The position numbers and the translations under genes are program-made. A stretch of DNA of 64,000 nt from Actinomycetota bacterium (lineage in GTDB: Bacteria > Actinomycetota > Nitriliruptoria > Nitriliruptorales > Nitriliruptoraceae): positions 62,001-126,000 of the forward strand of contig JAHWKY010000008.1 of assembly GCA_019347575.1 (NCBI GenBank), in the 5' to 3' direction. Positions within the stretch are counted from its first letter, which is position 1; every line of letters begins with the position of its first letter. Positions 1-64,000 of the stretch are shown piece after piece. The notes beneath the pieces are model-generated. The model searched no databases. It saw only the letters and a program-made list of their open reading frames with translations, and was not told the DNA's origin.

Positions 1-1701
<1,701 letters not shown>

Positions 1702-1740
1702 ACCGCCACACCGGCGGAACCGCGACGGAAGGAGCGCCCC

Positions 1741-2322
1741 GTGTCCACGGCGGCACACGAGACGTCACTGGGTCTCGACCACCGCAAGGTCGCGATCTGG
1801 GCCTTCCTCGGGTCGGAGTTCCTGTTCTTCGGCGCGTTCATCTCCTCGTTCCTGCTCTACCAGAACGACGTCAACGAGGGTCCCGGCGTCGAGCTCTTCG
1901 ACATCCCGTTCACCTCGGTCAGCTCGTTCGTGCTGCTGATGAGCTCGGTGACGATGGTGCTCGCCCACTCCGCGCACGTGCGCGGCGACATGCGCCGCAT
2001 GCGGTTGTGGGTCCTGGCGACCGCGTTTCAGGGCATGGTCTTCATCGGCGGGCAGGTGTTCGAGTTCACGACCTTCGTCAAGGAGGGGATGGCGTTCACG
2101 ACCAGCCCCTTCTCGTCCGCGTTCTTCGCCCTGACCGGGTTCCACGGGGCGCACGTGACGGTCGGGATCCTGATGCTGCTCAGCCTCGCCGGGCTGACCA
2201 AGCTCGATCGGGTCAAGCCCGACCAGCACATCAAGACCGAGATGATCGGCCTCTACTGGCACTTCGTCGACATCATCTGGATCATCATCTTCACCGTCGT
2301 CTACCTCATCCCTGCGGGCTGA
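1741..2322 (+). CDS. ctaE: Cytochrome c oxidase subunit III
   Basis: This 193-residue membrane protein is the non-catalytic subunit III of the aa3 oxidase, thought to stabilise the core and the oxygen and proton paths. It has about five hydrophobic segments and the family-typical FHGAHVTVGI motif followed by YWHFVDIIWI near the C-terminus. The length matches the short, five-helix bacterial form. The GTG start at 1741 is preceded by AAGGAG at a normal distance. It sits between ctaD and the subunit IV gene, 15 bases before the latter, which supports one operon. Confidence 0.96.
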   Translation: MSTAAHETSLGLDHRKVAIWAFLGSEFLFFGAFISSFLLYQNDVNEGPGVELFDIPFTSVSSFVLLMSSVTMVLAHSAHVRGDMRRMRLWVLATAFQGMVFIGGQVFEFTTFVKEGMAFTTSPFSSAFFALTGFHGAHVTVGILMLLSLAGLTKLDRVKPDQHIKTEMIGLYWHFVDIIWIIIFTVVYLIPAG

Positions 2323-2337
2323 GTCGAGGAGGAGACC

Positions 2338-2679
2338 GTGGCGACCACCACCGACGCTGCCGCTGACACCGGGATCGAGCCCGAAGAGGTCCACCACCCC
2401 ACGCCCGGGGAGTACGTCCGCATCGGCATCGTGCTCGCGGTGCTGACCGCGCTCGAGGTGAGCCTGTTCTACATCGCGCTGGCCGATGCGGTCCGCGTGA
2501 CGTCCATGCTGATCCTGATGGTGATCAAGTTCGGGTCGGTCGTGGCGTTCTACATGCACCTCAAGTTCGACTCCCGGCTGTTCCGGCGGCTCATGCTGGC
2601 GGGGCTGATCCTGGCGGCGGCGGTCTACGGGGCGGTGTTGGCGATGTTCACCAACGTCACGCCGCCCGGCACGACCTGA
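2338..2679 (+). CDS. Cytochrome c oxidase subunit IV-like small membrane protein
   Basis: This 113-residue protein has three hydrophobic helices and matches the small prokaryotic subunit IV family (COX4_pro/CyoD-like) found behind ctaE. Its role is probably structural, helping assembly of the oxidase. The N-terminal 25 residues are hydrophilic. A conserved-looking MVIKFGSVVAFYMHLKFD segment joins helices two and three. The GTG start follows GAGGAG directly upstream. The gene is followed by two copies of a 68-bp repeat before ctaG. Assignment rests on size, topology and position, so the family is likely but the exact symbol is left blank. Confidence 0.85.
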   Translation: MATTTDAAADTGIEPEEVHHPTPGEYVRIGIVLAVLTALEVSLFYIALADAVRVTSMLILMVIKFGSVVAFYMHLKFDSRLFRRLMLAGLILAAAVYGAVLAMFTNVTPPGTT

Positions 2680-2689
2680 GCACGGCATG

Positions 2690-2825
2690 ACTGATCGAGC
2701 CTCACCCCCCAGGCCGGCAACGCCGGCCCCTCCCCCCTCTCAAGGGGGGAGGCATGGACTGATCGAGCCTCACCCCCCAGGCCGGCAACGCCGGCCCCTC
2801 CCCCCTCTCAAGGGGGGAGGCATTG
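2690..2825 (+). repeat. Two tandem 68-bp repeats carrying a Shine-Dalgarno-sequestering hairpin
   Basis: Two near-identical 68-bp units (2690-2757 and 2758-2825) fill the gap between the subunit IV gene and ctaG. Each unit holds a perfect hairpin GGCCGGC-AAC-GCCGGCC and a second one, CCTCCCCCC-TCTCAA-GGGGGGAGG. The right arm of the second hairpin is the Shine-Dalgarno sequence of the start codon that follows. Each unit ends with GGAGGCAT plus ACTGAT, so the repeat also copies a start context. Related copies lie at 6985-7078 and 37855-37981. Confidence 0.9.
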
Positions 2826-3662
2826 ACTGATCCGCTGGCCTGGCACCTCCACCCGGAAGCGTGGCTGCTCTGCCTGGGGTTGCTCGGGCTGTACTTCGGC
2901 GCCATCCGCCGCTACGGCCGGCTGTTCCACCCGCGCCCGTCCGACCCCCCGATCACCTCCGGTCAGCGGTTCGCGTTCGTGCTCGGCGTCGCGCTGCTGT
3001 GGTTCGCCTCGGCCTCGCCGTTGCACGACATCGGCGAGCGCTACCTGTTCTCGGCCCACATGATCCAGCACCTGATCGAGGTGTTCGCGGTGCCGCCCCT
3101 GCTGCTGTTGGGCACGCCCCGCTGGATGGCCGAGCTCGTCCTGCGCCCCGCCTGGCTCCGACGTTCGGTGCGGGCGATGGGCCAGCCCCTCGTCGCCGCG
3201 GCGACCTTCAACGCGCTGCTGCTCGCACTGCACTGGCCGGCGCTGATCGAGTGGACGCTGGGGTCGGAGTCGCTGCACGTCGGTGTCCACGCGGTGCTCG
3301 TCGGGGCGGCGCTGCTGATGTGGCTCCCGGTGCTCAGTCCCGTGCCGCACATCGTCCCACGGCTCTCGCTGCCGGGGCAGATGGGCTACTTGTTCCTCCA
3401 GACGCTGCTGCCGACGGTCCCCGCCTCGTTCCTTACCTTCGGCGAGGCCCCGCTGTACGCCATCTACGAGACCTTCCCCCGCATCTGGGGCATCTCCGCG
3501 CTCCACGACATGCAGATGGCGGGCCTGATCATGAAGCTCGGCGGCGGCGTGCTGCTGTGGACCATCATCACCATCCTGTTCTTCAAGTGGGCCTCTCGCG
3601 AGGACCGCGCTGACCACGGTGAGGCTGCCGCCCCCCCTGTGACGTCGTCGACCACCGGCTGA
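2823..3662 (+). CDS. ctaG: Cytochrome c oxidase assembly factor CtaG (caa3 type)
   Basis: This 279-residue polytopic membrane protein belongs to the caa3_CtaG family, which helps assemble the copper centres of cytochrome oxidase. The SAHMIQHLIEV segment is the family's histidine motif in a membrane helix, and a second histidine cluster, SALHDMQMAG, lies near the C-terminus. About seven hydrophobic segments are visible. The start is TTG at 2823, inside the end of the second 68-bp repeat. GGGGGGAGG lies just upstream and is paired in a hairpin. Related ATG codons at 2687 and 2755 begin other frames and do not reach this protein. It is followed after 17 bases by a cupredoxin gene, consistent with a copper-handling operon. 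Confidence 0.92.
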   Translation: MTDPLAWHLHPEAWLLCLGLLGLYFGAIRRYGRLFHPRPSDPPITSGQRFAFVLGVALLWFASASPLHDIGERYLFSAHMIQHLIEVFAVPPLLLLGTPRWMAELVLRPAWLRRSVRAMGQPLVAAATFNALLLALHWPALIEWTLGSESLHVGVHAVLVGAALLMWLPVLSPVPHIVPRLSLPGQMGYLFLQTLLPTVPASFLTFGEAPLYAIYETFPRIWGISALHDMQMAGLIMKLGGGVLLWTIITILFFKWASREDRADHGEAAAPPVTSSTTG

Positions 3663-3679
3663 CCACGGAGACCGACCGC

Positions 3680-4294
3680 ATGGACAAGCACTTCCGCAAC
3701 CGGGCCTTCCTCCCCATCGTCATGCCGCTGGCGATCCTGGCGTTCATCGCGATCCTCGTCGGGCTGTTCGCGCTGATCCTGCTGTGGAACACGCGCGAGT
3801 CGGCGCTGGTGCTCGCGCTCGTCGCCGCCGGCGGTGTGCTGTTCGCCATCTCGCTGGCGTCCTCGCAGGACCGTCTGACCGGGCTCCAGCGGGGCGTCAT
3901 CACGGCCGCGGGAGTGGTGCCGGTCCTGCTGGGCGGGGCGGTCGCCGTGGGCGTGTGGGAGGTTCCCGACGAGGAGCTCAACATCAACCGCACCCCCCAC
4001 ATCGTGGCGGGTGCGCTCGAGGGCAGCGAGGCGGCGGTCGTCGCCACCGAGTTCGAGTTCGACCCCGCCCAGGGCGAGTTGACCGCCGGCGAGGTCGCCT
4101 GGACCGTCAGCAACGAGGGCGCCGCCTTCCACACCCTGGTCCTCGAGGGACTCGAGGGCCAGATGAAGCTCGAGGTCAACAGCGGCGAATCCGACCAGGG
4201 CTCCATCACCCTCGACCCGGGGGAGTACGTCTTCTACTGCGATGTCCCCGGCCACCGCCAGCAGGGCATGGAGGGCACCTTCACCGCCGCCTGA
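3680..4294 (+). CDS. Membrane-anchored cupredoxin-domain protein
   Basis: This 204-residue protein has three N-terminal membrane helices (about residues 10-36, 43-62 and 73-93) and an exported blue-copper domain of about 90 residues. The type 1 copper ligands are visible as His in AAFHTL (about 151), Cys in FYCDVPGH (about 187), His (192) and Met (197). It could be an electron carrier to the oxidase, or a copper donor working with CtaG. The position as last gene of the cta operon supports either. The DNA after the gene holds a 50-bp palindrome (4345-4394) that may end the transcript. Confidence 0.85.
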   Translation: MDKHFRNRAFLPIVMPLAILAFIAILVGLFALILLWNTRESALVLALVAAGGVLFAISLASSQDRLTGLQRGVITAAGVVPVLLGGAVAVGVWEVPDEELNINRTPHIVAGALEGSEAAVVATEFEFDPAQGELTAGEVAWTVSNEGAAFHTLVLEGLEGQMKLEVNSGESDQGSITLDPGEYVFYCDVPGHRQQGMEGTFTAA

Positions 4295-4344
4295 CCCTCC
4301 TCGCTGCCGCGCCCCGTCCCACGCGTCCCGTCGCATGGCCGCCC

Positions 4345-4394
4345 ACTTCATCCCCCACTTCGGTCGGATATCCGGCCGAACCGGGTGACGAAGT
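4345..4394. repeat. 50-bp imperfect palindrome centred on GGATATCC
   Basis: The two 21-base arms around GGATATCC (4366-4373) are mostly complementary. The outer parts read ACTTC-TC-CCC against GGG-GACGAAGT. It lies between the cupredoxin gene and the frameshifted AbiEi-like gene. A second palindrome with the same centre and outer arms lies at 5450-5499 on the other side of that gene. It could act as a bidirectional terminator or as one end of a mobile unit. Confidence 0.85.
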
Positions 4395-4468
4395 TGCGCT
4401 GCCCGCCGGTCCACAGGCCCGGACCAGTCCGACGGCCCGCCCCGGACACACGTCGGTGACAATCGGGC

Positions 4469-5441
4469 ATGGTCGACGACGAGCACCGGTCCGCCCTCGA
4501 GCGCCTCGGGTACGAAGCCCGCAAGCGCGGAGGCTGTTTCACCCGGCAGCAGGCGTACGCCGAAGGCGTCATCCCGGCGCGCTTCCACCACCTCACGTCG
4601 ACGGGCGTGATCGTGCCGGTCCACCCGGGGCGTGCGATCTTCCGGTTCGCCGGCACGCCGACGACCTGGGAGTCGGACCTCCACGCGGCCCTGCTCATCG
4701 CCTCGCCTGCAGCGGTGGTGAGCCACAGGTCCGCCGCGCGACTCTGGGGTCTCGAGGACTTCGGTGTGACAACGGCGATCGATCTGTCCCTGCGAGCGAG
4801 GAAGTCCCGACGCCACGTCGATGGGGTGACCGTCCACCTCACGCGGTGGCTCCCGGAGGCGCAGGTCGTCAAGGTGGGGGCGGTGGATCGCGTGACCGTG
4901 GCCGCTCGGACGATCCGTGACCTCGCCCGGTACCTGCCTCACGACCGACTCCTCCCCGTGGCCGTGGACGCCTGCCGCCGCAAGCTGACCGACCCCGAGG
5001 AGCTGGCTCGTTGCCACCTCGAGATGGGTCGTGCCTGGGGTGCGCGGACCATGGAGTCGGTGCTCGAGATCCTCGACGACGACTGCCTCCGCGCGGCTTC
5101 GGTCCCCGAGCTCGACCTGCACGTCGCCTTGATCGGTGACGATCGGGTTCCCTCCGCACGTCCTCAACTACCCGGTGACGTTGCGGAGGGGTCGACGGGT
5201 CGTCTTCGACGTCGCGTGGCCCGATCTGCTCGCCGCGACAGAGGTGGACAGCGAGCGCTACCACGGCATCGACCACGACCGACGGCGTGACGCGGCGCGT
5301 GACGAGGCGACCCATGCCGATGGCTGGGTCGTGGAACGCGTGTCTACGGCCGAGCTCGGCGACATGGCCGGAACGCTCCACCGGCTCTGCGGCTTCATCG
5401 CCGAGGCGCGCCGCACACTCGGTTCCCGCTACGTTGCGTGA
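4469..5441 (+). pseudogene. AbiEi/DUF559-type protein, interrupted by one frameshift
   Basis: The first part (4469 to about 5145) encodes a winged-helix-like N-terminus and the middle region typical of AbiEi-like antitoxin proteins, including VSHRSAARLWGL. The C-terminal Vsr-like nuclease domain (DUF559 type) is in another frame, ending at 5441. It shows VVFDVAWPDLLAATEVDSE and then YHGIDHDRRRDAARDEATHADGW. The junction is near 5136-5150, where ELDLHVALIG should run into FPPHVLNYPV, so a single-base insertion or a sequencing error explains it. The intact protein would be about 320 residues. The gene is bracketed by two related palindromes (4345-4394 and 5450-5499). No partner toxin gene lies beside it. 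Function as an antitoxin or nuclease is not established. Confidence 0.75.
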
Positions 5442-5449
5442 GAGCCTCG

Positions 5450-5499
5450 ACTTCGTCTCCCGATCCGATCGGATATCCGAGCGAAGTGGGGGACGAAGT
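5450..5499. repeat. Second 50-bp palindrome centred on GGATATCC
   Basis: This palindrome shares its centre (5471-5478) and outer arms with the one at 4345-4394. It starts nine bases after the stop of the frameshifted AbiEi-like gene and ends five bases before the stop of the convergent DoxX-like gene. That position suits a bidirectional terminator. The matched pair around one gene also suits element ends. Confidence 0.85.
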
Positions 5500-5503
5500 C
5501 AGG

Positions 5504-5986
5504 TCAGCTGCGGGGGCGTGTCCCCGCGTACTGCCAGGCGAGCAGCGACAGCGCGATCGCGCCGATCATCAAGCCGAAGTCGCGCAACGCGATGTCCCAG
5601 TACTCGGTCCGGCCGATCGGCTCGACCGGATCGCCGAACCAGCTGAGCACGACCAGGTTCACCACGATCGTGCCGAGCCAGAAGGCGACGAGCGGGGCGC
5701 CGATCCGCGGCGCGAACAGCACCAGCAAGCCTGCCGCGATCTCGATCACACCGACGCCGTACATGATCTCCTGCGCCGTCCAGGGCAGTGCGTCGACGAC
5801 GCCGTCCCACAGGTAGTACTGCCACTCGACCATGAGGTTGAAGAACTTGTCGAGGCCGAACAGGATCGGGGCGACCCCGAAGCCGGCCCGGAGCAGGCCG
5901 TACGCCCAGTACGCCAGGTCCCGCCCGGCCCGGGGCGGGGCGACCGTCGTCGCTGCCGTTGCGCGCTCCTCGGTCTGGGCAACCAT
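5504..5986 (-). CDS. DoxX-like membrane protein
   Basis: This 160-residue protein has four hydrophobic helices and resembles the DoxX/DoxD-like family of small membrane proteins. Family members are linked to redox processes, but the role of this one is unknown. It begins with a polar Thr/Ala-rich stretch of about 25 residues, followed by YWAYGLLRAGFGVAPILFG, a typical first helix. ATG at 5986 was chosen because GGAGG lies at good spacing upstream. A longer frame to 6031 adds residues without such a site. It lies between the oxidase operon and the heme A genes on the minus strand, 111 bases downstream of ctaB. Confidence 0.8.
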   Translation of the reverse strand: MVAQTEERATAATTVAPPRAGRDLAYWAYGLLRAGFGVAPILFGLDKFFNLMVEWQYYLWDGVVDALPWTAQEIMYGVGVIEIAAGLLVLFAPRIGAPLVAFWLGTIVVNLVVLSWFGDPVEPIGRTEYWDIALRDFGLMIGAIALSLLAWQYAGTRPRS

Positions 5987-6097
5987 GAGAACCTCCACGA
6001 GGTCGTCTCGAACCAGGTTGCGTCCGCGCACTGGGCCTGGCCGCGAGCGGACCCGACCGGACGACCGTGATCGCTCAGCGCACGGCGCCGGTACCGT

Positions 6098-7078
6098 TCA
6101 GAGGAGGGCGTCGAGGGTGGCGGCGCCGAAGACGAGGGCGAGGTAGCTCGTCGAGTAGTGGAACAGTCGCATGGCGGTCCTCACGTCAGGATCACGACGG
6201 AGGCGGTGGGCGAGCACGAGCCACCCGGCGGTGAGCGCGAGCGCGGGCACGACGTACCAGGGCCCGGCCTGCGCCCCGGCCCAGTACAGCAGCACCATCG
6301 CCAGCAGCAGGTAGCTGTAGAGCAGGATGTGGCGGGTCGCTTCGCGGTTGCCGTGCGTGACGGTGAGCATGGGCAGGCCTGCGGCGGCGTAGTCATCGCG
6401 GTAGCGCATCGCCAGCGCCCAGAAGTGTGGCGGCGTCCAGTAGAAGACGATGCCGAACAGCAGCCACGGCTCGGGTGCAGCCAGGGTCGCACCGGGCACC
6501 GCGACCCAGCCGGTCAGCACCGGCACGCACCCTGCCGCCCCGCCGATGACGACCGCCTGGAACGTCCGGCGCTTCATCCCCAGCGTGTACACGAAGACGT
6601 AGAACAGGATCGCCGAGGTCGCCAAAAGCGCCGCCGGGAGGTTGACGAGCAGCGCCAGCCACGCGAACCCGGCCACGCCCAACACGACCCCGAACGCGAC
6701 CGTGGCGCGGCTCGACACCAGATCGCGGGCGGTCGCCCGGCCGCGGGTCCGGTCCATCATGCGGTCGATGTCGCGGTCGAGTTCGTTGTTGAGCACGTTC
6801 GCGCTCGCCGCCGACAACGTCCCGCCCAGCAGCGTCGCGAGCACCAGCCACGTCCCGGGCCATCCCTGCTCCGCGATGACCATGGCGGGCACCGTCGTCA
6901 CCAGCAGCAGCTCGATGATGCGCGGCTTGGTCAGCCCAACCCAGTAGCGGGTCACCACGCCCCGCTCCCTGGTGGGCGCCCCGGCCTGGGGGGTGGAGAC
7001 AGAGTCGGTCATGCCTCCCCCCTTGAGGGGGGAGGGGCCGGCGTTGCCGGCCTCGGGGGTGGAGACAGGGTCCGTCAC
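6098..7078 (-). CDS. ctaB: Heme O synthase (protoheme IX farnesyltransferase)
   Basis: This polytopic enzyme of the UbiA superfamily adds a farnesyl group to heme B to make heme O, the precursor of heme A in the aa3 oxidase. The core begins near VTRYWVGLTKPRIIELLLV. It carries the two Asp-rich motifs, NNELDRDIDRMMDRT and, later, YRDDYAAAGLPML. About nine helices are visible. The GTG at 7078 overlaps the ctaA stop by four bases, so translation is coupled. The first 22 residues are encoded by the repeat family at 6985-7078, and an inner ATG at 7012 with its own GGGGGGAGG could be the original start. The two possible proteins differ only in this extension. Confidence 0.95.
   Translation of the reverse strand: MTDPVSTPEAGNAGPSPLKGGGMTDSVSTPQAGAPTRERGVVTRYWVGLTKPRIIELLLVTTVPAMVIAEQGWPGTWLVLATLLGGTLSAASANVLNNELDRDIDRMMDRTRGRATARDLVSSRATVAFGVVLGVAGFAWLALLVNLPAALLATSAILFYVFVYTLGMKRRTFQAVVIGGAAGCVPVLTGWVAVPGATLAAPEPWLLFGIVFYWTPPHFWALAMRYRDDYAAAGLPMLTVTHGNREATRHILLYSYLLLAMVLLYWAGAQAGPWYVVPALALTAGWLVLAHRLRRDPDVRTAMRLFHYSTSYLALVFGAATLDALL
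6985..7078 (-). repeat. Start-codon repeat at the 5' end of ctaB
   Basis: Read on the minus strand, this is one full copy plus a partial copy of the family seen at 2690-2825. It holds the GGCCGGC hairpin (7036-7052) and the CCTCCCCCC/GGGGGGAGG hairpin (7014-7035). The second hairpin contains the Shine-Dalgarno of the ATG at 7012. The duplicated start context encodes MTD-VSTP twice at the ctaB N-terminus. Confidence 0.88.
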
Positions 7079-8007
7079 GCCGGCACCTCGACCGGGGACC
7101 GGTCTGGAGCGGACGACGCCGCCACCTCACCGTTGCGGCGTGCCAGGACGGCCGCGGCGACGAGCGCCGCCCAGGACGCGGTCGCGACCATGAGGTGGGC
7201 GACGATCAGGCCCGCCGCCGATACCTCGGTGAACACGTGCGCCGCCCCGAGGCCGATGTTGACCGTGTAGAGGGCGAAGCCGGTGTGGACGAGCGAGGTC
7301 TCGGGGCGGGGTCGCCCCGCGCGCCCCGCGCGCATCGCGAGGTAGGTGAGCGCGACGAAGACCACGGCGACGACGGCGCGGTGACCGACGTGGAGCTGGG
7401 TGGTCGTGTCGGCGCCGGTCGGGATCAGCCCGGCATCGGTGATCGGCCAGCCCGGGACGTAGCGGTTGTGCACCAGCGAGCCGAGCACGATCACGGCGTA
7501 GACGCCGAGGGCCCCGCCCCACAGCAGCCGCGACCACGCGGTGGTGGCGTCCGGTTCACCGCGTGAGCCGATGAAGAAGCTGTTGACGGCGATGGCGGCC
7601 AGCAACCCCATGAGGATCATCGCCACGCCGAGGTGGACGCTGACGAGGTCGACGTCGAGGCCGGTCTTGACCACCGCCGCCCCGAGCCCCGCCTGGACCA
7701 GCACGGCGATCACGGCGATAGCGGCGGGCACGTACAGCCGTCGCTCCGCGGCGTGGCGTCGTCGCGCGTGGATGGCCAGCGCGATCAGCAGTCCGATGAC
7801 GATCGCGGCGACCCAGCGGTGGGTCCACTCGACGACCATGTGGAACTCCCACCGGGGCAGCAGGCCCCCGAGTGCGCCGTCCTCGCACAGCGGCCACGAG
7901 TCGCGGCAGCCGAAGCCCGATCCCGAGCCGCGGGTGAACGCCCCGATGCCCACGAGGACGAGGGCGGTCGCCAGCGAACCGACGGACAGCTTCTGCGTTC
8001 GGGTCAC
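7075..8007 (-). CDS. ctaA: Heme A synthase (COX15/CtaA family)
   Basis: This 310-residue membrane protein oxidises the methyl group of heme O to give heme A for the aa3 oxidase. Eight helices arranged as two similar halves are visible, with family histidines in EWTHRWVAAIV and VDLVSVHLGVAMI and again in QLHVGHRAVVAVV. A pair of cysteines in the first loop (FGCRDSWPLC) is typical of the Gram-positive type. The GTG start at 8007 overlaps the stop of the upstream small membrane gene, and the stop overlaps the ctaB start. The three genes therefore form one coupled unit on the strand opposite the oxidase genes. Confidence 0.94.
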   Translation of the reverse strand: MTRTQKLSVGSLATALVLVGIGAFTRGSGSGFGCRDSWPLCEDGALGGLLPRWEFHMVVEWTHRWVAAIVIGLLIALAIHARRRHAAERRLYVPAAIAVIAVLVQAGLGAAVVKTGLDVDLVSVHLGVAMILMGLLAAIAVNSFFIGSRGEPDATTAWSRLLWGGALGVYAVIVLGSLVHNRYVPGWPITDAGLIPTGADTTTQLHVGHRAVVAVVFVALTYLAMRAGRAGRPRPETSLVHTGFALYTVNIGLGAAHVFTEVSAAGLIVAHLMVATASWAALVAAAVLARRNGEVAASSAPDRSPVEVPA

Positions 8008-8282
8008 GCGTCGACCGTCGCGCGTGGTCCGGTGGTATCAGCGGCGACGTCGACGGAGCGCAGACGCCACCCGACCCACGCGATCGCGGCCGCGAACACC
8101 AGCGACACGGTGAACAGCAGCCCGTGGACGACGACGAACCCGGTGGTCCGCTCCACGTCGTCGGTCGCGAGGTTGTACAGGCGCGTCCCCCAGACCCAGA
8201 CGTTCCAGGCGGCCGCGGTCAGCAGCAGCCAGGACCAGCGTCGGAAGGGCTGGGAGGACGCGTTGCGGGCCCAGGTCGGCAC
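8004..8282 (-). CDS. Small two-helix membrane protein upstream of ctaA
   Basis: This 92-residue protein has two hydrophobic helices (roughly SWLLLTAAAWNVWVWGTRL and GLLFTVSLVFAAAIAWVGW) joined by a short polar loop. I do not recognise a named family. Its stop overlaps the ctaA start by four bases, so it is translated together with the heme A genes and may help heme handling. GTG at 8282 was chosen because CGGAGGC lies nine bases upstream. An ATG at 8345 would add a very Arg-rich stretch. Confidence 0.72.
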   Translation of the reverse strand: MPTWARNASSQPFRRWSWLLLTAAAWNVWVWGTRLYNLATDDVERTTGFVVVHGLLFTVSLVFAAAIAWVGWRLRSVDVAADTTGPRATVDA

Positions 8283-8398
8283 GAGGGAGAGCCTCCGGAG
8301 ACGGCGGCGCCGCAGGGTACGCGGCCGGTCCCGGCGACGCCGCATCCGCGCCGTTGGTGGAGGGGTGGCACCCTCCCCCCTTCGGACCGGAGGTTGAC

Positions 8399-9181
8399 GT
8401 GGCGGACGATCCGCTCCGGCTGGTCGTGTTCGGCGACAGCCTCGCCTTCACGACCGCGGAGGGCCCGCAGTTGCCCGACCACCCGGGCGTGTACCCCAAC
8501 GTCCTGCGGCGCCTGCTGGAGGCCGAGCTGGGGCGCGAGGTCGAGGTCACGACCCTCGCGCGCGCGGGGCTGACCATCCGCGAGGCGTGGCGCTGGGTGA
8601 CCAAGGACCGCCACGCGCAGTTCGATGTCCTCGCGCGCGCCGACGCGCTCGTCGTCGCCATCGGCAGCTTCGACCACGCCCCGGCCGGCACGCCGGCGGT
8701 GCTGGACGCGGTCGTGCCCTACGTCCGCTCCGACCGCGCCCGTCGCGGGCTCCGGCGCGGTCTGCACCTCGCCTACCCCTGGTTCGTCCGCGTCAGTCGG
8801 GGACGCCGACCGCGCACGCCCGACCGCGTCTTCGACCGGCTCTACGACCAGCTGCTGCTGCAGCTGCGTGGACTCGTTCGCGGGGCAGCCGGTGTCGTCA
8901 TGGGTCCCACGAGCCACCGCTCGGACTTCTACGCCCACCGTCACCCCGGCCACACCCAGGCGGAGGCCCGCCAGTTCGCGATCGCGCAGCGGCACGGCTT
9001 CCCGACCGTACCCTCGTGGCCGCACGTGCTCTCGGCGACCGACCGGCTCAACATCGATGGCATCCACTGGCCCGAGGACGTGCACGCCGCGGTGGCTGCG
9101 GCCCTGGCCACCCCCCTGCTCGATCAGCTACGTGGGACCGCCTGCAAGCTGGTCGACCCCTGGGACGAGCACGGGGCGTGA
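8399..9181 (+). CDS. SGNH/GDSL-family hydrolase
   Basis: This 260-residue protein looks like a cytoplasmic SGNH hydrolase, an esterase-type fold using a Ser-Asp-His arrangement. Block I is visible as VVFGDSLAF near the N-terminus and block V as NIDGIHWPEDVH near the C-terminus. A middle motif, VVAIGSFDHA, stands where the family has its Gly/Asn blocks, and the usual GxND Asn is not clear. GTG at 8399 follows GGAGG by five bases; the frame extends further up but without a better site. No signal peptide is visible. The substrate cannot be inferred. It diverges from the ctaA unit. Confidence 0.82.
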   Translation: MADDPLRLVVFGDSLAFTTAEGPQLPDHPGVYPNVLRRLLEAELGREVEVTTLARAGLTIREAWRWVTKDRHAQFDVLARADALVVAIGSFDHAPAGTPAVLDAVVPYVRSDRARRGLRRGLHLAYPWFVRVSRGRRPRTPDRVFDRLYDQLLLQLRGLVRGAAGVVMGPTSHRSDFYAHRHPGHTQAEARQFAIAQRHGFPTVPSWPHVLSATDRLNIDGIHWPEDVHAAVAAALATPLLDQLRGTACKLVDPWDEHGA

Positions 9182-9269
9182 GGGAAGATGACACGCAGCG
9201 CTTCAGCGGCGGCTCGGGTAGCCGACTAGTACCTTCGTCGATCGGGATGAGTTCCGTGGAGGGTGCGCT

Positions 9270-9743
9270 GTGAGTTGGGCTAGACGTCGCCTGCGCCAGG
9301 ATGGCTTCACGCTGGTCGAGCTCTTGGTGGTCGTGGTCATCCTCGGCGTCCTCGCGGGTATCGCCATCGCGACCTTCCTCATGCAGCGCGATCGAGCGGT
9401 GCGCAGCGCCGCCATCTCGTCGCTCCGGAACACCGAGACCGTGGTCGAGAGCATCCGGAGCGAAACCGGCGTACTGGCCACGACCGCGGCGGAGTACACC
9501 GCCGATCAGCCGGCGTTCACCTACGTCGACGATCCGGCGGCTTCGGACGATCCCAACGAGATCTCGGTGGACGGCGACGACGCCGTCCCGTACGTCTCGT
9601 TCGCCGCCCTCGGCGGCGACTTCTGCTTCTACCTCCGGGTCGACGACACCGTCGGCTCGTTCCGGCACCGCGAGCCGGCCGAGGGGGTCGACTGCACCGG
9701 GAGCGAGTTCCCGCCAGGGGTCCCCGGGGCTGGCTGGGGCTAG
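9270..9743 (+). CDS. Type IV prepilin-like (pseudopilin) protein
   Basis: This 157-residue protein begins with a short basic leader ending in Gly12, then FTLVELLVVVVILGVLAGIA. That is the prepilin peptidase site with the conserved Glu at mature position 5 and the N-methylated hydrophobic helix. The C-terminal domain is acidic and has two cysteines (in FCFYL and VDCTG) that could form the pilin disulfide loop. The GTG start at 9270 follows GGAGGG. No prepilin peptidase, pilus ATPase or platform gene is in the window, so it is an orphan here and needs machinery encoded elsewhere. Confidence 0.88.
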   Translation: MSWARRRLRQDGFTLVELLVVVVILGVLAGIAIATFLMQRDRAVRSAAISSLRNTETVVESIRSETGVLATTAAEYTADQPAFTYVDDPAASDDPNEISVDGDDAVPYVSFAALGGDFCFYLRVDDTVGSFRHREPAEGVDCTGSEFPPGVPGAGWG

Positions 9744-9762
9744 ACGCAGCACCGCTACGTTC

Positions 9763-9779
9763 GCCTCCTGACAGGAGGC
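9763..9779 (+). promoter_or_regulatory. Hairpin covering the Shine-Dalgarno of the LLM oxidoreductase gene
   Basis: The sequence GCCTCCT-GAC-AGGAGGC forms a perfect 7-bp stem. Its right arm is the AGGAGG ribosome site of the GTG at 9785. It may damp translation, or it may be the end hairpin of the preceding pilin transcript. Confidence 0.55.
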
Positions 9780-9784
9780 ACGGC

Positions 9785-10537
9785 GTGAAGATCGGTGTCC
9801 AGCTCCACCCGCAGCACACGACCATGGACGCGTTGCGGCAGGCCGCACGCGGCTCCGACGCGATGGGTGTCGACAGCATCTGGACGTGGGACCACTTCTA
9901 CCCCCTCTACGGCGACCAGCAAGGGCCGCACTTCGAGGGCTGGACGACGCTGACCGCCTTCGCCGCGGACACCGAGCGCGCCCGCCTGGGGATCCTCGTG
10001 TCGTGCAACAGCTACCGCAACCCCGACCTGCTCACCGACATCGCCAGGACGGCGGACCACGTCTCCGGTGGGCGCGTCATCCTCGGCATCGGCGCGGGCT
10101 GGTTCGAGCAGGACTACGCGGAGTACGGCTACGAGTTCGGTTCTCCCGGCCAGCGCGCCCGTGCGCTGGAGGAGAGCCTGCACCGGATCGCCGCCCGCAA
10201 GGAGCGTCTCAACCCGCCACCGGTCGGCGACCTCCCCATCATGATCGGCGCCAAGGGTGAGAGGGTCATGCTGCGCCTGGTCGCGCAGCACGCGGATCTG
10301 TGGAACACGTTCGGTCCGCCTGACGACTTCGCGGCGAAGAACGCGGTCGTCGATCGCTGGTGCGACGAGGTCGGTCGCGATCCCCGCGCCATCGAACGCA
10401 CCGTCCTGATCAGGGCGGACGAAGGTCCTGGCGTGGTCCAGGCCTACGCTGAAGCGGGGGTGGAGCACCTCATCGTGCAGCGCGGGGCGCCGTTCGACCT
10501 CGTGCCCATCGGGGCGTTCCTGGACGCCGCCCGCTGA
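9785..10537 (+). CDS. LLM-class (luciferase-like) F420-dependent oxidoreductase
   Basis: This 250-residue protein is a luciferase-like monooxygenase fold enzyme of the actinobacterial F420 type. Family features are the start MKIGVQLHPQ, the early WTWDHFYPL motif, TERARLGILVSCNSYRNPDLL, and GGRVILGIGAGWFEQDYAEYGY, which binds the cofactor phosphate. It is shorter than the common 280-330 residues. The region after LPIMIGAKGERVMLRLVAQH reaches the C-terminus quickly. Substrate is unknown. GTG at 9785 follows AGGAGG, which is itself in a hairpin. The next gene is convergent and ends four bases after this stop. Confidence 0.88.
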   Translation: MKIGVQLHPQHTTMDALRQAARGSDAMGVDSIWTWDHFYPLYGDQQGPHFEGWTTLTAFAADTERARLGILVSCNSYRNPDLLTDIARTADHVSGGRVILGIGAGWFEQDYAEYGYEFGSPGQRARALEESLHRIAARKERLNPPPVGDLPIMIGAKGERVMLRLVAQHADLWNTFGPPDDFAAKNAVVDRWCDEVGRDPRAIERTVLIRADEGPGVVQAYAEAGVEHLIVQRGAPFDLVPIGAFLDAAR

Positions 10538-10540
10538 CCG

Positions 10541-11446
10541 TCACGCGGTGTTGTCCCAACCCTCCTCGAGGATGGTGTCGCCGCTGCGCAGGCGGTAGTA
10601 CACCTGCCAGTGGTAGTAGGCCTCGTACGTGACCGGCTCGGCCTGCATCACCGACGCGTACGCCTCGATCGCCGCGACGTAGCGGTCGGAGTGGTTGTAG
10701 GCCCACAGGGCGCCCGCCATGTCCGCAGGCGCCCCGTGCGCCACGAGGTAGCGGGCCGCGGCCCGGATCGCGTCGCGCGGGTCGGTGATGTCGCCCTCGC
10801 CGTACGCCTCCCAGGTCGAGGGCAGGAACTGCATCGGTCCCCGAGCGCCCGCGACCGAGTCACCGCGGATGCGGCCCATCCTCGTCTCGACGAGGTGGAT
10901 CGCCGCGAGGTAGGTCCAGTCGACGCCGAACTCCTCCCCGGCCGCCAGGTAGTGGCTGCGCAGTTCATCCGGCGGTGGCGGCGTGACGATCTCCCACGGC
11001 GGCAGCTCGTCGCGTGGCTCGGTCAGCGCGAACAGCTCGACCGTCGCACGCAGGTTCGCGTCGTAGCTGTCCCCGAGCGCCACGGGCACCCGAGCGGTGA
11101 CGAGCTCGTGCCACTGCGGAGTCAGCGCGAGCTGCCGGTACGCCGCCTGCTGCACGTGCGCCCACCCACGCAGGCGGTCGGTCGGCGTCTCGGGGTCGCG
11201 GATGGCCGCCTCGGCCGCGAGCAGATCGTCCGCGAGCGCCTCCGCCGACGCGTGCTCGGTCGTCGCCCCAGGGGGCGCATCCGGCGTCGGGCTCGGCGAG
11301 GGAGAAGGCGAGGGAGACGGGGACGGCGGGTCGGTGATCGCAACCGTCGGCGACGGCCCGGCCATGGGCTCCGCTCCGTCGTCAGCACACGCCCCGCCCA
11401 CGAGGACGAGCACGGCGACGGTGAGGGACGAGGTCAGACGCGACAT
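10541..11446 (-). CDS. Exported lytic transglycosylase (SLT domain)
   Basis: This protein of about 301 residues has an N-terminal export signal ending near VGGAC, possibly a weak lipobox. A Ser-Pro-rich linker of repeated SP units follows, then a helical region and a lysozyme-like SLT domain. In that domain IHLVETRMGRIRG holds the catalytic Glu, and AGARGPMQFLPSTWEAYG with ALWAYNHSDRYV completes the fold marks. It should cleave peptidoglycan glycan strands at the cell surface. ATG at 11446 begins at the signal peptide. A GTG at 11476 is possible, and neither has a strong ribosome site. It ends convergent with the LLM gene. Confidence 0.86.
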   Translation of the reverse strand: MSRLTSSLTVAVLVLVGGACADDGAEPMAGPSPTVAITDPPSPSPSPSPSPSPTPDAPPGATTEHASAEALADDLLAAEAAIRDPETPTDRLRGWAHVQQAAYRQLALTPQWHELVTARVPVALGDSYDANLRATVELFALTEPRDELPPWEIVTPPPPDELRSHYLAAGEEFGVDWTYLAAIHLVETRMGRIRGDSVAGARGPMQFLPSTWEAYGEGDITDPRDAIRAAARYLVAHGAPADMAGALWAYNHSDRYVAAIEAYASVMQAEPVTYEAYYHWQVYYRLRSGDTILEEGWDNTA

Positions 11447-11515
11447 GCCGACGGAGGGTACGGACGACCCGATCACGCGCGAACCGAGGGAGCGCGACGG
11501 CAGCAGCCGCGCGGA

Positions 11516-12646
11516 TCAGCGCCCCGCCTCGGCCTGCAGCGCCGCCCCGCGCGCCCGCTCGTCGATCGGCTCCCGGATGAACTCCTGCACGACCCGGCGG
11601 CAGACGTCGTCGCGCCACTGGATCGGCGGGCTCTTCATGAAGTAGCTCGACGCGGAGTACACCGGCCCACCGTGACCGCGGTCCTTGGCGATCTTGGCCA
11701 TGCGCAGGGCGTCGATCACCACGCCGGCCGAGTTGGGGGAGTCCCACACCTCGAGCTTGAGCTCGGCGTTGAGCGGCACGTCACCGAAGGCGCGGCCCTC
11801 CAGACGGATGTAGGCCCACTTGCGGTCCGACAGCCACGGCACGTGGTCGGACGGGCCGATGTGGATGTTCTCCTTGGGCAGCTCGTAGCTGAGCTGGCTC
11901 GTGACCGACTGGGTCTTGGAGATCTTCTTGGACGTCAGGCGCTCGCGTTCGAGCATGTTCATGAAGTCCATGTTGCCGCCGAAGTTGAGCTGGTAGGTGC
12001 GATCGACCTGCACACCGCGATCCTCGAACAGCTTGGCGAGGATGCGGTGGACGATGGTCGCGCCGACCTGGCTCTTGATGTCGTCGCCGACGATCGGCAC
12101 GCCGGCCTGCTCGAACCTGGCGGCCCACTCGGGGTCGGACGCGATGAAGACGGGGAGGCAGTTGACGAAGCCGACGCCGGCGTCGATGGCGCACTGGGCG
12201 TAGTACTTCGCCGCTTCCTCGGAACCGACCGGGAGGTAGCAGACGAGCACGTCCGCCTTCGACGCCTTCAGGACGCCGACGACGTCGACCGACTCGTCCG
12301 GAGCCTCCTCGATCACCTCGCGGTAGTACTGGCCCAGACCGTCGAGGGTGCGCCCCCGCTGCACGGTCACGCCGATCGGCGGGACCTCGGCGAACTGGAT
12401 GGTGTTGTTCGGCGGGGCGACGATGGCCTCGGCCAGGTCGCGACCGACCTTCTTGGCGTCGACGTCGAAGGCGGCGACGAACCTGACGTCACCCACGTGG
12501 TAACCGCCCAGCACGGGGTTCATCAGCCCGGGGATCTGCTCATCGGGGTGGATGTCCTTGTAGTACTCCACGCCCTGGACGAGCGAGCTCGCGCAGTTGC
12601 CGACGCCCACGATGGCGACGTTGATCTGCCGCGCGTTCTCGGTCAT
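11516..12646 (-). CDS. ino1: Inositol-1-phosphate synthase
   Basis: This 376-residue NAD-dependent enzyme converts glucose 6-phosphate to myo-inositol 1-phosphate, the first step toward phosphatidylinositol and mycothiol-type thiols in actinobacteria. The N-terminal nucleotide site is [18 protein letters not shown]. Typical later motifs are [35 protein letters not shown] and [13 protein letters not shown]. It is the short mycobacterial/archaeal-like class. ATG at 12646 was chosen over 12685 because GGAG lies at proper spacing. It lies just downstream of a padR gene, the same arrangement as in mycobacteria, which suggests regulation by that repressor. Confidence 0.94.
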
Positions 12647-12656
12647 GGGTCCACTC

Positions 12657-13292
12657 CTACGGTCGTGTCCGGGCGGTCGCGCCATCCACGCGCCGCGGTG
12701 ACGGTGACTTGGCCGGTGCCGGGTCCTCGTCGGGCTGTTCGGTCTCGGGACTCACCGCGTCGTCCTCGGCGCCGGTGAGCTGACGGCGTTCCGCGGCGAT
12801 GAGGTCGTCGAGCCAGGCGATGTCGGCCGCCGTGGCGTCGATGCCGTGCTGGAGCAGCGACATCGTGTAGCTGTCGACGTGACCCGGGGCCTCGTCGAGC
12901 GAGGCCTTGAGGTCGGCCAGCTTGTCGTGCAGGTAGGCCTTGCGACGCTCCAGCAGGCGGATGCGCACCTGGGGGGTGAGGTAGCGGAAGAACGCGAGAC
13001 GGAGGGGGAACTTCTCCTCCTCCCACGTGGTCGCGGCGCGGTCCTCGATGAGGTCGAGGAAGTCCTGCTCCCCGCGCTGGGTGATGCGGTAGATCTTGCG
13101 TCGTCGTGCGGTGCTGCGATCGTCGAACAGCACCTCGACCGCGCCCCGCTTGGCGAGCCGCTTCAGGGTCGGGTACAGCGATCCGAACGAGACCTGCCAG
13201 AAGCTGCCCAGCTTGGCGCTGAGCTCCTTGCGGAGCTCGTAGCCGTGCATGGGCCGCTCCTTGAGCAGACCGAGGATCGCCAGTTCGAGCAC
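12657..13292 (-). CDS. PadR-family transcriptional regulator
   Basis: This 211-residue protein has the PadR winged helix at residues 1-85, beginning [20 protein letters not shown] and containing [20 protein letters not shown] helical C-terminal dimerisation domain (Vir-type) and an acidic, Pro-rich tail of about 45 residues follow. It ends ten bases before ino1, so they are likely one transcript and the protein probably controls ino1 and itself. The intergenic DNA upstream holds two abutting TATCG-N3-CGATA palindromes (13346-13371), the natural candidate operator. GTG at 13292 is the start. Confidence 0.92.
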
Positions 13293-13345
13293 GAGGCAGC
13301 TTCCTGTTACCGTTCGCGTGGATCGCGGCGGGTAGCGCGGCGATG

Positions 13346-13371
13346 TATCGGGGCGATATATCGTGACGATA
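13346..13371. promoter_or_regulatory. Candidate operator: two abutting 13-bp palindromes
   Basis: TATCGGGGCGATA (13346-13358) is followed with no gap by TATCGTGACGATA (13359-13371). Both are TATCG-N3-CGATA. They lie in the 89-base space between the divergent padR and histidine kinase genes, 54 bases upstream of the padR start. Dyads of this type in front of a padR gene are commonly autoregulatory sites. That this PadR binds here is inference. Confidence 0.7.
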
Positions 13372-13381
13372 CGTTACCCGG

Positions 13382-14239
13382 GTGGTCCCCCTCCGGCAAG
13401 CACGCGCGCGGACGAAGACGGATGGCGATGACCCTGCCGCCACGCGCACGAGCGTCCCTGTGACCGAGGACGACCGCGACCTCGCTCGGGCGATGTACGA
13501 GCTCGAACGGCTCACCGATCGACTCCGCGAGCGCAACGCCGAGTTGGAGCAGTTCGCCTCGGTCGTCGCGCACGACCTGAAGTCGCCGCTGTCGTCGATC
13601 CGGGGTCTCGCCGAGACCCTCCAGGCCCGTGCCGAGGACCTGAGCGAGGCAGAGGCGGACATGCTCGGACGCATCGTCCGCGCCGCCGATCGGATGCGCG
13701 CCCTCATCGACGACCTGCTCGTCCTCGCGCGGGCCGGTGGTGGCGACCTCGACCTCGAGCAGGTCGACCTGGCTGAGGTGGCCGCCGACGTGATCAGCGA
13801 CCTCGGCGAGTCGCTCGACGTGGCCGGTGGAGAGGTCATCGTCCACGAGCTGCCGACGGTCGAGGCGTCTCCCACCCTGATGCGCCAGCTGCTGCTCAAC
13901 CTCGTCGGCAACTCGATCAAGTACCGCCGCCCCGACGCTCCCCCACGCGTCGAGATCGCCGCCGAACCAGCGCCGCCGCCCCTCTACGCCGACCCCGACG
14001 GCGGCTGGTGGCGCATCGCGGTCCGCGACAACGGTCGCGGCTTCTCGCAGGACGACGTGGACCGCCTGTTCGTCGCGTTCGACCGGCTCGGACAGGTCGA
14101 CGTGTCGGGCACCGGGGTCGGCCTGCCCATCTGCAAGCGCATCGTCGAGCGCCACGGCGGCGACATCTCTGCCGAGGGAACGCCCGGCGCGGGCGCGGCC
14201 TTCACGATCCTGCTGCCGGAGCGCCAACCGGAGCGGTGA
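13382..14239 (+). CDS. Soluble sensor histidine kinase
   Basis: This protein of about 285 residues has a coiled-coil lead-in (DRDLARAMYELERLTDRLRERNAELEQF) and then HisKA with phospho-acceptor His in VVAHDLKSPLSSIRG. The HATPase domain shows the N box LLLNLVGNSIKYR, the G1 box VRDNGRGF, an F box and the G2 box GTGVGLPICKRIVERHGG. It resembles the kinase half of phytochrome-type and PAS-type kinases but has no input domain and no membrane helix. No response regulator is adjacent. Start is uncertain: GTG at 13382 or GTG at 13460, neither with a clear ribosome site. The 3' end overlaps the convergent lipoprotein gene by 38 bases. Confidence 0.88.
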   Translation: MVPLRQARARTKTDGDDPAATRTSVPVTEDDRDLARAMYELERLTDRLRERNAELEQFASVVAHDLKSPLSSIRGLAETLQARAEDLSEAEADMLGRIVRAADRMRALIDDLLVLARAGGGDLDLEQVDLAEVAADVISDLGESLDVAGGEVIVHELPTVEASPTLMRQLLLNLVGNSIKYRRPDAPPRVEIAAEPAPPPLYADPDGGWWRIAVRDNGRGFSQDDVDRLFVAFDRLGQVDVSGTGVGLPICKRIVERHGGDISAEGTPGAGAAFTILLPERQPER

Positions 14240-14729
14240 CGGCGGGGCGTGGTGGCACGGTGGGACCGTCCGGCTCGTCGGGACCGACCGTCGCGGCGAA
14301 CTCCGACCCCGTGGCGCAGATGACCCGCACCACGATGTACATCCGGTGGGTGCCGTCGGCGAGCAGCGCCTCGGCCTCGAAGCCCTCGTCCTCGAGGAGC
14401 AGCAGCTCGACGCCGGCTTCGGTGGCGTAGTGCTCGCGCGCCTCGATGGGCGTCATGGCCAGGAAGCCGTCGACCTGCGTGAGGGGACCACTGTGGTGGA
14501 CGGCGGTCGGGTACGCGCTGTCGGGGAGCCGCAGACCGTCGACGTCGCGGACATCGATCGGCTCGGGAGGGTCGGTGCAGGGGGCGAGGATGCTGTAGTC
14601 GATCGGCTGAGGTGACGGGGCGGCGCGGGGCTCGTCGCCACCGCAGGCGCCGAGGAGGCTGCCGGCGAGCAGGAAACCGGCAGCCCCGAGTCGAAACCCT
14701 CTCGTGAGCACATCCACCGAGGGGAGCAT
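14202..14729 (-). CDS. Lipoprotein of unknown function
   Basis: This protein of about 175 residues has a signal peptide and lipobox LLAGSLLGAC followed by GGDEP, so it should be anchored outside the membrane by a diacylglycerol cysteine. The mature part is a compact domain with YSILAPCTDPPEPIDV and HYATEAGVELLLLEDEGFEAEALLADG. I do not recognise a family. The ATG at 14729 lies nearly back to back with the start of the divergent secreted protein at 14733. Its last 38 bases overlap the histidine kinase gene on the other strand. Confidence 0.75.
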   Translation of the reverse strand: MLPSVDVLTRGFRLGAAGFLLAGSLLGACGGDEPRAAPSPQPIDYSILAPCTDPPEPIDVRDVDGLRLPDSAYPTAVHHSGPLTQVDGFLAMTPIEAREHYATEAGVELLLLEDEGFEAEALLADGTHRMYIVVRVICATGSEFAATVGPDEPDGPTVPPRPAVTAPVGAPAAGS

Positions 14730-14732
14730 CGC

Positions 14733-16073
14733 ATGCGCCGCTGGCTCGTTCCGACCGTCGTCCTCGCACTCGCCGCGAGCGCCCTGGCCGCCATCGACGC
14801 TCACCACGCTGACGACATCGGCCTCCCCGCCAAGATCGTCGACCTGACGCCGGACATCGTGCGGGTCAGCGAGTACGCGACCACCGACTTCACGCCGGAG
14901 GACGGTCCGGTCGACACCACCACCCAGTGGCGCGTCACGACCGGCACCGGCAACGCGGCGGAGTCGTGGGTCACCACCACGCCGGAGGGACGCATCTACG
15001 ACCTCGGCGGCCGCTACCTCAACTACTCCGACGATGACGGTCAGACGTGGAAGTCGGTGCAGCCGCAGGACCCGCTGATCAACGGCGAGGGCTCGGTGGT
15101 GGTCGCCCCCAACGGCGACATCCTCGGCGTGACGTGGGACCCCTACGCCGGCGACCGGGTGTGGACCTACAAGTACAGCAAGGCCGAGGACGCGTGGTAC
15201 TACTCACAGAACGTCTTCCACACCCCCTTCTGGGACCGTCCCGGCATCGACGTCGTACCCGGCGAGTTCACCGACCCCCTGGGCAACACCTCGCCGTACA
15301 TCGTCTTCATCAACGGCTTCCCGCACAACATCTGGCACTACAGCTACGACGGTCTGAACTACCCCTACACGACCGAGCTGAACGTCGACCGTCGCAACAA
15401 CCAGGACGCACCGGTCAACGAGTGGCTCGACATCGAGCCCGATCCGTCATACGACTGGATCCAGCCCAACACCTACTTCGCGTTCGCCGCGCTCGGCGAC
15501 GGCGATGCCGTGATGGGATCGCTGTACTGGGAGAGCGACGACATGTCGTGGCACCCCTTCACCCTCGGCGACGGCTCGTCGTTGCCCAACGGCGGCCGGA
15601 TCCAGACCGACTCGCTGGGCCGGCTCCACACCACGGTGCGGGTGGCGGACGGCTTCGAGTACCGCGTGTCCGACGATGGCGGCCGCACGTGGAAGGCGAC
15701 GTTCGCCGGTACCGGCAGCCCCGGCGACTTCCGTGCCAACGCCGAGGTCGGCGTCGCGGCGGTGTGGGCGCTGGAGGGCACCCAGGATCTGCTCTACAAG
15801 TTCGACATCAGCGGCGATGCGCCGGTGCTGACCCACCGCCACGTGATCGGCCGCGGTGACGACTCGAGGACCGGCGGCATCGGCTTCTACGGGCTCACCG
15901 GCGGTCACCGCTACGACTTCCCCAGCGTGGGCATCCTCCCCGACGGGCGTGCGGTGCTGTCGTTCATGGACACCAGCACGACGATGTCGTTCCCGACGCT
16001 GGGCACGCACGTGGTGTCACCGGGTCTGGCGATCGAGCTGCCGGCCCCCGAGGCGCCTACGACGAGCGGCTAA
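14733..16073 (+). CDS. Secreted BNR/sialidase-like beta-propeller protein
   Basis: This 446-residue protein has a signal peptide (RRWLVPTVVLALAASALAA) and a body rich in Trp, Tyr and Asp with Asp-box type turns. The clearest are YSDDDGQTWKSV near residue 98 and VSDDGGRTWKATF further on. Such boxes mark sialidase-like propellers. The catalytic Arg triad of true sialidases cannot be identified, so a glycan-binding or other exported role is as likely. The ATG follows GGGGAG. Its stop overlaps the stop of the convergent phosphatase gene by four bases. Confidence 0.75.
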   Translation: MRRWLVPTVVLALAASALAAIDAHHADDIGLPAKIVDLTPDIVRVSEYATTDFTPEDGPVDTTTQWRVTTGTGNAAESWVTTTPEGRIYDLGGRYLNYSDDDGQTWKSVQPQDPLINGEGSVVVAPNGDILGVTWDPYAGDRVWTYKYSKAEDAWYYSQNVFHTPFWDRPGIDVVPGEFTDPLGNTSPYIVFINGFPHNIWHYSYDGLNYPYTTELNVDRRNNQDAPVNEWLDIEPDPSYDWIQPNTYFAFAALGDGDAVMGSLYWESDDMSWHPFTLGDGSSLPNGGRIQTDSLGRLHTTVRVADGFEYRVSDDGGRTWKATFAGTGSPGDFRANAEVGVAAVWALEGTQDLLYKFDISGDAPVLTHRHVIGRGDDSRTGGIGFYGLTGGHRYDFPSVGILPDGRAVLSFMDTSTTMSFPTLGTHVVSPGLAIELPAPEAPTTSG

Positions 16074-18175
16074 GCGCCACCGTACTTCCGCTGCCGAGAG
16101 CTGAGCGCCGCCGCCCCGAGCGTCGCCGCGATCCCGAGCGCCGTGCCGGCACCGGTCGTTGGCAGATCGGGAGTATCGGTCGGCGCACCGGATGCGTCGT
16201 CGTCGGGGCGCCCGCCGCCGCTCACGGATCCGTCGCTGGTGAGCGTGCGCGACCACGCCACCGATCCGTCCCCCCGCAGCAGCTCGATGGCCAGGCTCGG
16301 CGCCCCGCCGAGATCGCCGCTGCGGAACCAACCGAGGTAGCTCTCCCCGGCTTCCTCGAACAGCACCCCGTCCCCACCGACGGGTGGGTGCCAGCCCGGC
16401 GGGGGCGGGATCGCCAGTGGGCACGGTCGCAGCTCGAGGACGCCGCGAGACTCCACGACCGCGGCGGAGTGCGAGTCGCCCGTCACGAACACGACCGCTC
16501 CCTCCACCGCGGCGGCGATGTGGTCGAGCACCACCTCACGCTCGGCGGTGAAGGCGCTGCCCCAGCAGGTCTCGTCGTTCGCCGGGTGGAAGACCGGGTT
16601 GGGCGAGCACACGATCTTGAACGGCGCGTCGCTCGTGGCGAGCCCGTCGAGCAGCCACGAGAGCTGGTCGCGCCCGATCAGCGACTTACCGGGCTCGTCC
16701 GGCGCCTCGGGGTCGTGCTTGTAGCGGCGTTGGTCGAGCATCCACGTGTGCACGTAACCGGCCGCGAAATCGTAGTAGGGGTCGGCGGTCACGATGTGCT
16801 CGTAGGGGAGGATGCCGAAGTCGGCCAGGTCGGCTGCGGCGGAGTCATCGACGCCGTAGTCGTGGTCGTCGCGGGTGATCGCGAAGCAGCAGCGATCGAC
16901 GATCGGGGCCAGGACTCCGGCGTCGAGGAACTCGCGCCAGATCCCCGCGTAGCCGGACACGGTCTGGCTCAGCGACCCGTGGCTGTCGGGGTAGTTGAGG
17001 TCGCCCTCCCACACGAACACGTCCGGACCGAGGTCGGCGAGGAGCGAGAACGGGTTGGCGCCGACGGTGTTGAACTCGTACGCGCACGAGGCGATCGCCA
17101 GCGTCCACGGCGTGCCGTCGTCGATGCCGGGGAGCGCACGGAAGCGTCGGACGGGTCCGGGGCTGGTGCCGGCGGCGCTCCGGAACACGGGGCGCCAGAA
17201 CACCTCTCCGGCTCCGGCTGGTGTGCTGACCGAGGACAGCAGCGTCAGGAACTCGTTCGTCGGGACGAACACGCTCCTCGTCGCACCCGTCAGGTCCGGC
17301 GACGCTGCCACCTCGATCGCGATCTCGGCGGGCACGTCGGCGACCACCGACACCCGCGCCCCGCCGTCCGCCGGCGCCCCGGTCCGCACCGCCACGGCGG
17401 AGGGGACCGTGGGCTGGGGCTGCTCGGCCGAGCTCACCGACCAGGCGTCGACGTGCGCGACGCTGACCTGGCGGTACTCGGCCTCGGTCAGACCGGCGAG
17501 CGGGGTGGTGTTGACGAGGCGACCGCTGCCGAACATCGGGGGTGCATCCGGACCGCTGAGGAAGCCGGTGTCGGACGTCGCCAGGACGCCGGGATCGCCC
17601 CCGACCTGCAGCTGCGGGGTGCGGTCGTCGCCCTCGGCGATCGCACTCAGGCCGTCCGCATCCGTGACGGTCGCGACCACGCGGGTCGGATCCGCACCGG
17701 TGACCTCGAGCGACACCGTCAGCGGGGTGCGCAGCACGGGCGCGGGCGCCGAGGCGATCACGGTCTCGCCGTCACGCGTGCGCGCCACCGCGCTGATCGT
17801 CCCGGTCGAGGTGTCCACGATCGCGGCGAGGTGCGTGCGGGGCGCCACGCGTCGTGCCACCACTCCCGCGGCCAGGCCGAGGCGACTGAAGTTCGCGACG
17901 ACGACCGCGTCGAGGACGCGGTGGTCGGCGAGGAAGGCCACGTGACGTTCGTCGGCGGGGTAGATGTCGGTCGCGGCTTCGAAGACGCCGATCCCGCTCG
18001 CGACGCGGAGGTTCGCGACGCCGTCGATGAACCAGCCGTCGCCCCAGCCTTCGCGATCGACGTCGAAGCCCTCGGTCGCGTCGACGACGACCGCACCGAC
18101 CGGCCCGGGGTGGAGCAGCGATGCGGCACCACCGACGATGCTGGCTCGCAGGAAGCTCCGGCGCGTCAGACGCAT
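16070..18175 (-). CDS. Tat-exported PhoD-like phosphatase with LPxTG tail
   Basis: This protein of about 701 residues starts with a twin-arginine signal (LTRRSFLRASIVGG). A beta-rich N-terminal half leads to a C-terminal PhoD-like metallophosphatase domain. The metal and catalytic motifs visible are WEGDLNYPDS, ITRDDHDYGVDD and VFVTGDSHSAAVVE. It should hydrolyse phosphate esters outside the cell. The C-terminus has LPTTG, a hydrophobic stretch and the basic tail SSRQRKYGG, a sortase-type wall anchor, preceded by an Asp/Pro linker. ATG at 18175 starts at the Tat signal; a longer frame to 18214 adds residues that do not fit it. Confidence 0.86.
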   Translation of the reverse strand: MRLTRRSFLRASIVGGAASLLHPGPVGAVVVDATEGFDVDREGWGDGWFIDGVANLRVASGIGVFEAATDIYPADERHVAFLADHRVLDAVVVANFSRLGLAAGVVARRVAPRTHLAAIVDTSTGTISAVARTRDGETVIASAPAPVLRTPLTVSLEVTGADPTRVVATVTDADGLSAIAEGDDRTPQLQVGGDPGVLATSDTGFLSGPDAPPMFGSGRLVNTTPLAGLTEAEYRQVSVAHVDAWSVSSAEQPQPTVPSAVAVRTGAPADGGARVSVVADVPAEIAIEVAASPDLTGATRSVFVPTNEFLTLLSSVSTPAGAGEVFWRPVFRSAAGTSPGPVRRFRALPGIDDGTPWTLAIASCAYEFNTVGANPFSLLADLGPDVFVWEGDLNYPDSHGSLSQTVSGYAGIWREFLDAGVLAPIVDRCCFAITRDDHDYGVDDSAAADLADFGILPYEHIVTADPYYDFAAGYVHTWMLDQRRYKHDPEAPDEPGKSLIGRDQLSWLLDGLATSDAPFKIVCSPNPVFHPANDETCWGSAFTAEREVVLDHIAAAVEGAVVFVTGDSHSAAVVESRGVLELRPCPLAIPPPPGWHPPVGGDGVLFEEAGESYLGWFRSGDLGGAPSLAIELLRGDGSVAWSRTLTSDGSVSGGGRPDDDASGAPTDTPDLPTTGAGTALGIAATLGAAALSSRQRKYGGA

Positions 18176-18216
18176 CCCCGTCCCCTCTCGACGAGGGCAC
18201 GCTAACCAAAGCACGG

Positions 18217-27850: not shown

Positions 27851-30273
27851 GCCCCGCCCTCCTTCACGAGCAGTCCGACCGGGAACCTCGCCAACAGGTT
27901 GGCGACCCCGATCCGACCTCCGTCGACCTGCGCCCCCGTCAGATGGTCACGCCAGCGTCCGTCGGGCAGTTCCAGCGAGGTGTCGCCCCACGACCAGTCC
28001 TCGAAGTCGCCTCCGAGCGCCACGACGAGTCGGGGCGCGAGCACGACCACGTCTCCGCCGCGCTGGAACGCCACGAGGTGCTCGCCGCGCTCGCCCCGCA
28101 CCTCGATGGACCGGTAGCTCCCGCGGTGATCGAACGCTGACGGATGCTGGCGGCGCAGGCGCAGCGCCTGCTGGACCACGTGCAGTTTCGGCAGTCCCAC
28201 GTCCATCCGCGCGAGGATCTTGCCCGGTGAAGGATCGGTGGCGAGCTGGGTGAGGAGCCGGCGCCGGAGGTCGAAGTCGACGGGGCGGCGGTTGTCGGGG
28301 TCGACGAGCGAGAGGTCCCACAGCTCACAGCCCTGGTAGGTGTCGGGCACGCCGGGGGAGGTGAGGCGCAGCAGCGTCTGGGACAGCGAGTTGAGGTGGC
28401 CGGGCGCGGCGATGGTGTCGACGAACCGCTCGAGGTCGGCGACGAACGCCTCGTCGTCGAGCACAGCGTCGACGAAGTCGTGCACCGCGGACTCGTAGAC
28501 CTCATCGGGATCGAGCCAGGAGGTCTGACGCTTCGCCTCCCGCAGCGCCTTCGTGACGTACGCGTGGAGGCGCTCGCGGGTGAGCGGCCACGCTCCGACC
28601 ATCGTCTGGTACAGCAGGTACTCGGCGTGCCGGTCGGGCAGCTTGTCACGGTGGTGGTGCGCGTTGCGTTCGACCCACCGGTTGACCGTGGTCGCCCACC
28701 GGCCCGCGCTCTCGGACAGGACCGCCAGCCGGGCTCGGACGTCCTCGCTGCGCTTGGTGTCGTGGGTCGACGTCGTCAGCATGGTCCCGGGTCGCGATCG
28801 CTGTCGTCGCTCGTTGGCCGTGTGGAACTCCGCGACGCTCACGCCGAAGTGGCCGGGGTCGCCGCCCACCTCGTTGAGCGCGAGCAGTCGCAGATCCCGG
28901 TAGAAGGCGGTGTCCTCGGCGCCCTTGGCCATGACCGGGCCGGTCAGCTGCTGGAACCTCGCGACGAGCTCCGGCGCGTCGGTGCCGGACAAGGTCAGTG
29001 TGTCGGCCAACCACGTCAGCTCGTCGGCGAGGTCGGGGCGCTGCGCCGACGCCGCGGTACGAGCCACGGCGATGATCTCGCGGTCGGTGTCGGTGATCTC
29101 GCCCCGCTCGGGGGTGACGTAGGTCCGGTACACGGGGAACGCGACCAGCAGCTCGATCAGCGCCGCGCGGACGGACTGCGCGTTCCGGTCGGGTGCCGCG
29201 GAGACGGCGAGGCCCACCAGCCGGCTCAGTTCCGCCCCGAACAGGGTGTCGATGGCCTCGCGCTTGGCGGCGGCGAGCGTGTCCACGTAGGGCTCATGCT
29301 CGCCGACGACCTCGCGCACCAGCTCCGCGAGGGCCCCCTCGGCGGTCGGGTCCACGAACAGGCGCAGCACGAGGTTGCAGAACTCGTAGCCGACGGTCCC
29401 GTCCACCGGCCAGTCGGTGCGGGGCGGCTCACCCTCCTCCACGATCTTCTCGACGATGATCCACGCGTCCGGTGCCGCCTCCCGGATCTGCCGGAGGTAG
29501 CCCACCGGATCGCGCAGACCGTCGGGGTGGTCGATGCGGATCCCGTCGAGCTCACCGCGTTCGAGCCACGCCAGCACTCGGTGGTGGGTCAGCTCGAACA
29601 CCTGCGGGTCCTCGACCCGGACCCCCAGCAGAGTGGTGATGTCGAAGAAGCGTCGGTAGTTGAGCTCGTGGTTGGCGCGGCGCCAGTGCACGAGTCGGTA
29701 GTGCTGACGTGCCAGCAGCTCGAGCAGCCCCTCCTCCGCGAGATCGAGCGAACCGGGCGCGACCGGGAAGGCGTGCTCGTGGTAGCGCAGGACCGGTTCG
29801 TCCCCCGATCGATCCAGCGTCAGCTCACCGGACGCCGCCACCTCGTCGAGCGGCGCACCGAGGACGGGGAGCACGATCTGCGGCGGGGCGTCGTCCGACC
29901 GGAGCCAGTCGATGTCGAAGACCGAGGCGTACCGGCTGGCCGGGCCGTGCCGGAGCACGTCCCACCACCAGCGGTTGTGGCGTGAGGCGGCGAGGTGGTT
30001 GGGGACGATGTCGAGCACCCACGCCAGCCCCTCCTGCGTCAGCGACTCCACCCAGCGTGCGTGCGCGGCCTCACCACCCAGCTCGTCGTTGACCGCGGTG
30101 GGGTCGACGACGTCGTAGCCGTGGGGACTCCCAGGGACGGCGTCGAAGGACGGTGAGGCGTAGGCGTGGCTCACCCCAAGATCGGCGAGGTAGATGCTGA
30201 CCGTCGCCCCGTCGTCGAACGTGAACCCCGGGTGCAGTTGCAGGCGGTACGTGGCGCTCGGCGTCGGCATCAC
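27847..30273 (-). CDS. treY: Malto-oligosyltrehalose synthase
   Basis: This 808-residue GH13 enzyme rearranges the reducing-end bond of maltodextrins to the alpha,alpha-1,1 bond of trehalose. It starts with TPSATYRLQLHPGFTFDD, the usual N-terminal motif. VLDIVPNHLA, nucleophile Asp in DGIRIDHPDGLRDP, acid/base Glu in WIIVEKIVEEGE, and TSTHDTKRSEDVRARL follow. A long helical insertion in the second half is typical of TreY. It overlaps glgX2 upstream and treZ downstream by four bases each. Confidence 0.95.
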   Translation of the reverse strand: MMPTPSATYRLQLHPGFTFDDGATVSIYLADLGVSHAYASPSFDAVPGSPHGYDVVDPTAVNDELGGEAAHARWVESLTQEGLAWVLDIVPNHLAASRHNRWWWDVLRHGPASRYASVFDIDWLRSDDAPPQIVLPVLGAPLDEVAASGELTLDRSGDEPVLRYHEHAFPVAPGSLDLAEEGLLELLARQHYRLVHWRRANHELNYRRFFDITTLLGVRVEDPQVFELTHHRVLAWLERGELDGIRIDHPDGLRDPVGYLRQIREAAPDAWIIVEKIVEEGEPPRTDWPVDGTVGYEFCNLVLRLFVDPTAEGALAELVREVVGEHEPYVDTLAAAKREAIDTLFGAELSRLVGLAVSAAPDRNAQSVRAALIELLVAFPVYRTYVTPERGEITDTDREIIAVARTAASAQRPDLADELTWLADTLTLSGTDAPELVARFQQLTGPVMAKGAEDTAFYRDLRLLALNEVGGDPGHFGVSVAEFHTANERRQRSRPGTMLTTSTHDTKRSEDVRARLAVLSESAGRWATTVNRWVERNAHHHRDKLPDRHAEYLLYQTMVGAWPLTRERLHAYVTKALREAKRQTSWLDPDEVYESAVHDFVDAVLDDEAFVADLERFVDTIAAPGHLNSLSQTLLRLTSPGVPDTYQGCELWDLSLVDPDNRRPVDFDLRRRLLTQLATDPSPGKILARMDVGLPKLHVVQQALRLRRQHPSAFDHRGSYRSIEVRGERGEHLVAFQRGGDVVVLAPRLVVALGGDFEDWSWGDTSLELPDGRWRDHLTGAQVDGGRIGVANLLARFPVGLLVKEGGA

Positions 30274-32381
30274 GCCACCCGTCGGAGCACGACGAGCGAT
30301 CGCGGTTGGACCCGGAAGCGCGACCCCTCCTTGATGGTCCGACGGGAGGTGCCCGGACCCAGGTCGCTGGTGTCGAGCAACTTCTCCCAGACCGGGCCGC
30401 CTGCCGCGGCAGGGAGCGTGAAAAACAGGGCGCCGTGGTGCGCGTTGAAGACGACGTAGAAGCTGTCGTCGACGATGCGCTGTCCGCGGTTGCCCTTCGT
30501 CGCGATGGCATCGCCGTTGAGGAACACGCCCAGCGACTTGGCGAAGCCCGAGCCCCAGTCCTCGTCGGTCATATCGGTGCCGTCGGGCTGGAACCAGCCG
30601 ATGTCGGACTGCTGGCCGCGGATCGCGCGACCGTGGAACCAGCGGCGGCGACGGAACACCGGATGGTCACGCCGGAGCGCGATCAGCTGGCGGGTGAACT
30701 CCAGCAGCGACTCATCGCCTGCGTCCCAGTCGAACCACGAGATCTCGTTGTCCTGGCAGAAGCCGTTGTTGTTGCCGCCCTGACTGCGACCGAACTCGTC
30801 ACCCCCCAGCAGCATCGGGACCCCCTGGCTCAGCAGGACGGTGGCGAGGAAGTTGCGCTGCTGCTTGGCGCGGCGAGCGAGCACCTCCGGGTCCTGCGTG
30901 GGACCCTCCTCACCGCAGTTCCACGACCGGTTGTCGTCGGTGCCGTCGGTGTTGTCGAAGCCGTTGGCCTCGTTGTGCTTGTGGTCGTAGCTGACGAGGT
31001 CGCGCAGCGTGAAGCCGTCGTGCGCCGTGACGAAGTTCACCGAGGCGAACGGTCGCCGGGTCGACGCGGCGTACAGATCGGAGCTGCCCGTGAAGCGGTA
31101 GGCGAAGTCGGCCAGGGTCGCCTCCGCACCGCGCCAGTAGTCGCGCACCGTGTCCCGGTAGCGGCCGTTCCACTCCGACCATCCCGGCGGGAAGTTGCCG
31201 ACCTGGTAGCCGCCCTCGCCGACGTCCCAAGGTTCGGCGATGAGCTTGACCTGGCTGATCACCGGATCCTGCTGGATCAGGTCGAAGAACGCCGACAGCC
31301 GGTCGACATCGTGCAGCTCGCGGGCCAGCGTCGCGGCGAGATCGAAGCGGAACCCGTCGACGTGCATCTCGAGCACCCAGTAGCGCAGCGAGTCCATGAT
31401 GAGCTGCAGCACGTGCGGGTGACGCATGTTCATCGAGTTGCCGGTGCCGGTGTAGTCCATGTAGAAGCGCGGGTCCTCGCCCACGAGTCGGTAGTACGCG
31501 GGGTTGTCGATGCCCCGGAACGACAGCGTCGGGCCCAGGTGGTTGCCCTCAGCCGTGTGGTTGTAGACCACGTCGAGGATGACCTCGATGCCGGCGTCGT
31601 GCAGTGCCCGCACCATCTGCTTGAACTCCTGCACCTCCGCGCCGACGCGGTCGGAGCTGCGGAAGCGGTTGTCCGGTGCGAGGTACGCGATGGAGTTGTA
31701 GCCCCAGTAGTTGACCAAGCCGCGCTCTACCAGCTCGTGCTCGGAGACGGACGCGTGCACGGGGAGCAGCTCGACGGCGGTGATGCCGAGCCGCTGGAGG
31801 TGGTCGATGACCGCAGGGTGCGCCAGGCCCAGGTACGTACCGCGCAGCTCCGGCGGCACGTCGGGGTGGCGCTGGGTCATGCCCTTGACGTGGGTCTCGT
31901 AGATGACGGTTTCGTGCCAAGGCGTGCGGGGTTGGCGGTCGTTGCGCCAGTCGAACCAGGGGTTCACGACGACGGAGCCGGGCGTGTAGGCGGCGCTGTC
32001 GCGCGTGTCGGGAGGCCCGTCCGGATCGCTGAGCGGGTAGCCGAACACCGCGTCGTCCCACACGAGCCGGCCCTCGAGGGCCTGGGCGTAGGGGTCGATG
32101 AGGAGCTTGTCGGGGTTGCAGCGCAGCCCGCTTGCGGGGTCGTAGGGGCCGTGGACGCGGTAGCCGTAGCGCATCCCGGGGCCGACGTCGGGCAGGTAGG
32201 CGTGCCAGTTGAAGCCGTCGACCTCCTCCATCTCGACCGAGCTCTCGCCGTGGCTCGTGAAAAGGCACAGCTCGACCTGTTCGGCGACTTCGGAGAACAA
32301 GCTGAAGTTGGTCCCGGCGCCGTCGTACGTGGCCCCGAGCGGGTAGGGCCGCCCGGGCCAGACCTCGATCGGTTGCCTCAC
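30270..32381 (-). CDS. glgX: Glycogen debranching enzyme GlgX/TreX (copy 2)
   Basis: This 703-residue isoamylase-type GH13 enzyme is a close paralogue of the copy at 20392-22512. Both share the N-terminal WPG-YPLGATYDG-GTNFS pattern, DGFRFDLAATLARELHDVDR, LIAEPWDVGEGGYQVGN and VTAHDGFTLRD. This copy sits directly in front of treY with a four-base overlap and after glgB, so it most likely acts as TreX, trimming branches to make linear dextrins for TreY. The other copy adjoins glgP. Which copy serves which route in the cell is inference from position. Confidence 0.94.
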   Translation of the reverse strand: MRQPIEVWPGRPYPLGATYDGAGTNFSLFSEVAEQVELCLFTSHGESSVEMEEVDGFNWHAYLPDVGPGMRYGYRVHGPYDPASGLRCNPDKLLIDPYAQALEGRLVWDDAVFGYPLSDPDGPPDTRDSAAYTPGSVVVNPWFDWRNDRQPRTPWHETVIYETHVKGMTQRHPDVPPELRGTYLGLAHPAVIDHLQRLGITAVELLPVHASVSEHELVERGLVNYWGYNSIAYLAPDNRFRSSDRVGAEVQEFKQMVRALHDAGIEVILDVVYNHTAEGNHLGPTLSFRGIDNPAYYRLVGEDPRFYMDYTGTGNSMNMRHPHVLQLIMDSLRYWVLEMHVDGFRFDLAATLARELHDVDRLSAFFDLIQQDPVISQVKLIAEPWDVGEGGYQVGNFPPGWSEWNGRYRDTVRDYWRGAEATLADFAYRFTGSSDLYAASTRRPFASVNFVTAHDGFTLRDLVSYDHKHNEANGFDNTDGTDDNRSWNCGEEGPTQDPEVLARRAKQQRNFLATVLLSQGVPMLLGGDEFGRSQGGNNNGFCQDNEISWFDWDAGDESLLEFTRQLIALRRDHPVFRRRRWFHGRAIRGQQSDIGWFQPDGTDMTDEDWGSGFAKSLGVFLNGDAIATKGNRGQRIVDDSFYVVFNAHHGALFFTLPAAAGGPVWEKLLDTSDLGPGTSRRTIKEGSRFRVQPRSLVVLRRVA

Positions 32382-34441
32382 GCGTCCGTCCCGGGACGAG
32401 CTCGCCGGTCCTCGCGACCGATCTCGATCTCGACCTCGAGGTCACGGTCGGGGGTGGTCCCCGACGGGGCGCCGGTTAGCTGGCGGCGGGTCGGCTCGAA
32501 CGGCTCCGGTCGGGCACTGGGCTCGCCCCTCAGCGCCACGACCGACAGCGGCGGCAGGGTGAGGTTCAACGAGTAGGGCCGGCCGTGGTAGGGCACGGGC
32601 ACGGCCTCGACCGCGCCGAGGTTGCCCTGGCCGCTGCCCCCGTACTCCTCGGCGTCGCTGTTGGCGATCTCGTCCCACGTCCCGGCGTGGGGGACCCCGA
32701 CGCGGTAGTTGTGCCGTGCCCCCGGAGTGAAGTTGCAGACCACGAGGACCGTCTCGGTCTCGCGGCCGCGGCGCAGGTAGGCGATGATGCTCTGCTCCCA
32801 GTCGGACGCATCGAGCCACTCGAACCCGTCGGGGTGACAGTCGAGGTCGTGCAGAGCCCGTTCCCCGCGGTAGAGCCCGGCGATGTGTCCGAGCCAGCGC
32901 TGCAGGCCCGCGTGCTGCTCCTGCTCGAGCAGGTGCCAGTCGATGCTGACCGAGTGGTTCCACTCGCCCCACTGCCCGAACTCGCTGCTCATGAACAGCA
33001 GCTTCTTGCCGGGCGTGGTGAACATGTACCCGTACAGGGCGCGCAGGTTGGCGTACTTCTGCCAGTCGTCGCCCGGCATCTTCGCGAGGAGCGAGCCCTT
33101 CCCGTGCACGACCTCGTCGTGGGACAGCGGGAGGCAGTAGTTCTCGCCGAAGGCGTAGATGCTGCGGAACGTCAGCTGATCGTGGTGGTACTTGCGGTGG
33201 ACCGGCTCCTTACTGAAGTACACGAGCGTGTCGTGCATCCAGCCCATGTCCCACTTGAACCCGAAGCCCAGGCCTCCGATGTAGGTGGGACGCGACACCA
33301 TCGGCCACGCGGTGGACTCCTCCGCGAACGTCTGCACGTCGGGGTAGGCGGCGTAGATCTCGCTGTTGAACCGACGGAGGAACTCGATCGCCTCGATGTT
33401 CTCGTTGCCGCCCCACTGGTTGGGGATCCACTCACCCTCACGTCGGGAGTAGTCGAGGTAGAGCATCGACGCGACCGCGTCGACGCGGATCCCATCGATG
33501 TGATAGCGGTCGAGCCAGTACATCGCGCTCGACAGCAGGAAGCTACGGACCTCGTGGCGGCCGTAGTTGAAGATGTAGCTGCCCCAGTCGGGGTGGAAGC
33601 CCTGGCGCGGGTCGGCGTGCTCGAACAGGTGCGTGCCGTCGAAGTAGGCCAACCCCATCTCGTCGGTGGGGAAGTGGCTGGGGACCCAGTCGAGGATGAC
33701 CCCGATGCCGGCCTGGTGGAGTCGGTCGATCAGCCACATCAGGTCCTGAGGCGTGCCGTAACGCGAGGTCGGGGCGAAGAACCCGGTGGTCTGGTAGCCC
33801 CACGACCCGTAGAAGGGGTGCTCCATCAACGGCAGGAACTCGACGTGGGTGAACCCCAGCGCGGTGACGTGCTCGATGAGCGGATCGGCGAGGTCGCGGT
33901 ACGACAGCGTCTCGTCGTCGTCACCCCGCCGCCACGAGCCGGGGTGCAGCTCGTAGATCGAGATCGGGGCGTGCAGGTTCTGGCGCGCGCCCCGCTGCGC
34001 CATCCACTCCCCGTCGCCCCAGTCGTAGCTCAGGTCCCACACCTTCGATGCGGTCTTCGGCGGCACCTCGGTGTGGAACGCGAAGGGATCGGCCTTATCG
34101 ACCTCGTAGCCCTCGTGGGCCTCGGAGACGATGTGGTACTTGTAGGTCGTGCCGACCCCGACGTCGGGGACGAAGCCCTCCCAGATCCCCGACACGCCGC
34201 GTGCGGCGAGTGGCGTCGCGCCCTGGTCCCAGCCGTTGAAGTCCCCGAGGACGCTCACACTCCGCGCCCCCGGCGCCCAGACACCGAAGTGGGTGCCGGC
34301 CACCCCATCGACCTCCCTCGGGTGCGCGCCGAGCTTCTCGTACAGCCGCAGGTGACTGCCCTCGTTGAACAGGTGCAGATCGAACTCGGTGAGCGGCGAA
34401 GGGCTCGTGGTCTGGGTCGCGTCGGCGTCGGAGCGTGGCAT
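32378..34441 (-). CDS. glgB: 1,4-alpha-glucan branching enzyme
   Basis: This 687-residue GH13 enzyme makes alpha-1,6 branches in glucan. It has an N-terminal CBM48 domain (AGTHFGVWAPGARSVSVLGD) and the barrel motifs DGIRVDAVASMLYLDYSRREG with nucleophile Asp, TFAEESTAWPMVSRP with acid/base Glu, and LPLSHDEVVHGKGSL. The C-terminal beta domain follows. Like actinobacterial forms it lacks the long N1 domain of enteric GlgB. The ATG at 34441 follows GAGGAG. In this cluster it should branch the glucan made by GlgE. A 36-bp tandem duplication lies just upstream. Confidence 0.95.
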   Translation of the reverse strand: MPRSDADATQTTSPSPLTEFDLHLFNEGSHLRLYEKLGAHPREVDGVAGTHFGVWAPGARSVSVLGDFNGWDQGATPLAARGVSGIWEGFVPDVGVGTTYKYHIVSEAHEGYEVDKADPFAFHTEVPPKTASKVWDLSYDWGDGEWMAQRGARQNLHAPISIYELHPGSWRRGDDDETLSYRDLADPLIEHVTALGFTHVEFLPLMEHPFYGSWGYQTTGFFAPTSRYGTPQDLMWLIDRLHQAGIGVILDWVPSHFPTDEMGLAYFDGTHLFEHADPRQGFHPDWGSYIFNYGRHEVRSFLLSSAMYWLDRYHIDGIRVDAVASMLYLDYSRREGEWIPNQWGGNENIEAIEFLRRFNSEIYAAYPDVQTFAEESTAWPMVSRPTYIGGLGFGFKWDMGWMHDTLVYFSKEPVHRKYHHDQLTFRSIYAFGENYCLPLSHDEVVHGKGSLLAKMPGDDWQKYANLRALYGYMFTTPGKKLLFMSSEFGQWGEWNHSVSIDWHLLEQEQHAGLQRWLGHIAGLYRGERALHDLDCHPDGFEWLDASDWEQSIIAYLRRGRETETVLVVCNFTPGARHNYRVGVPHAGTWDEIANSDAEEYGGSGQGNLGAVEAVPVPYHGRPYSLNLTLPPLSVVALRGEPSARPEPFEPTRRQLTGAPSGTTPDRDLEVEIEIGREDRRARPGTDA

Positions 34442-34454
34442 CGGGGTCTCCTCG

Positions 34455-34497
34455 GGTTGTGCTATCGCTTCGCTACTTGAGCACTCCTCAGGTTGTG

Positions 34498-34526
<29 letters not shown>
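34455..34526. repeat. 36-bp tandem duplication across the treS-mak stop codon
   Basis: Two 36-bp units (34455-34490 and 34491-34526) differ by only two bases. The right-hand unit contains the last codons and TAG stop of the treS-mak gene. The left-hand unit lies between that gene and glgB, so the end of the gene has been copied into the spacer. Confidence 0.92.
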
Positions 34527-37854
<3,328 letters not shown>

Positions 37855-37857
<3 letters not shown>

Positions 37858-37981
37858 GCCTCGCCCCTCAGGGGGGAGGGGCCGGCGTTGCCGGCCTGGG
37901 GGGTGAGCCCAGACAGCGTCCATGCCTCCCCCCTCAGGGGGGAGGGGCCGGCGTTGCCGGCCTGGGGGGTGAGCCCAGAAC
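37855..37981 (-). repeat. Start-codon repeat between glgE and treS-mak
   Basis: Two 66-bp units of the family at 2690-2825 lie here. Each has the GGCCGGC-AAC-GCCGGCC hairpin and the C-rich/G-rich hairpin that covers the Shine-Dalgarno. Each ends in GAGGCATG, giving ATG codons at 37923 and 37857. The right end reaches the glgE stop codon. Both start codons read into treS-mak. Confidence 0.9.
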
Positions 37982-37984
37982 GTG

Positions 37985-39979
<1,995 letters not shown>

Positions 39980-40105
39980 CGTTGTTACCTCCCGCCAGCG
40001 GATACGGGCACGTTAACGGCCCTCTGCGGCCTCGGCAGGCGCCGTTCGGTCAGGTCGCTGCAGGAGCGTGTGCATCGCGACCCGGGGACCGAGTCGATCA
40101 CCGGC

Positions 40106-40870
40106 TCAGTCCGCAGGCTCGAGGTCGAGGGCGCGGAGCAGGACCTGACGCAGCGGAGGTCCGTCCGCGCTCACCCCCCGCAGCTCGCGCTCGTCGGCGA
40201 TGGCCTGCGCGAGCGCCCCCGCGTAGGCGTCGGCGACGTCGGCCCAGACGCGCCGGCGCCACAGCCGCCGAGCGGCCGCCATGAGGGTGCGGTCGGGGGC
40301 CCGGGGCGGAGGAGCGATCACCTCGACCTTGCCGGGCGGGAGCTGGAACGCGCCCCGCAGTTCCTCGGCGCCCTGACGCGAAGCCGCCACGACGCGTCGC
40401 GCCTCGTAGGTCAGCCACCACTCGATCTGGTGGACCAGCAGCGCATCGCCGCTCAAGTCACCGCCCGCGCAGCCGTGAGTGGTGCCGTCGAGGACGGCCA
40501 GCAGTGCAAGTTCGTAGCTCTGACGCAGGTGGATCGCCGCGTACGTCGTCTGCCACCCCTGCGCGAGCAGGACGTCGACCTGCACGTCGCGCAGCAGCGT
40601 CGCCGCCGCCGCGAAGGCGCGGGTGTTCAGCGCGAGCACGCGCGGTACGAGCGCGTCGTCACCATCGGCGATGACGGGGGGCGCCTCGCCGACCCAGTGG
40701 ACGTCGATACCACCCACGTCTTCGGAGTGCGTCGGGGCGTCGCCCCCGGCGGCGAGCAGGTGGACGTCGTTGCCGCGGCGCGCCAGCGTCTGCGCCAGGT
40801 CGAGCGCGTCGGCGTCGATGGTCCCGGCCGCATCCGTGGCCGCGTTCCAGGCGAGCGAGAGGATCCGCAA
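40106..40870 (-). CDS. GT4-like glycosyltransferase lacking the donor-binding domain
   Basis: This 254-residue protein starts as the N-terminal acceptor domain of a GT-B family 4 glycosyltransferase, with LRILSLAWNAATDAAGTIDA, DALDLAQTLARRGNDVHLLA and, later, LLVHQIEWWLTYEARRVVAA. After KVEVIAPPPRAPDR, where the second Rossmann domain should begin, it jumps to the closing helix RRLWRRRVWADVADAYAGAL. About 130-150 residues holding the sugar-nucleotide site are missing. It lies upstream of glgE and may derive from a GlgM/GlgA-like enzyme, which is inference. The start is TTG at 40870 with GGGAAG upstream; a palindromic repeat abuts it. Confidence 0.75.
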   Translation of the reverse strand: MRILSLAWNAATDAAGTIDADALDLAQTLARRGNDVHLLAAGGDAPTHSEDVGGIDVHWVGEAPPVIADGDDALVPRVLALNTRAFAAAATLLRDVQVDVLLAQGWQTTYAAIHLRQSYELALLAVLDGTTHGCAGGDLSGDALLVHQIEWWLTYEARRVVAASRQGAEELRGAFQLPPGKVEVIAPPPRAPDRTLMAAARRLWRRRVWADVADAYAGALAQAIADERELRGVSADGPPLRQVLLRALDLEPAD

Positions 40871-40878
40871 GGTCTTCC

Positions 40879-41007
40879 CAACTTCCACCGTATCCGGTGG
40901 TTTCAGTCTGAAGTGCCCGTGCCGGCGTTGCGACGAGCGAGCCGCTTGACCAACTTCCACCGTATCCGGTGGTTTCAGACCGAAACCACCGGTATACGGT
41001 GGAAGTT
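40879..41007. repeat. Palindromic repeats ending in a 25-bp-arm inverted repeat
   Basis: One copy lies at 40879-40912. A larger inverted repeat at 40952-41007 has arms AACTTCCACCGTAT-CCGGTGGTTTC and their complement, with a single-base bulge and a five-base loop. The CCG-TATC-CGG core is the one seen in the arrays at 22.6 and 24 kb. The right end supplies the TAA stop of the phosphoesterase gene, and the left copy abuts the GT4-like start. It probably also works as a terminator. Confidence 0.9.
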
Positions 41008-42424
41008 AGAGAAGCGCTGCCCGGCGCTCCGACGCCGGGACGTGCCACCCCTGGCTCGTCACCCAGGCGGCGAGGCGCTGGAAGTCGTCGGTGGGGCCGG
41101 GGACCTCGTGCTCCTCGCCACTGGAGAAGAACAGGGTGGGGGTCTCGACCTGGTCGATGCCGATCTCGAGCCGCGGGGCCTGCTCGTAGTCGAACGCCTC
41201 GCCGATGTTGTTGGCGCGGGCGTCGCGCAAGGTGAGCGGTTCGAGGTCGTAGCGGTACTCGATGAAGCGCAGTATCGATGTGTGCTCGAACGGGCCATCG
41301 TGGTGCACGTAGCCCTTGCGCGAGTAGGGCGAGATCGCCAGGCACGGGACGCGGAAGCCGAGCTGGCCGAAATCCTCGTCGATGTCGTCGGCGTTGGCGC
41401 GGTCGTCGGGTACCCGTGGGGGCCGGACGTGGTCGAAGAAGCCGCCCCACTCGTCGTAGTTGACGAAGAACGCGTGACGGTCCCACTGCGGCCCGGTGAC
41501 GACGGCGTGGATGAGGTTGTTGACCCAAGCCTGGCTCGCGCGCATGTCGGCGCCGCTGGGGTGGTCGTCGGTGCGGAGGCTGCCGAGGAAGCCGGGATCC
41601 ACGAAGTACACCTGGGGGAGGTTGCCAGTCGCGGCGTCGAGGAAGAAGCGCTCGACGTGGAAGGCCTTGTGCATGTGCCGCAGCCCGAACAGCCCGATCG
41701 CGGGAAGGTCGACGTAGTAGTAGCCCCAGCTGATGCCCGCGGCCTCCAGCCGGTCCCAGATGGTGGGCCACGTGAAGCCGGTCTCGTGGCCTGGCACCTG
41801 CGGCGGCAGCGCGTTGGACTTCAGGCCGCCCGACTGCGCCGAGTGCATGTACTCGCGGTTGGGGTAGGTCGGGCCGAGGACGGCGCAGTAGTAGTCGTCG
41901 AACAGCGTGAACTGGCGGGCGAGCCGGGCGTAGTAGGGGATGTCCTCGGGGAGGTAGTAACTGAGCGCGTACTCGTCGTTGCGTCCGTCGAGGAAGCCGT
42001 TGGCGAGCTGGTCCCGCCCCGCGCCCCACCCGTGGTCGGGATCGGGGTGCTCGGGGCGGCGGCGGTACTCCGGCGCCCGGTGCATCGGCGAGGCGGTCGA
42101 CCCGGTGTCCGGGTCGGTGTAGGTCAGGTCGAGCCCGAGGTTGAGGAACCCCCGTCCCTTGTCGTACCAGCCGAAGTAGGTGTCGTAGCTGCGGTTCTCC
42201 ATCATCAGCACGCCGATGTGCTCGATGGGGTTGTCGGCCGGATCTGGCGGCAGCGTCGACGGTGGGATGGTCAGGTCCAGACCCGGAGGCAGGCACGGGT
42301 CGGGTTCCTCCTGGCCGAACGCCCGAGCGGCGCCGGTCACGCCCGGCAGTGACGCTGCTACCGCGGCGCCCCCCACGGACGTGGCGGCACCCTGCAGGAA
42401 CCTGCGACGATCGAACCTGGACAC
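41006..42424 (-). CDS. Tat-exported phosphoesterase (phospholipase C / acid phosphatase AcpA-like)
   Basis: This 472-residue protein carries a twin-arginine signal (FDRRRFLQGAATSVGG) and the phosphoesterase family domain shared by phospholipases C and acid phosphatases. Motifs visible are HIGVLMMENRSYDTYFGWY at the start of the domain (metal and catalytic region), GPTYPNREYMHSAQS, AFFVNYDEWGGFFDHVRPP, and SPYSRKGYVHHDGPFEHTSI near the end. It should cleave phosphate esters or phospholipids outside the cell. The GTG at 42424 was chosen because it begins the Tat signal, while the longer frame upstream runs through tandem repeats. Its stop codon lies in an inverted repeat. Confidence 0.86.
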   Translation of the reverse strand: MSRFDRRRFLQGAATSVGGAAVAASLPGVTGAARAFGQEEPDPCLPPGLDLTIPPSTLPPDPADNPIEHIGVLMMENRSYDTYFGWYDKGRGFLNLGLDLTYTDPDTGSTASPMHRAPEYRRRPEHPDPDHGWGAGRDQLANGFLDGRNDEYALSYYLPEDIPYYARLARQFTLFDDYYCAVLGPTYPNREYMHSAQSGGLKSNALPPQVPGHETGFTWPTIWDRLEAAGISWGYYYVDLPAIGLFGLRHMHKAFHVERFFLDAATGNLPQVYFVDPGFLGSLRTDDHPSGADMRASQAWVNNLIHAVVTGPQWDRHAFFVNYDEWGGFFDHVRPPRVPDDRANADDIDEDFGQLGFRVPCLAISPYSRKGYVHHDGPFEHTSILRFIEYRYDLEPLTLRDARANNIGEAFDYEQAPRLEIGIDQVETPTLFFSSGEEHEVPGPTDDFQRLAAWVTSQGWHVPASERRAALL

Positions 42425-42466
42425 GGCAGCACCTCGGGGGATGGGATCCGCGGTCAAGGGTGACTT

Positions 42467-42501
42467 CCACGCCGACGCAGCTGTTCCCTGCGTCGGCGTG
42501 G
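42467..42501. promoter_or_regulatory. Perfect 14-bp hairpin between divergent genes
   Basis: CCACGCCGACGCAG (42467-42480) pairs perfectly with 42488-42501 across a 7-base loop. It lies in the 348-base space between the phosphoesterase and the divergent ABC ATPase gene. No gene ends here, so it is not an ordinary terminator. It could shape the phosphoesterase 5' leader, act as an operator, or be a relic of an inserted repeat. Confidence 0.7.
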
Positions 42502-42527
42502 GACGACGCCGCGCTAGCGCAGAGGCT

Positions 42528-42651
42528 GGCGATGACGGAAACGCGCGTGGAGGCGTGTTCCCGTCGGGCTGACGTGCCCTGGTCGTGATGGCGATGACGG
42601 AAACGCGCGTGGACGCGTGTTCCTGTCGGGCTGACGTGCCCTGGTCGCACC
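42528..42651. repeat. 62-bp tandem duplication
   Basis: Two 62-bp units (42528-42589 and 42590-42651) each begin GGCGATGACGGAAACGCGCG and differ at only a few bases. They lie in the non-coding space between the phosphoesterase and the ABC transporter genes. They contain no gene I can support. Confidence 0.92.
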
Positions 42652-42772
42652 AATCGGCGTCGGCCGCAAGAGCCGGGGTCCTCGTGTCCTCCTCGCACGT
42701 GCCGTGGGGGGCGGCGCGTCGACACGCGGTAGCTTCGGCCCGCTCCTCTGCCCCCCTCCCAGGAACCGCATC

Positions 42773-43513
42773 GTGGAAGCTGCTCTCAACGCCGTCGAGG
42801 TACGCGGCGCTGTCAAGGTGTTCGGGGCGGGTCCCACCGCCGTGCGCGCGCTCGACGGCGTCGACCTCACCATCCCCGCAGGCGAGTTCGCCGCCATCAT
42901 GGGGCCGTCTGGATCCGGCAAGTCGACGCTGCTGCACTGCACCGCGGGACTCGACCGGCTGACCTCCGGCGAGGTGGTCATCGGCAGTACGTCGCTGGGC
43001 GGGCTGAGCGACAAGCGTCTGACGCGACTTCGCCGGGAGGAGGTTGGCTTCGTCTTCCAGGCGTACAACCTCGTACCCACGCTCTCCGCCGAGGAGAACA
43101 TCACCCTGCCGATCGATCTCGGTGGGGGGGACGTCGACCGTGGCTGGTTCGACCAGATCGTGGTGACCCTGGGACTCGGTGACCGCCTCGGGCACCGCCC
43201 ATCCCAGCTATCGGGCGGTGAGCAGCAGCGGGTGGCTGCGGCTCGAGCGTTGATCTCCCGTCCGGCGGTCGTGTTCGCCGACGAGCCCACCGGCGCGCTC
43301 GATTCCAACTCCTCTGCCGAACTGCTGGGGTTCCTGCAGCAGGCCTCGACGGAGTTCGGCCAGACGGTCGTGATGGTGACGCACGAGCCCCACGCTGCGG
43401 TCTACGCCGAGCGCCTCCTCTTCCTCAACGATGGCCGCATCGTCGACGAGATGGCTGCTCCCGACGCCGAGGCGGTGCTCGACCGCATGAAGCGGTTCGA
43501 CACCGCCGCCTGA
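42773..43513 (+). CDS. ABC transporter ATP-binding protein (MacB/LolD type)
   Basis: This 246-residue ATPase energises the permease encoded just downstream. Walker A is GPSGSGKST, the Q loop is VGFVFQAYNLVPTLSAEEN, the signature is LSGGEQQRVAAAR and Walker B is PAVVFADEPTGALD, followed by VTHEP with the switch His. The pattern is that of the LolD/MacB/FtsE-like group rather than an importer. The GTG at 42773 lies after AGGAA. The permease gene begins 28 bases after the stop. No membrane-fusion partner or substrate protein is beside it, so the substrate is unknown. Confidence 0.92.
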   Translation: MEAALNAVEVRGAVKVFGAGPTAVRALDGVDLTIPAGEFAAIMGPSGSGKSTLLHCTAGLDRLTSGEVVIGSTSLGGLSDKRLTRLRREEVGFVFQAYNLVPTLSAEENITLPIDLGGGDVDRGWFDQIVVTLGLGDRLGHRPSQLSGGEQQRVAAARALISRPAVVFADEPTGALDSNSSAELLGFLQQASTEFGQTVVMVTHEPHAAVYAERLLFLNDGRIVDEMAAPDAEAVLDRMKRFDTAA

Positions 43514-43541
43514 TCACCGCGTCGCGAGAGGAGGTCGACCG

Positions 43542-46097
43542 ATGCTCCGCGTAGCCCTCAAGTCCGTGCTCGGCAACAAGCTCCGGCTCGCGCTGACCGC
43601 GCTCGCGGTCGTGCTGGGGGTCGCGTTCGTCGCGGGCACCTTCGTCCTCACCGACTCGATCGACCGTGCGTTCGGCAACCTCCTCGATGAGGTGAACGAG
43701 GAGGTGGACGTCTACGTCAACCCCGCATCCACGATCGAGCGCGACGTCACCCAGCCCGCGGTCGGGGAGGCGGGGCCCACCCTCGACGAGGCGCTGCTCC
43801 AGGACGTGCTCGAGGTCGACGGGGTGGCTGGCGCGGCCGGTTTCGTCCAGGGTTTCGCCCAGATCATCGATCAGGAGGGTGAGCCCGTCGGCGGCATGGG
43901 CCCGCCTACGTTCGGCATGTCGTTCGTCGAGTCGGACCGGACCATCACGATCCGTGAGGGCCGCCCCCCGACCGCGCCGGGCGAGGTGACGATCGACGCG
44001 GCGACCGCGGAGCTGACGGACTACGAGGTCGGTGACACCGTGCCCGTCCTCCTGGCAGGTGGTGTCGAGGAGTTCGAGCTGGTCGCTATCACCGGTTTCG
44101 GAGATGCCGACAACCTCCTCGGTGCGACCATCGCGACGTTCGAGATGCAGACCGCACAGACGCTCCTGGGCAAGGAGGGGCGCTTCGACCAGATCGCGGT
44201 CCGGGCCGAGGAGGGGGTCGACGCCGAGACGTTGGCAGCGCGCATCGGGGATGCGGTGGCCGGTCCGTCGGTCGAGGTCGTCACGGCGGATGCTCAGGTC
44301 GCCGAGGATCGGCAGCAGATAACCGAGGGCCTGTCGTTCATCAACGTCGCCTTGCTCGCCTTCGCCGGCATCGCGCTGTTCGTGGGCGCGTTCCTGATCG
44401 TCAACACGTTCTCGATCATCGTCGCGCAGCGCACGCGGGAGTTCGCCCTGCTTCGTGCGGTGGGCGCGTCGGCCTCACAGGTGCGTACAGCGGTCATCCT
44501 CGAGGCGGTGGCCATCGGCGTGCTCGCCGGTGTGGTCGGCGTCCTGGCCGGCATCGGGCTCGCGCAGGCGCTGCGGGCGATCTTCGGCGCGATCGGGATC
44601 GACTTCCCGGACGGCGGTCTCGTCCTGCTACCACGAACGGTGATCGTGTCGTTCGTGATCGCGGTCCTCATCACCGCGGTCGCGGCGGTGGTGCCGGCGC
44701 AGCGCGCGAGCCGCATCACGCCGGTGGAGGCGATGCGCGAGAGTGCGGGCGACGAGCGGGAGCGCATCGGTCGAGGCAGGACGCTCGCCGGTACCGCGCT
44801 CGGCGTCGCAGGCGGGATCCTCGTGGCCGTCGGACTCGTCCTGGGCCCCGGGAACGCCATCGCCTTCGTGGGCGCCGGGGCCGCCGCCATGTTCGTCGGC
44901 GTCTCGTTGCTGGCCCCCTACGTCGCCGGTCCCGCCGCCGCGGTCATCGGCGCGCTCGCCGGACGGACGGTCTCGGGGCGTCTCGGTCGCGGGAACGCGG
45001 CGCGGAACCCGCGTCGCACCGCCTCGACAGCCTCGGCGCTGATGATCGGTGTGGCGCTGGTGACGTTCGTGTCCATCTTCGCCGCCTCGGCGACGGCGTC
45101 GGTCAGCCGGCTGTTCAACGAACAGCTCGGGGCGGATCTCACCGTCCAGTCGGCGTCGGGGTTCACGCCGATCCCGCCTGGGTTCGCCGCAGCGCTCCGC
45201 GAGCTCGACGCGGTCGGGGCGGTGACCCCGGTGCGATCGGCGACCATCCGCATCGACGGCGTCGAGGGCCGCTCCAACATCGGCGCCGCCGACCCCGTGG
45301 CGATGCCCAGCCTCATCGAGATCGGGGTCGTCGAGGGTGAGCTCGCGGACCTCACGACGCCCGACACGGTGCTGCTGCACGAGGACTTCGCGGCCGCCGA
45401 GGACCTCGTCGTCGGTGATGACCTCGACGTCGCGTTCACGACCGGGGCGACGACGACGGTCGAGGTCGTGGGGATCTACGCCAACGAGGAGCTCGCTGCC
45501 GGGCCCCTGCTGGTCTCGCTCGAGACGCTCGAGCGCCACGTCGAAGGAGCCTTCGACCTGATCGTGGTCGCTGACGCTGCGGAGGGCGTCGAGGTCGAGG
45601 ACGCACGGGTCGCGATCGGGGCGGTGGCCAACGACTTCCCGGGTGTCGTTGTGCGTGACCAGGCGCAGCTGCGTGAGCAGTCGCAGGAGCAGGTCGATCA
45701 GCTGCTCAACATCATGATCGGGCTGCTGATGCTGGCTTTGATCATCGCCCTGATCGGCATCGTGAACACGCTCGCGTTGTCGGTGTTCGAGCGGACCCGC
45801 GAGATCGGCCTGCTGCGCGCGGTCGGCATGGAGCGGCGCCAGGTGCGCCGGATGGTGCGGTGGGAGGCCGTGATCGTCGCGGTGTTCGGGGCGGTGCTCG
45901 GGGTGACGGTCGGCGCCTTCTTCGGCTGGGCGGTCGTCACCTCGCTCGCTGACGAGGGGCTGCCCGTGCTCGAGTTCCCCGTCGGCCGGCTGCTCGTCTA
46001 CGTCATCGTCGCTGCCCTGGCCGGCGTCCTGGCGGCCGTGTTCCCCGCCCGGCGCGCAGCCCGACTGGACGTGCTCGAAGCCGTCACCACGGAATGA
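43542..46097 (+). CDS. ABC transporter permease with two FtsX domains
   Basis: This 851-residue membrane protein has an N-terminal helix (about residues 13-33), a large periplasm-type domain, three helices of a first FtsX domain (about 260-400), further helices, and a second extracytoplasmic domain and FtsX domain at the C-terminus. The paired motifs RTREFALLRAVGASASQVRT and RTREIGLLRAVGMERRQVRR mark the two coupling helices that meet the ATPase. Such proteins usually move lipids, peptides or drugs outward, or transmit force. ATG at 43542 follows GAGAGGAGG. It pairs with the ATPase upstream. Confidence 0.92.
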   Translation: MLRVALKSVLGNKLRLALTALAVVLGVAFVAGTFVLTDSIDRAFGNLLDEVNEEVDVYVNPASTIERDVTQPAVGEAGPTLDEALLQDVLEVDGVAGAAGFVQGFAQIIDQEGEPVGGMGPPTFGMSFVESDRTITIREGRPPTAPGEVTIDAATAELTDYEVGDTVPVLLAGGVEEFELVAITGFGDADNLLGATIATFEMQTAQTLLGKEGRFDQIAVRAEEGVDAETLAARIGDAVAGPSVEVVTADAQVAEDRQQITEGLSFINVALLAFAGIALFVGAFLIVNTFSIIVAQRTREFALLRAVGASASQVRTAVILEAVAIGVLAGVVGVLAGIGLAQALRAIFGAIGIDFPDGGLVLLPRTVIVSFVIAVLITAVAAVVPAQRASRITPVEAMRESAGDERERIGRGRTLAGTALGVAGGILVAVGLVLGPGNAIAFVGAGAAAMFVGVSLLAPYVAGPAAAVIGALAGRTVSGRLGRGNAARNPRRTASTASALMIGVALVTFVSIFAASATASVSRLFNEQLGADLTVQSASGFTPIPPGFAAALRELDAVGAVTPVRSATIRIDGVEGRSNIGAADPVAMPSLIEIGVVEGELADLTTPDTVLLHEDFAAAEDLVVGDDLDVAFTTGATTTVEVVGIYANEELAAGPLLVSLETLERHVEGAFDLIVVADAAEGVEVEDARVAIGAVANDFPGVVVRDQAQLREQSQEQVDQLLNIMIGLLMLALIIALIGIVNTLALSVFERTREIGLLRAVGMERRQVRRMVRWEAVIVAVFGAVLGVTVGAFFGWAVVTSLADEGLPVLEFPVGRLLVYVIVAALAGVLAAVFPARRAARLDVLEAVTTE

Positions 46098-46139
46098 CCG
46101 CGGGCTCAACCCCCGTGCCACCGGTGTGGGCGCCCCGTC

Positions 46140-46183
46140 GATGTACGCGTTGCGGTGCCATCTGGCACCGAAGTGCGTACATC
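46140..46183. terminator. Long hairpin downstream of the ABC permease
   Basis: Two 21-base arms (46140-46160 and 46163-46183) match at 18 positions, starting GATGTACGC and ending GCGTACATC, with a 2-base centre. It lies 43 bases after the permease stop and about 100 bases from the tRNA 3' end, which comes from the other strand. A bidirectional terminator is likely, though no T run follows. Nothing else is visible between 46098 and 46285. Confidence 0.65.
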
Positions 46184-46285
46184 AACCCGCCGGACCCGTC
46201 GGCGCGGTCGCACGGAGAGGTGGAGACGGAGGTGAGGTGACCGCCGGGGACCCGCCGGCTCGGACACGAGGGGGGCTGCACTCAG

Positions 46286-46378
46286 CGGAGGCGGACGGGA
46301 ATCGAACCCGCCAGGGCGTCCAAGACGCCCTCAACGGTTTTGAAGACCGCGGGGCCCACCAGGAACCCAGACGCCTCC
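46286..46378 (-). tRNA. selC: tRNA-Sec (selenocysteine, anticodon UCA)
   Basis: This 93-base gene folds as a bacterial selenocysteine tRNA. It has a long acceptor stem (GGAGGCG paired to CGCCTCC, eighth pair T-C), a 6-bp D stem (GGGTTC/GGGCCC) with a short loop, an anticodon loop CTTCAAA with TCA at 46341-46343, and a long variable arm with a perfect 8-bp stem (AGGGCGTC/GACGCCCT). The T arm is GCGGG-TTCGATT-CCCGT. The discriminator is G, and CCA is not encoded. Long D stem plus UCA excludes tRNA-Ser and ordinary suppressors. selA, selB and selD are not in the window. Confidence 0.94.
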
Positions 46379-46456
46379 CCGTGCTCCAGCGTCGGAGCAC
46401 GCCCGGCCAGGGTAGTGTCCGATGGTGGTGGCCCGACGCCCCAGGCCGCTGGGGCA

Positions 46457-46476
46457 GGGGCGACGCAAGTCGCCCC
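46457..46476. promoter_or_regulatory. 8-bp hairpin with GCAA tetraloop upstream of the protease gene
   Basis: GGGGCGAC-GCAA-GTCGCCCC is a perfect 8-bp stem with a GNRA loop. It lies between the divergent tRNA-Sec and protease genes, 56 bases before the protease start. It may sit in the protease leader or insulate the two units. Confidence 0.55.
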
Positions 46477-46531
46477 GTCCGGCCCACCTCTACCGTCCAG
46501 GGGAACGTCGGAGAGACAACGGAGGGTGAAC

Positions 46532-47467
46532 GTGAGGGCACGCATGCGATGGACCACGCTGCTGGCGCTCGTCGTTGGGCTCGGTGCCTTGCTGCTGACG
46601 GCGGCGGCGCCGGCGGACGTCGAGGCGGATCCGCTGGCCGGCTACCCCGAGGGCAGCCAACTGCTCGAGGGCGGGGCGGTGGCGGTACCGATGAGAGCTC
46701 CGTCACCCGACTGGCTGACCCCGGAGCTGCGCCAGAAGGCATCGGAGGCGGCCGGACGCGGCATGGGCGTCGACATCGAGACCGGTGAGCTGGTCTCGGC
46801 GAGCGCGGCCAGCCAGTTCCTGTTCATCCGCCCCGGGACGTGGATGATCGCCCCGGCGTGGTGCACGATGGCGTTCGTGACCGGCAGCCCCGGTTCGTAC
46901 TCCATCACCACCGCCGGGCACTGCTTCGACGGCCGCTCCGAGGTGATCGTGCTGACCGCGCCGTCGCTCATCTTCGCGATCGGCACCGGCAACGGGCACG
47001 CCGGACCGGTCGGCAACGACCACGGCAGCGTCAAGATCTATCCCGAGTTCCAGACGTACGTCGATGCCGACACCGCCGTCGTCGGCGGCCCTGGCCCCGC
47101 CGCGAGCTGCGGCAGCTCCAGCGTCGTCGCCACCATCACTAACCCCGTCCCCGTCAAGCACTTCGGTCACGGTGTGGCGATCGGGACCGGCGGAACCCCC
47201 CGTGCAGGGGTGAGCACCCACGCGAACAACCGCGACCCGTTCATCGAGGGCGGCTTCAGCGACCGCGCGGTGTATTGGTTCGGCGCCGCGACGCCGGGAG
47301 ACTCCGGATCGCCCGTGATGACCGCCGCCACGCCGGAGTGCCCGCTCGGTGAGGCGCTGGCGATCCTGACCCACCTCGTCGTCGTCGGGCACAACGCGCA
47401 GTACATCGCCGGGACCCCGGTCAGCAAGATCGGGACCGCGACCGTCGGCAACGGCCTCCCCGTCTAA
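46532..47467 (+). CDS. Secreted trypsin-like (S1/streptogrisin-type) serine protease
   Basis: This 311-residue protein has a signal peptide (MRWTTLLALVVGLGALLLTA), a propeptide-like region of about 80 residues and an S1-fold domain. The catalytic triad is readable as His in SITTAGHCFDG, Asp in YVDADTAVVGG and Ser in ATPGDSGSPVM. Cysteines near each motif suggest disulfides, as in actinobacterial streptogrisins. The GTG at 46532 was chosen because GGAGGG lies five bases upstream. An inner ATG 12 bases later would give almost the same signal. It diverges from the tRNA-Sec gene. Confidence 0.88.
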   Translation: MRARMRWTTLLALVVGLGALLLTAAAPADVEADPLAGYPEGSQLLEGGAVAVPMRAPSPDWLTPELRQKASEAAGRGMGVDIETGELVSASAASQFLFIRPGTWMIAPAWCTMAFVTGSPGSYSITTAGHCFDGRSEVIVLTAPSLIFAIGTGNGHAGPVGNDHGSVKIYPEFQTYVDADTAVVGGPGPAASCGSSSVVATITNPVPVKHFGHGVAIGTGGTPRAGVSTHANNRDPFIEGGFSDRAVYWFGAATPGDSGSPVMTAATPECPLGEALAILTHLVVVGHNAQYIAGTPVSKIGTATVGNGLPV

Positions 47468-47476
47468 CGCGTCCGG

Positions 47477-48484
47477 TCAGCTGGCGGGGGTCAGGGTCCC
47501 GGGCGAGACGTCCAGGGTGGCCGCGGCGCCGGGCGTGCCCAGCCAGTTCTTGGCGTGCACCTCGAAGAACGTGCAGTCGGACACGCCAGACAGCGAGACC
47601 GTCTCGGCCTGAACGCCGCCGGTGAGGTTGTTGCCGGTGGAGGCGGCGATCTCGTTGCCGTCCGCGTCGAACACGTGCAGGTCGTAGTCCCCGCGCAGGT
47701 CCGGCTGGGTCGGCTCATCCCAGTCGAGGGTGATGCTCAGCGACTGCGCCCCCGCGTACTGCGACGGCACGTCGAGCACGTACGCGAACGCGTTCACCGA
47801 CGCCGCCGCGAGTCCGGTCTGATCGCCGATCCCCTGGTCGACGACGCTGGTGGGATCCGGGGTGCCCCCGCGGAAGGACTCGCCGGTCCCGGCGGCCAAC
47901 AGCGCGCTCGCTCCTTCGGGGAGTTCGCACGGGGTGTCGACGTGGTCGCCCTGGAGGTTGCTGATCCCCACGTCCAGCGTCGCCTCCGCACCGGGCGTGC
48001 CCAGCCAGTTCTTGGCGTGGACGATGACCTGGGTGCACTGCTCGACACCGGAGAGGAAGACCGTCTCGGCCTGGGCACCGCCCAGGAGGTTGTCGCCGGT
48101 GGAGGCGGCGATCTCGTTGCCCTCGGCGTCGAACACGTGCAGGTCGTAGTCCCCGCGCAGGTCCGGCTGGGTGGGTTCATCCCAGTCGAGCGTGATGGTC
48201 ACGGTCGCCGTGTCGGCCGGCGCGATGTCGACGAGGTAGTGGAACGCCGTGACCGACACGCCGGCCAGGCCGGTCTGGTCGCCGATGCCCTGGTCGATGA
48301 GGCTGGTCGGATCGGGCGTGCCCCCACGGAAGGACTCCAAAGTGCCGTGCACCCCGATCGCCTCGGCGCCTTCCACCGCGGCGCACGGTTCCGTCGGTGG
48401 TGCGAGCTCGGGATCGTGCATGGCGATCGAGCTCACCGCCAGTACCCCGAGTGCGACGAGCGGTAGCGCGGGTCGGATCTGCAT
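47477..48484 (-). CDS. Secreted protein made of two tandem repeats, unknown function
   Basis: This 335-residue protein has a signal peptide (PALPLVALGVLAVSSIAM) and two copies of a unit of about 135 residues. Each unit contains ESFRGGTPDPTS, DQGIGDQTGLA, ITLDWDEPTQPDLRGDYDLH followed by VFDA-GNEIAASTG, and AKNWLGTPGA. The near identity of the two units, also at the DNA level, points to a recent duplication. The DWDEP-DYDLHVFD pattern recalls beta-sandwich pre-peptidase-like domains, but I cannot name a family. ATG at 48484 follows GGAGAGAT. Its neighbours are exported enzymes. Confidence 0.8.
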   Translation of the reverse strand: MQIRPALPLVALGVLAVSSIAMHDPELAPPTEPCAAVEGAEAIGVHGTLESFRGGTPDPTSLIDQGIGDQTGLAGVSVTAFHYLVDIAPADTATVTITLDWDEPTQPDLRGDYDLHVFDAEGNEIAASTGDNLLGGAQAETVFLSGVEQCTQVIVHAKNWLGTPGAEATLDVGISNLQGDHVDTPCELPEGASALLAAGTGESFRGGTPDPTSVVDQGIGDQTGLAAASVNAFAYVLDVPSQYAGAQSLSITLDWDEPTQPDLRGDYDLHVFDADGNEIAASTGNNLTGGVQAETVSLSGVSDCTFFEVHAKNWLGTPGAAATLDVSPGTLTPAS

Positions 48485-48569
48485 CGTTATCTCTCCAGCC
48501 GGTGGCCTTCTCGCTTGTGGACCTTCGACACGCACCCTCCCGGTTCCTGCCGACATCCCGGAACAGCGA

Positions 48570-49583
48570 TCAGGGGTCCTGGGGGCACTCGCCGTCGATC
48601 GGGGCGGGACACGGAGGGACGGGGATCGCGGCGTCCCACCCGATGTGCCTCTCGGCGAGGACCTGCTCGAGCAGGCTGGGACGGTTGGTCATGATCCCAT
48701 CCACCCCGAGGTCGATGAGGCGCTCCATCTCGGCTCGGGAGTCGATGGTCCACGCGTGAACGGCGAGGTCGTTGGCGTGCGCGTCGGCGACGAAGTCGGC
48801 GGTGACGACCTCGATGCCGCTGTAGCTGGGCGGGACCTGCAACGCGTGGTGGATCACCAGCGGGACGCCGGGTGCGGCGGCCTGAGTGGAGGCGACGAAC
48901 GCCCCGGCCCCCACGAGGCCCGGGGCGGTGTGCACGTCGGGGGCGTGGGTCTTGAACTCCAGCACCGCCTGGTCCTCGAACGACACGACGATCACGTCGT
49001 CGGTGCGCTCGAACTCGGCGAGCAGGTCCGCGATCGCCTGGGCGTTCGCCGACATGGTCTGGGGAGCCTCGGGTTTGATCTCGATATTGAGCGGCACGCC
49101 TGGGAAGGTCTCGAGCACCTCACGCAGCGTCGGGATGCGGAACCACTCCGGCACGTAGCCCGGCACCGGATCGCGGTCGCGGGTCGCCATCCCGCGCCAC
49201 AGGTAGTCCGCCTCGGGGCGGCCGGTGGCCGGGTAGCCGCCCTTCACGGCCCAGTACGCGGCGTCGAGCGCTTGCACCTCGGCCAGGGTCAACTCGGCCA
49301 CCCGCCCCGAACCGTTCGTGGTCCGGTCGACGGTGGAGTCGTGGATGACGACGACGTGACCGTCGGAGGTGATGGCGACGTCGGTCTCGAGCACGTCGAC
49401 GCCCCGCAGCAGCCCCTCGCGGTAGGCGTAGAGCGTGTTCTCGGGCCACTCGAACGCCCCGCCGCGGTGGGCCTGGTTCAGCACCCGGCGCTCGAGCCAC
49501 GGGTTGTGAGAGGCGGCGGTCGTGAACGCCGGTAGTGCTGCGGCCGCGATGGCCGCGACGAGGAGGAGTCGCAGGATGGGCAT
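48570..49583 (-). CDS. glpQ: Secreted glycerophosphodiester phosphodiesterase
   Basis: This 337-residue exported enzyme cleaves glycerophosphodiesters to glycerol 3-phosphate and an alcohol. After the signal peptide (LRLLLVAAIAAAALPAFTTA) come the GDPD motifs NQAHRGGAFEWPENTLYAYR, LETDVAITSDGHVVVIHDST, and later PLNIEIKPE and HAWTIDSRAEMERLIDLGVD with GIMTNRPS at the end. The catalytic His pair and metal ligands are present. It begins five bases after the stop of the Tat-exported PHP protein, so the two are probably co-transcribed and may share phosphate scavenging as a purpose. Confidence 0.93.
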   Translation of the reverse strand: MPILRLLLVAAIAAAALPAFTTAASHNPWLERRVLNQAHRGGAFEWPENTLYAYREGLLRGVDVLETDVAITSDGHVVVIHDSTVDRTTNGSGRVAELTLAEVQALDAAYWAVKGGYPATGRPEADYLWRGMATRDRDPVPGYVPEWFRIPTLREVLETFPGVPLNIEIKPEAPQTMSANAQAIADLLAEFERTDDVIVVSFEDQAVLEFKTHAPDVHTAPGLVGAGAFVASTQAAAPGVPLVIHHALQVPPSYSGIEVVTADFVADAHANDLAVHAWTIDSRAEMERLIDLGVDGIMTNRPSLLEQVLAERHIGWDAAIPVPPCPAPIDGECPQDP

Positions 49584-49587
49584 CGGG

Positions 49588-51060
49588 TCAGCCCGCGACG
49601 TCGAGGTAGAACGGGGACGTGTAGGCGATGGCCTTGCCGAGCCCGGCGTAGTCGGTGCTCGCTGCGCGACCGTCGGCGCCCTGGTCGGGGTCGGTCAGGC
49701 GCACGAAGAGCCAGTCGCCGTCGGCGCGATCGACCTCGAGCTCCACCGTGATCAGCTCACCCTCCTCGCCCGGGACGACCGCGGTCGCCGCTGATGCGAT
49801 GCTCGGGAGCTGGTCACCGGGACGGCAGACCTGCACGCCGATGGTGCGTCCGGTCCAGTCGTCGCCGGGGTCGCTGAAACCCGACGGTGGCGTGACCACG
49901 CCCCGCGCGAGATCGAGCTCGATGCGCACCGTGCCGCCGTCGTGTGCCAGCGCGGATCCCATCCGCGCGTCCTCCCCACTGGAGAGCGAGGTGGCACGCG
50001 CGTCCAACCGCAGACCCAGGACGTTGGTCGCGAAGAAGCGCCGCTGGAGCATCGCCTGCTTGACGCCGTCGGGTCCGAGGTCGTCGACCCACAGCCCTCC
50101 TCGGCCCTTACCCTCCTCGAACCCCCACTCCGTTCCATGCTCGTCGGTTACGCCGAGCAGGCCCGGGCGCCAGCCCGCGTTGAGGCACTGGTTGATGGGC
50201 GAGGGGCGTCCACGGTCGACCGCCCTGAACAGGTAGTCCTCGCGGCGGTTGAACACCTCGAGGCTGACGAGCCGCTCCTGCAGCGCGGCGTCGTACCAGA
50301 AGTCCTGGAAGCGGCCGACCTCGCGTCCGGGATGGTTGAACCCGGCGATCCCGTCGAGGCCGCCGACGCCGTTGGAGGGCTCGAGCTTGAGCCACTCGTA
50401 GAACAGACGCATGCCCTCGCCGACGTTGCCGGTGGCGATGAGGGCGTCGATCTGTTCGGCGAGTTCCTGCGGGAAGTCGCCGTCGCTCTCGTCGTGGAGG
50501 AAGTCGCCGGCGTTGTTGCCGCGCCCCGCGCCTCCCGTGTGCAGCGGATCGGTGTAGTTCTCGCTGAACCACACGTTCATGTGGCCCAGCGACGGGCTCG
50601 ACCACTCGAAGCCGCGGAGCGCGAGGAACTCCTCGGAGGTCGCGGCCTCGGCGTAGGCACGTGTCTGCTCCCAGCTCGCGTCGTTGAGGCCGAAGAAGCC
50701 GCCGCACGTCGTTCGCTCGGGTCCGAACACGTCGCAGGGGAAGCCTCCGGGGAGCCCCCAGCTCACCGTGGTGTGGTCGGTGAGCGCCGCGATGTCGAGG
50801 CCGGCCGACCGCATCGACAGGTACGCCGCGCTGGCCTCGCCGGCGCCGTCGGACAGCAGCGTGTGGTTGTGCAGGTCGGCGTGGACCACGCGCGTCCCGG
50901 GGAACAGCCGGGACTCACGAGCGGTGCCGTAGTTGTCCTGCGCCCCGAGCGTGGGGCCGAGCGGAGCGAACAACCCGCGGTTGCGCAGCAGGGGCGGCAT
51001 CAGAAGCAACGCCCCCGCGCTGCTACTGCCCTTGAGGAAGTCGCGTCTCGAGAGGTCCAT
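49588..51060 (-). CDS. Tat-exported PHP-domain metallohydrolase
   Basis: This protein of about 490 residues begins with a twin-arginine signal (LSRRDFLKGSSSAGALLLM). The PHP phosphoesterase domain has metal motifs VVHADLHNHTLLSDG, IAALTDHTTVSWG, and later GIAGFNHPGREVG and LLGVTDEHGTEWG. A beta-rich C-terminal domain follows. Related secreted PHP proteins are annotated as DUF3604-like or CehA-like, but the substrate is not known. ATG at 51060 was chosen to start at the Tat signal, with GGAG upstream. It is directly upstream of glpQ. A second PHP domain occurs in the fusion protein at 55354-58800. Confidence 0.85.
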   Translation of the reverse strand: MDLSRRDFLKGSSSAGALLLMPPLLRNRGLFAPLGPTLGAQDNYGTARESRLFPGTRVVHADLHNHTLLSDGAGEASAAYLSMRSAGLDIAALTDHTTVSWGLPGGFPCDVFGPERTTCGGFFGLNDASWEQTRAYAEAATSEEFLALRGFEWSSPSLGHMNVWFSENYTDPLHTGGAGRGNNAGDFLHDESDGDFPQELAEQIDALIATGNVGEGMRLFYEWLKLEPSNGVGGLDGIAGFNHPGREVGRFQDFWYDAALQERLVSLEVFNRREDYLFRAVDRGRPSPINQCLNAGWRPGLLGVTDEHGTEWGFEEGKGRGGLWVDDLGPDGVKQAMLQRRFFATNVLGLRLDARATSLSSGEDARMGSALAHDGGTVRIELDLARGVVTPPSGFSDPGDDWTGRTIGVQVCRPGDQLPSIASAATAVVPGEEGELITVELEVDRADGDWLFVRLTDPDQGADGRAASTDYAGLGKAIAYTSPFYLDVAG

Positions 51061-51271
51061 GGGTCGTGCTCCGTGGAGAGTGATCATGTGGACGTGACCG
51101 GTGTCCTCGGGGCGGACGGGTCCTACTTCGCCGCTCCGCGTCCCTTCTCCTACCCGTGGAACAGCTCGGGCCGGGGCGCCACCCGCCCCGGCCCGAACGG
51201 GCCGATCCTCTCGCGCAGGTCCGTTGGCCACCCGAGCCCCAGCTCCTGCGGACCGCGCGGATCGGTGCCAA

Positions 51272-52357
51272 TCAGTCGATCGTGATCGTCACCAGGACCT
51301 CGTGCTCACCCGCGAAGTTGCAGCCCCGGAGATCCCACTCGCGGGGCTCGAAGGCGGCGAAGTGGGTCTCCTCCGCGATGGCGCCGCCGCCGCCGCTCGC
51401 GGCCGCGTCGTCGACGAACAGGTCCCAGTCGAGCTTGTTCCACAGCTTGATCGTGATGGTCTTCCCGGAGTACCCGGACAGGTCGACGGTCTGCTCGGTG
51501 ACACTCCCCGGCGCGTTCTCAGGGATCCAGTCGTAACACTCGGGACCGGACATGCCGCCGGGTGTGGCGCTCATGGTGAAGCTCAGGTCGAAGTGCAGGG
51601 GTCCACCGACGCTCCGGGAACTCCCGGTGTCGTCGGAGGTCGCGTAGAACTCACCGTCCTCGCCGTCGGTGTCGAACATCGCGCTGTACCACACCTCCGC
51701 GAGGTGGTGGCCGCTCTCGCCGAGCGGGTTGATCTCGGTGCCCCACCGCACGTCGATCCAGAACCCAGGGACGTACTCGGTGATGGTGGTGCTCACGATG
51801 TTGCCGTCCACGTCGGTCGCCTGGTCTTCGATCACCTGGCAGTCCTCGGCGGCGACGTCACCAGAGACCGTGAAGGTCGTCGAGTACGCGTAGCTCAGGG
51901 CATCGGGGCCCTCCGCGAGGTTGGCGCAGTCGCCGTCGCGCACGTCACCCGAGACCCCCATGAAGTAGTCGTCCGCACCATCGGGTGCGCCCTGACCGCT
52001 CTCCAGCGACGAGACGTGCGGTGAGTGGCGCAGCATCGTCAGAGGGAACGGGTCCCCGGTACCGACATCCATGAGAGCCGTCGTGCTGAACTTGAGTCCG
52101 AACGCCCCCTTCGCTAGGAGTTCGCCGTCGAGCCCCAAGGATTCGTCGTAGGTGACGATCAGCCGGTGCTCGTCGAACGCTGGCACCTCTTCGTTCGCGT
52201 TCGGTGGCAACCAGTTGAGGCTGCCGACCGGGTCGGTCTCCTGCGCATGGCCGGGCACCGACCAGCCGAGTTCGTCGACCGACACGTCGGTGGATGGAGC
52301 CGTGAAGCCGACGACGAGCGCGACGACGACGGCGATGAAGGTTGCGTGACGGAGCAT
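51272..52357 (-). CDS. Secreted protein of unknown function
   Basis: This 361-residue protein has an N-terminal signal sequence (LRHATFIAVVVALVVGFTAP) and an acidic, beta-rich body with two visible halves. Cysteines lie in DGDCANLAEGP, AAEDCQVIED, GPECYDWIPE and LRGCNFAGEH, and could form two disulfides. The ending LRGCNFAGEHEVLVTITID is strongly beta-like. I recognise no family. ATG at 52357 was chosen because GGAGGG lies at normal spacing; the longer frame to 52381 has no such site. It stands alone between the PHP and DUF2254 genes. Confidence 0.72.
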   Translation of the reverse strand: MLRHATFIAVVVALVVGFTAPSTDVSVDELGWSVPGHAQETDPVGSLNWLPPNANEEVPAFDEHRLIVTYDESLGLDGELLAKGAFGLKFSTTALMDVGTGDPFPLTMLRHSPHVSSLESGQGAPDGADDYFMGVSGDVRDGDCANLAEGPDALSYAYSTTFTVSGDVAAEDCQVIEDQATDVDGNIVSTTITEYVPGFWIDVRWGTEINPLGESGHHLAEVWYSAMFDTDGEDGEFYATSDDTGSSRSVGGPLHFDLSFTMSATPGGMSGPECYDWIPENAPGSVTEQTVDLSGYSGKTITIKLWNKLDWDLFVDDAAASGGGGAIAEETHFAAFEPREWDLRGCNFAGEHEVLVTITID

Positions 52358-52436
52358 GGGTTCCCTCCAGGTCTCTCCCACGAGCCTCTCTCCCGGTGAG
52401 ACTTCGCGCTCCGAAGGTCGAGTTCCTGCCTGATCC

Positions 52437-53759
52437 TCAGATCTCTTCCAGGAGTCCCGCAGCCGTGGCGGAGCGTCGGATCCGCTGCACGTCGTGGTCG
52501 AGGTGGCCCACCGACTCGAACGTGGCGACGATCAGCTCGGCTTGGCGCCGAAGCGGCTCCGCTCGGCCGCTCAGATCTGCCCGCTCCACGACGCCGTTCA
52601 GCCGCTCGAGCGTGTGCAGCAGCGCGACGACGACGCCGGGCTGCGGCGCGGCAGCGATCCGGATCTGGTCGAACGCGCGGTGGACGAAGTCGGCGTGCGT
52701 CGGGTCGTGCGGTCGGTACAGGACACGATCGTCAGGTCCCCGCTGGACCCGTGGCGGCAGGTCGCGGGTGAGGAGGTCACCGACGACCGCGCCGAGGCTG
52801 ACGAGGACGTCGTGGGCGGTGGTCGGGTCGTTGATCCCCGGCGACAGCGCCCTCAGGGCGATGTCGACGAGTTGGCGGATGCCGAACAGCACGTCCTGCT
52901 GCATCGTCCGCCCCCGACCGAACCCGAACGCTCCGGTGAGGCGGTCGTTCAGCGCGTCCGGGTCGTCCGGCGGCGGCCACACCGTGACCAGCGGAGCGCC
53001 CTCCGTGACGAAGGTGCCGATCCGGACGTCCAGACTCGCGGATGCGCCCGGTGGCAGGGCGCGCAGGACGCCCTCGCTGTCGAGCTGCTGGACCCACCCG
53101 TCCCGCGGAGCCGGCACGACGTGGGCGTCGCCATGAGGACGGGCGATGTCGGTGACCACGATGTCCTCGCGCTCGCCCGGCGGGGGGAAGAGCGATGCGA
53201 TGCGGTCCCGCGTCTCCTGCGTCACGCGCGCGATGATCTCACCCACCTGCATCGACCGGGCGCTGTGATCGATGAAGGCGACGATGGCGAGGATCGCGGT
53301 GGCGGCCAGCACGACGGCGACCGTGAGCCCCAGGTTCCGCGTGACCGCCGGCTCGCCGTCCGCGATCCCCGACGCTCGGGTCTGGGTCAGCAGCAGCAGC
53401 GCGTACGTGAACGTTCCCACGACCACGCCGATGACCACCTGGCTGAAGCGGTCACGGAGGAAGCCTCGTAGCACGCGGGGCGAGAACTGGCTGGAGGCGA
53501 GCTGGACCGAGACGACCGTGACCGAGAAGACGATACCGGCGACCGTAATCGTCGCCCCGGCGATCGTGGACAGGACCGAGCGTGCGCTGTCCACGCTGGC
53601 GCTCAGCAGTATCGGCACATCCCCGAGCTGGGGTCCGTAGCGCTCGTCAGCGGTGGTGACGAGCCAGGTCGCGAGCGCTGCCGCGACCACGAACAGGGCG
53701 GGGATGTAGAACAGGCTGCCGCGGACCCGCTCGGCGATGGCGCGCAGACGGATGAGCAC
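52437..53759 (-). CDS. DUF2254-type membrane protein
   Basis: This 440-residue protein has four membrane helices in the first 170 residues, including FYIPALFVVAAALATWLV and TIAGATITVAGIVFSVTVVS. The DUF2254 core follows with VQLASSQFSPRVLRGFLRDR, a soluble domain with DGWVQQLDSEGVL, and the conserved SPGINDPTTAHDVLVSLG. DUF2254 proteins have no established function. The GTG start at 53759 lies three bases after the stop of the peptidase gene, so the pair is likely co-transcribed. Confidence 0.85.
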   Translation of the reverse strand: MLIRLRAIAERVRGSLFYIPALFVVAAALATWLVTTADERYGPQLGDVPILLSASVDSARSVLSTIAGATITVAGIVFSVTVVSVQLASSQFSPRVLRGFLRDRFSQVVIGVVVGTFTYALLLLTQTRASGIADGEPAVTRNLGLTVAVVLAATAILAIVAFIDHSARSMQVGEIIARVTQETRDRIASLFPPPGEREDIVVTDIARPHGDAHVVPAPRDGWVQQLDSEGVLRALPPGASASLDVRIGTFVTEGAPLVTVWPPPDDPDALNDRLTGAFGFGRGRTMQQDVLFGIRQLVDIALRALSPGINDPTTAHDVLVSLGAVVGDLLTRDLPPRVQRGPDDRVLYRPHDPTHADFVHRAFDQIRIAAAPQPGVVVALLHTLERLNGVVERADLSGRAEPLRRQAELIVATFESVGHLDHDVQRIRRSATAAGLLEEI

Positions 53760-53762
53760 GGT

Positions 53763-55202
53763 TCAGCGGCGCAGCAGATCGGCGCGCCCCGCCAGCTCCT
53801 GGAACAGCAACGCCTCGCTGAGGCAGGCCTTGAGGAAGTCCCCCAGGTGGAGCGACTCGTCCTCGCCGTGGGCGTTGGTGCGCGGGTCCTCGAGCCCGGT
53901 GAGCAGGCACGGCGCACCACCGAACGCGTCACTGAACGGCTGCACGAACGGGATGGAACCGCCGCACCCGATGAGCGCCGGGGCGCGGCCGAAGGCCGCG
54001 GTCATCGAAGCGGTCGCGGCGTCGAACGCCGGTCCCTCCGGGTCGGTCACCCAGGCGGGGTTGTGCGCCCCGACCTCGGTGTGGAGCTGCAGGCCCCACG
54101 GCACGTGGGCGCGGAGGTGCTCCTCGACGAGATGGAGGCCGCGTTCGGGATCCTGACCCGGCGCGAAACGGAGGGAGAGCTTGGCGCGCGCCTCGGCGAC
54201 GAGCTGGTTGGAGGCGTCCCGCACGGATGGGGCGTCGACACCGATGACGGTGATGGTGGGCTGGAGCCAGATCCGCTCCCACAGTCCGAGGTCGGGGTCG
54301 CCGGTCCACGCGACGCCCTCGAGCACACCGGCTTCCTCGCGGATGGCGTCGGCGTCGTCGCCGAGCGCCCCGATGAGCTCGCGTTCGCGCTGGCTCGGCG
54401 CGCGGACGTCGTCGTGGAAGCCGGGGACGGCGGGGCGCCCCTGGTCGTCGTGCAGGCACGCGAGGAGGCGGGTCAGCCCGGTCAGCGCGTCGGGGATGGG
54501 GCCGCCCCACATGCCGCTGTGCACCGGCTGCTCGAGCGCCCGCAGCGTGACGTACAGCTCCCCCATGCCGCGCAGGCTGTAGGTGAGCCCGGGCCAGCCG
54601 ACCTTCCAGTTGGTCAGGTCGGTCAGGACGATCACGTCAGCGACGAGCACGTCACGGTAGGCCTTCAGGAACTCCGCGAGGTGGGGCGAGCCGATCTCCT
54701 CCTCCCCCTCGATGATGACCTTCACGTTGACCGGCAGCGCCTCGCGCGTGCGCAGCCACGCCTCGACGGCCGCGACGTGGACCATGATCCCGGCCTTGTC
54801 GTCCGCAGCGCCGCGCCCGTACAGCCGGCGGTCGCGTTCCGTTGGCTCGAACGGCGGCGAGGTCCAGTTCTGGGGTGTGCCGACCGGTTGGACATCGTGG
54901 TGCGCGTACAGCAGGACGGTCGGGGCGCCGTCACCGGCCTCGAGCCACTCGCCGTACACGTACGGGTGGGTGTCCTCGAGCTCCAGCCGGCGCACCTCGT
55001 TCAGCCCGGCGGCCTCCAGGTGGCGCGCGGTGAGCTCCGCCGAGCGGCGTACCGGTTCGTGGTCGTGTCCCGCGAAGCTGATCGAGGGGATCTCGACGAG
55101 GTCACGGAGCCGGTTGACGGTGTGGTCGAACCTCCGGGCGACCTCCTCGGCCACGTCCTCGAGGCCCACCGGGACGACGGTCTCGTCGGGCAGGTCGGTC
55201 AC
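53763..55202 (-). CDS. M20-family metallopeptidase (dipeptidase type)
   Basis: This protein of about 479 residues is a zinc-dependent exopeptidase of the M20 family, cytosolic judging by the absence of a signal. Metal-site motifs are VLLYAHHDVQPVG, LYGRGAADDKAGIMVHVAAV and VIIEGEEEIGSPHL, with later ligands in NAHGEDESLHLGDF. The dimerisation domain begins near YSLRGMGELYVTLRALEQPV. GTG at 55202 was chosen because GGAG lies eight bases upstream. A longer frame to 55298 adds an atypical Cys-rich start. It precedes the DUF2254 gene. Confidence 0.9.
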   Translation of the reverse strand: MTDLPDETVVPVGLEDVAEEVARRFDHTVNRLRDLVEIPSISFAGHDHEPVRRSAELTARHLEAAGLNEVRRLELEDTHPYVYGEWLEAGDGAPTVLLYAHHDVQPVGTPQNWTSPPFEPTERDRRLYGRGAADDKAGIMVHVAAVEAWLRTREALPVNVKVIIEGEEEIGSPHLAEFLKAYRDVLVADVIVLTDLTNWKVGWPGLTYSLRGMGELYVTLRALEQPVHSGMWGGPIPDALTGLTRLLACLHDDQGRPAVPGFHDDVRAPSQRERELIGALGDDADAIREEAGVLEGVAWTGDPDLGLWERIWLQPTITVIGVDAPSVRDASNQLVAEARAKLSLRFAPGQDPERGLHLVEEHLRAHVPWGLQLHTEVGAHNPAWVTDPEGPAFDAATASMTAAFGRAPALIGCGGSIPFVQPFSDAFGGAPCLLTGLEDPRTNAHGEDESLHLGDFLKACLSEALLFQELAGRADLLRR

Positions 55203-55293
55203 GTGCACGGCTCCGAGGTCGGCGGGGCCGCAGTCTGCCCCATCCACCACCCGCGGGGTCTCGGCGGCCGTGTCCCCTCCGCATCCGCGCTGG

Positions 55294-55322
55294 TACATCG
55301 CAACCGTGGAGGATGCGATGTA
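55294..55322. promoter_or_regulatory. 9-bp inverted repeat upstream of the M20 gene
   Basis: TACATCGCA (55294-55302) is repeated inverted as TGCGATGTA (55314-55322) across 11 bases. A second dyad around CATCGATG follows at 55321-55339. They lie between the M20 start and the stop of the PHP fusion gene on the same strand. They suggest an operator or a terminator. Confidence 0.55.
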
Positions 55323-55353
55323 GCAACATCGATGTGCTAGACGGGCGCTGGTC

Positions 55354-58300
55354 TCACGCGGGGTCGATGAGGTAGACGGCAGCGGAGTTTCGCTCGGGCA
55401 GGGTCACGTCGATGCCGCCCCGCAGCTGCTCCGTCCCGAACGTGCCCAGCACCTCGCCGGTCACCAGGTCGGTGAGCGTGAACGCGCCGTCGCCCCGCAC
55501 GCCCCGCAGCGCCACCGACCTCGTGGCGCCCTCGGCGTCCTGGCGGTAGACGGCGACCGCCCCGCGCTGCGATGCCGCGTCCCAGAACTGCAGGCCCGTC
55601 CAGGTGTCGCCCGGCAGCGGATCGTCCAGCAGCGGGTAGGTCAGCGAGGTGAACCGGTCGCGGTGCGTCTTGTACCGCTCGACCCACGCCGCAGCGACGT
55701 CGAGCTCGTCCTCGGTGAAGCGGGTGAGGTCGCGGAAGAACGTGACGTGGCTGCCCAGCATCGTCGCCGCGAGGTAGTCGGCCGACCAGCCCTGCCCGGT
55801 GCGCGACATCGCGCCCTGGCCGATGGTGGAGCCGGGGACGTACGGGGCGAGCACCCAGAGGTTGTGCAGCGCCTCGTTGGGGCGGGGCCCGCCGTTGGCG
55901 TACCACGACGGCCCGCGCGCGGCCGACTCGAACGGGAACAGCCGGTAGTCGTTGGTCTCGTCGATCTGGAAGGTCACGTCCGGGTAGCTGACGATGAGCC
56001 GGTCCACCATCGCCACGAACTCCTCGCGGTACTCGTACGCGTCGACCCCATCGGCGCCGAGGCAGTCGACCCACGCGAGGAAGTCGAACTTGAAGTAGCG
56101 CGCCCCGTAGAGGTCGATGGCGCGGCGGATGCGCGACTCGATGTGATCGATGAGGACGCCGTCGGGGCCCAGGCCCCGCGGGTTCCAGGTCCCGAGACCG
56201 GCCTCGTTCGACGACGAGTCCGGCTCGACCGTGTTGTAGACCGCGAGCCCGTCGCCGACCGGGGTGCACGCCCAGGTCGGGTTGTCGCGGTACGCCTGCG
56301 CCGCGGGGTTGAACTGCATCGGCGTGAACCACAGGCCCAGCCGCATCCCGCCGTTGTCGGCGAGCACGTCCCGGACCGCGGTGAACTCGCTGTCGGGGAA
56401 CCGCGGCGGCCACCCGGTGGTGTCGGCGCGCGGCTCGGGGCAGTCGGGCGAGTCGGGACACCAGTCACCGGAGGCTGCCTGCCAGCCGTCGTCGAGCACG
56501 AACGTCTCGATCCCGATGCGTCCCGCGAGCTGCGCCTGACGCACGGTCTCGTCGAGGTCCATGTCGTCCTTGGCGCCCGTGGAGATGCGGTTGGAGTCGA
56601 CGCCGTTGGAGTTGAACACCACGTCGCCGACCTTCCAGCCCGACCAGGCGTGCTCGGTGAGGTAGCGGTGGTGCTGCCAGGGCTCGTCGTCGGCGTCCGC
56701 CCCGAACCCGGAGAACACCCGCTCCAGCTCGAGCGGGGCGCCGGGGCGCACGACCCGGGTGCGCATCTCGGCCGGCGTGGGGTTGTCGACGTGAACGTCG
56801 CTCTCGAACGGACCGAGGTAGGCGAGGTCGTCGCCGAGGTCGACGTGGACACGTGCCTGCGCGCCGTCGAACGCCGCTCGCGACGAGTCGTAGTTGACCC
56901 GCTGGAGCACCGCGAACCAGCGCGGATCGTCGCCGGTCGCGAGGTCGCCGTCGCTGTCGATGCTCAGCCACTGGGCCGTGACGTCGAGCGTCTCGCCGGT
57001 CGTGGTGTGGCGGTGGTCCTGGCCGGCGTGCGATCCACCGAACGGCTCGACCGCGGGCGCCCACTCGAACACGTCGTCGGAGCCGCGCCAGTCGTAGCCC
57101 GCGTTGAAGTGGTGCGCCGCGACCGCGGCACCCTCCAGCCCGTCGGCGACCTCTAGCGTGTACCCGGTGTACCGGCCCGGCAGCAGGACAGTGGTGTCGA
57201 TCTGGTAGCCGGCGATGCCGGGGTAGAGCGTGTACGTCCGCTGGGCCGCAGGTACGCCCGACAGCGCGAGGTCGAACGTGACCGCCAGACCACCGCCCGC
57301 CACCTGCGTCGAGCGGACGTCGGTGACGTCGAGCGCGAGGTTCAGCGCCTCGCGCCGGCCTGCCACGTCGAGGTGGAACTCGTGGCTGTTGCTGACGGTG
57401 AGGTCGGTGCGCAGATCGGTCATCGCGGTGGTGCGGAAGCCGTCGCCCGCCCACGTCCGCGACACGACGTCGTTGGTCAGCGTGACCTCGTCCCCGTCGA
57501 CCACGAGCCGCACCGGCGAGTCGCGGCTCGGGGCGTCGCCGCTGAGGTAGATCGGAGAGGACAGCGCGGCCATCAGCAGGCGGTTGCGGCAGTAGGTCGT
57601 GTCGCCGCCGAGGGCGTCGTCGCACGCCGTCGCGCGCTCGTCGGGCGCGTCCTCACCGAACACCTCTACCCGGAGCCAGGTCGTGCCCTCGGGGGCGGTC
57701 AGGACCTGCTCGAAGTCGTCGCTGTCGACCTGCACGTCGCCGAACGGGGCCGCCCCCTCGTCGGTCACGACCCGCAGCAGCGTCCCGGCGGCGTGCTCCG
57801 CGCGGATCCGGATGGTCGAGGACGCCGGGAGGGTGTCGCCGATCATGGCATCCCAGACGCCGTCGCCGTCGGTATCCGCGTCGATGAAGACCCGTGGTCC
57901 CTTCGACACGGGAGGCTGGTGACTGATCGTCGTTCGGCCCGCGGCCAGCGCCTCGAGGACGCCCCGCTCGGACCGGTCGGTCACGTACACCCAGGTGGTC
58001 GGCTGGCCGACGCCGTTGCCCGGCGTGGTCGCCTTCCAGTGGTTGTCGCTGCCTCCGGTCGCCCCGACGTGGTGACCCGCGTCGAGGAAGTCGTTGTAGA
58101 ACCTCAGCGCGGTGTCGTTGTTGGAGCCCGACGGCAGCGGCGGCTGGTAGGGCCAGGGGATGTTCCACACCTCGATGGTGTCGGGCACGACGTCGTGGCC
58201 GTAGCCCCAGTCGAAATCGGCGAGGTCGTGGGTGGCCGAGTCCACCGGATGGTTGATCTGGAACACCCCGTCCGCCTCACGCAGCGCGTCGGCGATGGCG

Positions 58301-58800
58301 TTCACGTCGTCCGCATCGGTGTCGCCGTCACCGTCACGGTCCTTGTCGTACACCTCCGTGGCGCCGTGCATCTGGGCGTGGCCGGACAGCGACTTCTCGT
58401 ACGAGCGCACCGGGGTGACCCCGTACGCCCCGAAGCCCGGCGAGGTGTGGCTGCGCACGTCGTTGTGGTCGGTGATGGCGAGGTAGTCCAGGCCGCGCGT
58501 CGAGGCGATCCGGAACTGCTCCTCGACCGACCAACCGTAGGTGTAGAACTCGTCCGTCCCGGTGTTGTCGTCGTCCGGACCGGACCACACGTCGTGGCTG
58601 TGGTGGGTGTGGACGTGCAGGTCCCCCGCGATCCACTCGCCGTCCGCTGGGTCGGCGGGCGGGGCGGGAGCAGCGGGCCCGAACGGTCGGGCGGATGTGC
58701 CCGGCACGGCGAGTTCGCTGCGGGTGGTACCGGGGAGCGTCGCGCCGAGCGACGCCGCCCCGAGCGCGAGGACGGTCAGCAGGGTCAACGGGCGTCGCAC
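55354..58800 (-). CDS. Secreted PHP-domain / alpha-galactosidase-like (GH36-type) fusion
   Basis: This 1148-residue protein has a signal peptide, then a PHP domain with IAGDLHVHTHHSHD (about 59-70), LDYLAITDHNDVRSH, FQINHPVDS and GATGGSDNHW (to about 350). A beta-sandwich follows, and then a barrel like clan-D alpha-galactosidases. FVLDDGWQ (about 768), YFKFDFLAWVDC (about 903, candidate nucleophile Asp) and QIDETNDYR (about 947, candidate acid/base) mark the site. A C-terminal beta domain ends the chain. It may process a phosphorylated or complex galactoside outside the cell, which is inference. I do not know a described fusion of this kind. It overlaps nothing on its strand. Confidence 0.82.
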   Translation of the reverse strand: MRRPLTLLTVLALGAASLGATLPGTTRSELAVPGTSARPFGPAAPAPPADPADGEWIAGDLHVHTHHSHDVWSGPDDDNTGTDEFYTYGWSVEEQFRIASTRGLDYLAITDHNDVRSHTSPGFGAYGVTPVRSYEKSLSGHAQMHGATEVYDKDRDGDGDTDADDVNAIADALREADGVFQINHPVDSATHDLADFDWGYGHDVVPDTIEVWNIPWPYQPPLPSGSNNDTALRFYNDFLDAGHHVGATGGSDNHWKATTPGNGVGQPTTWVYVTDRSERGVLEALAAGRTTISHQPPVSKGPRVFIDADTDGDGVWDAMIGDTLPASSTIRIRAEHAAGTLLRVVTDEGAAPFGDVQVDSDDFEQVLTAPEGTTWLRVEVFGEDAPDERATACDDALGGDTTYCRNRLLMAALSSPIYLSGDAPSRDSPVRLVVDGDEVTLTNDVVSRTWAGDGFRTTAMTDLRTDLTVSNSHEFHLDVAGRREALNLALDVTDVRSTQVAGGGLAVTFDLALSGVPAAQRTYTLYPGIAGYQIDTTVLLPGRYTGYTLEVADGLEGAAVAAHHFNAGYDWRGSDDVFEWAPAVEPFGGSHAGQDHRHTTTGETLDVTAQWLSIDSDGDLATGDDPRWFAVLQRVNYDSSRAAFDGAQARVHVDLGDDLAYLGPFESDVHVDNPTPAEMRTRVVRPGAPLELERVFSGFGADADDEPWQHHRYLTEHAWSGWKVGDVVFNSNGVDSNRISTGAKDDMDLDETVRQAQLAGRIGIETFVLDDGWQAASGDWCPDSPDCPEPRADTTGWPPRFPDSEFTAVRDVLADNGGMRLGLWFTPMQFNPAAQAYRDNPTWACTPVGDGLAVYNTVEPDSSSNEAGLGTWNPRGLGPDGVLIDHIESRIRRAIDLYGARYFKFDFLAWVDCLGADGVDAYEYREEFVAMVDRLIVSYPDVTFQIDETNDYRLFPFESAARGPSWYANGGPRPNEALHNLWVLAPYVPGSTIGQGAMSRTGQGWSADYLAATMLGSHVTFFRDLTRFTEDELDVAAAWVERYKTHRDRFTSLTYPLLDDPLPGDTWTGLQFWDAASQRGAVAVYRQDAEGATRSVALRGVRGDGAFTLTDLVTGEVLGTFGTEQLRGGIDVTLPERNSAAVYLIDPA

Positions 58801-59082
58801 GGCTCAGGCCTCCGTGTCGTGGTGTTGCCCCAGCGGTCACGCCCCGTCACGAGTACGGGTCCGCTGACGTCGGGGCAGGTCGCCTCGGCGGCGACCGCGA
58901 GCGCGGTGGCCGCGGTGAGCACGAGGAGCGAACGGGCGCGCAGCATCGGAGGGATCCCCAAGGAAAGAGCTGACGGCGGTGTCACGGTTGGCTTCGACGT
59001 CGGGGCGCTGGCCTCCTGCCCGTCCACAGGCCCAACCTGCTTCTCCCCCTCGGCGTACGCTTCCGGTCGTAGGGTCACGGGC

Positions 59083-59571
59083 ATGGAAGGTCGCCTGATG
59101 CAGCCGCCACCGGCCGGCACGACCGGGCTGACGTACGCGGACCTCGCACGCTTCCCCGAGGGCGATCGCAACCGCTACGAGCTGATCGACGGGGAGCTGC
59201 TCGTGACCCCAGCGCCGGTGAAGCGCCACCAACTCGCGGTCGCGAACATCGTCCACGCGTTCGTCGGTTACACGCGGGAGCACGGTGGGCAGGTCCTGCC
59301 CGCTCCGACCGATGTCCGGGCCACGGACGAGACCCTGCTGGAGCCAGATGTCGTGCTGATCGTCGCCTCCGAGGTCGACCCCGACGAGGACCGGTTCGTG
59401 CGGGGCGCGCCGAGCCTGGTGGTGGAGGTGTCGTCGCCGTCGACGCGACACACGGACCTCGTGGGTAAGCGGCGCGTCTACGAGCCGCCGATGCTGCTCG
59501 ATGCGGTGCGTTTCCCCGGCTTCACGATGCCGGTCCCCGACGCGCTCGGCCGCCGGCCCGGACCTGCGTAG
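59083..59571 (+). CDS. Uma2-like (DUF820) endonuclease-fold protein, internally shortened
   Basis: This 162-residue protein matches the Uma2/DUF820 restriction-fold family at both ends. It has LTYADLARFPEGDRNRYELI with DGELLVTPAP, EPDVVLIVASE and PSLVVEVSSPSTRHTDLVGK. Right after KRRVYE, where the family has a long GVxEYWLVDP-containing segment, the chain jumps to the family end VRFPGFTMPVPDALG. About 40-45 residues are lost, so the protein may be inactive. Start is ATG at 59083 or 59098, both with weak ribosome sites. The family is common in actinobacteria, and its role is unknown. Confidence 0.78.
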   Translation: MEGRLMQPPPAGTTGLTYADLARFPEGDRNRYELIDGELLVTPAPVKRHQLAVANIVHAFVGYTREHGGQVLPAPTDVRATDETLLEPDVVLIVASEVDPDEDRFVRGAPSLVVEVSSPSTRHTDLVGKRRVYEPPMLLDAVRFPGFTMPVPDALGRRPGPA

Positions 59572-59577
59572 CGTCGA

Positions 59578-60180
59578 TCACTCCGCTTGGCCGTAGATGG
59601 CTGCCGCGAGCGAGCGGTCACAGCCGCTCGCTCGTAACGTGGCCTCGCGACGCTCGATGTCCCCGCGCGTGGGTGCGATCGATGCCAAGCCGATCGCGGC
59701 GAGGACCAGGCCGATCAGGTACGGCCACAGCGCCTCGACCAGGAAGCTGCCGACGAAACCGAACAGGGCCGCGCTCTCGGCGAAGGCGATCCCGAGGAAC
59801 ATCCATGTCGAGTAGGAGCGTGCCAGCTCCGATGCTCCGGAGCAGTCCAGCGGGAGGCGGCGCGCCCACCACACGCCACCCAGCGCCACGATGCCGAGAC
59901 CGACGACACCGGCAGCGACCGCCCCGGTGCTGGCCTGGGCCGGCTCGTCCGACGGGAAGATGAACAGCAGCACGACGAGGAACAGCGCGTTCGACGCCCC
60001 GAACGAGAGGAACACGCTGCGCAGCTGGGTGATGCTCGGCGTGGACGCGTCGTCCTTCCGCAGAGCGCGCATGCGCACGAGGTGCACGAACGGCACGAAC
60101 AGGAGTAACAGGCCGGACAACGCGGGGCGCCAACCCGGATCCTGCGTGGTGCCGAGGGCCGAAGTGGATGGCTCTCCCAC
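59578..60180 (-). CDS. Five-helix membrane protein with a c-subunit-like helix pair
   Basis: This 200-residue membrane protein has about five hydrophobic segments. The last two, STWMFLGIAFAESAALFGFV followed by SFLVEALWPYLIGLVL, resemble the hairpin of ATP synthase subunit c (the GxAxAE pattern), with a Glu inside the helix. A family function is not known to me. GTG at 60180 was chosen because GGAGG lies seven bases upstream; the longer frame upstream is low-complexity. It ends convergent with the Uma2-like gene. The first helix is LSGLLLLFVPFVHLVRMRAL. Confidence 0.72.
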   Translation of the reverse strand: MGEPSTSALGTTQDPGWRPALSGLLLLFVPFVHLVRMRALRKDDASTPSITQLRSVFLSFGASNALFLVVLLFIFPSDEPAQASTGAVAAGVVGLGIVALGGVWWARRLPLDCSGASELARSYSTWMFLGIAFAESAALFGFVGSFLVEALWPYLIGLVLAAIGLASIAPTRGDIERREATLRASGCDRSLAAAIYGQAE

Positions 60181-60306
60181 GCTCGTCCTCCCAACCGGAC
60201 GGCAACGCCGCGACCCTACGTCGTCCCGGTCTCCCCGGCCACCGCCGTCCGGACCGTGCGAGGATGTGGATCGACGCTGCGGATGCAGCGTCGCCAGAGC
60301 AAGGGC

Positions 60307-60337
60307 GACGCCCCCGCCGGGGGGAGGCGGGGGCGTC
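60307..60337 (-). terminator. 12-bp hairpin terminator after the CocE/NonD gene
   Basis: GACGCCCCCGCC (60307-60318) and GGCGGGGGCGTC (60326-60337) pair perfectly across a 7-base loop. It starts 24 bases past the stop of the minus-strand hydrolase gene, where a terminator is expected. No U run is visible, as is common in high-GC genomes. Confidence 0.75.
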
Positions 60338-60361
60338 ATGGGGGGTCTGGAGATCGGCCGG

Positions 60362-62113
60362 TCAGCGCTCCTGGAGGGGAGCGGGCAAGTTGAAGTCCCG
60401 CTGCGCGCTGTCGATGAGACCCGCCGGCAGGCTGGTGCCACTGCCCATGAAGGACTGCAGGCGGGGGGTCGTGCCGTCGCTGGAGACGAACTCGTCGCGC
60501 TCGAACGTCAGGAACGGCAAGGTGATCGAGCTACCGGCGAGAACGTCGACGGTCTGACGCGTCCCGATGTTGCGGTACTCCTCGCTGTTGGCGCTGCTCA
60601 CCAGCACTCCGATCCGGTGACCGGCCGGGATCGGCCAGTCCTGTCCGTACATGGTGAAGCTGACGTTGCGTTGCCCTGGCACCGTCCCTCGCACTAGCGA
60701 CGTCCCGCGCGAGATCATCCGTGTGCGGCCGTCGGGCCCGATGTCGTACACGTTCACGGTCACGTTCGCGTTCGGGACCGTGTCTACGTTGATCGAGGCG
60801 GTCGGCTCGCCCGAGAGCCACACGGCGTGTGGCAGGGGCTGGCTGATGGTCCACACGCCCTGGCTCGCGGAGGGCGACAGGCCGCTGCCGCTGCCGTTGT
60901 CGGTGTACGAGCCGGCGTTGAGCTCGGTGCCGTAGAGGACGGCGTCGGCCGGCGGCCACGCTTGCTCGGCACGCCAACGACCGAGGATGTCCTGGACCTC
61001 GATGGCGGGGTCGTCGATCGGCGGCTCCACGCCCTTGAGGTGCTCGTCGAGGAAGCGCATGGCCTGCTCGATGAAGTCGGCGCGGCCGACGGCCATGGGG
61101 CTGTCCTGCGTGCTGCCCGGGTTGTCGCACGCGGCCTGGGTCTCCCACGCGCGGCAGTGGTCGAACTGGCCGTACCACGCCCGGTTCTGGGTCGCGGTCA
61201 GGCCGTTGAAGTACTGGAAGGCTCCGTCTGACCGTGTGTTGGTCTCGAGGAAGCCCTGTGTCAGGAACAGCGGCGTGTTCTTGCCGGAGGTGGTCCGCAG
61301 CAGGTCGCGCTCGGTCCAGTAATCGCTGTTCTCCCGGTTATCGGCACTCAGCCCGATGTTGGTCGCGTAGCAGTAGCCCTGCGGTGCGCCGTTCACGTGG
61401 TACTGCGGCGTGTCGCTGGGGCGCCCGGGCTTGGCGTCGATCGCTTGGAACAGGCCGATGGTGAGCAGCCAGTTGGGGCGCTGGACCCCGTTCATGAAGA
61501 TGTACTTGTAGCCCGAGTAGACCGGCTCGAGCGACAGCACCGCCGCGAGGCCATCGGGCTGCTCGTCGATGCCCATCAGCCCGGTCCAGCCGTCGTAGCT
61601 CTTGCCGAGCAGCGCGACCTTGCCCGTCGACCACGGCTGGCTCGCGGCCCACTCGACCGCCGCCCGGACCGCGCCCTGCTCGCGCTCGCCACCCCAGTCG
61701 TTGCAGCCGCCGGAGCCGCCGTTGCCCGGCAGGTCGACCATGACGTACGTGTAGCCCTTCGTCAGGGCGCCGCTCAGATCCAGGAAGTCGTAGAACCGCG
61801 GGTTGGGCCCTTCGCCGAACGGGTCGACGTCGAGCGTGGAGCCGTTGTGGTTCGTGTACGGGCTCACGGTCAGGATCACCGGTGTGGGGTTGGTGTCCGT
61901 GAGGTCGAGCCCCTTGGGGCGGAGGACGTCGGCGTGGAGGTTGGTGATCCCGTCGTAGGACGGGAAGTAGTGCTCGCTCCAGTCCGCGTCGTCGCGGAGG
62001 GCCATCTGCTCCTGCTGCTGCGACGGCTGCGTCGACTGCGTGGCGGGCACGAAGCCCACCAGGCCGACGGCCAGGACGAGCAGTACGAGGAGCGTGGTGC
62101 GCGTTGCCTTCAT
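60362..62113 (-). CDS. Secreted CocE/NonD-type hydrolase (X-Pro dipeptidyl-peptidase-like)
   Basis: This 583-residue exported alpha/beta hydrolase has a signal peptide (TRTTLLVLLVLAVGLVGFVP). The peptidase S15 domain shows VMVDLPGNGGSGGCNDWGG and the nucleophile elbow LLGKSYDGWTGLMGI (Ser near residue 173). The C-terminal jelly-roll domain of this family follows, with HAVWLSGEPTASINVDT. Substrates could be X-Pro peptides or acyl esters. The ATG at 62113 follows GGGAG. It is 14 bases after the stop of the M6 protease gene, so both are likely one secreted-hydrolase operon, closed by the hairpin at 60307-60337. Confidence 0.88.
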   Translation of the reverse strand: MKATRTTLLVLLVLAVGLVGFVPATQSTQPSQQQEQMALRDDADWSEHYFPSYDGITNLHADVLRPKGLDLTDTNPTPVILTVSPYTNHNGSTLDVDPFGEGPNPRFYDFLDLSGALTKGYTYVMVDLPGNGGSGGCNDWGGEREQGAVRAAVEWAASQPWSTGKVALLGKSYDGWTGLMGIDEQPDGLAAVLSLEPVYSGYKYIFMNGVQRPNWLLTIGLFQAIDAKPGRPSDTPQYHVNGAPQGYCYATNIGLSADNRENSDYWTERDLLRTTSGKNTPLFLTQGFLETNTRSDGAFQYFNGLTATQNRAWYGQFDHCRAWETQAACDNPGSTQDSPMAVGRADFIEQAMRFLDEHLKGVEPPIDDPAIEVQDILGRWRAEQAWPPADAVLYGTELNAGSYTDNGSGSGLSPSASQGVWTISQPLPHAVWLSGEPTASINVDTVPNANVTVNVYDIGPDGRTRMISRGTSLVRGTVPGQRNVSFTMYGQDWPIPAGHRIGVLVSSANSEEYRNIGTRQTVDVLAGSSITLPFLTFERDEFVSSDGTTPRLQSFMGSGTSLPAGLIDSAQRDFNLPAPLQER

Positions 62114-62127
62114 CGGTTCGATCTCCC

Positions 62128-64000
62128 TCAGGAAGTGGGGGTCACGCGGGCGGTGGCGGTCGCCGACTGCCCACCCGTCTCGGACGTCACGGTCAGGGTC
62201 AGGTCATCGGCGGTGGGCGGCTCGTCGCCGTCGGGCACCCGCACGAACACGGGGACCTCGACGGTCTCGCCGATGCCCACCTCGACGACGTCGTGCTGGA
62301 GCTGGACCTGCCAGCCCTGTGTGGTCGCGGCTGCGAGCCGGAACAGGTCGATGCCGTTGCCGGTGTTGGTCACGGCGAACGTCACACGGGCGACGTTGCC
62401 CGGGGTGGCACTGCCGTCCTGGCCCGTGGCTGTCTCGACGCCCCGTGTGAACGGTGACTGGTCGTCGAGATGGCGGACCGCGACGCGGTAGGTGCGCACG
62501 CCGTCGTCACCGACCGTCGTGTCGAGGACGTAGAAGTGCAGCTGGTTGGCCTCGTCGACGTACTCGTCGACGACGCCCTCGCCGGTGCCGGCGCGGAAGG
62601 TCGCGTCCGCGAGCTGGCGGTAGTCGCCGAGCGAGATCGGGAACTCCTCGCCGGTCGGCGTGATGTAGTCGAAGATCTCGCGGCCCTCGTGCTCGCCCAC
62701 GCCGGTGCGAGCGTTGATGTCCTCGGGGTGCGAGTCCTTGACCCAGATGAAGGGCGCGAGGTCGGCGTTCTTGGTCTTGGCGATCAACACACCGCGGTCG
62801 GTCAGGAACGAGTCGTAACCGATGCGGTCGACCGCCTCGACCGTGTAGTTGTGGTAACCGCCACCGTCACAATCGTGCTGCTGCGCGGTCGAACACGATG
62901 GCGACTCGTCGCGGTCGAGCACGATCTGGATCCCGTGCAGGCCGACGTCGGTCGTGATCGGCGCGAGCGGGTAGGCGCGCGGGAAGATGTCGACCGCGAT
63001 GACGCCGGCACGCGACAGCGAGTCACGCTCGAGGAACAGCACCTCGTTGGGCTTCATGAAACCCAGGCGCAGCTTGTTGCGCAGCATGTGGTGGCTACCC
63101 ATCGAACCGCCCTGGTTGGGCGGGATCTGCCACCGGTTGTGGGTGCCGCCGGGACCGTTGAACGTTCCGCGGCTGAGCATGTCCCACGGCCCCGAGTAGC
63201 TGCGCCGGACCGGGTTGCCGAACGGGTTGTTGTAGTTGTCCAGCACGCCGAAGATGTGGCTGAGTTCGTGCGCGAAGGTCGACTGACCGTCGCTCTCGCC
63301 CTGGGTCGACATCACACCCGGGATCGCGTGCGACCAGATCGACTTCGCCGCGGCGAACGAGGTCCAGTCGATGTAGCGCGTGTTGGCCCAGTTGGGCTTG
63401 GACTCGTCGGGGTTGCCGAACTCCTCGGTGACCTCCTCGGGGGTCGCGAACATCATGCGACCGAACTCCTCCCACACCCCGGACTCGTCGTAGCCGGCGT
63501 GGAGGAGCCAGCGGAAGTCGTAGTCGTGGCCGCCGTTGGTGGCCATCCCGGTGACGGTGTCGGCGAGCGACGCCTCCAGCAGCTCGGTGTCGAAGTTCTT
63601 GTTGCAGGAGTCACCTGCCGGGCACGAACCGCCAGCGCCGCCGACGTCACTCAGGCCGTACTCGTGCTCCTTGCCCTCCATCCGGTAGGGACCGAACGCG
63701 TCGGCGTCCACGCCGACGAGCCCGTAGGAGTCCTCGAGCCAGTACTCGTTGACGGTGTGGCCGTGGTTGAGCTCCGACGGTTCACGGATGAGGAAGTCCG
63801 CGTACCAGTCGCCGACCTCCTCGCGTGGGATGTCGCCGACGCCGATGGGGTTGTGGACGCCGTCGATGCCGAACAGGTCCGAGCCCTCGGGCTCGGTGAC
63901 GATGAACTCGCGGTCCTGGAAGTCACCCAGGAGCAGGGCGGCGCGGATCTTCTTCACCGGTTGACGGGGCGGCTCGTTCCAGTCGACGCCAGGGATCGGG
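62128..64000 (-). CDS. M6 (immune inhibitor A-like) metallopeptidase, 5' end outside window
   Basis: The frame stays open to the right edge, so the start and any signal peptide lie beyond base 64000. At least 623 residues are visible. The zinc site is the HExxH motif in STFAHELSHIFGVLDNY, followed by GPWDMLSRGTFNGPGGTHN and ARYKLRLGF-type sequence (here NKLRLGFMKPNEVLFL), as in immune inhibitor A proteases. A beta-sandwich C-terminal domain (from about RVTFAVTNTGNGIDLFRLAA) ends the chain. It should be a secreted zinc protease. The gene for the CocE/NonD hydrolase follows after 14 bases. Confidence 0.88.
   Translation of the reverse strand, partial: PIPGVDWNEPPRQPVKKIRAALLLGDFQDREFIVTEPEGSDLFGIDGVHNPIGVGDIPREEVGDWYADFLIREPSELNHGHTVNEYWLEDSYGLVGVDADAFGPYRMEGKEHEYGLSDVGGAGGSCPAGDSCNKNFDTELLEASLADTVTGMATNGGHDYDFRWLLHAGYDESGVWEEFGRMMFATPEEVTEEFGNPDESKPNWANTRYIDWTSFAAAKSIWSHAIPGVMSTQGESDGQSTFAHELSHIFGVLDNYNNPFGNPVRRSYSGPWDMLSRGTFNGPGGTHNRWQIPPNQGGSMGSHHMLRNKLRLGFMKPNEVLFLERDSLSRAGVIAVDIFPRAYPLAPITTDVGLHGIQIVLDRDESPSCSTAQQHDCDGGGYHNYTVEAVDRIGYDSFLTDRGVLIAKTKNADLAPFIWVKDSHPEDINARTGVGEHEGREIFDYITPTGEEFPISLGDYRQLADATFRAGTGEGVVDEYVDEANQLHFYVLDTTVGDDGVRTYRVAVRHLDDQSPFTRGVETATGQDGSATPGNVARVTFAVTNTGNGIDLFRLAAATTQGWQVQLQHDVVEVGIGETVEVPVFVRVPDGDEPPTADDLTLTVTSETGGQSATATARVTPTS

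Follow-up and report, generated by a model that had tools for sequence, protein, structure and literature searches.

What is a tandem repeat doing immediately in front of a start codon, and is it there for the gene or for itself? The question is raised by the ctaG locus in the 64,000-nt stretch of actinobacterial DNA analysed here (hereafter the window). An initial annotation, made from the letters alone, described a two-unit, 68-bp tandem repeat whose palindrome encloses the ribosome site of ctaG, and placed the same module at the starts of ctaB and treS-mak. Both descriptions are borne out: two 68-bp units lie at window 2687-2822, directly 5' of the ctaG TTG (2823), and further units precede ctaB (one) and treS-mak (two), in both cases on the minus strand. 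Each ctaG unit contains CCTCCCCCC-TCTCAA-GGGGGGAGG, giving palindromes at 2729-2752 and 2797-2820, and the exact palindrome occurs four times in the window versus zero times in 100 shuffles. The features concerned are as follows.

2338-2679, plus strand: cytochrome c oxidase subunit IV (COX4_pro), 5' of the ctaG array
2687-2753, plus strand: repeat unit 1, 5' of ctaG, with ATG start, core and hairpin arms at 2729-2737 and 2744-2752
2754-2822, plus strand: repeat unit 2, 5' of ctaG, with hairpin arms at 2797-2805 and 2812-2820
2687-2830, plus strand: leader ORF of 47 codons through both ctaG units (from the relay analysis)
2823-3662, plus strand: ctaG (Caa3_CtaG, PF09678), 3' of the array
6098-7012, minus strand: ctaB (UbiA family)
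7013-7078, minus strand: repeat unit of 66 bp, 5' of ctaB, with the palindrome module at 7014-7035
7075-8007, minus strand: ctaA (COX15-CtaA), 5' of the ctaB unit
34498-37857, minus strand: treS-mak fusion (alpha-amylase domain, Mak_N_cap)
37858-37988, minus strand: two repeat units, 5' of treS-mak, with the module at about 37859-37945
37985-39979, minus strand: glgE, 5' of the treS-mak units, its TGA and the first unit's GTG sharing a 4-nt overlap

The reading frames of these arrays are interlocked with those of their neighbours. The TGA (2828-2830) of the ctaG leader ORF overlaps the ctaG TTG start by 8 nt, the GTG (7078-7076) of the ctaB unit overlaps the ctaA stop codon by 4 nt, and the treS-mak leader ORF runs from the GTG at 37988 to the ATGA of treS (37857). 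The ctaB unit is in frame with ctaB and would therefore form an N-terminal extension; the first codons of ctaB are also similar to the 5' half of a repeat unit. Rfam returned no curated-family match for the repeat, and only a selenocysteine tRNA in the window (46287-46378, minus strand) reached its gathering score; selA, at another locus of the genome, has the start-codon repeat.

Distribution in the host genome and its relatives

We searched the host genome, a 4.89-Mb draft in 120 contigs, using a covariance model trained on 39 copies, and recovered 62 copies scoring at least 57.9 bits, one truncated copy (41 bits) and one relic (29 bits), distributed over 40 loci with one to three tandem copies per locus; this search yielded no further convincing copy below the relic. 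Since several copies lie at contig ends, the true copy number may be higher. At 36 of the 40 loci the last unit directly adjoins the start codon of a clear gene on the same strand, by which we mean a same-strand ORF no shorter than 92 aa or the NuoG-like gene of contig C40. At two of the other loci the neighbour is a short leader ORF (6 and 13 aa) leading into a gene, one locus ends with its contig, and one is the decayed relic (contig C11), with no clear gene after it. Every verified array is in sense with the adjacent genes, an arrangement with a chance of 0.5^38 under random orientation, and the genome-wide census found no antisense or start-independent copies. The bias towards start codons implied by the initial annotation is thus strong, and always sense.

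The genes so preceded are a mixed set. Pfam domains are present in 31 of 35 downstream proteins tested, and the hosts include, besides ctaG, ctaB and treS-mak, gatB, fabF, selA, moaE, prmA, a recD-like helicase, ATP sulfurylase, a nuo subunit, the NuoG-like gene and genes of acyl-CoA metabolism. Because they span such varied functions, the suggestion that the repeat places respiration and trehalose genes under one shared control is unsupported, and a shared regulon was rejected on these grounds.

Empty sites provide a view of the junctions without the repeat. In relatives of the same family, from other genera, the gatA-gatB and pre-fabF junctions are in many cases simple ATGA or GTGA overlaps, whereas in the host genome a unit is placed exactly at these start codons. 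We found no copy of the repeat in 60 relatives, in 395 further genomes from the phylum (pattern search), in a scan of GTDB contigs (exact 26-mer, with the host's own genome possibly left out), in viral contigs or in plasmids. Covariance-model matches in the relatives are weak, and those read lie within genes or lack the module; a looser pattern applied across the class gave isolated single matches only. The closest relatives of ctaB belong to Nitriliruptoraceae and Nitriliruptorales MAGs, which makes this order the most likely home of the host, and the relatives searched include no other genome of the host's genus. At the centre of locus L095, in a genome of the same class (G050), one gene start has a similar, diverged sequence (GTGTCGCTTCCTCCCACCGGCCAGCACGCCGGCCCCTCCGCGCTCGCGGAGGAGC, 24 bits), which may be a chance match or a distant analogue.

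We infer that the repeat is, or formerly was, mobile. Mobilisation of the REPIN/RAYT type was rejected for want of a Y1 transposase: the host genome has no PF01797 match, and control genomes were positive. Two further ideas about the origin of the insertions were rejected. Derivation of the unit heads from a native gene-start motif was rejected, as 814 kb contain only one solo head, which is not at a gene start. A long target-site duplication does not hold as a rule, since the similarity between unit head and gene, significant at P = 0.018, is driven by about five arrays; what the unit start has in common with the gene start is usually only TGAC.

The same genome contains other repeats. A second palindromic tandem family, GTGCTCAAGTAGCGAAGCGGTAGCAC, with a period of 33-39 bp and one to five copies, occurs at window 34448-34529 (minus strand) and at about 25 loci in other stretches (e.g. 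L024 16017-16180, L030 1097-1238 and L096 4742-4912). Its copies point in the direction of transcription and mostly occupy leaders that separate co-directional genes, rather than start codons. Tandem repeats built on the palindrome GGAACCCCCGTATCCGGTGGTTCC (window 22627-22858 and 23925-24170; L042 4868-5049) and a 61-62 bp tandem repeat with GATGACGGAAACGCGCGTGGACGCG (window 42527-42647; L034 1669-1831) are apparently intergenic.

Unit structure and the stop/start overlap

The 68-bp unit length in the initial annotation is right at ctaG, but the canonical unit across the genome is 65 bp, ATGACCGATCAGGCCTCACCCCCCAGGCCGGCAACGCCGGCCCCTCCCCCCTCCAGGGGGGAGGC, followed by ATGA. This unit is a 22-codon ORF whose TGA overlaps the next ATG, a small frame that the initial annotation overlooked and that is the central feature of the repeat. 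The core (approximately 53 bp) is 94% identical between copies, against only 54% for the first 13 nt, and lacks stop codons in all three sense frames, all of which are used by one copy or another. The frame read most often is that of MTDQASPPRPATPAPPPSRGEA, which contains a PPP motif, and several arrays use other frames (TPQAGNAGPSPL..., HPPGRQRRPLPP...) with the overlap relay still kept. Uniform unit length is partly a product of common descent rather than of selection.

The upstream side of the arrays is constructed in the same manner. In 18-22 of 32 arrays, the lower figure requiring a third-position GC of at least 0.80 in the upstream ORF, the upstream stop codon and the first unit's start share a 4-nt overlap, compared to 47 of 371 ordinary co-directional gene pairs (Fisher P < 1e-7), a baseline that rests on a crude gene caller. 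At three loci (L028, C26:12991 and C40) the upstream gene instead reads into the unit and stops at the unit's ATGA. By geometry, most units end with a stop that overlaps the next start by 4 nt, and as first units mostly overlap the upstream stop in the same way, a ribosome could pass from gene to unit to gene.

The strongest evidence that this geometry matters comes from 12 arrays with other unit lengths (indels) or altered starts. The relay is kept in all 12, either as a stop/start overlap at the gene or as an in-frame fusion; under a null in which 0, 1 or 2 nt are inserted per unit the joint probability is 0.0017, a test limited by first starts having been picked by eye. Five arrays are in-frame fusions with the host gene and so bypass the start-codon gate. 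The fusion arrays include those of ctaB, fabF, an acyl-CoA ligase, an amine oxidase and selA (L040), where the repeat forms an N-terminal extension. Internal start codons made superfluous have been lost to mutation (GCG in L032, ATT in L037). This retention suggests that what has been kept is the handing-on of ribosomes, not a peptide; indeed, with three frames in use, a conserved leader peptide was rejected. Furthermore, as natural mutants, the 12 arrays with altered frames make a reinitiation relay testable.

Taken together, the repeat is probably a MIRU-like translational relay, mobile or formerly mobile, that is tolerated for preserving expression of the gene downstream. A dispersed and tandemly expanding repeat of about 65 bp would settle at NTGA(C) start codons, mostly at operon junctions with overlapping stop and start codons, each unit bringing a start codon, an ORF of about 22 codons and a 3' end that recreates the ATGA overlap. 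Having finished the upstream gene, a ribosome would reinitiate on the unit and translate its ORF, thereby opening the hairpin over the next start, before terminating at the TGA and reinitiating on whichever unit or gene comes next. Some copies have since become, by drift, in-frame fusions at the N- or C-terminus. The repeat would be tolerated because the downstream gene stays translated, and it is most likely selfish or near-neutral. Consequently, of the two proposals in the initial annotation, the selfish repeat that tolerates only this site fits best.

The start-region hairpin and other explanations

Each unit contains two hairpins, GGCCGGC-AAC-GCCGGCC (hairpin 1) and the palindrome over the start region. 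The unit can fold in alternative ways, with one or the other of two C-rich arms paired to the GGGGGG arm. The calculated energy for opening positions -14 to +3 is 22.1 kcal/mol at array starts versus 12.6 kcal/mol at ordinary starts with 4-nt overlaps (P = 2e-13); with everything 5' of -17 kept unpaired, as it would be under a translating ribosome, they fall to 11.8 and 10.8 kcal/mol, respectively. These predicted energies fit the models of RNA unfolding and reinitiation that PMC12548453 reviews, and the hairpin may make coupling obligatory. It is possible, if short of an even chance in our estimation, that the repeat is an independently evolved mobile family that targets start codons and carries an obligate translational coupler, in which the hairpin of the unit would close the host start and reopen it only when the unit is translated. 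If so, the host gene would come to depend on the ORF of the element.

That the hairpin masks the ribosome site, as originally proposed, agrees with a nearly doubled cost of opening the start region, but a masked Shine-Dalgarno as the point of the element is doubtful, because GGAGG lies 1 nt from the ATG, the five fusions bypass it and the start helix lacks compensation. Only 1-2 nt separate GGAGG from the start codon, and SD-like motifs at ordinary starts in this genome are mostly 4-10 nt away. Comparison of the genome's copies revealed compensatory changes at two pairs of hairpin 1, and in the start-covering hairpin no compensatory change and several one-sided breaks. Given the low variation between copies, covariation neither proves nor excludes a role for the latter.

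The same observations bear on a regulatory module, in which the hairpin would act as a translational switch, set by leader translation or a factor in trans, and would bring the host genes under common control. The closed array starts, the alternative partners of the GGGGGG arm and the conservation of the core relative to the unit head all accord with such a switch. However, the host genes have no common function, fusion arrays bypass the gate, the peptide is unconserved across the three frames, and the start-covering helix has several broken pairs and none compensated; this explanation is consequently unlikely. A structural palindrome acting at the level of DNA or transcript, in the manner of REP/BIME, and by happenstance surviving only beside start codons, would account for two strong palindromes per unit in tandem arrays, for the compensatory changes in hairpin 1 and for the company of other palindromic families in the genome. 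It is very improbable given that all verified arrays lie in sense at a start, that the best-represented of those other families occupies leaders and not start codons, and that there is no RAYT/Y1 transposase. Selection for a leader or N-terminal peptide, for example a proline-rich stalling peptide, could draw on the PPP motif of MTDQASPPRPATPAPPPSRGEA, yet arrays in other frames keep the relay, and we give this idea hardly any weight.

Comparison with known repeat systems

REP/BIME sequences and REPINs with RAYT are likewise short, palindromic, dispersed and often clustered, but the repeat described here has no RAYT/Y1, is strictly in sense at start codons and carries a coding relay. Rickettsia palindromic elements are palindromic repeats that can be read in frame within host proteins. 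The fusion arrays resemble them in this respect, whereas most copies here are separate overlapping ORFs at a start and not protein-internal inserts. The TAACTGA repeats of Beggiatoaceae are tandem direct heptamers located just 5' of start codons (PMC4679880). These too are tandem, oriented towards the gene and situated over the ribosome site, but as heptamers they lack the internal ORF, the stop/start overlap and the unit hairpin seen here.

The best parallel is with MIRUs, and by analogy the repeat appears to work as they do. According to PMC12548453 (citing Supply 1997), MIRUs are apparently mobile, and their insertion at a start codon couples an internal ORF to the gene at a -4 spacing; PMC2734929 places them at 41 sites in M. 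tuberculosis. The likeness extends to size and number (40-100 bp, about 40 loci and tandem arrays, compared with a 65-bp unit, 62 copies and 40 loci here), to the -4 spacing between internal ORF and downstream gene (here in geometry), to a unit ORF whose start overlaps the upstream stop within operons, and to a shared orientation with adjacent genes. The host here, on the other hand, is a Nitriliruptorales-like actinobacterium rather than a Mycobacterium, and in-frame fusions and the use of all three frames are documented for its repeat. MIRUs are, to our knowledge, without dyad symmetry, whereas each unit here has two strong hairpins, one over the start region; as its palindromes differ from the MIRU features known to us, and the two were compared by description rather than by sequence, we do not class the repeat as a MIRU. 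It would mislead gene callers on start sites and N-termini in such genomes. Moreover, MIRU-type repeats may have a counterpart of different build in a distant actinobacterial lineage, in which case small mobile DNA may repeatedly find a safe harbour at overlapping stop and start codons.
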